Part shown: positions 1-35,761 of the stretch, piece by piece | Layout: each line of letters starts with the position of its first letter | Position numbering within the stretch: the stretch's first letter is position 1 | DNA from: Microcaldota archaeon | GTDB taxonomy: Archaea > Micrarchaeota > Micrarchaeia > Micrarchaeales > CABMGC01 | Direction of reading: 5' to 3' | DNA: 35,761 bases | NCBI GenBank assembly: GCA_021797745.1 | Contig: JAJZZD010000008.1 | Location: forward strand, 1-35,761 | Translations under genes and position numbers: made by a program | The notes under the pieces: generated by a model | What the model was told of the DNA's origin: nothing | What the model saw: only the letters and a program-made list of their open reading frames with translations | Database searches by the model: none

Positions 1-2
1 GA

Positions 3-86
3 TCTGTAAAGGGATATCGATTGCAGTTCAATCTGCCATATGACATAGCAAAAAAAATCAGAAAGCTACAGAATAGACGCAGCTAA
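3..86 (+). CDS. C-terminal end of an unidentified protein (partial)
   Basis: An open frame enters from the left edge and runs to a TAA at 84-86, giving about 27 residues that end in a basic stretch (KKIRKLQNRRS). The other two forward frames are closed early, so this is the likely tail of a + strand gene that begins outside the window. The next small ORF starts two bases after its stop, which supports a real stop codon here. There is too little sequence to name a family. Confidence 0.45.
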   Translation, partial: SVKGYRLQFNLPYDIAKKIRKLQNRRS

Positions 87-87
87 G

Positions 88-198
88 ATGCATGACAAGG
101 CGGAGTATTTGGAAAGAAGTGGAAGAAAAAAGGAAGCAAAGAAATACTGGAAACTGTGCGAGAAACTCATAGAATGGCATTTCAGGCTCATTGCTTGA
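88..198 (+). CDS. small basic ORF, 36 residues, unknown
   Basis: An ATG follows the stop of the preceding frame after one base (TAAGATG), the arrangement of a translationally coupled gene. The product would be a short, charged, helical-looking peptide: an acidic/basic first half (HDKAEYLERSGRKKEAKKYW) followed by CEKLIEWHFRLIA. It ends 22 bp before the convergent coiled-coil gene. I do not recognise it. It could also be the out-of-frame tail of the upstream gene, since the two join so closely. Being this short, it needs conservation in relatives to be accepted. Confidence 0.3.
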   Translation: MHDKAEYLERSGRKKEAKKYWKLCEKLIEWHFRLIA

Positions 199-220
199 AT
201 CTAATCAGGTCGCTAGCCAC

Positions 221-1438
221 TCACATATTTATTTCAATGTTTCTCGAGTAGTATTCGGAAAACATTCTTTCTATTGCTTTTTTCTCTTCGAGCAGTTTCC
301 TTTTCGTTTCCTCTTGGCTGGCTTTAAGCGCATCCATGCGCGCAATAGTTGCCGTTGAAATATCCTCTTTATCCTTTATTTCTGCGAGCCTGCGCTCGCA
401 GATAGCTATTCTGCTTTTAAGGGACGACCTTTGCGCATTGAGCTCGTCATAGCTTTTTATCATCTTGTGCACGTTTGCATCGAGCAGGTAAGAAATGTTA
501 GTTTCTATTTTCTCTTTGTTGCTCACGTCTATTTTATTCTCGGCGATGAGCTTCTTAAGATCGGCGAGAAGCTCCTTGAATTCCAGATACTCAGACTCTT
601 CCCTGAGTTTATGCACAGGGTCTGTCACAAGGTCATAAAGCCTTTTCTTTCTTGCTGACATGTGATCGTATTTCCTTGCAGCTCTTTCCAACGGCATTGT
701 GCTATTTGAAATCTGGTTGTATGAGCGGGCTATTTCGGCATCGAGAGAGAGAATTTCTGAATTCGCTGAGGAAATGTCGGCGCGCAGCTCAGCTTCCTTT
801 CTAATCTCCTCCTCCGACTTTCTGTACTTTGCATTAGACTCTAACATAATTATCGATTTGTCTATTTCAGATATTTTGCTGCTAAGCTCCATAGTTTTTT
901 TAATTTCTTCTTTTAGCCTGGTGTACTTTGAGAATTCGTGCTCTTTCTTCTTGAGCTCGCTTTTTAGCATATCTCTATATTTCTCGATATTCGAGAATGA
1001 CTTCTGCAAACTGTTCAGATGGTCAGAATAGCTGTGTATGACTTTCCTGAAGTGTGCATTAGTCTGCAATATCTCCTGGATGAAAAGCTCAAATTCAGAA
1101 AGCAGCTGCACATACCCATCGTAAGAAATGTCGGGCTCGGTGGCAGATACGGCAAAATTGCCTATCAGCTTGAATATTGCCTTGGTGTAAAAATCCTTCT
1201 GGCTCTTTACGAAGTTCGCATTGTCGAAATATATGTTTTCAAGTTCAGGCTCTGCCTTCAGCTCTTCAAATTCCTTGCATGCAACATGGAATTCATCCAG
1301 CGACCGTTTAAGCTCATTTGAAATGGCCTTTGCTTTTGGATTGAAATCTGAAAGTTTTGAGGTGAAAATTGAATCCAGAAACTGCATGAGAGAATCAAAT
1401 TTTACTTCAATTACTTTATCTTTTTTCCCGAAAAACAT
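221..1438 (-). CDS. coiled-coil protein of unknown function
   Basis: This is a 405-residue soluble protein without a signal peptide or membrane segment. It starts MFFGKKDKV. From about residue 145 to the C-terminus it is dominated by heptad-like, Lys/Glu-rich helices (KSELKKKEHEFSKY, KLLEEKKAIERMF), so it is very probably an extended coiled coil. The first 140 residues are less repetitive and may be a small helical domain. No Walker A or other nucleotide-binding motif is visible, so it is not an SMC or Rad50 ATPase. The gene is oriented toward the + strand ORFs at the left edge and lies downstream of the PEBP gene with a 56-bp gap. A scaffold or cell-structure role is only a guess; the family is not recognised. 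Confidence 0.75.
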   Translation of the reverse strand: MFFGKKDKVIEVKFDSLMQFLDSIFTSKLSDFNPKAKAISNELKRSLDEFHVACKEFEELKAEPELENIYFDNANFVKSQKDFYTKAIFKLIGNFAVSATEPDISYDGYVQLLSEFELFIQEILQTNAHFRKVIHSYSDHLNSLQKSFSNIEKYRDMLKSELKKKEHEFSKYTRLKEEIKKTMELSSKISEIDKSIIMLESNAKYRKSEEEIRKEAELRADISSANSEILSLDAEIARSYNQISNSTMPLERAARKYDHMSARKKRLYDLVTDPVHKLREESEYLEFKELLADLKKLIAENKIDVSNKEKIETNISYLLDANVHKMIKSYDELNAQRSSLKSRIAICERRLAEIKDKEDISTATIARMDALKASQEETKRKLLEEKKAIERMFSEYYSRNIEINM

Positions 1439-1494
1439 GTTATCGCTGTTTGTGGTTTTGTATGCTCTTGGCTATCAGGCCGGATGTCGATGCG

Positions 1495-1935
1495 CTATCT
1501 TCCGTACGTGCCCATGAATTCTGCCTTGCCGATTATCTTTCCCTCGATTGCTGAGTTTATGCCCGCTCTGTTTCCTATTGCTCCGCTTATCTTTGCGTTA
1601 AGCGCATATAGTGTAAAATAATATCTGTGAGGCTTGCCCGGAGGCGGGCATGGGCCTCTGTAGCCGTGGGTGCCGAAATCGTTTATGCCCTGATTTATTT
1701 CTTTTTTATTTCCGGCGCCTTCTGGAATGATTTTTGCATTAGGCGGCAGGTTGTAAACAATCCAATGCGTGAAAAGCCCGCTTGGTGCGTCCGGATCGTC
1801 GAGTATCAGGGCAAGCGACTTTGTGTCGGCCGGCACCTCGTCAATTAGAATCTCAGGAGAAATATCTTCGGCATCGCACGTGAACTTTTTGGGTATTTTA
1901 TCTCCGCGGCCGAACCCTTTGACAGTGATTTGCAT
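1495..1935 (-). CDS. YbhB/YbcL-type phosphatidylethanolamine-binding protein (PEBP) family
   Basis: This 146-residue protein has the two PEBP signatures: DDPDAPSG followed by FTHWIVYNLP (about residues 46-64), and the GYRGPCPPPGKPHRYYF block (about 91-107) whose His and Pro residues shape the anion-binding pocket. The length is usual for the prokaryotic YbhB/YbcL branch. Family members bind phosphorylated ligands or inhibit proteases or kinases, and the cellular role in archaea is not settled. No signal peptide is seen, so it should be cytoplasmic. A TATA-like sequence (ggttaataaatatt on the + strand, 1955-1968) is centred about 26 bp before the ATG, so the mRNA is probably leaderless. Confidence 0.9.
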   Translation of the reverse strand: MQITVKGFGRGDKIPKKFTCDAEDISPEILIDEVPADTKSLALILDDPDAPSGLFTHWIVYNLPPNAKIIPEGAGNKKEINQGINDFGTHGYRGPCPPPGKPHRYYFTLYALNAKISGAIGNRAGINSAIEGKIIGKAEFMGTYGR

Positions 1936-1954
1936 AATAGTATTACGATGAAGC

Positions 1955-1968
1955 GGTTAATAAATATT
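1955..1968 (-). promoter_or_regulatory. TATA box of the PEBP gene
   Basis: The minus strand reads AATATTTATTAACC, centred near 1962. The ATG of the PEBP gene begins at 1935, the spacing expected for an archaeal TATA box and a transcript that starts on or next to the start codon. Confidence 0.55.
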
Positions 1969-2020
1969 ACAACTCGCCGCACCAGAAAAACGCTAGGTCA
2001 TATAACCCCACCAGAAAAAT

Positions 2021-2094
2021 GCTCCGACCGGGATTTGAACCCGGGTTCCAGGCGTGAGAGGCCTGTATCCTTGACCGGACTAGATTATCGGAGC
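2021..2094 (-). tRNA. tRNA-Glu, anticodon CTC
   Basis: The minus strand folds as a complete cloverleaf of 74 nt. The acceptor GCTCCGA pairs with TCGGAGC over 7 bp. The D arm begins ATC and closes with GAT and carries GG in the loop. The anticodon arm is CAGGC-CTCTCAC-GCCTG, giving anticodon CTC for GAG codons. The variable region is four bases, and the T arm is CCGGG-TTCAAAT-CCCGG. No intron is present and CCA is not encoded. A TATA-like stretch (2115-2128, minus strand ATTTATTATTTAC) lies about 27 bp upstream of the first base, consistent with its own promoter. Confidence 0.96.
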
Positions 2095-2184
2095 GTGGGT
2101 ATAAAGTTATTTTGTAAATAATAAATATTAGCATGTGTAATAGTTCGATAGTTTTAATATAGCTGGTATGTTTTGGTGCTTTGC

Positions 2185-3402
2185 TTGCTCCTGTATGAAA
2201 AATACACGCCTTATACTCTTAACGGGATAATCGGGAATAGCGAAGCTGTAAATCAGGTAAGAAAGTTCTCAGAAGACGCACAGAAAGGCAAATCAAAGCC
2301 CATTCTCATTTACGGTCCGAGCGGCGTCGGCAAAACCGCTGCCGCACGCGCAGTGGCGTATACTAACGGCTTCGGGCTGATTGAGCTGAACGCAAGCGAT
2401 TACCGCGACGCAGAAACGCTCAGGAAAAAGTTGCTGCCTGCCGTTACGTCGCGCGGGCTTTTCAACAAGACGAGCCTGATTCTTTTCGACGAGATTGACG
2501 AGCTGTCAGGTAAATTTGATAAGGGCGCAGAAAACATAATTCTGCAAATCCTTGCCAAGGCCAGGCAGCCGATAGTGTTCACCGCGACTGACTACTGGGA
2601 CATGAGGATAAGCTTTCTCAGGAACAAGGTAGAGAAAGCATACTTTAAACCGCTAGCCACACGCGAGATAATGGATTACATTAAAAAGATAGCAGCAAAA
2701 GAGGGAAAGGAAATAGAGGACAAGACACTTCTTGAGATAGCACAGAGAAGCAACGGCGACTTGAGGGGCGCACTGAACGACCTCGAGTTCGCCTTCGATT
2801 CGGCGCAGGGGATAATGGACTGCATCGGGACAAGGAACAGGAAACTGGAAGTGTTCAATGTGCTTGATAGGATACTGAGCACCAACAGCTTCGACGCAGC
2901 GAAAAAGGCGTTCGGCGAAAGCGACATAGACTTCGAGATGCTGATGAACTGGATTGACGAGAACATACCAAACAGGTACGCCCCGAAAAGGGAGCTCAGG
3001 AATGCGTATGATACGCTTGCTCTTGGCAGCAGGTTCTACGAAAAGGCAGGCAGGATGAACTACTGGAGCCTGCTGAGATACGCTTCTGTAATGCTGTCCG
3101 CGGGAGTTTCCGTTGCAGGCGAGGGCCATTCGCGTTACGTAGCGCCCTACTCTTTTCCGGCAAGGATAAAGTACATGAGCGCTACGAAGAAAAGCAGGGA
3201 GAAAACAGGCAGCATAGCCAAGGCGCTCTCGGAGCATATGCACTACAGCAGGAAATACATAATAACCGAATTCATGCCTGTGCTGAAACTAATTGTAGGC
3301 AAGGAAGTGGAGAAGCAGGGGAAAGATGCTGTTATCTCGCAGCTGGAAAACGGGCTTGGACTTGAAAAAGAGGAAGTGAATATGCTCTTGCCGCAGGGTT
3401 AG
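2185..3402 (+). CDS. rfcL: replication factor C large subunit (clamp loader ATPase)
   Basis: This AAA+ ATPase loads the PCNA sliding clamp at primer-template junctions together with RFC small subunits. Walker A is GPSGVGKT and Walker B is LILFDEID. Sensor-like and RFC collar helices follow. The small-subunit SRC motif is absent, as expected of the large subunit. I chose TTG at 2185 because MLLYEKYTP matches the conserved M-x-x-x-EKY-R/T-P start, and the TATA box near 2152-2161 (ttttaatata) predicts transcription from about 2183. GTG 2176 and TTG 2173 are in-frame alternatives. At about 405 residues it is shorter than many archaeal RFC-L proteins, and I see no PIP-box motif (QxxLxxFF) at the C-terminus, which ends in LLPQG. 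It converges on pheT with a 10-bp gap. Confidence 0.95.
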   Translation: MLLYEKYTPYTLNGIIGNSEAVNQVRKFSEDAQKGKSKPILIYGPSGVGKTAAARAVAYTNGFGLIELNASDYRDAETLRKKLLPAVTSRGLFNKTSLILFDEIDELSGKFDKGAENIILQILAKARQPIVFTATDYWDMRISFLRNKVEKAYFKPLATREIMDYIKKIAAKEGKEIEDKTLLEIAQRSNGDLRGALNDLEFAFDSAQGIMDCIGTRNRKLEVFNVLDRILSTNSFDAAKKAFGESDIDFEMLMNWIDENIPNRYAPKRELRNAYDTLALGSRFYEKAGRMNYWSLLRYASVMLSAGVSVAGEGHSRYVAPYSFPARIKYMSATKKSREKTGSIAKALSEHMHYSRKYIITEFMPVLKLIVGKEVEKQGKDAVISQLENGLGLEKEEVNMLLPQG

Positions 3403-3412
3403 CCTTCTGTTT

Positions 3413-5089
3413 TCACAAGCCGAATATCGCGTTTAGGCTTATTTCCAATGAAGCTACAGGGCTTTCCAGGCCGATGTTGCTGAGCACCTGCGGGTGTATT
3501 TCTCCAATTTCGCCTATATTCAGCTCATTGCCGTTCACTTTGGCGAGCACTTTTGCTGCCCTGCCTTCTATGAACATTGCGTTAGTGGAACTTTCGAGCC
3601 TGTACTGTATCCCGAACAGCATGAGAACGAAATTGAGGAGCTGCTTTGCAGACGTAAAATTCGCGTTGAGGTCGCATATGACTGCACAGAGCCGTGTATC
3701 GTTTCCGTATCCAGTGTCTGAAGCAGGGTTTCTAACCACCACATCGTTTACCTCGAAAAGCTTTATGGGAAGCTTGTACCTGTCATTTGCCTTGAGCATG
3801 CGCAAAAGCTCTGGCGCAATGTTTGTGCGCATTATCTCTGCCTCGTTCGACTTAGCGCTCTGGACTTTTATCATTTGTTTAGGAGTTATTCCCATGTCGG
3901 TGTACTGCGCTTTTTCTGAAGTCAGCGCCAGCGTAAGGGCCTCGTCGAAGCCCAAGCCTATTACTGCATTTCTCAAGAAGCCGGATTTCTTTGCGAACTT
4001 GCTTTCCTCGCCTACCGTGAACACGTTCGGGGCTTCTGGAACCAGCTTGTTCGCGCCGTAAGCCCTGAATATGTCATCCATTATGTCTACATTGTGAAGT
4101 ATGTCGTGCCTGTAGAAAGGCACGCCGACTTTGATTATGCTACCGCTACCTGGATTCACAGTATAGCCCATTTTTACAAGAAGCTTCCTTGCGAGTCTGG
4201 CGCCTAGCTGCACGCCTATCAATTTCTCTGCCTGCTCAATCCTGAGTTTTTTAACTGTTTCGCTTGTGTCTGGCGTTTTGTCAGTGGAATTGGCGTATTT
4301 TATATTCACATACTCGAGTTCCCCGCCCATCTCGAACAGTACCTCTGCCATCAGCTTGAGAACGCTGTGCACCCGTTCCAGGTTTGTGCCTGTGACCTCC
4401 ACTAGAATGGACGTGTCCTGTGCTGTTATTTTTCCAAGCTTATTCGAGTTTATTATCGGAGGATAGGAAAGGACTTCTCCAGTATCGTCAGTGAAAAGAG
4501 GATGAAGTTTGTGGTCTTTCAGTATATTTGCGTATTTTTTTCCCATTTCTGTATTCGCAAGTATCTGGTCGCCGCTCATAATCTTGCTCTCTCCCAAAGG
4601 CACGAAAGTTATATTTGCAGGAACCTGTGTGAAATAATGCAGAGGAAATTTTATCTTTTCGAACGAATAAAGTCCTATCGAAGCGAGCGTTCTGTTGTTG
4701 CAGAATGTTTCGTGAAGTTTTTCCTGCAGCCTCATAAGCTCTTTTACTGACTGGTCGTCAAGCCTGAGTTTCCTGGCGGCAACCGCGGCTATGAAAGGCC
4801 TTACTTCGCTTACCGACCTGTCAACATTTATGTACAGCCCAGAATTCTTAATCTTTAGTTTGCGCTGCCTGCTTATCTGCAGATAGTCTTTGAGCATGCG
4901 CGCAATTCCGAATGTTGACAAAAGGTCGCTCCTATCGGAAGTTACTTCAATGTGCATAACTTTTTCTTTTTCATCATAACCGCTGACCTCTATCCCTAGG
5001 CTGAAAAGAATATCTTCTACTGACTCGATCCTGAACTTACCGCCAAGCTCCTTCTTGAGCCGGTTAACGTCTATTTCCACATTCGTCAT
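3413..5089 (-). CDS. pheT: phenylalanine--tRNA ligase beta subunit, archaeal type
   Basis: This 558-residue beta subunit of the heterotetrameric PheRS starts MTNVEIDVNRLKKELGG. It has the compact archaeal/eukaryotic architecture, without the bacterial N-terminal tRNA-binding EMAP-like domain and C-terminal anticodon-binding domain. The B3/B4 editing-type region lies in the first half, the B5 region near 280-350, and the catalytic-like core in the last 200 residues (IAPELLRMLKAND, KLFEVNDVVV). The beta subunit edits mischarged Tyr-tRNA(Phe) and completes the active enzyme. It lies 23 bp downstream of pheS on the same strand, so the two form an operon with fixed stoichiometry. Nothing looks truncated. 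Confidence 0.96.
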   Translation of the reverse strand: MTNVEIDVNRLKKELGGKFRIESVEDILFSLGIEVSGYDEKEKVMHIEVTSDRSDLLSTFGIARMLKDYLQISRQRKLKIKNSGLYINVDRSVSEVRPFIAAVAARKLRLDDQSVKELMRLQEKLHETFCNNRTLASIGLYSFEKIKFPLHYFTQVPANITFVPLGESKIMSGDQILANTEMGKKYANILKDHKLHPLFTDDTGEVLSYPPIINSNKLGKITAQDTSILVEVTGTNLERVHSVLKLMAEVLFEMGGELEYVNIKYANSTDKTPDTSETVKKLRIEQAEKLIGVQLGARLARKLLVKMGYTVNPGSGSIIKVGVPFYRHDILHNVDIMDDIFRAYGANKLVPEAPNVFTVGEESKFAKKSGFLRNAVIGLGFDEALTLALTSEKAQYTDMGITPKQMIKVQSAKSNEAEIMRTNIAPELLRMLKANDRYKLPIKLFEVNDVVVRNPASDTGYGNDTRLCAVICDLNANFTSAKQLLNFVLMLFGIQYRLESSTNAMFIEGRAAKVLAKVNGNELNIGEIGEIHPQVLSNIGLESPVASLEISLNAIFGL

Positions 5090-5112
5090 TATCGCACCAG
5101 AACTTTTCGCGC

Positions 5113-6684
5113 CTAGAACTTAATCTCAGAATATTTGTAATTCCTTATGAAACCAAGATCGACCTCGTGGCCTACGAGCTGCCTTATGTCAGAAACATCG
5201 AACAAAAGGCTTGCAAGCCTCTCGAGAGCAAGACCCCAAGCCACAGTAGTTGTTTTCAGCGCATAAGGATGCTGGGCCTCGGGTCTGAATATGCCGCTGT
5301 TTCCTATCTCTAGCCATTTTTCCAGCCTGCTATGATAAGCATAAACCTCTATGCTAGGTTCAGTGTAAGGGTTGTATGTGGGCATGAACTTCAGCTTCTT
5401 GATGTTGAAAAACGAGTAGAATTCCTTAAGGTACCATTCCAGGTTGCGCATGTTAAGCCCATCGGCAGTTACGAAGCCTTCTATCTGGTGGAACTCTGCC
5501 AGATGCATGCGGTCGAGTGTCTCGTTGCGGAACACCCTCCCCACTGAAAAATATTTAGCAGGGGGTTTTATCCCAGAAGCGAACAGCCGGTATGTAATGT
5601 CTGTCGTGTGCGACCGCAGGACAAGCTTCGCTGCCTCGTCTATGCTCCAGGGCATCTTGTAGCCTGTGGAGCCGGTGCCTGCTCCTGTCTCCTGTACGCT
5701 CTTCACGGCATTTACTATTTTATCTGGCTTTATTCTTGCGCTTTCGCCTATGTAAAAAGTGTCCTGTACAGTTCTTGATGGATGGTTTTGCGGAATGAAC
5801 ATGGCGTCCATGTTCCAAAAAGATGTCTCTACCCAGTCGCCTCTCATCTCCTTGAATCCCATGCCTACGAATATCTGCCTGCAAGTGTTCTCGAGCCACT
5901 TAAGCGGATGCTCACGGCCACCGCTTATTTCAGGCACAGGATAATGTATGTCGTAGCGCCTGAACTGCAATTTTTCCCAGGACCTGTTCTTTATCATCTC
6001 TGGCGTTAGCGCGTTTATCGCGCCTGAAGATATGTTTGATTTCTGCAGTTTTTCTTTGATGGATGCGCCGAAATCGGTCAGCACCGCGCTTATTTCAGAA
6101 CTAATCTCTACTGTCATTATGCCCCTTTTTGCCAGCTCGTTCTTCAGCGCTTCGAAGCCGCTCTTTCCGCTTGCTATTTCCTTTATTTCTTCCCTCCTTT
6201 TTTCCAGGATCTTCGCGTTCTTTTCTGCATGCATGACGGGCTTGCTGCCCTGAACCTGTTTTATCGCAGCAAGACCGAGCGATTTAAGTATTCCTATAGC
6301 GGCTCTTGCCTCCTGCACAGTTATGCCTTCGATTGTCGTGAGTGCATCCAGCGGCTTGCCCCCGCTTGCCAGGCTGTCGTAGACTATTTCTTCTGGCAGC
6401 TTGGTGTCCAGGTATTTTTCTCCCTGCTTAGTTAGCACGTATCTGCGCTGCTCCTCTTTTTTCTCCGAAATAAGCTTTTTATTCTCTAGGTGCAGCAGCA
6501 CACGACCAAGTTTATCATTATCAAGGCCAGTGTCTTTTGATAGGCGCTCTTTTGAAAGATGCTCTTTTTCTGAAAGCGCCAGGAGAGTCCTTATTTCTTC
6601 TTCTGACAAAGACTTCATCAGCTCTGTTTCTTTTGCGTCTTCATGCTCTTTTGAATCTTTAGGTGCAGTTGGCATAAAAATCAA
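5113..6684 (-). CDS. pheS: phenylalanine--tRNA ligase alpha subunit
   Basis: This is the catalytic subunit of PheRS, 523 residues. The N-terminal 200 residues are helical and winged-helix-like (SEEEIRTLLALSEKEHLSKE), as in archaeal and eukaryotic PheS, where they contact the tRNA. The class II catalytic core follows, with motif 2 as VGRVFRNETLDRMHLAEFHQ and motif 3 as AWGLALERLA near the C-terminus. The GxSxxRP-like substrate region is preserved (HPSRTVQDTFY). An internal ATG three codons in (MPTAPKDSKEH) is an equally possible start. It is followed by pheT after 23 bp and preceded at 25 bp by a membrane-protein gene in the same direction, so a three-gene transcript is possible. Confidence 0.96.
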   Translation of the reverse strand: MIFMPTAPKDSKEHEDAKETELMKSLSEEEIRTLLALSEKEHLSKERLSKDTGLDNDKLGRVLLHLENKKLISEKKEEQRRYVLTKQGEKYLDTKLPEEIVYDSLASGGKPLDALTTIEGITVQEARAAIGILKSLGLAAIKQVQGSKPVMHAEKNAKILEKRREEIKEIASGKSGFEALKNELAKRGIMTVEISSEISAVLTDFGASIKEKLQKSNISSGAINALTPEMIKNRSWEKLQFRRYDIHYPVPEISGGREHPLKWLENTCRQIFVGMGFKEMRGDWVETSFWNMDAMFIPQNHPSRTVQDTFYIGESARIKPDKIVNAVKSVQETGAGTGSTGYKMPWSIDEAAKLVLRSHTTDITYRLFASGIKPPAKYFSVGRVFRNETLDRMHLAEFHQIEGFVTADGLNMRNLEWYLKEFYSFFNIKKLKFMPTYNPYTEPSIEVYAYHSRLEKWLEIGNSGIFRPEAQHPYALKTTTVAWGLALERLASLLFDVSDIRQLVGHEVDLGFIRNYKYSEIKF

Positions 6685-6708
6685 ACTAGGTATTCATCCC
6701 GGCATGCC

Positions 6709-7464
6709 TCACTCATGTCTTGTCTTGATGTATGCGTACATCGCTAACGCAGCTATTGCAAGCAATATAGACAGATAAATTTCCGGCTCATAAGTATTGT
6801 AAATGCTTGAGAAAAAGCTGGTCACCTCCTGCTGCAACGATTCAGTAATGACATACACGAATGTGAACTTGCTGAGCGGCTCGCCTTTGTACCATGAGAA
6901 CTGCGTTGCATTGGTGAAATTGTATGGATAGTCTGGCAGCGGATTAACTGAAATAAGCTGGCTTCCGGAAGGCACGACTATTGTCAGACGCGAATTTGGA
7001 AATAGGATTTCGCCGCTCGCAGCGTGCTCGAAGTTGAACACTGTCGAATTTACTGAATATTCGAATTTCCTAGGGGCTATCTCGGTAACGTTTGTAACGT
7101 TGCTGGAATAGTAGTTAAGGGTAAGCTGTGCGTATGCGCCATTTCCCGAGTAGGACAGCGGGCCAGGCAGGAAAGTGAGGTTGCTTATGCTTCCCTTGGG
7201 ATTAAGTATGTGCTCTGTCAGCAGTGTAGTGCTCAACGCGCTCTGCCAGCCGTTTGTAGTCAGGTTTATTGCATCGCGGTCGCGTATGTACTGGTTTATG
7301 GAGCTGTTGCTCACGTATACGTTCAGCACCTCTGACACTCGCGCCGATGTGCCGTTGGACAGGTAAACTGTTGTCGAAAGCGACGTTACGTTGAAATAAG
7401 CAGAGGCTGCGGGCAAAAGCGAGTACAGCAGCAACGAAATTACAGCAAGCTCCAGTATTCTCAT
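6709..7464 (-). CDS. secreted, C-terminally membrane-anchored protein, N-glycosylation-rich
   Basis: This 251-residue protein has a signal sequence (LELAVISLLLYSLLPAASA, cleavage plausible after ASA). A roughly 200-residue beta-rich extracellular domain follows, with about ten N-x-S/T sequons. One C-terminal transmembrane helix (LSILLAIAALAMYAYI) is followed by a short KTRHE tail. It is therefore a type I surface protein with its domain outside the cell. I do not recognise a family. A TATA box (minus strand AATTATTATACC, near 7491-7503) is about 30 bp before the ATG, so the leader is only a few bases. It lies just upstream of pheS in the same direction but has no evident functional tie to it. 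Confidence 0.75.
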   Translation of the reverse strand: MRILELAVISLLLYSLLPAASAYFNVTSLSTTVYLSNGTSARVSEVLNVYVSNSSINQYIRDRDAINLTTNGWQSALSTTLLTEHILNPKGSISNLTFLPGPLSYSGNGAYAQLTLNYYSSNVTNVTEIAPRKFEYSVNSTVFNFEHAASGEILFPNSRLTIVVPSGSQLISVNPLPDYPYNFTNATQFSWYKGEPLSKFTFVYVITESLQQEVTSFFSSIYNTYEPEIYLSILLAIAALAMYAYIKTRHE

Positions 7465-7597
7465 CAGTATCGTATGCTATGGGAAAACAAGGTATAATAA
7501 TTTGCCGATGTCGTTGCACAGAAAGCATAAAGGTATGGAAGAGCATGCACACACTTGCAGCATGTAATGTGACATTGGAGTATAACTTGTACATAAC

Positions 7598-7631
7598 TGA
7601 TGCTTAACCAATCTTGATGCTTAACCAATCT
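7598..7631. repeat. perfect 17-bp tandem duplication
   Basis: The sequence tgatgcttaaccaatct occurs twice in direct succession (7598-7614 and 7615-7631) in the noncoding gap between the membrane-protein gene and the end of taw1. It is consistent with recent slippage. No function is evident. Confidence 0.8.
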
Positions 7632-7694
7632 TAGGAAACAGGCTGGCAGAATGCAGGCAAAAAACCTCAAATTAAATACTCAAGCATTCGGCGC

Positions 7695-8690
7695 TCATTT
7701 GCCTATCCTGCTAAAGTCAATCAGTCGGTTATTCTTTGATTCCTCGTCCCTTGAAAGAAGAACAACGCGGCTTGGGGCATGCTCTGCAGTAACCAAATAT
7801 TCTGTAAGTTCTGCAAGTTTTTTTGCAAACTCCTTTATTTCATTGTGATTTGGCATGCTGCTGAAGTTCAGGTTCCTTGCATCGTCTCGCGCTCCGCCAA
7901 CGAATGAAAATCCCTTTACTTCTACGTAATTCGGCTTTGCAAGCCTTATCAGTTCAGCATAGCCGCCCGGATTTAGCATGTTGAGATTTTTGACAAGGGT
8001 CATGCGCAGAACAGTTCTTGTTTTCAATCCGCCAAGAACTTTTAGGGCTTTCCTGAACCTCTGCCATGCATCGGGAATCTTTGGACGCGTAACTCGAATG
8101 TACGTCTCCTCATCTGGCGCCTGAAGCGAGATATAAAGCTGCGTAGGCATCGTGTCCAGTTTCTCGAGAGCCTCTGGAAGCGTGCCGTTGTGAACAAGAA
8201 ACGTGCTTATGCCCCGTTTGTGGAACTCTCTGAGAAGAGCGCTCATTTTAGGATAGAAAAGAGGCTCGCCGGTAAGGCTAAGCGCGACGTGCCTTGGCGA
8301 AAGAGCCTCGATTGCCCTCTTTTTCCCCACATCGCTTGCCGCCGTAGCCTTGTATCCGTTTACGAGCCGCTTCTGCTCGTTTATCATTCCTTCCACAACC
8401 TGAGCAGGGTCGTCCCATTTGTCGACTGCGTTAAGCTCGTTCCACTTGAAACCATGCTCTTCAGGTATTAGGCGCCAGCAAAAGCTGCATGCAAGGTCGC
8501 AGCCGACCGCAGGCGTTGCCTGAATGCACTGCCAGCTGTGTATTCCGTAAAAAGAGTATTTGTAGCAGAGCGTTTCCCCGCGTATTCCTTTGGCAGTGTA
8601 CTCGCAGGTCTTCACTGCGGAGTGCCTGCCGACGAAGTGGTATCCCTGTTTCTCCATCCTCTGCTTCAGCAACTGCGGCATTTCGGCCAT
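7695..8690 (-). CDS. taw1: tRNA 4-demethylwyosine synthase (radical SAM, two iron-sulfur clusters)
   Basis: This 331-residue radical SAM enzyme condenses a two-carbon unit from pyruvate with N1-methylguanosine-37 of tRNA-Phe to form 4-demethylwyosine. The radical SAM motif is CDLACSFC (C64, C68, C71, CX3CX2C). A second set of cysteines, C29, C42 and C55, has the 13/13 spacing of the additional 4Fe-4S cluster known in archaeal TYW1. The SAM-binding GEP-like segment is SLTGEPLFYP. A GAGGT Shine-Dalgarno-like sequence lies 10 nt before the ATG, and a TATA box (CATTTAAATCAG, 8731-8742) sits further upstream. Its target, tRNA-Phe, is also the substrate of the nearby PheRS, though this neighbourhood may be chance. 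Confidence 0.96.
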   Translation of the reverse strand: MAEMPQLLKQRMEKQGYHFVGRHSAVKTCEYTAKGIRGETLCYKYSFYGIHSWQCIQATPAVGCDLACSFCWRLIPEEHGFKWNELNAVDKWDDPAQVVEGMINEQKRLVNGYKATAASDVGKKRAIEALSPRHVALSLTGEPLFYPKMSALLREFHKRGISTFLVHNGTLPEALEKLDTMPTQLYISLQAPDEETYIRVTRPKIPDAWQRFRKALKVLGGLKTRTVLRMTLVKNLNMLNPGGYAELIRLAKPNYVEVKGFSFVGGARDDARNLNFSSMPNHNEIKEFAKKLAELTEYLVTAEHAPSRVVLLSRDEESKNNRLIDFSRIGK

Positions 8691-8753
8691 AAAAGTATTA
8701 CCTCAAATAGTAAGTTTACCAACTACGAACTGATTTAAATGCGTTTCCATTTG

Positions 8754-9149
8754 TTAGCCGGCAACAAAATGAGGGACTATGAATATCGCAACAAGCAGGT
8801 CGATGAGCACGATAAGAGTTATTGCAAAAAATAGCCTGTTGCCTTCACGCAGAAACGCCAATACTGAAATCAAAACCCTGAAAACAGGAGTGGTAATCAG
8901 CACGATTAACCCTAAAAGTATGAATGATATCCCATTCAGATTCGCAATGCCAGAAAAAATCTCAGAAATTGAGTATGTATGCGTATTTACCTGCGAGTTT
9001 GAAGCAGACAGCTGGCTTAGGCTTAAACCGCTTGCGCCGTTATAGTAAAAAACAAGAAATGCGCCGAACAGAACAAGGGCTGCGCTCAGCAAAATGCCGG
9101 CTTTTAGGCTGTAAGCCACTGCATCGTTGAAGTCAATGTGTTTCGTCAT
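8754..9149 (-). CDS. DUF1634 family membrane protein
   Basis: This 131-residue protein has three predicted transmembrane helices: about 15-36 (LKAGILLSAALVLFGAFLVFY), 70-90 (LNGISFILLGLIVLITTPVF) and 108-127 (FFAITLIVLIDLLVAIFIV). The pattern and the internal FRxLIxxLAFLRExNRLF segment match DUF1634. Genes of this family are commonly next to TSUP (TauE/SafE) permeases, and here the ATG overlaps the TSUP stop codon by four bases (ATGA), so the two are translated together. It is presumably an accessory subunit of the transporter; the biochemical role is unknown. Confidence 0.85.
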   Translation of the reverse strand: MTKHIDFNDAVAYSLKAGILLSAALVLFGAFLVFYYNGASGLSLSQLSASNSQVNTHTYSISEIFSGIANLNGISFILLGLIVLITTPVFRVLISVLAFLREGNRLFFAITLIVLIDLLVAIFIVPHFVAG

Positions 9150-10000
9150 GCAACACCTAATCCTCTGAGTACCATTTCAAGCGCAACAACTGCAAGCACA
9201 ACAAGGAAAAACATCCTGATTTTTCTGCTGGCTGATTTCTCAAGCAATTTAGAGCCTGCGAAAGCGCCCATCAATACGCCAACAACTATCGGTGCGGCAA
9301 GGAACGGCTGTATGTAGCCGAATGACCAGTAGATTGCGCTTCCGGCAGCAGCCGTTACGCCTATCATGAAGTCGCTCGTCGCAGTTGTAACCTTCATCGG
9401 CAGCTTCATTCCCCAGTCCATGCCTATGACCTTCAGCACGCCAGACCCTATCCCCAAAAGCCCAGATATTATTCCTGCAAAACCCATTACTATTTCTCCA
9501 AGCCACCATCGGTATCCGGAATAATGCACTGTCTTTCGCGAAGCTTCGTCATAATACGAACCGCTTAACTGGAACGTTTTTGTAGTCCAGTCTCTGTTCT
9601 GCGGCTTTAGCCTATTTTTTTTGAACTGCATCAACGCAGGATACAGCGACAGCAACAACACTATACCGAATATTATGAAAATCAACGAACCTAGTCCATG
9701 GGCGTATATAAGCCCTGCAACCAAAGCTCCTGCAATTGCGCCCAGCGTAGTGGCTATTTCCAAGGACATGCCTATTTTTATGTTGCTAAGCCTGTCTTTC
9801 ACGTACGAGCTAGCTGCACCGCTTGACGTTGCTATAGTTGCGATGAGGCTAGCGCCTGCGGCATACTGTATTGGCACGCCAAATAGAATTGTGAGAGCAG
9901 GGATAAGCAGAACGCCGCCGCCCAATCCGCTCACGGCTCCTACGGCGCCGGCGAAACAGCCGGTAATTAGAATCAGGATGAAATACAGTATCGGCAACAC
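9146..10000 (-). CDS. TSUP (TauE/SafE) family anion permease
   Basis: This 284-residue polytopic membrane protein has about eight hydrophobic helices. The characteristic N-terminal glycine-rich first half-repeat is present (GAVGAVSGLGGGVLLIPAL), and the second repeat has GISGLLGIGSGVLKV. TSUP proteins export or import sulfite, sulfoacetate, thiosulfate or similar organosulfur anions; the substrate cannot be read from the sequence. Translation starts at GTG (10000-9998), with a TATA-like box near 10030-10042 on the minus strand and a leader of about 10 nt. It overlaps the downstream DUF1634 gene by four bases. The RNase P RNA lies immediately upstream on the same strand. Confidence 0.92.
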   Translation of the reverse strand: MLPILYFILILITGCFAGAVGAVSGLGGGVLLIPALTILFGVPIQYAAGASLIATIATSSGAASSYVKDRLSNIKIGMSLEIATTLGAIAGALVAGLIYAHGLGSLIFIIFGIVLLLSLYPALMQFKKNRLKPQNRDWTTKTFQLSGSYYDEASRKTVHYSGYRWWLGEIVMGFAGIISGLLGIGSGVLKVIGMDWGMKLPMKVTTATSDFMIGVTAAAGSAIYWSFGYIQPFLAAPIVVGVLMGAFAGSKLLEKSASRKIRMFFLVVLAVVALEMVLRGLGVA

Positions 10001-10056
10001 TGAATTACCAGAATTAATTGGATCAATCAGATGATAAATACATTAGATGAAAATAT

Positions 10057-10294
10057 AGTGGTGTGCCGTAGCCTCCCTTCTGTTTTAGGCGACATTCGAC
10101 TAAGCTGCTTTTTGCATTGCATACCCACAGCGCGCGCATCGGCACGTTTCATGTGCACCGCAACGCTCGTCTTGTCACAGCTTCATGTTGCGCAGCACTT
10201 CGTTTCTGCTCCGAATCAGGCCTTAAGCCACACGCGCTTCTAGTATGGGGAGAGCTTCCTCAGTCATAAGACCGTAAGCCGCCCGCACACCACT
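10057..10294 (-). ncRNA. rnpB: RNase P RNA, small archaeal form
   Basis: The roughly 300-bp gap holds a structured RNA on the minus strand that I identify as the catalytic RNA of RNase P, which matures tRNA 5-prime ends. A 10-bp P1 helix closes it (AGTGGTGTGC with GCACACCACT). CR-I appears as CTGAGGAAGCTCTCCCC near the 5-prime end, and CR-V as AACAGAAGGGAGGCTACGG just before P1 closes. These two pair as helix P4, AGC-(T)-CTCCC with GGGAG-GCT, including the conserved bulged U. AGCAGAAACGA fits the CR-II/III region. At about 238 nt it is shorter than typical archaeal forms of about 300 nt. The neighbouring L7Ae protein is a known archaeal RNase P component. Confidence 0.85.
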
Positions 10295-10302
10295 GGCAAA
10301 TA

Positions 10303-11640
10303 TCACGTATTGGCTGTATTTAATGCTATCTTTAATCTGCGAGGATGAGATTGCACTGGCGGCATTTGCGGCATTGAACTAAAGTCTATTTTACCGTTGC
10401 GCACTACGCTAGTCATAGTGCGTTTAGGTCCAGCCGCTGTATAATTTTCCGTTGAATTTGCTGAAGGTCGATATAAACCTTCTAAAACAGATAAAACGTT
10501 AACGGCGCATGATGAAAAATTTATTTCAGGTTTAGACACCTGCACGTCTGCAGAGCTTACGTTAGCATAAGGGCTGGCTACTGTGTCTTTAACATGAACG
10601 AGGTAATCTTCGCCACCTACATTTACAGTTGAGAAATTATTAGGATAAATCTCAACCATCTTGCTAAAGCCATTTTGAGAGACGTTCAGTATTGCAGGAT
10701 AAAAATTGCTCTGCGAAGGACCTACATTCTGCAGCTGCACAGTGAATTTTCCGTGGCTAGCGTTTTGGCCTGCTTGCAATGTTGCCCAAGGCCGCGGCTG
10801 CAACTTGGTTACATTAGTTGCATTTACAAACGTTGCATTTACAAACTGCAGAACCGCCCATTTACTGCCCAAAACGCCCGATATAGTTTCTAGAACATGG
10901 ACACCAATACTGTGATTATTTGCAGTGAATATGGCATAATTAGGAGGTGTTACATTTATCGTATTAAACGGCACGCCATTGTATGAAAGAAGAAGTTGCG
11001 CTTCTCCATTCCGATATCCGATATCTGACAGCTGCGCGGAATAACCATTTCCATAGCTTAAATTTCTGCCTAATTCTACTAACTTATAAGGAGTGACGTT
11101 TGTTCCGTTGAGCTCTAGCTGCAAATACGCGGCTTCTGTGTGTCCGTGCAAACCAAATAAAATCGCCCCTGAGTTAAGTCCGAATTTAGTGCTGCCTATG
11201 CGGATATTCATTGAACTATTCGGCGTCGCTAAGTCAGTTATGACTTCGCTATTCATTGAACTATTCGGCGTCGCTAAGTCAGTTATGACTTTGCTGCCTC
11301 CGATTTTAACTATGGCAGCAGCATCAGGTACACCGAGGCCAGGTAGTTTCACGGTTAGATTTCCAGCGCTCCGATTTTGACCAACTTTTAGTACGAACAG
11401 TGGTGTCACAGGAATTTCGTGTGGCTGGCACGCATTGATGACAGATTGAATTAATAATGGCAAATGTGGCAAATTGGCCAACCCTGTATTAGTTTGCTCT
11501 AATGTCAGGTGTGTCAAAGATGGTTTTTTTCCAGGGTTTGCTGCAAACGGAATGCCAAACCCCAATACCACAACCGCAACTGCGATTGCTGCAGGTCTCT
11601 TTACGCGGTTTAACCATTTGATATATTTGTTCATGTTCAT
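10303..11640 (-). CDS. surface protein with three repeated beta-domains
   Basis: This 445-residue secreted protein has a basic N-terminus, one hydrophobic segment (AAIAVAVVVLGFGIPFAA, residues 17-34) and a long extracellular part with many N-x-S/T sequons. I see three diverged domains of about 90 residues. Each opens with a motif like K/T-LxxGQNxSxGxxxVxLxxxG: LKVGQNRSAGNLTVKL near 84, LVELGRNLSYGNGYSAQL near 187, and LQAGQNASHGKFTVQL near 288. Two in-frame tandem duplications are present: a 15-residue unit in domain 1 (VITDLATPNSSMN-containing) and FVNAT twice at the end of domain 2. A TATA box (11669-11679) is about 34 bp before the ATG. The function is unknown; a glycosylated S-layer-like or adhesive protein is a guess. 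Confidence 0.75.
   Translation of the reverse strand: MNMNKYIKWLNRVKRPAAIAVAVVVLGFGIPFAANPGKKPSLTHLTLEQTNTGLANLPHLPLLIQSVINACQPHEIPVTPLFVLKVGQNRSAGNLTVKLPGLGVPDAAAIVKIGGSKVITDLATPNSSMNSEVITDLATPNSSMNIRIGSTKFGLNSGAILFGLHGHTEAAYLQLELNGTNVTPYKLVELGRNLSYGNGYSAQLSDIGYRNGEAQLLLSYNGVPFNTINVTPPNYAIFTANNHSIGVHVLETISGVLGSKWAVLQFVNATFVNATNVTKLQPRPWATLQAGQNASHGKFTVQLQNVGPSQSNFYPAILNVSQNGFSKMVEIYPNNFSTVNVGGEDYLVHVKDTVASPYANVSSADVQVSKPEINFSSCAVNVLSVLEGLYRPSANSTENYTAAGPKRTMTSVVRNGKIDFSSMPQMPPVQSHPRRLKIALNTANT
10313..10327 (-). promoter_or_regulatory. TATA box of the RNase P RNA
   Basis: The minus strand has GCATTAAATACAG centred about 26 bp before position 10294, the predicted first base of the P1 helix. 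It lies inside the last codons of the upstream surface-protein gene. Confidence 0.65.
10817..10846. repeat. perfect 15-bp in-frame tandem duplication
   Basis: The unit gttgcatttacaaac occurs twice in a row (10817-10831, 10832-10846) inside the surface-protein gene and encodes FVNAT twice, adding one N-glycosylation sequon. Confidence 0.9.
11206..11295. repeat. 45-bp in-frame tandem duplication, 44/45 identical
   Basis: Positions 11206-11250 and 11251-11295 match except for one C/T difference near the end of the unit. The duplication adds 15 residues to the first extracellular domain of the surface protein and doubles an NSS sequon. Aligned with the third domain, the protein is contiguous if one copy is removed. 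Confidence 0.95.
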
Positions 11641-11923
11641 TTTTATGCCAAAAATATTGAATTTACTCCTTATTTAAGCATTGCTGTAATTTTAGCCGTG
11701 TGCACTGTCCCGGAATAAGTATCTCTCGTCAAATCAATTAGTCTTACCAGCAATTTAGCCACAACGAGAAAACTCAATAATCGTAAATTGAGGATGCGAC
11801 ACAGATGGCAACAATATACTGAGAATTCGAAGCGGCTGCCCGGGATTACAGTATACAGACGTTTGGCTAGGCTTCAAGTAATTTGGGCGTACCGAAACAA
11901 GTAAATCCAACGTATGCCTTTAT
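11641..11923. other. intergenic region with possible orphan promoter and stem-loop
   Basis: This gap of about 280 bp has no convincing ORF. At the right end the minus strand has CTATAAATA (about 11919-11929), overlapping the stop of the small membrane protein and facing into the gap. About 25-45 bp beyond it is an imperfect stem, TTGAAGC (11871-11877) with GCTTCGA around 11827-11833, with some inner pairing. This could be an unidentified small RNA on the minus strand, but I find no box C/D or ACA signature. The left end carries the TATA box of the surface-protein gene. Confidence 0.3.
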
Positions 11924-12193
11924 TTATAGATAAATTCCTGCAATTGTCAATATGCCTATTATGACTAGTATCCAGCCTATTATGCTCAGTACGTTCTTAG
12001 CAATTCTCGCGGCTATCAGAACTATTATTCCTATTACTAGAAAAGCGTATGGCCCGAGCATCCCGAACAGACCATTTATGATGCTGCTAAGCGTGCTGGC
12101 TCCGCCTGCGACTGTGCTTCCTACCTGAGTTACGTTTGTCAGAGCCTGCACCAGTATTGCCAGCGTCTTATCACATGACAAATGCGCACGCAA
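11924..12193 (-). CDS. small membrane protein, two transmembrane helices
   Basis: The open frame of 89 residues contains two hydrophobic helices: LGPYAFLVIGIIVLIAARIA and VLSIIGWILVIIGILTIAGIYL. The C-terminus ends inside the membrane segment. The frame can be opened at TTG 12193, but a strong TATA box (minus strand CCTTTATATAAATT, 12192-12205) overlaps that codon and predicts transcription from about 12172. The real start is therefore probably GTG at 12151, giving a protein of about 75 residues beginning with QALTNVTQVG after the start. The family is unrecognised. It is downstream of the histone gene on the same strand but has its own promoter. Confidence 0.6.
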   Translation of the reverse strand: MRAHLSCDKTLAILVQALTNVTQVGSTVAGGASTLSSIINGLFGMLGPYAFLVIGIIVLIAARIAKNVLSIIGWILVIIGILTIAGIYL

Positions 12194-12216
12194 TTTATAT
12201 AAAGGTTAATACCGCA

Positions 12217-12411
12217 TCATCTTGCTAGCTCGACGTCTCTCCTCTTTATCGTCTTCCTTTTGGCATGCCTTGCCAGAGCCACTGCTTTTTTGGCCATCGC
12301 GTATGCTATTTTATTCATGTAGTCTGCCAACGCCTCGGCTGCGTCGTCGCCCACGCGCTCCGCACCTGCATCGATAAGTATCTTCTTTGCGGCCTGCTTT
12401 GCAATCGACAT
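12217..12411 (-). CDS. archaeal histone (HMf-like)
   Basis: A 64-residue histone-fold protein starting MSIAKQAAKKILIDAGAERV. It has the three-helix histone fold with the diagnostic DAGAERVGDDA and ARHAKRKTIKRRDVELA blocks, the latter carrying the R/K-T DNA-contact loop and the R-D pair. It forms dimers and multimers that wrap DNA. The frame could be extended seven codons upstream (MYYNYVS), but the shorter start fits the family and is about 28 bp from a TATA-like TTTTTTAAGC. It ends in ELAR without the C-terminal extra residues of HMfB. It is divergently transcribed from a GNAT gene, with only 35 bp between the start codons. Confidence 0.93.
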   Translation of the reverse strand: MSIAKQAAKKILIDAGAERVGDDAAEALADYMNKIAYAMAKKAVALARHAKRKTIKRRDVELAR

Positions 12412-12419
12412 AGAAACAT

Positions 12420-12446
12420 AGTTATAATACATAAAGCTTAAAAAAG
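12420..12446. promoter_or_regulatory. overlapping divergent promoters, histone and GNAT genes
   Basis: Within 35 bp between the two start codons there are two TATA-like runs. agttataatac (about 12420-12430) suits the + strand GNAT gene at 12447. The run read as TTTTTTAAGC on the minus strand (about 12436-12445) suits the histone ATG at 12411. Each TATA box lies in the other gene's initial transcribed or upstream region, so the two transcripts may compete. Confidence 0.45.
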
Positions 12447-12953
12447 ATGGACGATGATTCGATGCTCCTGAGAAACATTGAAGGTCAGGATTTTGACTCG
12501 CTGTATGATTTGGTATCTAGCGTTTACGACGATTCGCGCGATGCGATGTTCTTCAAAAGCAAACCTGGCAAAGACGAAATAATGAGCCTGCTCGCGATTA
12601 AGCTTGACGCTGTTTCAAAAAAAGCGGCAATCGACATTGTAGCCATTGACAAAGAAAACGGAAACGCGTTAGTAGGCGAATGTGAGATAGTGCCGAGAGG
12701 CGGCGGTGAGGGTGCTGTAGGAATAATATTACGCAGGGATTACCGCAACAGGTCAATTGGCAGTCTCATGCTGAAAGAAAGCGAGTACATGGCGCAAATC
12801 ATTGGCATGTCACGCTTTATCGCTGAGGTACGCGCCACAAATGCAAGCGCAATATACTTTTTTCTTAAGAATGGCTTCGCTGCTGAAAAAATGGAAGGAA
12901 AGAGGATAATTTTCAAGTTTGAGCCTGAAAGAAAAGGAAATAAAGCAAAGTAA
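12447..12953 (+). CDS. GNAT family N-acetyltransferase
   Basis: This 168-residue protein has a GNAT fold that transfers an acetyl group from acetyl-CoA to an amine. Motif A, the pyrophosphate-binding loop, is GIILRRDYRNRSIGSLML (about residues 92-109, R-x-x-x-x-I-G/A pattern). The following strand-helix is FIAEVRATNASAIYFFLKNGF, the usual N-x-x-A-x-x-x-Y-x-x-x-G-F motif B. The N-terminal half carries the substrate side. The substrate cannot be inferred; histone or other protein acetylation is tempting given the divergent histone neighbour, but this is speculation. The start ATG follows the TATA-like run directly, so the leader is minimal. Confidence 0.88.
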   Translation: MDDDSMLLRNIEGQDFDSLYDLVSSVYDDSRDAMFFKSKPGKDEIMSLLAIKLDAVSKKAAIDIVAIDKENGNALVGECEIVPRGGGEGAVGIILRRDYRNRSIGSLMLKESEYMAQIIGMSRFIAEVRATNASAIYFFLKNGFAAEKMEGKRIIFKFEPERKGNKAK

Positions 12954-12968
12954 TGTCTGCGGCATTCT

Positions 12969-13595
12969 CTACTTCTGTGCATTAGGTTCGTTGTACGTCA
13001 ATACATAGGTACCATTCTGCTGCTGCAGAACCACATATACCGAGTAGTTGGCGGTGCTTGCCGAATATCTTACTAGCCAAACATTCTGATAGGTCTGGTT
13101 GTAGACTTTAAAGCTCTTAAGGAAATTCGCAGAAACGTTCATGTTGCTGTAGCCGTAGGTGTTGATGAACCTGCTGACATTACTTATGCCAAGCTCATAG
13201 CTTCGCACTATCGCAGCAGGGAACGAGGAAATTAGGAAACTCTGGCTGCTGTTGAATCCGGATATCTGGCAGTTGTTTACATAAGTGTTTTGCACGCGGT
13301 ACACGAAGCCGTATTGAGGGTAGTTGAATACATAGGCATAATACGACGGGCATGGAGTCGTGGCGTTGAATATCACAGACATGACTATGTTCCACCCGCC
13401 CGAGCTTGAGTTCGTTACGTTTGTAACGTTGAGCAGTGCATTAGGGCTTGATTTCAGTATGTCCTGCTTTACGAGGCTTATCGCCTGGCTCTCAGTGAGA
13501 GTGCTCGAGAAGACATGCTTGAACAGATAGTAAGCTGCCGAAAACACAACTATAATAATCACTGCGGCAACCAAGGTTTTTGAGAGAAGTTCCAT
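12969..13595 (-). CDS. membrane-anchored extracellular protein, unknown family
   Basis: This 208-residue protein has an N-terminal helix (LVAAVIIIVVFSAAYYLFKHVF, residues 8-29) acting as a signal anchor. A single extracellular domain follows, rich in Tyr, Asn, Ser and Val with about twelve N-x-S/T sequons and two cysteines (CPSYYAYVF, NNCQISGF) that could form a disulfide. It resembles in style the other glycosylated surface proteins of this window but shows no recognised domain. A TATA-like GTTTTTTAAATTC (13614-13628, minus strand) is about 25 bp before the ATG, so the transcript is probably leaderless. It converges on the GNAT gene. Confidence 0.72.
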   Translation of the reverse strand: MELLSKTLVAAVIIIVVFSAAYYLFKHVFSSTLTESQAISLVKQDILKSSPNALLNVTNVTNSSSGGWNIVMSVIFNATTPCPSYYAYVFNYPQYGFVYRVQNTYVNNCQISGFNSSQSFLISSFPAAIVRSYELGISNVSRFINTYGYSNMNVSANFLKSFKVYNQTYQNVWLVRYSASTANYSVYVVLQQQNGTYVLTYNEPNAQK

Positions 13596-13641
13596 AAGTT
13601 TAATAGATTGACAGAATTTAAAAAACAGTAGTTTACAGTCG

Positions 13642-14817
13642 CTATGTCGAGCTGGCCTTGGCCTGCTCTTTGCTGCAGCTTTTGAGCGACTTTGACACCA
13701 CAGAATCTATTTTTATCGCACTGTCTAGCTTTTCTATTTCTTCAGCGCCCACGTTCAGCTTCGGGCTTTTTGCATTCAAGCTGCATACGTCACGATATTT
13801 TTCTATTGACAGGTCATACGTTCCTATTTTTTTGGCGAGTGATATTATCTCTTCCTTGTCGCATCCTATAAGGGGCCTGAGCACAGGATATCTTACTCCC
13901 TGCTCCTCTGCGCATATGTTCTCGGCAGTTTGCGAGGCTACCTGCCCGAGGCTCTCGCCTGTAAAGATAACCTTTGCATGTTCAATATCTGCTATCTTCT
14001 CCGCAAGCTTAAGCATGAAGTGCTTGAGGAGAACCAGCGCACAGCTTCCGCTCCTGGCCTTAGTGCTTGCAAGGTCGAAGATATGTGATGGCACGTAGTA
14101 TATTTTTGAATAAGGATAAAATTCAGAGAGCGCAGAAAGTATCTTTGGCGCTTTGGTGCTGTTTATTTCTGCAGCGTTTGCAAATGCATGCAGATGCACG
14201 TAAACAGGCGTCATGCCTCTTTTCATTGCATACCATGCAGCAACAGGAGAATCTATGCCAAAAGACAGCAGAACTATGCATTTGCCTCCAACGCCTGTCG
14301 GCACACCGCCTGCCCCCTTCAGCTTATCCATGTAAACAAATGCGCATTCCTTTGTGACGTTTATGTATATCTCCTTGTCGTATTCTGAAAGCCTCGGCTC
14401 TATTTTTATCTTTTCCAGTTCCTTTGCCAGGCTTTTCACTATATCAGCAGAATTGAATGCGAGCTGCTTGTACGACCTGTGCGCACTTATCTTGGCGCTT
14501 TTAGCTCCAGCATTCTTTAGCAACCTTGCCGAAAGTCTGCATATGTGTCGAACGTCTGGCTTTGTCACATACGCAATTTCATAGTTGCTTATCCCGAAAG
14601 TCTTCCCAATTTTGCCTGAGATTCTCTCTACGTTTGATTTGGAATTCAGTCTTATGAGAAATCTGTCGTACTGTTTCTGCAACTCTGCGTTTTCGCCGAG
14701 CATCTTTTCACGCAGATTTTTGTACAGCTTGCTTATGTACATGTTCCTGTTTCCGCCTTTGAGCCAGAGCTCGCCGAAATGAATAAGGATAAGCTTCTCG
14801 TTTTCAGTAAATTCCAT
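13642..14817 (-). CDS. thiI: tRNA 4-thiouridine synthetase ThiI
   Basis: This 391-residue enzyme adenylates U8 of tRNA and replaces its oxygen with sulfur; some members also serve thiazole synthesis. The order is an N-terminal ferredoxin-like domain, a THUMP domain (about 60-160) and a PP-loop ATPase domain. The PP-loop reads SFGIDSPVAAW where the family usually has SGGIDSPVA, so a conserved Gly is Phe. RPLIGCDKEEI and DVCSLNAKSPK are typical downstream motifs. There is no rhodanese domain, as usual in archaea. I start at MEFTENEKL (14817); the frame is open a further 21 codons into the adjacent transposon. The IS200/IS605 element ends about 10 bp before this ATG, cutting the gene from its likely promoter at 16505-16515. 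Confidence 0.93.
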   Translation of the reverse strand: MEFTENEKLILIHFGELWLKGGNRNMYISKLYKNLREKMLGENAELQKQYDRFLIRLNSKSNVERISGKIGKTFGISNYEIAYVTKPDVRHICRLSARLLKNAGAKSAKISAHRSYKQLAFNSADIVKSLAKELEKIKIEPRLSEYDKEIYINVTKECAFVYMDKLKGAGGVPTGVGGKCIVLLSFGIDSPVAAWYAMKRGMTPVYVHLHAFANAAEINSTKAPKILSALSEFYPYSKIYYVPSHIFDLASTKARSGSCALVLLKHFMLKLAEKIADIEHAKVIFTGESLGQVASQTAENICAEEQGVRYPVLRPLIGCDKEEIISLAKKIGTYDLSIEKYRDVCSLNAKSPKLNVGAEEIEKLDSAIKIDSVVSKSLKSCSKEQAKASST

Positions 14818-14836
14818 CCTAATCAAGTGACATACT

Positions 14837-14857
14837 CCCACCCCTGAAGGGTGTGGG
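14837..14857 (-). repeat. right-end subterminal hairpin of IS copy 1
   Basis: On the element strand, CCCAC-A-CCC pairs with GGG-GTGGG around a TTCA loop, an 8-bp stem with one bulged A. The same hairpin occurs in copy 2 at 17883-17903. It is the expected TnpA recognition structure and lies just past the tnpB stop, inside the probable guide-RNA region. Confidence 0.8.
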
Positions 14858-14876
14858 CTTCTTCGTTCCTTGATAG

Positions 14877-15983
14877 TCATACATGATTATCTCCCGAAGC
14901 GTTATTTCCCGTCTGCCCGACGGTAATTGCTTTGTGCAATATATTTATTGATGCGTTTATGTCTCTGTCCGATACTTCTCCGCATTTCTCGCATTCATAT
15001 GTTCTTTCACGTAGAGGCATATCCTGCAAGTTTCCACAAACATGGCATGTCTTTGTTGTATTCTTTGGATCTACAAAAACTATCTGACTACCAGCACTTT
15101 CAGCCTTGTATGTCAGCATGTTTGCAAATGTAGACCATCCTGCATCATTGATTTGTTTTCCATAATTCTGTTCTGCCATGTTTTGTGACTGCAATTTTTC
15201 CATTGCAATCAAGGAATATGAATTTACAAGATTGTTTGTGATCTTGTGAAGGAAGTCTGTTCTCGTGTTTGTTATCTTTTCATATATCTTTTCAACTTCA
15301 ATTTTTGCATCATATCTGTGTTTACTTCCTTTCTTTTTATTTGACATCTTCTTTTGTTTTATTGCAAGTATCTTTTCCCAGTGTGCAAGATGTTTGGGAT
15401 TCTTTATTTTTGTTCCATTCGATAATGTTGCTAGTGTTTTCAAACCCAAGTCTATTCCTACTTGTCCTTTATTATTACTGATGAAAGGTTTTGGATCTTG
15501 TTCTGCAATAAATATTGCGAACCACTTTCCTGAAGATTCTCTTTTCAAAGAAAGTGTTTTGATTTTACCTTCAATAGGTCTATGAACAATTACCTTTATT
15601 TCTCCGAAAGGAGTTATTTTTAGTTTCTTATTCTTGTCATTCAGCGAGAAACCTGATTGTGGATAATAAATTGATTTTGACCTATCTATATTCTTGAATC
15701 GTGGAAATCCTGCTTTCTTTCCTTTTTTTAGCATTTTGAAACATCGAATTAGTGAATTATGAAGTCTGTGGGATACTTCCTGTGCCGATTGGGAATACAT
15801 ACCGACGTCTTTTGTGTATGATTGAAGTTGTGATTTTGTTGGAAACTTGCCTGTTTCATTATAGATATTTTGAGAATACTCAAGAAGACAATTCCACAAG
15901 GTTTTTGAAATGTATCGGTGCATATTGAGATTTCTCTCTTGTGTTCTCGTTGGATATAACCTGAATTTATATGCTCGATTCAT
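14877..15983 (-). CDS. tnpB: TnpB, RNA-guided nuclease of the IS605 element (copy 1)
   Basis: This 368-residue protein has an N-terminal helix-turn-helix (MNRAYKFRLYPTRTQ) and a split RuvC nuclease whose three acidic residues are in VGIDLGLKTLATLSNG, AMEKLQ and SDRDINASINI. The zinc ribbon is CHVCG and CEKCG. All catalytic positions are present, so it is likely active. TnpB proteins use an RNA from the element's right end to cut the empty donor site after excision and so retain the element. The start codon follows the tnpA stop with no gap (TAAATG). The stop TGA overlaps an ATG (ATGA) that is in frame with thiI. The product is identical in copy 2. Confidence 0.95.
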   Translation of the reverse strand: MNRAYKFRLYPTRTQERNLNMHRYISKTLWNCLLEYSQNIYNETGKFPTKSQLQSYTKDVGMYSQSAQEVSHRLHNSLIRCFKMLKKGKKAGFPRFKNIDRSKSIYYPQSGFSLNDKNKKLKITPFGEIKVIVHRPIEGKIKTLSLKRESSGKWFAIFIAEQDPKPFISNNKGQVGIDLGLKTLATLSNGTKIKNPKHLAHWEKILAIKQKKMSNKKKGSKHRYDAKIEVEKIYEKITNTRTDFLHKITNNLVNSYSLIAMEKLQSQNMAEQNYGKQINDAGWSTFANMLTYKAESAGSQIVFVDPKNTTKTCHVCGNLQDMPLRERTYECEKCGEVSDRDINASINILHKAITVGQTGNNASGDNHV

Positions 15984-16382
15984 TTACATTCCTTTTTGTT
16001 CATCTATATATTTTCGTATCGTTGCTTCAGAAACATGACCGTGTGTTGAAACGAAATAACTCCTTGACCAAAGGGTTGGAATTCTCGACCTACATTCTTT
16101 GAATTCTTCTCTAAGTTCATGTGAAGTGAACCCTTTTATAGTTCCTATTATTTGATTTGGTGTAATAATTGGATTTCCTTTTATGAATAAATGAACGTGG
16201 TCTGGCATAACTTCTAAACTAATAACTTCACATCCCATTGTTTTCGCTTTTTCATTTATCAATTGTTTCAATCTTTCTTCTATTTTTCCTGTCAGAATTT
16301 TTGTTCTATATTTTGGACACCAAACAAAATAGTATCCCATAAAATGTACATTTGTTTCTGATGAATCGTATCCGTGTGGCAT
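15984..16382 (-). CDS. tnpA: IS200/IS605 transposase TnpA, Y1 HUH (copy 1)
   Basis: A 132-residue single-strand transposase. The metal-binding HUH motif is DHVHLFIKG (H62, H64) and the catalytic tyrosine is Y125 in TIRKYIDEQ. The N-terminal WCPKYR block is also typical. The protein differs from copy 2 by one residue, Tyr18 here and His18 there; His is the usual residue in the family (HxVWxPKYR), so copy 1 carries the derived form. It starts 89 bp inside the left end and is directly followed by tnpB. Confidence 0.95.
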   Translation of the reverse strand: MPHGYDSSETNVHFMGYYFVWCPKYRTKILTGKIEERLKQLINEKAKTMGCEVISLEVMPDHVHLFIKGNPIITPNQIIGTIKGFTSHELREEFKECRSRIPTLWSRSYFVSTHGHVSEATIRKYIDEQKGM

Positions 16383-16429
16383 GATACTATATAGACTTAT
16401 TACTATATATGTTAGTCCTCGCTTTCATT

Positions 16430-16448
16430 CCACCCATAAATGGTGTGG
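16430..16448 (-). repeat. left-end subterminal hairpin of IS copy 1
   Basis: On the element strand, CCAC-A-CCA pairs with TGG-GTGG around a TTTA loop, with the same bulged A as the right-end hairpin. In copy 2 (19476-19494) a base change at 19494 removes the outermost pair. Confidence 0.75.
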
Positions 16449-16504
16449 GATTTCTCGCTAAGCATTGTTAAAAGCCAGCATACTTTGAGGATAGGAAAGC
16501 GAAT

Positions 16505-16515
16505 AGATATAACAA
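16505..16515 (-). promoter_or_regulatory. candidate thiI promoter stranded by the IS element
   Basis: The minus strand has TTGTTATATCT just after the L24e stop codon. If the element (14828-16471) is removed in thought, transcription from about 16484 would give a leader of roughly 23 nt to the thiI ATG. This makes it the likely original promoter. Confidence 0.4.
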
Positions 16516-16516
16516 A

Positions 16517-16789
16517 TTATTTTTTTGCAGGCTCCTGGTTTTGCTGCTTTTCGGTCTTTTCCTTCGCCGATTTTTCCGGTTTCTCGGCTGGATTTTTGTC
16601 AGCAGTGCGGTCTGGCTTGGCTGCCGCTTCAGGTAGTTCCTTGGCATTTGACTTTCCGAACTTTCTGTGGTATATTACATCCATTTTGTAGCATCTGTTT
16701 GAGCAATAATAGTGCTGCAAACCTGATTTCCTTACGTACATTATTCCAGTACCCTGCTCTATTTCATTTGAACAGAAAGCGCATTTCAT
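16517..16789 (-). CDS. rpl24e: ribosomal protein L24e with acidic/basic C-terminal tail
   Basis: This 90-residue protein has the L24e zinc ribbon in the first 50 residues: C3, C6, C29 and C33 (MKCAFC and YYCSNRC). IEQGTGIMYVRKSG is characteristic. Residues 50-90 form a Lys/Glu/Pro-rich low-complexity tail not found in the core family, which is usually 55-70 residues. It is a large-subunit protein that packs beside L3 and L14 at the subunit interface. The start codon overlaps the S28e stop (TAATG). It is the last gene of the L7Ae-S28e-L24e cluster, an order common in archaea. Confidence 0.93.
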   Translation of the reverse strand: MKCAFCSNEIEQGTGIMYVRKSGLQHYYCSNRCYKMDVIYHRKFGKSNAKELPEAAAKPDRTADKNPAEKPEKSAKEKTEKQQNQEPAKK

Positions 16790-17139
16790 TATCTCACTTT
16801 TATTGGTTTGTCTTCCCTGCTAGTGTCAGGTAGCCTCAACTTGTTTCCCACTTTCACATAGCCCTTGACATTCCTTCGTATAACACGTCCTTTGTCCTTG
16901 CCTTCCAATATTTTGCACATTGCCTGCTTTACGTCGCCGCACATGCCAGTCCTCGCGCTCGAGACTTCGACTACCTCTGCCAGGTATCCGTCGAATTTCT
17001 TTTCTGGCTGATAACTTGAGCTTGGATTTTCTTCGTTTTTGAAATTCCGAGGGCCAGACTTTTGAGAAGGTTGCTGAGGCGGCTGCGCTGGTGGCTGCGC
17101 TCCGGGCTTGCCTGATTCTGGTTTTTGTTCGTCTGCCAT
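16789..17139 (-). CDS. rps28e: ribosomal protein S28e with proline-rich N-terminal extension
   Basis: The C-terminal 68 residues are S28e, a small OB-fold protein near the mRNA exit: FDGYLAEVVEVSSARTGMCGD, RVIRRNVKGYVKVGNKLRL. It is preceded by about 48 residues rich in Pro, Gln and Ser (QPPAQPPQQPSQ) that the usual 70-residue protein lacks. The start ATG (MADEQKPES) is the first in frame; starting at the domain itself is not possible because no start codon is suitably placed there. It is coupled to L24e by a one-base stop/start overlap and follows L7Ae by 92 bp. Confidence 0.93.
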   Translation of the reverse strand: MADEQKPESGKPGAQPPAQPPQQPSQKSGPRNFKNEENPSSSYQPEKKFDGYLAEVVEVSSARTGMCGDVKQAMCKILEGKDKGRVIRRNVKGYVKVGNKLRLPDTSREDKPIKVR

Positions 17140-17231
17140 GTATAGACACTTCGTATTTTATTTGCGCGATGTTTAGCGTTTGATTTTGCTTTAGCGGTGA
17201 ATTGAAAGCGGATCAGCTAGTTTGCCGATTG

Positions 17232-17606
17232 TCACTTTGCTTCTTTTGCCGCAGGCTTTGCCATAGCCCACGAAGAAACTTCCTTAAGCGTATTGTCTCC
17301 GCTGCCGGCTTTTTCGACAGCAACAGAAGAGCATGGCACATTGAGCCCTGCCGCCTTTCCGACCTCGAGTTTTGTAGGCACAAATACAAGCGGAACCCTT
17401 TTCTGCTCGCATAACGGGGCTATGTGCATTACCACTTCCCTCGGTTCGACGTCGTTAGCTACGACGACAAGCACTGAAAGCCCTCTTTCGAGGCTTTTTG
17501 TAACCTCGTTTACGCCTTTTTTAATGGCTCCGCTCTGCTTTGCTAACTTTACCGAATTCAACGCTTTTTCGACAATTTCCTTTGGTACCTCATTTTCATT
17601 GGTCAT
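17232..17606 (-). CDS. rpl7ae: ribosomal protein L7Ae, kink-turn binder
   Basis: This 124-residue protein binds kink-turn RNA in the large ribosomal subunit, in box C/D and H/ACA guide RNPs and in archaeal RNase P. The binding surface motifs are GAIKKGVNEVTKSLERG and the variable loop LCEQKRVPLVFVPTKLEVGKAAG. A GAGGT Shine-Dalgarno-like sequence precedes the ATG by about 8 nt, and a TATA box lies at 17670-17681. It heads the L7Ae-S28e-L24e cluster. Its C-terminus (MAKPAAKEAK) is a short Ala/Lys tail. Confidence 0.95.
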   Translation of the reverse strand: MTNENEVPKEIVEKALNSVKLAKQSGAIKKGVNEVTKSLERGLSVLVVVANDVEPREVVMHIAPLCEQKRVPLVFVPTKLEVGKAAGLNVPCSSVAVEKAGSGDNTLKEVSSWAMAKPAAKEAK

Positions 17607-17669
17607 ATCAATAACCTCATTTCATAGGCAAAAATAGTTGCCCGAATCTTTACTTATTATGCTAGCATA

Positions 17670-17681
17670 GCTTTATATGTT
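17670..17681 (-). promoter_or_regulatory. TATA box of the L7Ae-S28e-L24e operon
   Basis: The minus strand reads AACATATAAAGC, centred near 17675, predicting transcription from about 17649 and a 43-nt leader that contains the GAGGT ribosome-binding site. IS copy 2 ends about 190 bp upstream, so this promoter seems undamaged. Confidence 0.6.
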
Positions 17682-17922
17682 TTTTGAAAGAAAACTGCCG
17701 AATTTGCCTTGTTGCAAGATATTGAAAATGCTTGCCGTGCATCATGCGCGCCTGAACGAAATCAGCGCAGTTAACATAAACGAGAAAGCAAGAAAATTTC
17801 ATATAAACTCGTGTCTTTTGCAATATATCCTTACGCTTTCTTAGATATTCGTATTTCAAGTATTGTACTCTTGTGACATACTCCCACCCCTGAAGGGTGT
17901 GGGCTTCTTCGTTCCTTGATAG

Positions 17923-19029
17923 TCATACATGATTATCTCCCGAAGCGTTATTTCCCGTCTGCCCGACGGTAATTGCTTTGTGCAATATATTTATTGATGC
18001 GTTTATGTCTCTGTCCGATACTTCTCCGCATTTCTCGCATTCATATGTTCTTTCACGTAGAGGCATATCCTGCAAGTTTCCACAAACATGGCATGTCTTT
18101 GTTGTATTCTTTGGATCTACAAAAACTATCTGACTACCAGCACTTTCAGCCTTGTATGTCAGCATGTTTGCAAATGTAGACCATCCTGCATCATTGATTT
18201 GTTTTCCATAATTCTGTTCTGCCATGTTTTGTGACTGCAATTTTTCCATTGCAATCAAGGAATATGAATTTACAAGATTGTTTGTGATCTTGTGAAGGAA
18301 GTCTGTTCTCGTGTTTGTTATCTTTTCATATATCTTTTCAACTTCAATTTTTGCATCATATCTGTGTTTACTTCCTTTCTTTTTATTTGACATCTTCTTT
18401 TGTTTTATTGCAAGTATCTTTTCCCAGTGTGCAAGATGTTTGGGATTCTTTATTTTTGTTCCATTCGATAATGTTGCTAGTGTTTTCAAACCCAAGTCTA
18501 TTCCTACTTGTCCTTTATTATTACTGATGAAAGGTTTTGGATCTTGTTCTGCAATAAATATTGCGAACCACTTTCCTGAAGATTCTCTTTTCAAAGAAAG
18601 TGTTTTGATTTTACCTTCAATAGGTCTATGAACAATTACCTTTATTTCTCCGAAAGGAGTTATTTTTAGTTTCTTATTCTTGTCATTCAGCGAGAAACCT
18701 GATTGTGGATAATAAATTGATTTTGACCTATCTATATTCTTGAATCGTGGAAATCCTGCTTTCTTTCCTTTTTTTAGCATTTTGAAACATCGAATTAGTG
18801 AATTATGAAGTCTGTGGGATACTTCCTGTGCCGATTGGGAATACATACCGACGTCTTTTGTGTATGATTGAAGTTGTGATTTTGTTGGAAACTTGCCTGT
18901 TTCATTATAGATATTTTGAGAATACTCAAGAAGACAATTCCACAAGGTTTTTGAAATGTATCGGTGCATATTGAGATTTCTCTCTTGTGTTCTCGTTGGA
19001 TATAACCTGAATTTATATGCTCGATTCAT
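17923..19029 (-). CDS. tnpB: TnpB, RNA-guided nuclease of the IS605 element (copy 2)
   Basis: This is identical in protein sequence to the copy 1 TnpB (368 residues), with the same RuvC acidic residues and zinc ribbon. Here the ATG that overlaps the stop opens a frame that runs into intergenic sequence and ends soon after the element, so unlike copy 1 it does not extend a host gene. Confidence 0.95.
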   Translation of the reverse strand: MNRAYKFRLYPTRTQERNLNMHRYISKTLWNCLLEYSQNIYNETGKFPTKSQLQSYTKDVGMYSQSAQEVSHRLHNSLIRCFKMLKKGKKAGFPRFKNIDRSKSIYYPQSGFSLNDKNKKLKITPFGEIKVIVHRPIEGKIKTLSLKRESSGKWFAIFIAEQDPKPFISNNKGQVGIDLGLKTLATLSNGTKIKNPKHLAHWEKILAIKQKKMSNKKKGSKHRYDAKIEVEKIYEKITNTRTDFLHKITNNLVNSYSLIAMEKLQSQNMAEQNYGKQINDAGWSTFANMLTYKAESAGSQIVFVDPKNTTKTCHVCGNLQDMPLRERTYECEKCGEVSDRDINASINILHKAITVGQTGNNASGDNHV

Positions 19030-19428
19030 TTACATTCCTTTTTGTTCATCTATATATTTTCGTATCGTTGCTTCAGAAACATGACCGTGTGTTGAAACGA
19101 AATAACTCCTTGACCAAAGGGTTGGAATTCTCGACCTACATTCTTTGAATTCTTCTCTAAGTTCATGTGAAGTGAACCCTTTTATAGTTCCTATTATTTG
19201 ATTTGGTGTAATAATTGGATTTCCTTTTATGAATAAATGAACGTGGTCTGGCATAACTTCTAAACTAATAACTTCACATCCCATTGTTTTCGCTTTTTCA
19301 TTTATCAATTGTTTCAATCTTTCTTCTATTTTTCCTGTCAGAATTTTTGTTCTATATTTTGGACACCAAACAAAATGGTATCCCATAAAATGTACATTTG
19401 TTTCTGATGAATCGTATCCGTGTGGCAT
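19030..19428 (-). CDS. tnpA: IS200/IS605 transposase TnpA, Y1 HUH (copy 2)
   Basis: This 132-residue protein differs from copy 1 only by His at position 18 (MGYHFVWCPKYR), the family-typical residue. HUH (H62/H64) and Tyr125 are intact, so this copy is probably the better candidate for a functional transposase. Confidence 0.95.
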   Translation of the reverse strand: MPHGYDSSETNVHFMGYHFVWCPKYRTKILTGKIEERLKQLINEKAKTMGCEVISLEVMPDHVHLFIKGNPIITPNQIIGTIKGFTSHELREEFKECRSRIPTLWSRSYFVSTHGHVSEATIRKYIDEQKGM

Positions 19429-19633
19429 GATACTATATAGACTTATTACTATATATGTTAGTCCTCGCTTTCATTCCACCCATAAATGGTGTGAGATTTC
19501 TCGCTAAGCATTGTTAACGCCACTTTGCTGCAAATAACCAACAGCGTGCAGACTTCAACAGGCTTAACGCAGTAGCGCTTATTGTATCCTTGTAGATATC
19601 AAAACAATAGAACCGCAAATAGAGTTACAGAAC

Positions 19634-21847
19634 TTAGTCCATGAATTCGGACGCGCTCGGAGGCTGCTCTGGCAGCCCTTTTCTTTTTCTTATATCCTTT
19701 ACCACAGCCGCCTGAAGCTCTGCCGGCATCTTCTCATAACCTGCATACTCGAAATACCAAATTGCCCTCCCAGTAGTAACGCTCCTAATCTCATTTGAGA
19801 ATCCCTTTATGACCTCGGCTACTGGCATCTTTGCCCTCATAGTGACTGCTTCGCCCTCCTGCACTATTCCGTTTTCTTCAAGAATTTGCCCGCGCTTCTT
19901 CTGTATCAGGGATATCACATCAGACATGTACTCCTGCGGTATGTTTATGGTGAGTATTTGCTTTGGCTCTAAAAGCACGACTCCGGCAGTTATCATTCCG
20001 GCGTAAATCGGCCTTCTCATAGCTGGTATTATCTGAGCCGGTCCTCTGTGCACAGGATCTTCGTGTATAGTTGCGTCAGTTATCAACACCTTTATACCTG
20101 TGCATTTTTCCCTTGCCAGCGGGCCGTCTCCCACCGCTTCCTCGAAACCTATGATGAGGTTTTCAAGGACCTCGTTCAGGTACTGCACGCCGTGAGTCGC
20201 GTTTATAAGCATGCTGTTGTTAGACACATCGTAAATGTTCCTGGCTTCCTCCCTGGGCATGCCTGCCTTTACAAGTTCTTCCAGGTATTGCTTGCCCTTG
20301 GGCTTGCCTTCCTTTATAATACCTGTTTCTATCATGTCGACTACCCCTTTTTCCAGGGGCTCTACGTTGACAAAGAATCTCGAGTGCTTGTTAGGTGTCT
20401 TTCCCTCTATGTCTTGCACCTTGTTCTCTATCGTCTCCCGGTACACTACGATAGGAGGGCTGGTTTCTATCGGAATCTTGAACTCATCGCGGATTTTGGT
20501 TTCTATTATTTCCAGGTGCAGTTCCCCGAGCCCTCTCATTATGTGCTCGCCTGTTTCCGGATTTATTTCTACCTTTAGGGTTGGATCCTCTTTTTGAAGT
20601 TCCCGCAGGGCTTCTATCAGTTTTGCAGTGTCTTTTGTATCCTTGGCTTCGATCGCCTTGGCTACCACAGGCTGCGAATAGTGCCTTATCTCTTCAAATG
20701 GCGTTATATGATTTTCGCTCGCGGTGCCGCCGATGAAAACGTCCTTAAGTCCCACTATGGCAGCTATGTTGCCTGCCGGCACCTCATCTACAGCGACCCT
20801 GTCAGGGCCCATGAACACTCCCACCTGCTGCACCTTTTCTGTCCTCTCAAGCCCGGACATGTAAAGCTCCGTCCCTTTTTTGACAGTGCCTGAAAAAACC
20901 CTGCCAACGGCTACTTCGCCGCTGTGCTGGTCGTAAACCACACCGAATATCACCACATTTGTCTTCGCCTTCGCGTCTGCGTTAAGCATCGCTTTTCCAT
21001 CTTCGCTCTCGAGGTCGCCCTTCCATATCTGGGGTATTCTGTATCTCTGCGCCTCATACGGCGACGGCAAATGCTCGACTATCATTGCGAGTGTAGCCTC
21101 GTCTATAGGCGCCATTTCCTGAAGCTTGGCCAGGCCTTCTTCCCCTTTTGCCATGTACTCGAAAACCTGCTTGAAGTTTATCTTATACTTCTGCATTATG
21201 TAGCTCGAAACCGCCCAGCGGTCGTATGCCGACCCGAATGCGACGCTGCCGCCCTGTACGCTCACGCCCCATTTGCCCTTGAACTCCTCCGGGCAGAACT
21301 TGTTTATCAGATTGTTTATGTCGTTTATGAGCGCAAGCAGGCGTTCCTGCGTCTGCTCAGGGGTAAGCTTGAGCTCCGAGATGAGTCTGTCTACCTTGTT
21401 AACGAAAAGAACTGGCTTGGCTTTTTCCTTGAGAGCGGTCCTCAAAACTGTCTCCGTTTGGGGCATGACGCCTTCCACTGGATCCACAACAAGAACAACT
21501 CCATCGACCGCACGCATCGACCTTGTCACATGTCCACCAAAATCCACGTGGCCGGGAGTGTCTATGAGGTTTATTATGTACTCTGACCCCTTGTAGTCGA
21601 AGCCGAGCGATATGTCTGCTGATTTTATCGTCATTCTCCTTTCTTTCTCTATTTCTTCATAGTTGGTGTACAGCACCTCCCCTGAAACGGTCTTTGAGAT
21701 AAGCCCTGCCTTTACCAGAAGCGTATCAGTAAGCGTTGTTTTCCCGTGGTGCACGTGTGCGATTATGGCTATGTTCCTGACGTGCTTGAGGTCGCTCATC
21801 AGCTTCGAAATGTTTTCGACAATTGAAATTTTGCTTACCATGGACAT
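19634..21847 (-). CDS. fusA: translation elongation factor 2 (aEF-2)
   Basis: This 737-residue GTPase drives ribosomal translocation. The G motifs are G1 AHVHHGKTT (residues 31-38), G2 EKERRMTIK, G3 DTPGHVDF and G4 NKVD. Domains II to V follow. The diphthamide histidine is present as H600 in EDPVHRGPAQ. The P-loop is odd: the usual AH[VI]DHGKTT has His in place of Asp at residue 33. ATG 21841, two codons in, has the better-spaced AGGT Shine-Dalgarno-like sequence and may be the true start. It is the last gene of the L30e-S12-S7-EF-2 cluster and follows S7 by 68 bp. IS copy 2 lies about 115 bp beyond its stop. Confidence 0.96.
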   Translation of the reverse strand: MSMVSKISIVENISKLMSDLKHVRNIAIIAHVHHGKTTLTDTLLVKAGLISKTVSGEVLYTNYEEIEKERRMTIKSADISLGFDYKGSEYIINLIDTPGHVDFGGHVTRSMRAVDGVVLVVDPVEGVMPQTETVLRTALKEKAKPVLFVNKVDRLISELKLTPEQTQERLLALINDINNLINKFCPEEFKGKWGVSVQGGSVAFGSAYDRWAVSSYIMQKYKINFKQVFEYMAKGEEGLAKLQEMAPIDEATLAMIVEHLPSPYEAQRYRIPQIWKGDLESEDGKAMLNADAKAKTNVVIFGVVYDQHSGEVAVGRVFSGTVKKGTELYMSGLERTEKVQQVGVFMGPDRVAVDEVPAGNIAAIVGLKDVFIGGTASENHITPFEEIRHYSQPVVAKAIEAKDTKDTAKLIEALRELQKEDPTLKVEINPETGEHIMRGLGELHLEIIETKIRDEFKIPIETSPPIVVYRETIENKVQDIEGKTPNKHSRFFVNVEPLEKGVVDMIETGIIKEGKPKGKQYLEELVKAGMPREEARNIYDVSNNSMLINATHGVQYLNEVLENLIIGFEEAVGDGPLAREKCTGIKVLITDATIHEDPVHRGPAQIIPAMRRPIYAGMITAGVVLLEPKQILTINIPQEYMSDVISLIQKKRGQILEENGIVQEGEAVTMRAKMPVAEVIKGFSNEIRSVTTGRAIWYFEYAGYEKMPAELQAAVVKDIRKRKGLPEQPPSASEFMD

Positions 21848-21915
21848 AACCTGTGGTTAAATACATTGAAATGCAATAATTGAAATGCAGTGACGCAAAT
21901 TGCGCAATCCTCAAG

Positions 21916-22761
21916 TTACCTTGCGCTCCTGGCGATGCGCTCCGTCTCGGTCTTCCTCTTTATCGCGTAGCTGTTGGCGTCTTTGTTCGCTGCAAGGATT
22001 ATCTCGTCTGCGAGCGCGTCGGATATGCTCTTCCTGTTCTTGAAAGACCCTGTCAAAGCTGCGAGCGAGAGGTTCTTCAGCGCTATGTCAAGTCTTCTTG
22101 AAGCAGTTATGCCCACAGCTACGTTGTAGTTTATTCCTCCGTACCTTACCCTTGTAGTATCTTCTATGGGCGCAGCATATTCTATGGCGTTAACGAAAAC
22201 CTGTATCGGATTCTTCCCTGTTTTAGCGGCAATTTTAGCAAAAGCGGACTCTACTATGTGCATCGTCTTGAATTTCTTCCCCTGCAGCCTTCCTTCTGTC
22301 CTTATGACCCTGCCGCCTATTTTCTTTCCTGTGCCGCCTCTCATCAATTTGTTTATGAGACGCTCTATGACGTTGACGTGCGCGAGATAGTAAAGCTTGC
22401 TCTTTCTCCTGCCGTATGAATTAGGATATGCGCGCTGGGTAAGAAGTATGTAATCCACGAGGCTCGGGTCCAAAATCTCAATGTCATTCACAGTATACTT
22501 TCCGAAAACGAGCTGTTCTTCCAGGCCAGCGTCCGTTTTCTTTACCTGTCTTCTAGGAGCCTTGGTTTTTGTGGTAGCTTCTGCAGCTTTTGACTGCATT
22601 TCACCTGCAGCAACTGCCGGTTCTGATTCGGTAACATTTTCCGCTGCTTTTGGCCTGCGGGTCCTTTTAGGCGCAGTTGCAGGTTTTGTTATTGCAGCGG
22701 CAGCATTTGCGGCGCCGTCCTTCTGTTCATTATTTTTTGGATTGTCTGAAACGTCTGCCAT
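21916..22761 (-). CDS. rps7: ribosomal protein S7 with long N-terminal extension
   Basis: The C-terminal 200 residues are S7, the assembly-initiating protein of the small-subunit head: VDYILLTQRAYPNSYGRRKSK, ERLINKLMRGGTGKKIGGRV, FVNAIEYAAPIEDTTRVRYGG, and a conserved C-terminus. About 80 residues of Ala/Lys/Pro/Glu-rich, probably disordered sequence precede it, far longer than usual. An AGGA ribosome-binding site (TTGAGGAAATTAA-ATG) sits close to the start, which supports the long form. It is separated from S12 by a 137-nt A-rich gap with TATA-like runs, so it may have an extra internal promoter. Confidence 0.94.
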   Translation of the reverse strand: MADVSDNPKNNEQKDGAANAAAAITKPATAPKRTRRPKAAENVTESEPAVAAGEMQSKAAEATTKTKAPRRQVKKTDAGLEEQLVFGKYTVNDIEILDPSLVDYILLTQRAYPNSYGRRKSKLYYLAHVNVIERLINKLMRGGTGKKIGGRVIRTEGRLQGKKFKTMHIVESAFAKIAAKTGKNPIQVFVNAIEYAAPIEDTTRVRYGGINYNVAVGITASRRLDIALKNLSLAALTGSFKNRKSISDALADEIILAANKDANSYAIKRKTETERIARSAR

Positions 22762-22898
22762 TTAATTTCCTCAATTAGTTTTTATTTTGTTTCTTTTTTT
22801 ATTTTTTTTGTGTATGTTTTGCTTTTCTTGTTTTGCTTGTCTTGTTCTCTGTTTATTTTATATCGGTTTTTATATTTATTCTTGGTTTTGCTGCGTCA
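22762..22898 (-). promoter_or_regulatory. A-rich leader and possible internal promoter of rps7
   Basis: The 137-nt gap between S12 and S7 is strongly strand-biased. On the coding (minus) strand it is almost free of T runs and rich in AAACAAGA/AAGCAAAAC-like units. TATA-like runs AATATAAAAACC and GATATAAAATAA (about 22855-22882) could start an S7-EF-2 transcript. A GAGGA site precedes the S7 ATG. Confidence 0.4.
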
Positions 22899-23327
22899 TT
22901 ATCTCTTGGGCTTTTCCACTTTTCCCTTTACCAACTGGTACAGGTCTACGCCGTTTACACCTATTACCCTGTACTTTATCCCTGGAATACAGCCCATCTG
23001 GCCTCTCTGCGAGCCTCCAAGTCCCTGGATCATCACTTCATCGTGTTCCTCTATGAAACCTATCGATCCGTCGTAAGGCACGTAAGAGCCTACTATCTTG
23101 CCGTTTTTCACCAGCTGCACGCGCACGCATTTTATCTGGCCTGAGTGTGGCTGCTTCTGCTGCACGGCGTATTTCTGCAGAACAAGGCCCTTTGCCATTG
23201 GCACGCACCCTACCGGGTCGTACTTCTGCTTGAGCTTGAAGTGCTGCCTCTTCCATGTTTTCTTCAGCAGCCTGTCCTTGTGCCTCTTCTTTTCGAGTTT
23301 CAACGCAGCGAATTCTCCTTTTGCCAA
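22899..23327 (-). CDS. rps12: ribosomal protein S12
   Basis: This 142-residue decoding-centre protein has the usual S12 fold, recognisable from KKTWKRQHFKLKQKYDPVGCVPMAKGLVLQ, KCVRVQLVKNGK and QGLGGSQRGQMGCIPGIK. The near-universal PNSAIRK loop that contacts the A-site helix is changed to PHSGQIK (P60-K66). Translation starts at TTG (23327), with an AGGTG ribosome-binding site that overlaps the L30e stop codon, so S12 is coupled to L30e. NusA, which usually sits between L30e and S12 in archaea, is absent here. Confidence 0.95.
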   Translation of the reverse strand: MAKGEFAALKLEKKRHKDRLLKKTWKRQHFKLKQKYDPVGCVPMAKGLVLQKYAVQQKQPHSGQIKCVRVQLVKNGKIVGSYVPYDGSIGFIEEHDEVMIQGLGGSQRGQMGCIPGIKYRVIGVNGVDLYQLVKGKVEKPKR

Positions 23328-23335
23328 ATGAACAC

Positions 23336-23635
23336 CTAATAGCTGTTAGTTAGTATGCCGCTGTTTCCAGGTTCCAAGACTGCCAGACCGCTGACCGGAT
23401 ACGGCTTTCCGCATATAGTGCCTAGCTCTAGCGCGCTGCCTGAAAACTTTATTACTTTTACATCTGACACGCCGCACACGTGCAATATGTCTGCGATGTT
23501 TTTCGCGTTTCCTTTGCCTGGCACTACGACTATTTTTGCCCTGTTATCGGCAAGCGCCTGCATCGTTTCCTTGGAGCCTAGGCTGACCTTGCCTGTGTCT
23601 ACTGCCAACCTTAAATCAGTATTCAAATCTGCCAT
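23336..23635 (-). CDS. rpl30e: ribosomal protein L30e
   Basis: This 99-residue protein has the L7Ae/L30e fold: DLRLAVDTGKVSLGSKETMQAL, AKIVVVPGKGN, then VIKFSGSALELGTICGKPYPVSGLAVLEPG. It binds rRNA and a kink-turn-like site. It is the first gene of the L30e-S12-S7-EF-2 cluster. An AGGT site precedes the ATG by about 7 nt, and a TATA box lies at 23688-23699. The RNA polymerase genes that often precede L30e in archaea are not here. Confidence 0.95.
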   Translation of the reverse strand: MADLNTDLRLAVDTGKVSLGSKETMQALADNRAKIVVVPGKGNAKNIADILHVCGVSDVKVIKFSGSALELGTICGKPYPVSGLAVLEPGNSGILTNSY

Positions 23636-23687
23636 GCGAAAACCTTAGGAATCGCAATCAAAATGCATTGCTAATTGATTAAAAAAG

Positions 23688-23699
23688 GTATATAAAGGT
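23688..23699 (-). promoter_or_regulatory. TATA box of the L30e-S12-S7-EF-2 operon
   Basis: The minus strand reads CCTTTATATACC, centred near 23693. Transcription would begin about 23667 and give a leader of roughly 30 nt with an AGGT site before the L30e ATG. Confidence 0.6.
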
Positions 23700-23811
23700 A
23701 AGCGTTAGTTAGCTCGAGAAAATTATTGAAAAAAATATTTAAGCATGCAGGGACAGGCGCGGCACAGACAAACAGACAGGCATAGCGTCATAGGTTTGAA
23801 TGCAGGCAGCA

Positions 23812-24879
23812 TCATCTTTCTATTACTTGGTTGCATCCAGAAGTATCGGCTCCGCCGAACGCCAGCTTCAGGTAGCCAAGGTACGGGACCTTGGCGATGA
23901 CATAACTCTCCACATTTTTGCCTGCGGCAGGGTAGTTGCCGAATTCTATATCAAGCGCGGGATTGTTGTCGCCTTTTGTGAGAGCGTAATAGGAGCCGCT
24001 TACGTTAATTACTGCCACAAGCCTGTGCACTATAGTAATGTTGCTTTGGAAGTAATCCTGCGGCACAGTTTCGTAAAGGATTATTGGATTGGAATAATTC
24101 TCAATTATTGTGGTGTTTCCTATAGTTATTCCTGAAGTGTACACTATTTTGTACTGCCTGCCGCTTATTGTAGCATTGCCAATTGAATAGTTGTACCGTA
24201 TAAGATTCGAGCGTTGGTCCTGGACTGGAACATAGCAGGAATACAACCTGCTGTAATCATGGTAGTATATGTATTGGTCTACGCATTTTGTGTTGTACAG
24301 GCCAACGTCATAAACCTGGGAATCAGTTACAATGCCAGAAGTATTCAGTATAGCAGATTTGTTGCCCGGCACATACGGATAGTACTGCAAAAATTCGTCG
24401 TTGAGAAGATTTTCGTTCATGCCTGCTAGCATGGCATTGAATGCAGAACTGTTTACGTTCACTATCGGCACTTTTTCCTGGGCTGCAAAATACCCTAAGT
24501 TACTTATTCCGTGAACAAGGAGCATTTCGCCAAGCTGCAGGTTTGGAAGCATGCTGCAGCTCACCACAGCCTGCACGGGCGAAGTTGTTTGCAGCGCAAC
24601 TATCAGTATTAGCCACACGGCAGCAACTGCCACGACTGCCTCGATAACTTCCTTGACTGTTTTTTTAATGCCCTCTTCCCTTATGCTGTACCTCAGCGTT
24701 GCCACTATTATGACAACTAGGAAAAATGCAGAAAGCATGCCTGCGAGCGAGTTTGAGGTAAGCACGTATGCTACTACGGAAATTATGAAAAGCGCATAGA
24801 GAATATCTATTACCGTGTCCTCTGGACTGCGCGGCTTTTTAGCAGAATTTTTTTTATTCTTGTCTTGACCTTTTGGCAA
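23812..24879 (-). CDS. signal peptidase I, archaeal Ser/His type, with large extracellular insert
   Basis: This 355-residue membrane protease removes signal peptides from secreted proteins. A Lys-rich N-terminus is followed by three hydrophobic helices (about 25-41, 47-64, 80-97). The catalytic Ser is S109 in SCSMLPNLQLGEMLLV, the usual GSMxPT box. The general base is His285 in IVHRLVAV, as in archaeal/ER enzymes rather than Lys. TKGDNNPALD carries box D/E. Between the Ser and His boxes lie about 150 residues with many N-x-S/T sequons, not found in compact SPase I. VIAKVPYLGYLKL is the typical C-terminal strand. It follows SMC after 9 bp on the same strand, so it is probably the second gene of that operon. 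Confidence 0.88.
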   Translation of the reverse strand: MPKGQDKNKKNSAKKPRSPEDTVIDILYALFIISVVAYVLTSNSLAGMLSAFFLVVIIVATLRYSIREEGIKKTVKEVIEAVVAVAAVWLILIVALQTTSPVQAVVSCSMLPNLQLGEMLLVHGISNLGYFAAQEKVPIVNVNSSAFNAMLAGMNENLLNDEFLQYYPYVPGNKSAILNTSGIVTDSQVYDVGLYNTKCVDQYIYYHDYSRLYSCYVPVQDQRSNLIRYNYSIGNATISGRQYKIVYTSGITIGNTTIIENYSNPIILYETVPQDYFQSNITIVHRLVAVINVSGSYYALTKGDNNPALDIEFGNYPAAGKNVESYVIAKVPYLGYLKLAFGGADTSGCNQVIER

Positions 24880-24888
24880 TGAACCACG

Positions 24889-27800
24889 CTACCTGTTTTT
24901 GACAGTGGAAATTTCCACACCTACCACATTCGACTCGTCGTCTTTCTTTATTACTCCTACTGCCGCATCGGCATTCACTATCAGCGAATCGTTGTGCGAC
25001 ACGACTACAAACTGCGAGTTTGCCGACAGCTGCTTTATCAACAGAGAAAGCTTCTTTGAATTTTCCTTATCAAGCGCCGCATCTATCTCGTCGAATACGT
25101 ACAATGAAGAAGGCCTGCACTGGTGTATCGCGAACAGCAGCATGAGGAACGTGAGCGACCTTTCTCCGCCTGAGCGGCCTGCGAACCTTATTGCCTTGCC
25201 CTCCTTTCTTATTTCTATCTCAAGCCCGCTCTCGGCAGGATTCTTTTCATCGTCAAGCACAAGCTGGGCCTGCTGGTCAGTGAATATAGAGCTGTAAAGC
25301 CTGGTGAAGTTTGTATTCACTTCCTTGAACACAGACATGAATGCATTGAGCTTCTTGGTTTCTATTTCATTCATCATTTCCACAACTGCGCGCTGTTCCG
25401 TATCCAAGGTTATTACTTTCTCGTTTGCCTCTTCTACGTCTTTGCTCTTCTGCGCATAAATCTCAGGAGCTTTCATGTTGACCGTGCCAAGCTCGCCTAT
25501 TCTCTGGTTGAGCGAATAAACTTCTTTTTCCATGTCTTCTAGGCTGCCGTTTATCACTTCTACCTTGTCCTTGTCATATGCCGACAGTTCTGCGTTTATG
25601 TCGGTAATCCTCACATCCAGCTGGCCTTTCTTCACCTCTATGTCGTTTGACTGCCTGCTGTAGTTATCGGCAGAAGATTCTTCCTTGCCTTTTTCGGCGC
25701 TCAGCTTCACGATTTCCTCGTTTATCGAGTCGATGCGCTCATACGCTGATTTTGTTTCCTTATTACCACTCTTGGCTTCATCATCTATCCTTGCTTTTTC
25801 AGCGTCAAGCGCGCTCATTTTTTTCTTTAACTCTGAAAGCATTCTGCTGGAATTTTTATATGCTGCGGTTTGCCCGTCTCCCTCTGCTGACAGCTCCTTT
25901 TCCTTTTCTGAAAGCATGCTGTTTTCCTTGCTAAGCTCGGCTTCTCTTACCCTCAAACTCTGGATCTTTTCCTTGAGCGCATTTGCTTCACGCAGTTCCT
26001 TGCTACTCATCTTGTACTTCGCCATTGCCGCTGACTCTTTCAATGTGTCGCTTACGAGCTTCTGATATTTTGCCTTAAGCTCAGACAGCTCTGAATTGGT
26101 TTTTTTGCTAGATTCAACTAGCAGCTTTTCCTCGGCAGACAGCTTGCCAGCTGCCAGTGACTCCACGGTGTGCTGGCCCGACAGTTCTTCAATCCTTGAA
26201 GCATAACCTTTGATTGCAGATTCAATTTCAGGCACAGAGTTTTCAAGCACTTTTACCTCGGCTTCGTGCGCGGCCAGATTTTTCCTGCTCTCGAAAAGCC
26301 TATCCTGGAGTGCGGCGCTCTCTTTTCTCAGCTCAGCAAGCTCCGCAGTTTTTGACTTCAACTCTGACTCTATGCTCGCCGCAGAAAGATCTTTATGCCT
26401 GTACCCGCCCGACACTATTCCGCTTGTCTCTACGAGCTCTCCGGAGAGCGTGACATATCTTCTGTCGCCTATGCCCTTTGACTTGGCTTCAAGTATGCTT
26501 TCGGCAAGGTAGGTGTTTGCGAGCACATAATTGAAAATCTTTGAAAATTTGCTGTCGAACTTAACCACGCTTAGCAATGGTACGAGTCCTGAGCTTGGAC
26601 CGCTGTCATGTGGCACGCGCGCATTCATTTCGCGCAGAGGCATGAACGTGCCTATGCCGAGTTTGTTGCGCTTCAGAAATTCTATTATTTTGTTAGCTGT
26701 TTCTATTGTATCGACAACGAAATAATTGAGCCTGCCGCCGCACGCTGCGTCTATGGCCACTGAGTATTTCTCGTCATACGTGAACAGCTCAGACACAGTG
26801 CCGTAGTATCCGGACTTAATGCCGAACTCTTTTGCCACTAGTTCTCGCGCAGGCGCTTCACGCCTTCCGGAAAGAGCCCTTTTTTCCTTTAGCGCGAGAA
26901 TTCGCGACTCCAATTCCCCGATTCGCTGCTCTTCGGAAACATATGCGGTTTGAAATTCATCAACTGCTTTCTTGATGCTTTCTATTGCCTTTTTCTTATC
27001 ATCGATGCTCTTCCTTGAATATGCAAGAGATTGGTTTGACTTGTCAATGGAATTCTGCAGCTCAGCCAGCTCCTTTTCTATCGACTCTTTTTTGGAATTG
27101 TGCTGCAATATATCAGAACGCAGCCTTGAGATTTTCTCCGCAGCTTCAATTGACGCTTTATCCAAATAGCTTATTTTATCTTCATACTCTTTTATTTCGA
27201 CAGCAGTTCTTATCTCCTCGGAAGAGCCCTCAGACAGTTTTTCAAGCTCCTTATCTGAACTTTTGATTTCCCCTGCTATCTTGCCAAGCTCCGACTCGTT
27301 TACTTGGATGTGGGCTTTTATTTCCTCGATTTCTTTTTTAATTATCTCTTCCTGCCTCTTGGAATTTTCCATGTTGTTCTCGTATGTCTCCACCTGCGCG
27401 CTGCAGCTGGCAATGTCCATGTTTATTTTCTCTAGCTTGCTGGTTATTTCCTCATTTGATTTGCTGCTTTTGCTGAGCTTGTCAGTAAGCTGCTGCCTTT
27501 CGGCGTTCAACTCGTCGATGCGCTTGCTTATTTCTGATATTTTTTGCTCTGCTGCTTTTTTCTTTTCACTTACTTCTGCAAGGTCCTTTGAATAGCCTTC
27601 GTACGCGACTTTTGCAAGCTCCTGCCTGCCAAGAAGTATGCTGTAGTTAAGTGATTTGATGCGCAGAGCCGCAGCCGCATATTTCTCTGCTGCTTCTTTC
27701 TCCTTCTGCAGCTCCTTGATAAATTCAAGCCTCTCGTGGAGTATCGCCCTGGCCTCGCTGATTTTCGCGTTCACCTTGTCGAGCTCGCGCATCGACTCCG

Positions 27801-28296
27801 CTTTCTTTTCGTCGAACTCCTTTATTCCGGCAGCTGCGTCTATTAGCTCTCTTCTCTGCCTGGGATTGAGCTCTGTAAGATTGCTTATCTCGCCCTGCGT
27901 TATGGTGTTGCGCTCGTCCACGTAAAGCCCATGGGCTTCAAGCACAGAAATAGCGTCTTTGCGAGTAACGTGTTTTCCGTTGAGCCTGTACGCTGTCTTG
28001 CCGTCGGCGCGCACCTTTCTTACCAGTTCCATGTTAGCGTCGCCGCCAAGTTCGATTGTAACAGTGGCTTTTGCCATATTGCTTTTGTGCTTCTGCAGCG
28101 TTATCAGGTCTTCGAGCTTGTTAGCCCTGAGCCTTCTGAGGGAGCTTTCGCCAAGCCCGAAAAGCAGGGCATCGCAGATGTTGCTTTTGCCGCTGCCGTT
28201 AGGACCGACTACACATGTAAATCCCCTGCTGAACTCCAGGCCTGCATGCCTGAAAGACTTGAATCTACTTATAGCTAATGATTTCACATACAGCAC
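24889..28296 (-). CDS. smc: SMC chromosome condensation ATPase
   Basis: A protein of about 1135 residues: Walker A GPNGSGKSN near the N-terminus, coiled coil, hinge around 500-640 (GYYGTVSELFTYDEKYSVAIDAACGGRLN), second coiled coil, signature SGGERSLTFLMLLFAI and Walker B LYVFDEIDAALD. SMC dimers extrude or bridge DNA. An ATG at 28326 would give the longest frame, but it sits directly after the TATA box (28333-28341, centre 28337), which predicts transcription from about 28310. GTG 28296 gives MLYVKSLAISRFKSF, close to the family start; GTG 28287 is the alternative. The kleisin partner ScpA is not in the window. It is followed by signal peptidase. Confidence 0.95.
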   Translation of the reverse strand: MLYVKSLAISRFKSFRHAGLEFSRGFTCVVGPNGSGKSNICDALLFGLGESSLRRLRANKLEDLITLQKHKSNMAKATVTIELGGDANMELVRKVRADGKTAYRLNGKHVTRKDAISVLEAHGLYVDERNTITQGEISNLTELNPRQRRELIDAAAGIKEFDEKKAESMRELDKVNAKISEARAILHERLEFIKELQKEKEAAEKYAAAALRIKSLNYSILLGRQELAKVAYEGYSKDLAEVSEKKKAAEQKISEISKRIDELNAERQQLTDKLSKSSKSNEEITSKLEKINMDIASCSAQVETYENNMENSKRQEEIIKKEIEEIKAHIQVNESELGKIAGEIKSSDKELEKLSEGSSEEIRTAVEIKEYEDKISYLDKASIEAAEKISRLRSDILQHNSKKESIEKELAELQNSIDKSNQSLAYSRKSIDDKKKAIESIKKAVDEFQTAYVSEEQRIGELESRILALKEKRALSGRREAPARELVAKEFGIKSGYYGTVSELFTYDEKYSVAIDAACGGRLNYFVVDTIETANKIIEFLKRNKLGIGTFMPLREMNARVPHDSGPSSGLVPLLSVVKFDSKFSKIFNYVLANTYLAESILEAKSKGIGDRRYVTLSGELVETSGIVSGGYRHKDLSAASIESELKSKTAELAELRKESAALQDRLFESRKNLAAHEAEVKVLENSVPEIESAIKGYASRIEELSGQHTVESLAAGKLSAEEKLLVESSKKTNSELSELKAKYQKLVSDTLKESAAMAKYKMSSKELREANALKEKIQSLRVREAELSKENSMLSEKEKELSAEGDGQTAAYKNSSRMLSELKKKMSALDAEKARIDDEAKSGNKETKSAYERIDSINEEIVKLSAEKGKEESSADNYSRQSNDIEVKKGQLDVRITDINAELSAYDKDKVEVINGSLEDMEKEVYSLNQRIGELGTVNMKAPEIYAQKSKDVEEANEKVITLDTEQRAVVEMMNEIETKKLNAFMSVFKEVNTNFTRLYSSIFTDQQAQLVLDDEKNPAESGLEIEIRKEGKAIRFAGRSGGERSLTFLMLLFAIHQCRPSSLYVFDEIDAALDKENSKKLSLLIKQLSANSQFVVVSHNDSLIVNADAAVGVIKKDDESNVVGVEISTVKNR

Positions 28297-28332
28297 AGTA
28301 CCACTGATCGCCAAGGGAAATAGCATTACAAT

Positions 28333-28341
28333 ATTTATAAA
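28333..28341 (-). promoter_or_regulatory. TATA box of smc
   Basis: The minus strand has TTTATAAAT in the context GATTTATAAATATTG, a strong archaeal TATA box. Its position rules out the ATG at 28326 as a transcribed start codon and favours GTG at 28296 or 28287. Confidence 0.65.
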
Positions 28342-28387
28342 TCTTTTGTGCAGGAATCGACGTTAAGCCAGTAACATTACTGCGCGT

Positions 28388-29458
28388 TCATGCTTGCCGT
28401 GCAGCTGTTTTCTTGTTCAGCACGTGCAGGGACAGGAACGCCTGGAGGTTTTGAAGCGTGACTATGCCAGATAGCCTGCCCTTGCTTGTGACCGCGGCTA
28501 AGCTTGAATCGCTCGATTCGAGCATTGTCATTGCGTCCACCGCATTTGTTTTGATGTCAAAAGAAGGTATTGTTTTGGCTATGCTTGCTGCATTCTTTAC
28601 GCTGCCCAGCCTGCTGTAAGGAATCGATACGCTGCCGTAGCCTTCTCCAAGTTTCGTAATCATGACATGCGCCCTGCTCAGCCTCATCAGTGAATACAGT
28701 TCTGAAGGGCTAGCATCCGGCTCCACGAACTTGAACTGCCTGGTGAGCACGTGCCTGAGATTTATTCCGCGAGTGTGCTTCTTCAGGTTTGCCAGCGACG
28801 CCGCAGCTGCAGTGCCCTGGTAAAGGAACATCGCTATGAAAATCATTATCACAGCTACGTAAATCCGGTAAAACAGGCTGGCCTGAGAAACGTAAACGAA
28901 TGCGAACGTGCCTGCCAAAATGAGCCAAATAAGTGATGTGCTCAGCTTGACTGTGAGCATCGTGGCGTCGTACTCGCTACGGTGCAGTGAAAGGTAGCTT
29001 TCGAACATCCTGCCGCCGTCCATCGGGAACACCGGAATTATGTTGAAAACTCCGAGCAAAATGTTCACCTCGAACATGAACTGCAAATACTGGGTTGCTA
29101 TGCCGACGGGAGCGAAGACTACCAGAACTCCAAAAACACTCCCGAGAAGCAGGCTGGAAAGAGGACCTGCCAATGCTATGTTAAATTCAGTGCGCGGCTT
29201 TACGCCAAGCGTATCTATCGCTGAAAACCCGCCTATGGGCAGAATGAGTATTATTTTCCTGACCTTGATTCCATTTCTTATAGCGGTTACCGAGTGCGAA
29301 ATTTCGTGCAGAAGTATTGAGACAAGCAAAAGCAGTATTATTACAAAAAAGTAAACGCTCACCAAAAGGGAAAATACAAGGAAAAACACAGATAGCCAAT
29401 GGAGTTCTATACTTATTCCAAACAGTTTTCCCATCCCTATTCCTGAAGATTGTGGCAT
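28388..29458 (-). CDS. site-2-type M50 metalloprotease with CBS-like C-terminus
   Basis: This 356-residue intramembrane protease cuts membrane-spanning substrates such as anti-sigma-like or transmembrane regulators. The zinc site is HEISH (51-55) in the second membrane helix and FPMDGGR (144-150), where the Asp is the third ligand. About six hydrophobic helices are visible in the first 220 residues. The last 100 residues have the shape of a CBS pair (IAKTIPSFDIKTNAVDAMTMLESSDSSLAAVTSKGRLSGIVTLQNLQAFL), a usual regulatory tail of this subfamily. It has no partner operon here: SMC downstream has its own TATA box, and the upstream gene is divergent. Confidence 0.93.
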   Translation of the reverse strand: MPQSSGIGMGKLFGISIELHWLSVFFLVFSLLVSVYFFVIILLLLVSILLHEISHSVTAIRNGIKVRKIILILPIGGFSAIDTLGVKPRTEFNIALAGPLSSLLLGSVFGVLVVFAPVGIATQYLQFMFEVNILLGVFNIIPVFPMDGGRMFESYLSLHRSEYDATMLTVKLSTSLIWLILAGTFAFVYVSQASLFYRIYVAVIMIFIAMFLYQGTAAAASLANLKKHTRGINLRHVLTRQFKFVEPDASPSELYSLMRLSRAHVMITKLGEGYGSVSIPYSRLGSVKNAASIAKTIPSFDIKTNAVDAMTMLESSDSSLAAVTSKGRLSGIVTLQNLQAFLSLHVLNKKTAARQA

Positions 29459-29586
29459 GTAATCATTTCGCTTTTGTTTTTTTGTTTATTTTTGTTTATT
29501 TTGTTTATTCTTTGCTCATCCTTTGCTTACCTTGTTTGTTTATTAAAGCCAGCCAATCATTAATAATAAATGCATGGGTCGCATTT
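29459..29586. promoter_or_regulatory. divergent control region with T-rich repeats
   Basis: This 128-bp gap separates the M50 protease (minus) and the phosphoesterase (plus). It holds about five imperfect repeats of TTTGTTTATT (29473-29550), which make an A/C-rich leader for the protease on the minus strand. TATA-like tttattaaag (about 29539-29548) is placed suitably for the + strand gene. Confidence 0.4.
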
Positions 29587-30309
29587 ATGCCGAAAGATGA
29601 ACTAGACGATTTTGAAATCTTAACAAGAGAGCCTGCGCTATTCATCAGAAAAGAAAAGCTGCTTGTGATAGGGGACCTGCACATAGGCAGGGAGCAGAAG
29701 CTCGCAGAGCAGGGCATGTTCTTCGAGAACTTCGGAAAAACAACTGGGAGAAGGATTGCTGAGCTGTACGGAATGAAAAAGGCGAAAGGAGCGGTGCTCT
29801 TGGGCGATGTCAAAGACAGCATAACCTATCCGAGCAAGGAAGAGCACGATGAACTTCTAGCATTCTTTTACGAGCTAAGGGAGCTGCACGTGATGATTGC
29901 AATGGGAAACCATGACGCCCATCTTAAAGAAATCATAGACAGGTCAGGATACGGGATTAAAACAGCGCGGGAAATACTTATTGGCAGATATGCATTCATG
30001 CACGGTAATGCGCTTCCGAGCGAGGAAGCTATGCGCAAAGGATACATGATAATAGCACATGGTCACATAGCGGCAGAAGAGCATGGCGAAAAGAGGAAAA
30101 TATTTCTTGTTGCGAAAATAGGCAGAGGGGCGGAGTCGCAGTATGAAAATTTCAACAAGAGCATAAAGCTTGTTGTGGTGCCGGCATTCAGCAGCACCAT
30201 AATAGGAAGCGAGATCAGCGGTGAAACCAAGAGCCACATACCAGTATTTAGAAAAAACATTTTCGACTTCAATAGCGCAAAAATAATGCGAATGTTTAAA
30301 TATGCATGA
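29587..30309 (+). CDS. metallophosphoesterase, COG1407-like
   Basis: This 240-residue calcineurin-like phosphoesterase starts MPKDELDDFEIL; a longer open frame from 29317 is not credible because it runs through the T-rich control region. Metal motifs in order: GDLHIGREQKL (D, H), GDVKD, MGNHDAHL, FMHGNA and AHGHIAAEEHG. In the last one the expected GHxH is GHIA, so the second His is absent or displaced. COG1407 enzymes are two-metal nucleases or phosphatases found in many archaea, and some are linked to DNA repair helicases. The next gene, a stomatin, starts 21 bp after it with its TATA box inside this gene's end. Confidence 0.88.
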   Translation: MPKDELDDFEILTREPALFIRKEKLLVIGDLHIGREQKLAEQGMFFENFGKTTGRRIAELYGMKKAKGAVLLGDVKDSITYPSKEEHDELLAFFYELRELHVMIAMGNHDAHLKEIIDRSGYGIKTAREILIGRYAFMHGNALPSEEAMRKGYMIIAHGHIAAEEHGEKRKIFLVAKIGRGAESQYENFNKSIKLVVVPAFSSTIIGSEISGETKSHIPVFRKNIFDFNSAKIMRMFKYA

Positions 30310-30329
30310 TGGATGATTTTACTGATTAA

Positions 30330-31286
30330 ATGGACGATTCTAAAAATGCTGGCGGTCCTGGTCCTGAAAAGAAATATACTGGCAGCGTGGCAGTATTGGT
30401 TGACGTAATAATACTTGCTGTTGTTGCCGTTGTCGTTTTTTGGTACACTATTTACTCCGCTTACGCTGTGTTATATACATTGATTGCATTTTTCATAGCG
30501 CTGCTGTTCGTAGCCGGGCTATCGATAAGGGTGCTCAGTCAGTGGAACATGATGGCGGTACTAAGACTGGGAAAATACGTCGGGGTGATTGGACCTGGAC
30601 TGAACTTCATAATGCCGATAATAGAATCAACGCCGGTAAAGATAGACATAAGAGTGATAAGCACGCCGTTTAGGGCTGAGAAAACCCTCACAAAGGACAA
30701 CGTGCCCGTGGACGTTGATGCTATACTTTTCTGGAAAGTGGAGGACGCCGAGAAGGCGATACTTAACGTTCAGACGTATTACGATTCTGTGCTTTTGGCA
30801 TCGCAGACGGCAATGAGGGACATTATTGGAAAAAGCGTGCTCGCAGACATGCTTGCAGGCAGGGACATAATAGGAAAAGACATACAAAAGCTAATAGAAG
30901 ACAGAGTTACTAACTGGGGCATCGATGCCATATCAGTGGAGATAAGGGACGTAACTATACCGGGCGAACTTCAGAATGCCATGGCGAGAGTCGCTACGTC
31001 AGACAGAGAAAAGCAGGCAAGGGTTATACTAGCAGAGAGCGAGTCGCTTGCTGCAGATAAGATGCTCGAGGCAGCGAATAAGTATAAGGCCAATCCGCAG
31101 GCCATGCAGCTCAGGGCGCTTAACATGATGTATGAGATAAGCCTTGCGGGAAAGAACGTAATGGTGTTTATTCCGACTGAAAGCAAAGGGCTCAGCTTGC
31201 CCATTCCATTCGGCGTATCAGGCATCACCAACTACATGAAAGGCCAGGGCAAAAATACGCCTGCGCAAAAGCAGGGCCAAAAGTAA
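30330..31286 (+). CDS. stomatin/prohibitin-like SPFH (band 7) membrane protein
   Basis: This 318-residue protein has two N-terminal hydrophobic segments (about 20-70), then an SPFH domain (MMAVLRLGKYVGVIGPGLNFIMPIIESTPVKIDIRV) and a helical C-terminal region (KQARVILAESESLAADKMLEAANKYKANPQAMQLRAL) that assembles into membrane-bound cages. Archaeal stomatins are usually encoded beside an NfeD-type serine protease; none is seen here. A TATA box (tgtttaaatatgc, about 30291-30303) lies in the 3-prime end of the phosphoesterase, giving a leader of about six bases. The C-terminus is Lys/Gln-rich. Confidence 0.92.
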   Translation: MDDSKNAGGPGPEKKYTGSVAVLVDVIILAVVAVVVFWYTIYSAYAVLYTLIAFFIALLFVAGLSIRVLSQWNMMAVLRLGKYVGVIGPGLNFIMPIIESTPVKIDIRVISTPFRAEKTLTKDNVPVDVDAILFWKVEDAEKAILNVQTYYDSVLLASQTAMRDIIGKSVLADMLAGRDIIGKDIQKLIEDRVTNWGIDAISVEIRDVTIPGELQNAMARVATSDREKQARVILAESESLAADKMLEAANKYKANPQAMQLRALNMMYEISLAGKNVMVFIPTESKGLSLPIPFGVSGITNYMKGQGKNTPAQKQGQK

Positions 31287-31420
31287 GGAGGAACGGGCAA
31301 AGCAGGAAAGCATGCAAATTAAAGCCCGCAAAAGTGATGCATGGAAAGCAGGCAAAAAACAGGCAATGTGGAAGTTACGCGTCAAGGCGCATCGACATAC
31401 GCATCCAGGCAGGATTTCAC

Positions 31421-32860
31421 TCAAATAGGATTAGCGGGAAACTTTTCCTTGAAGTCTTTCATTTCAGCTACAACCTTATTGTGCCAAGGAGCGAAATCTT
31501 TCATTTCTTTAGGGTATTTTTTGTATAAGTCTATCAAAAGTTTCATTTTCTGTGTAGTGTAAAGCAGGTTCTTGAATGCGTTTATGTTGGCTATTCCGCT
31601 AAGCAACTTTTGAAACTTACCTGCCATGCTTATTTCGGGCATTCTTCCATAACTCAGCTCCTCAGCTTCCTTTGGAGTTAGGAAATGTTCCATGCCATAG
31701 TTTATCAGGTCGTTGTTAAGAGACTGCAGATAAACCCTGAAAATCTCCAGAGCCGCAGTTTTGCTGCCATATACTTCATTGTATTTGGTGTTGTATTTCC
31801 ACAGATGTTCCATGCTTATTTTATTTTCCCTTATCGCTTCGCCAGCTATTTCTCCAGCAAGTACCCCGGAAACCATGGCAGGACCTATGCCGCCAGCGCT
31901 TATCGGGTTTGCCATAGACATGCTGTCGCCTGCACCCATGTAATTCATGTAAACAAGACTGTCCTGCTGCCTTCTTACGCTTACAGACCAGTATCCTTTG
32001 CCATTGCTATCAGTATCGTCAACTTGCCTGTTAGCTATGACCGGATTCCATTCCACATACTCGTCTATCAGTTTGTGCAGCGAATCGCTCTTCCCCAATT
32101 TCGCGTTGCGCCTATCGAGGCTGTGCTTTTCCACACCTATGCCGACGTTTATCCTGTGGTTGCTTTTAGGGAAGACCCAGCCGTAGCCCCCGGGAGCAAG
32201 GACTTGGTTGAGATGTATGAGAGCGTTCTTTGGGTCGTAGTAATTCAAATCATCGTACTTTGAATCGAATTTCATTATGTAGCGTCCTGTGGATTCAAGG
32301 TCATCTACACTTACCTCACGTGATATGTAATCGTTTACCGGCAGTTTCCTCCTTAGCGTGCTTGCAGTCCCCAGGCAGTCTATGAGGATCTTGCAGTATT
32401 TTTTGTACTCCTGCTTTTTTTCGTCCTTCCCGAATATACCGGTTATCTTATTACCGTCAAGTATAGGTCCTTCTACTTCGTGGCCTTCGAGATACTCAGC
32501 GCCTGCCTTTTTGGCCATGTTGACGATTTTTTTTGCCAGTTTGGGTCTGTCTAATGTGTAGCCTTCGCCTTCGAAGAGGAATTTATTCTTCATGTCAGGA
32601 CTTATCGCATAAACCCCGTCGACTTTCGTGTCCAGCTCAGGAGAATCAAAGTCAATGCCGAGCTCGCTGTGCAGAAAATCAAGATGAGCTTTGGCCACGG
32701 CATCCCCGCACACCCATCCCCAATTAGTTTTCTTTCCGGCCGTTTCAAAGTAGTTTCTGTCTATGAGAAGGGTCTTAGCTCCACGCTGCGCAGCCGCAGT
32801 AGCTGCCAGGGCTCCGGCAATGCCGGCACCGGCGACTATCACATCATAATTAGTTTCCAT
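31421..32860 (-). CDS. geranylgeranyl reductase-family FAD-dependent oxidoreductase
   Basis: A flavoprotein of 479 residues. The N-terminal dinucleotide-binding fold is DVIVAGAGIAGALAATAAAQRGAKTLLIDR (GxGxxG, then Asp/Arg). The second FAD motif is GAGDSMSMANPISAGGIGPAMVSG. The family includes the enzymes that saturate geranylgeranyl chains of archaeal membrane lipids, so membrane lipid maturation is the likely role. The C-terminal 100 residues are helical. It is somewhat longer than typical 400-residue members and may have an extended C-terminus. Convergent with the stomatin gene; 134 bp of noncoding sequence separate them. A related halogenase-type role cannot be ruled out by eye. Confidence 0.88.
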   Translation of the reverse strand: METNYDVIVAGAGIAGALAATAAAQRGAKTLLIDRNYFETAGKKTNWGWVCGDAVAKAHLDFLHSELGIDFDSPELDTKVDGVYAISPDMKNKFLFEGEGYTLDRPKLAKKIVNMAKKAGAEYLEGHEVEGPILDGNKITGIFGKDEKKQEYKKYCKILIDCLGTASTLRRKLPVNDYISREVSVDDLESTGRYIMKFDSKYDDLNYYDPKNALIHLNQVLAPGGYGWVFPKSNHRINVGIGVEKHSLDRRNAKLGKSDSLHKLIDEYVEWNPVIANRQVDDTDSNGKGYWSVSVRRQQDSLVYMNYMGAGDSMSMANPISAGGIGPAMVSGVLAGEIAGEAIRENKISMEHLWKYNTKYNEVYGSKTAALEIFRVYLQSLNNDLINYGMEHFLTPKEAEELSYGRMPEISMAGKFQKLLSGIANINAFKNLLYTTQKMKLLIDLYKKYPKEMKDFAPWHNKVVAEMKDFKEKFPANPI

Positions 32861-32928
32861 TTAAACAACGACCAATTGATGAGATTATTTCAGTAAAATG
32901 TTTTCAAAACGAAATATGCGTGGCAGGC

Positions 32929-33099
32929 CTAACCTTTGATCACGGTTATCGGTATCACTTCCTTTTCGAATTCCAGCTCAGCAAGAGCCAAAGGCTCTGA
33001 AACGTCTTTAGGCACTTTTACGAGCGGCGGAGCGCCGTATGCAAGCTGGAGCGCCCTTGCACCTATGATCCTCGCTTTTTCGAATTTAGTGTAGTCCAA
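32929..33099 (-). CDS. rpoK: DNA-directed RNA polymerase subunit Rpo6/RpoK
   Basis: A 56-residue protein. I translated the minus strand to the TAG at 32931-32929: MDYTKFEKARIIGARALQL, then AYGAPPLVKVPKDVSEP, then LALAELEFEKEVIPITVIKG. This is the conserved RpoK/RPB6 core, including the E-K/R-A-R-I-I-G-x-R-A-L-Q-L helix. RpoK clamps the RNA polymerase assembly. It starts at TTG (33099-33097), the only in-frame start codon next to the domain; upstream the frame continues 16 codons without homology. It is so short that simple ORF cut-offs miss it. It lies 68 bp upstream of the reductase gene on the same strand and may share its transcript. Confidence 0.93.
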   Translation of the reverse strand: MDYTKFEKARIIGARALQLAYGAPPLVKVPKDVSEPLALAELEFEKEVIPITVIKG

Positions 33100-33202
33100 A
33101 AAATCACACGAAATGCAGCCAACGCACTGGACAAATTGGCAGTTAATAGTTTACGCACGAAGGTTTTTAATAGCTTTTGTATCTCGAAAACGTTGCTCCA
33201 AG

Positions 33203-33916
33203 TTACCTTACCGGATCGTAATTTCCCTTTGACTTGTGAAGCATATTGTACTTCAGCACGTTGCTTGCGTTGAACGCTATGTATTTCAGCACACCCCATT
33301 TAACTATCCTTCTGGTGCTGGTAGCGGTCACTGCATTGTTTATGTATTCTATAGTTCCTAACTTCTTTAGTCTATTGACAAGGTCCATGTCCTCGTATGT
33401 TTCTAGCGATTCGTCAAAGCCGCGAGCCTTTTCGAATGCAAACCTGCGAACAGCAAAATTGGAGCCGCTTATTCCAGGAGCGCCTATTGCAAAGATGAAT
33501 TTTGCCAAATATACTGACGCGAACTTGTATCCGAAACGTATGAAACGTGTAGTTTCTTCAAGAGGTATCATGGGTCCTGTTGCAGCAACAAGTTTGGGGT
33601 TCTTCGCAAATGCATCGGCATATATTTTGAGCAGGTTTTTTGTAGGTTTCGTATCGGCATTGGTAAAGAAGATTATTTCGCCCTTCGCGTGCCTTACGCC
33701 GGTATTCCTTGCAAGCCCTATGCCTCTCCTAGGCTCAATGACAACCTTTCCGTACTTTCTCGCTATCTCGCGCGTTTTGTCGCTGCTGTTAGAATCTACG
33801 AGTATCATCTCAAAGTCTTTCATCGTCTGTGTGCTGAGGCCTGAAAACAAGTGCCGTATGTATTTCTCCTCATTGTAAGCAGGTATCACCACGCTTATCT
33901 TCGGTTTTTTAGACAT
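33203..33916 (-). CDS. GT2-family glycosyltransferase
   Basis: This 237-residue GT-A fold glycosyltransferase has the first strand VVIPAYNEEKYI (residues 10-21) and DSNSSDKTREIA, followed by an acidic DxD-like site at FFTNADTKP. The acceptor-side segment includes FDESLETYEDMDLVNRLKKLG (ED motif of GT2). It transfers a sugar from a nucleotide or lipid donor to an unknown acceptor; surface glycans or N-glycans are plausible because several neighbours carry many sequons. A TATA box (minus strand TTTTTATATTTT, about 33935-33946) is 26 bp before the ATG, so the transcript is leaderless. No membrane helix is evident. Confidence 0.92.
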   Translation of the reverse strand: MSKKPKISVVIPAYNEEKYIRHLFSGLSTQTMKDFEMILVDSNSSDKTREIARKYGKVVIEPRRGIGLARNTGVRHAKGEIIFFTNADTKPTKNLLKIYADAFAKNPKLVAATGPMIPLEETTRFIRFGYKFASVYLAKFIFAIGAPGISGSNFAVRRFAFEKARGFDESLETYEDMDLVNRLKKLGTIEYINNAVTATSTRRIVKWGVLKYIAFNASNVLKYNMLHKSKGNYDPVR

Positions 33917-34052
33917 GTGGCTGAATTACTTTTTAAAATATAAAAAGCAATATGCAAAACGCAAATATTGCGGGACAGCGCAAATAAGGCAGATGCTGCT
34001 AGACTAATATGATTATAAATTATGCGTTTCGAATATATATGAATGTGATAGA

Positions 34053-34244
34053 ATGAAAGGAAAAGTAAAGATGTTCAATGCCGCAAGAGGCTTTGGATTT
34101 ATTACAGGAGAAGACGGAAAGGACGTATACGTGCACAGCACGGCGATACAAGGCGGAGCGGCTCTCGCAGTAGGAGATGCGGTTGAATATGACGTCGAAG
34201 AAGGCGAACGCGGACCGAGAGCAAAGAACGTAAAGAAGCTCTGA
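34053..34244 (+). CDS. cold-shock domain protein (CspA-like)
   Basis: A 63-residue single cold-shock domain. RNP1 is [10 protein letters not shown] and RNP2 is DVYVHSTAI; the full beta-barrel and a C-terminal RAKNVKKL are present. CspA-like proteins bind single-stranded RNA or DNA and melt secondary structure. The family is widespread in bacteria and patchy in archaea, so horizontal acquisition is plausible. A TATA box (gattataaatta, 34011-34022) predicts a leader of about 10 nt. It stands alone, divergent from the glycosyltransferase. Confidence 0.93.
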
Positions 34245-34270
34245 ACGAATCCTAGAAATTCATAGTTTAC

Positions 34271-34302
34271 GTTTTGGGCGTTTATTTTTTCAGCCCATTT
34301 TT
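34271..34302 (+). terminator. possible terminator of the cold-shock gene
   Basis: gggc (34276-34279) and gccc (34293-34296) can form a short stem around tttattttttca, and both the loop and the 3-prime flank (attttt) are T-rich. Archaeal termination mainly needs the T run; the stem may be incidental. Confidence 0.35.
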
Positions 34303-34330
34303 ACGGCATGAGCCCACGCTATGCAAAAGG

Positions 34331-34398
34331 TGCATGGGGAGAGATTTGAACTCTCGAACACGCTAAGGGTTTGAGAGTGTTTCCTAGCGGTTCCACGC
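34331..34398 (-). other. tRNA-like sequence without a D arm (pseudo-tRNA or att remnant)
   Basis: The minus strand ends like a tRNA: a T arm GAGAG-TTCAAAT-CTCTC, an acceptor 3-prime strand CCCATGC and a discriminator A. The 5-prime strand GCGTGGA pairs with the acceptor over 6 of 7 positions (one G-U). Between them is no D arm but one hairpin: CGCTAGG with CCTTAGCG (7 bp, one bulged T) and a 14-nt loop containing CAA, then a 5-nt variable region. Competing pairings exist (AACAC with GTGTT; ACTCTC with GAGAGT). It could be a decayed tRNA-Leu, an integration-site remnant bordering the AbiE island, or a D-armless tRNA-like RNA. It is not a standard tRNA. Confidence 0.4.
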
Positions 34399-34401
34399 CT
34401 A

Positions 34402-34449
34402 TATTCCTAGTCATATTTCCACCAAAAATAACACAAATGGCTAGGAATA
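34402..34449. repeat. 9-bp inverted repeat TATTCCTAG / CTAGGAATA
   Basis: The arms are at 34402-34410 and 34441-34449, with a 30-nt spacer. A third partial copy (TTCCTAG) is at 34381-34387 inside the tRNA-like element. The function is unknown; it lies between the tRNA-like sequence and the abiE operator. Confidence 0.6.
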
Positions 34450-34486
34450 CCTCTTCCGACGCTCCAACTCCCGCTCTTGCTAATTA

Positions 34487-34526
34487 ATGTGTTATTAATT
34501 ATCATTTGATAATTAACTTAACACAT
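34487..34526. promoter_or_regulatory. large inverted repeat, probable AbiEi operator
   Basis: Starting at the central ATTT (34504-34507), TTAATTATC pairs with GATAATTAA (9 bp). After a two-base bulge (CT), ATGTGTTA pairs with TAACACAT (8 bp), giving 17 bp in 40 bp. The right arm abuts the TATA box of the abiE operon. AbiEi-type antitoxins are known to repress their own operons by binding inverted repeats near the promoter, so this is the natural candidate. Confidence 0.7.
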
Positions 34527-34538
34527 ATATTTAAATAC
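34525..34538 (+). promoter_or_regulatory. TATA box of the abiE operon
   Basis: atatatttaaata is centred near 34531, which predicts transcription from about 34557 and translation from the ATG at 34560 with nearly no leader. A protein bound to the preceding inverted repeat would block TBP/TFB. Confidence 0.65.
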
Positions 34539-34559
34539 CATCTTGTACAAATTACTAAT

Positions 34560-35195
34560 ATGCAAACAAGCGACTTTGTAAGGTTTCTGATTGAAAGTCA
34601 CATGCCCGTGTTTACCTTAAATGATACGGTAAAGATACTGCACAAAAACAGAACTTACTCCATACTTTTCCTTCACAGATGCGTTAAGAAAGGGTACATT
34701 GGCAGGGTCGAAAGGGGCTTGTACTATGTAAAGGAGAGGTACAACGAATACGAGATAGCGTCGCATGTGATGAGCCCCTCATATGTTAGCATGGTGTCCG
34801 CGCTTGCCTACTACGGCTTGACTACACAGATACCGCGAGTAGTCTATGTAGTCTCAACGAAAAGGCACAAACGGCTCAACGGAGTTGCGGGTTTCGACAT
34901 TGTTTTTAAAAAAATAAAAAAGGACATGCTGTTCGGATACAAAAAGGAAGCAGATGGTAACATATTCATCGCGGAGCCGGAGAAGGCACTGGTAGACATA
35001 TATTATTTTGATGATGTAAATGACCTCGACCCTGCGGCACTTGAAAGGCCAGCCAGGATAGACGTAAACAAACTTGTGTCTTATGCGGTGAAAAGCAAGA
35101 AAAGGTCGGTGCTCGTTGGAATCACGGCATTGCTGAGAGAACACGGGTATGCAACGCAGGCTAAAAGGCTGGCTACTTTAGCACAAATAGATTAG
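34560..35195 (+). CDS. AbiEi-type antitoxin / transcriptional regulator
   Basis: This 211-residue protein has an N-terminal winged helix-turn-helix (FTLNDTVKILHKNRTYSILFLHRCVKKGYIGRVERGLYYV) and the C-terminal AbiEi domain (SHVMSPSYVSMVSALAYYGLTTQIP, then IFIAEPEKALVDIYYF). AbiEi antitoxins repress their operon and neutralise AbiEii. I start at ATG 34560; a longer frame begins inside the operator and before the TATA box, so it cannot be the transcribed start. The stop TAG forms part of the ribosome-binding site (TAGGTGAG) of the next gene. Its helper role and the type IV mode are inferred from the family. Confidence 0.9.
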   Translation: MQTSDFVRFLIESHMPVFTLNDTVKILHKNRTYSILFLHRCVKKGYIGRVERGLYYVKERYNEYEIASHVMSPSYVSMVSALAYYGLTTQIPRVVYVVSTKRHKRLNGVAGFDIVFKKIKKDMLFGYKKEADGNIFIAEPEKALVDIYYFDDVNDLDPAALERPARIDVNKLVSYAVKSKKRSVLVGITALLREHGYATQAKRLATLAQID

Positions 35196-35203
35196 GTGAG
35201 CAT

Positions 35204-35761
35204 ATGATTGAGAAGGATGAGCTTCTTAAAATGCGCATTTACGAGCAACCGTATCAGAAGGAGAAGGACTACGTGGAAGAACTATTTCTTGATGAGATAT
35301 ATACTGTAACTGGAGAGTTGGTGTTTAAGGGCGGGACAGCACTCTCAAAATTCTATAACTCTATAAGGTTTTCCGACGATCTCGACTTCTCACTGATGCA
35401 TGATGGCGGCGGAAATAGGCTGTCCGTATTGCTTGACAATGTCGTAGACAAGATTTCCAAGGAATATCCGCTGAAGATTATGAGGAAGAAAAATAATGCC
35501 GATATGCTTGTGTACGAGCTTAGCGTGAGGGGACCGTTATTTGAAATGCTGAACAAATACCAGCATCTGAAGATAGAGGTGGATAAGAAGGCTTCTGTCA
35601 TTGAGAAAACAGAGGTGTTTAGGAGAAACCCTCCGTATCTAGACTTAAAACCGTACACCGCGGTAGTCATGAATAGGAAGGAGATATTATCTGAGAAGAT
35701 TGTTGCACTACTTTTCAGGCATAATGTTAAGTCAAGAGATTTGTATGACATCTATTTTCTC
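35204..35761 (+). CDS. AbiEii-type nucleotidyltransferase toxin (partial, cut by window end)
   Basis: The frame starts at ATG 35204 behind a GGTGA ribosome-binding site with 5-nt spacing and stays open to the last base, giving 186 residues. The nucleotidyltransferase motifs are VFKGGTALSKFY (about residues 40-51) and FSDDLDFSL (about 56-64) with the catalytic acidic pair. Further on, EILSEKIVALLFRHNVKSRDLYDIYFL is the usual KxxALxxRxxxRDxYD segment of the AbiEii/DUF1814 family. These proteins act as growth-inhibiting toxins that modify tRNA ends or nucleotides in phage defence. The C-terminal part lies beyond the window. Confidence 0.92.
   Translation, partial: MIEKDELLKMRIYEQPYQKEKDYVEELFLDEIYTVTGELVFKGGTALSKFYNSIRFSDDLDFSLMHDGGGNRLSVLLDNVVDKISKEYPLKIMRKKNNADMLVYELSVRGPLFEMLNKYQHLKIEVDKKASVIEKTEVFRRNPPYLDLKPYTAVVMNRKEILSEKIVALLFRHNVKSRDLYDIYFL

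Follow-up and report, generated by a model that had tools for sequence, protein, structure and literature searches.

A predicted compact, type-M-like RNase P RNA gene in a Micrarchaeota archaeon

RNase P is the enzyme that trims the 5' end of tRNAs. A preliminary description of the 35,761-nucleotide stretch of DNA analyzed here (the window) placed the gene for its RNA on the minus strand, in a gap between two protein genes, and presented it as a hidden, noteworthy case. The question raised by this locus was whether so short an element is a working RNase P RNA of a known archaeal kind, a decaying remnant, a minimal form or no RNA gene at all. The element almost certainly encodes the catalytic RNA of RNase P in this Micrarchaeota archaeon, as indicated by the sequence comparisons set out below.

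Identification and location of the gene

A scan with Rfam 15 matched RNaseP_arch (RF00373) to window positions 10294 to 10057 on the minus strand. The match covered the model from end to end (positions 1 to 288 of 288), with a score of 99.3 bits against a gathering cut-off of 84 bits and an E value of 8.9e-27. The archaeal covariance-model scan proposed in the preliminary description therefore gave a full-length match, and the two placements of the 238-nt gene (10057 to 10294) agreed to the base. An RNase P RNA elsewhere in the genome would have spoken against this placement; there were no further RF00373 matches in the genome (806 kb in 9 contigs, 90.6% complete), and a BLAST search against 805 kb of genome pieces detected no second copy or fragment of more than 15 nt. 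EF-2 matches of up to about 71% place the host in Candidatus Micrarchaeota. The gap around the gene, put at about 300 bp in the preliminary description, measured 302 bp and was bounded by open reading frames (ORFs) at 9146 to 10000 and 10303 to 11640. The former encodes a TauE/SafE-family permease, and the latter, the upstream neighbor, matched no Pfam family. The 445-amino-acid product of the upstream ORF contains the peptide VITDLATPNSSMN repeated in tandem.

A TATA box, TTAAATA, was present at positions 10317 to 10323 (minus strand), from -29 to -23 relative to nucleotide 1, within the final codons of the ORF that precedes the gene, as had been predicted. A TATA-like A/T-rich box was found at the same distance in 29 of 29 relatives, with 100% A/T at -27 to -24; these 29 rows come from related genomes and indicate conservation rather than 29 independent observations.

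Secondary structure

The P1 helix, the conserved blocks CR-I and CR-V, and a P4 pairing with a bulged U were all present as first described. P1 is a perfect 10-bp helix in which AGUGGUGUGC (10285 to 10294) pairs with GCACACCACU (10066 to 10057), and two-sided changes were observed in 6 of the 10 pairs. In P2, positions 10278 to 10283 pair with 10093 to 10088, with two-sided changes in five of six pairs, and the P3 hairpin (10261 to 10274) has 5 bp, three of which showed such changes. The 8-bp P4 helix is formed by AGC[U]CUCCC (10248 to 10256; bulged U42 at 10253), which lies within CR-I (GAGGAAGCUC), and GGGAGGCU (10070 to 10077), which lies within CR-V (AACAGAAGGGAGGCUAC). Across 29 genomes, 100% of P4 cells were paired, and two-sided changes were detected in four pairs. 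The complete model has 64 pairs: 10 bp in P1, 6 in P2, 5 in P3, 8 in P4, 5 in P5, approximately 6 to 8 in P7, 3 in P9, 4 in P10, 4 in P11, 6 in P12 plus a 2-bp tip, and 3 in P15.

Two T-loop modules of the specificity domain, CR-II (CAGAAACG, 10201 to 10208) and CR-III (AUGAAACG, 10145 to 10152), were aligned to the RF00373 consensus and were nearly invariant. The tip of P12 (10165 to 10181) carries a K-turn-like signature, GC-NNN-GA...GA-GC, which was invariant or nearly so in 29 genomes and was conserved without a recognizable outer helix. This tip may be a K-turn and is a candidate site for L7Ae.

Shortened helices had been anticipated from the length of the element, and this was borne out. 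P8, the first hairpin of the specificity domain, is deleted in the RF00373 alignment, P9 and P12 are short, and the P16/P17/P6 region is absent, with 5 nt standing in for 39 positions of the model. P15 (10106 to 10116) is reduced to a 3-bp hairpin, the only P15 that the alignment supported, and its first pair showed a two-sided change from G-C to U-A. Its loop, L15, is AAAAA and lacks the GGU motif for CCA.

Comparative support for the fold

A structural alignment was constructed from 29 homologues belonging to two families of the order, with the classical helices marked, including the P2/P4 pseudoknot. In the 64-pair model, 96.8% of pair cells were kept. Two-sided changes were observed in 43 of the 64 pairs compared to 20.9 expected from shuffles, and the covariation score was 0.384 compared to 0.176 in shuffles, with none of 500 shuffles reaching the observed values for pairing or covariation. 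Sliding the partners by 1 to 3 columns reduced pairing to between 27% and 44%. Pairing was 85% of cells in P7, and the last pairs of this helix and the register of P9 were uncertain in part of the alignment. The bases of the catalytic core, P4 and the T-loops were nearly invariant among the 29 genomes. Folding of the single sequence, which had also been proposed, yielded an energy z score of only -2.1 against shuffles; as this is weak evidence, folding energy was set aside in favor of covariation and the case rests on comparison.

Protein partners and tRNA genes

Genes for Pop5 (C3:8449-8676), Rpp21 (C6:72962-73207) and Rpp29 (C3:187534-187776) were detected above the Pfam cut-offs. L7Ae is ribosomal protein eL8 and doubles as the subunit of archaeal RNase P that binds K-turns; its gene lies in the window at 17232 to 17606 on the minus strand (Pfam PF01248, E value of 3e-23; NCBIfam TIGR03677, E value of 9e-39), with a TIGR03677 score of 132.1 bits that was slightly below the cut-off of 134.6. 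Rpp30 was not detected in this genome with Pfam PF01876, which produced sub-threshold matches only, in two relatives. A gene for a 191-amino-acid protein overlaps the start of Pop5, and this protein aligns with the sub-threshold Rpp30 matches of the two relatives. This candidate (L127:2249-2824, in G000:C3) is located behind an Orc1/Cdc6-like gene and was missed by both Pfam and NCBIfam. When a profile of four candidate proteins was compared with solved structures, the best two matches were the Rpp30 proteins of M. jannaschii and P. horikoshii, both weak (E values of 0.026 and 0.18). Position and the weak profile match suggest that the 191-amino-acid protein is probably a divergent Rpp30. The Pfam result had pointed to a loss of Rpp30, which was rejected, as this divergent candidate adjoins Pop5. 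HARP, the protein-only RNase P, was not found in this genome or in seven relatives.

ARAGORN predicted 41 tRNA genes, of which some are doubtful. None of the 41 encodes CCA, which agrees with the lack of the L15 motif. TATA-like boxes of the tRNA genes were situated at scattered distances, from approximately -27 to -44, implying leaders that would range from none to about 15 nt. Leaderless tRNAs such as those of Nanoarchaeum equitans were not supported, given this scatter.

These data bear on whether the element could be a recognizable, inactive RNase P RNA in the course of decay. There is a published precedent in the nanoarchaeon Nst1, whose RNase P RNA is shortened and partly degraded (PMC3655853), and the window RNA is shorter than the 269 to 305 nt of the non-micrarchaeal archaeal matches among those searched here. 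Against this reading, the bases of the core, P4 and T-loops are nearly invariant, and the helices still pair through many two-sided changes. Furthermore, the gene is the sole copy, protein partners are encoded and no protein-only alternative was found. The comparative evidence argues strongly against decay, and we regard a remnant as very improbable.

Type assignment

A second reading was that the RNA belongs to type T/P, a minimal form known from Pyrobaculum and its relatives that lacks a specificity domain. Small size is shared with this type. A specificity domain is present in the window RNA, with P7, P9, P10, P11 and P12 supported by covariation and accompanied by CR-II and CR-III, and type T/P is excluded for this reason; its probability is lower still than that of a remnant. 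The type T model suggested in the preliminary description was thus a misfit, both T-loop modules being intact. By these structural features the RNA is type-M-like and not of the minimal type T/P.

Distribution and compactness

An RNase P RNA match was obtained in 55 of 60 relatives and, over the phylum, in 168 of 196 sampled genomes (87 of the 93 most complete). Lengths were about 228 to 244 nt in the order of the window and from 191 to more than 300 nt elsewhere in the phylum. Five of the 60 relatives had no match. In one of these, G004, the RNase P RNA gene is cut by the end of a contig. That genus g14 has lost the RNA was considered and rejected, since a third g14 genome, G214, has a match, and the relatives without a match beyond G004 and this genus are incomplete assemblies. 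On this comparative evidence, compactness is a trait of the lineage, and the gene is not hidden, exceptional or relict. The description of the gene as hidden or noteworthy did not hold, as a standard Rfam model scores it above the cut-off and most sampled genomes of the phylum have one.

The probability that the element is some other GC-rich stretch, intergenic or coding, that resembles the model by chance is negligible: for all that the single-sequence energy is just 2.1 standard deviations below shuffles and a 70-amino-acid ORF lies on the opposite strand, a chance match is excluded by the Rfam E value of 9e-27, by covariation with its shuffle and slide controls and by recurrence in relatives and in more than 160 genomes of the phylum.

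Shorter matches were present in other Micrarchaeota: L149 (210 nt) has nearly lost the P12 region, and those at G087:C53:11361-11561 and G081:C9:14598-14788 have 201 and 191 nt, respectively. These three RNAs come nearer to a genuinely reduced form than the window RNA does. One relative, G015, yielded an additional RNase P RNA that differs greatly from the first (L002, in G015:C44; 143 bits), which probably represents contamination of the assembly.

Possible mobile elements at RNase P RNA genes and in the window

In two relatives, G021 (L128:635-2596) and G036 (L129:736-2700), the 65 nt at the 3' terminus of the RNase P RNA gene are repeated approximately 1.6 kb downstream, with identities of 63/65 and 64/65, respectively. 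An AbiEii nucleotidyltransferase gene (Pfam PF08843, E value of 3e-14) and a likely partner gene lie between the repeats, and no integrase was found there. In G004, which is of a different genus, an AbiEi/AbiEii-like pair is located directly behind the RNase P RNA gene (L153). The 3' ends of tRNA genes are well known as insertion sites, and from these arrangements it looks as though the RNase P RNA gene may serve likewise at its 3' end, with the repeats resembling attachment sites. This arrangement was confined to relatives, and no 3'-end repeat around an AbiE toxin-antitoxin cassette was present at the RNase P RNA gene of the window.

Within the window, positions 34506 to 35761 hold an AbiEi-like gene and, behind it, an AbiEii-like gene that is cut off by the end of the contig; similar pieces were observed on contigs C1, C8 and C4. 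Two near-identical IS200/IS605-type units with TnpA- and TnpB-like ORFs (14877 to 16382 and 17923 to 19428) bracket a small ribosomal block comprising L24e-like, S28e-like and L7Ae genes.

Discussion

This gene is of a known kind and is ordinary: a standard RNA-family search finds it and relatives carry it. The gene has a conserved TATA box of its own a short way upstream. Its RNA folds into two domains, one catalytic (P1 to P5, P15 and the P4 pseudoknot with the bulged U) and one for specificity (P7, P9 to P12, the CR-II and CR-III T-loop modules and the K-turn-like P12 tip). By analogy with established archaeal RNase P biology, the catalytic domain would be the binding site of Pop5-Rpp30 and the specificity domain that of Rpp21-Rpp29 and L7Ae, and the complex would cleave 5' leaders off pre-tRNAs. 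An RNA without the L15 loop would not be expected to pair with the CCA end of the tRNA.

The wider meaning is that this archaeon, despite its small genome, most likely relies on the usual RNA enzyme for tRNA processing. The compact RNA, type-M-like in layout, is a stable trait of the order. The natural variants within the phylum, spanning 191 to more than 300 nt, could help to define the dispensable parts of the archaeal RNA. No paper linking RNase P RNA with Micrarchaeota was found in the literature searched. It is conceivable, though we hold it to be doubtful, that the order-wide RNA forms a separate and so far undescribed sub-type within type M, with a length of about 228 to 244 nt, a minimal K-turn-like P12 tip, a 3-bp P15 and a strongly divergent Rpp30.

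Among known systems, the RF00373 consensus has 288 positions, and the window RNA spans the full model above the cut-off while being about 50 nt shorter. Its P4 has AGC[U]C where the model consensus has AAG[U]C, a difference that arose via paired changes; a lineage-specific novelty was rejected, since AGC[U]C also occurs in a Methanofastidiosia genome. Compactness and the lack of an L15 loop are shared with type T/P of Pyrobaculum, which differs in having no specificity domain. Type M is defined by the absence of P8, P16 and P6 and of a substrate loop in P15 (PMC4919922), and the RNase P RNA of M. jannaschii has T-loop modules and a K-turn beyond P12 (PMC6565675). The window RNA shares with type M (Methanocaldococcus jannaschii and Archaeoglobus) the absence of P8, P16, P6 and the CCA-binding loop in L15, and it likewise keeps a specificity domain that contains T-loop modules; its K-turn-like element beyond P12 may correspond to the K-turn of type M. 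It differs from type M in having only 3 bp in the P15 hairpin, in extending P12 by no more than a very short K-turn-like tip and in coming from a different lineage.
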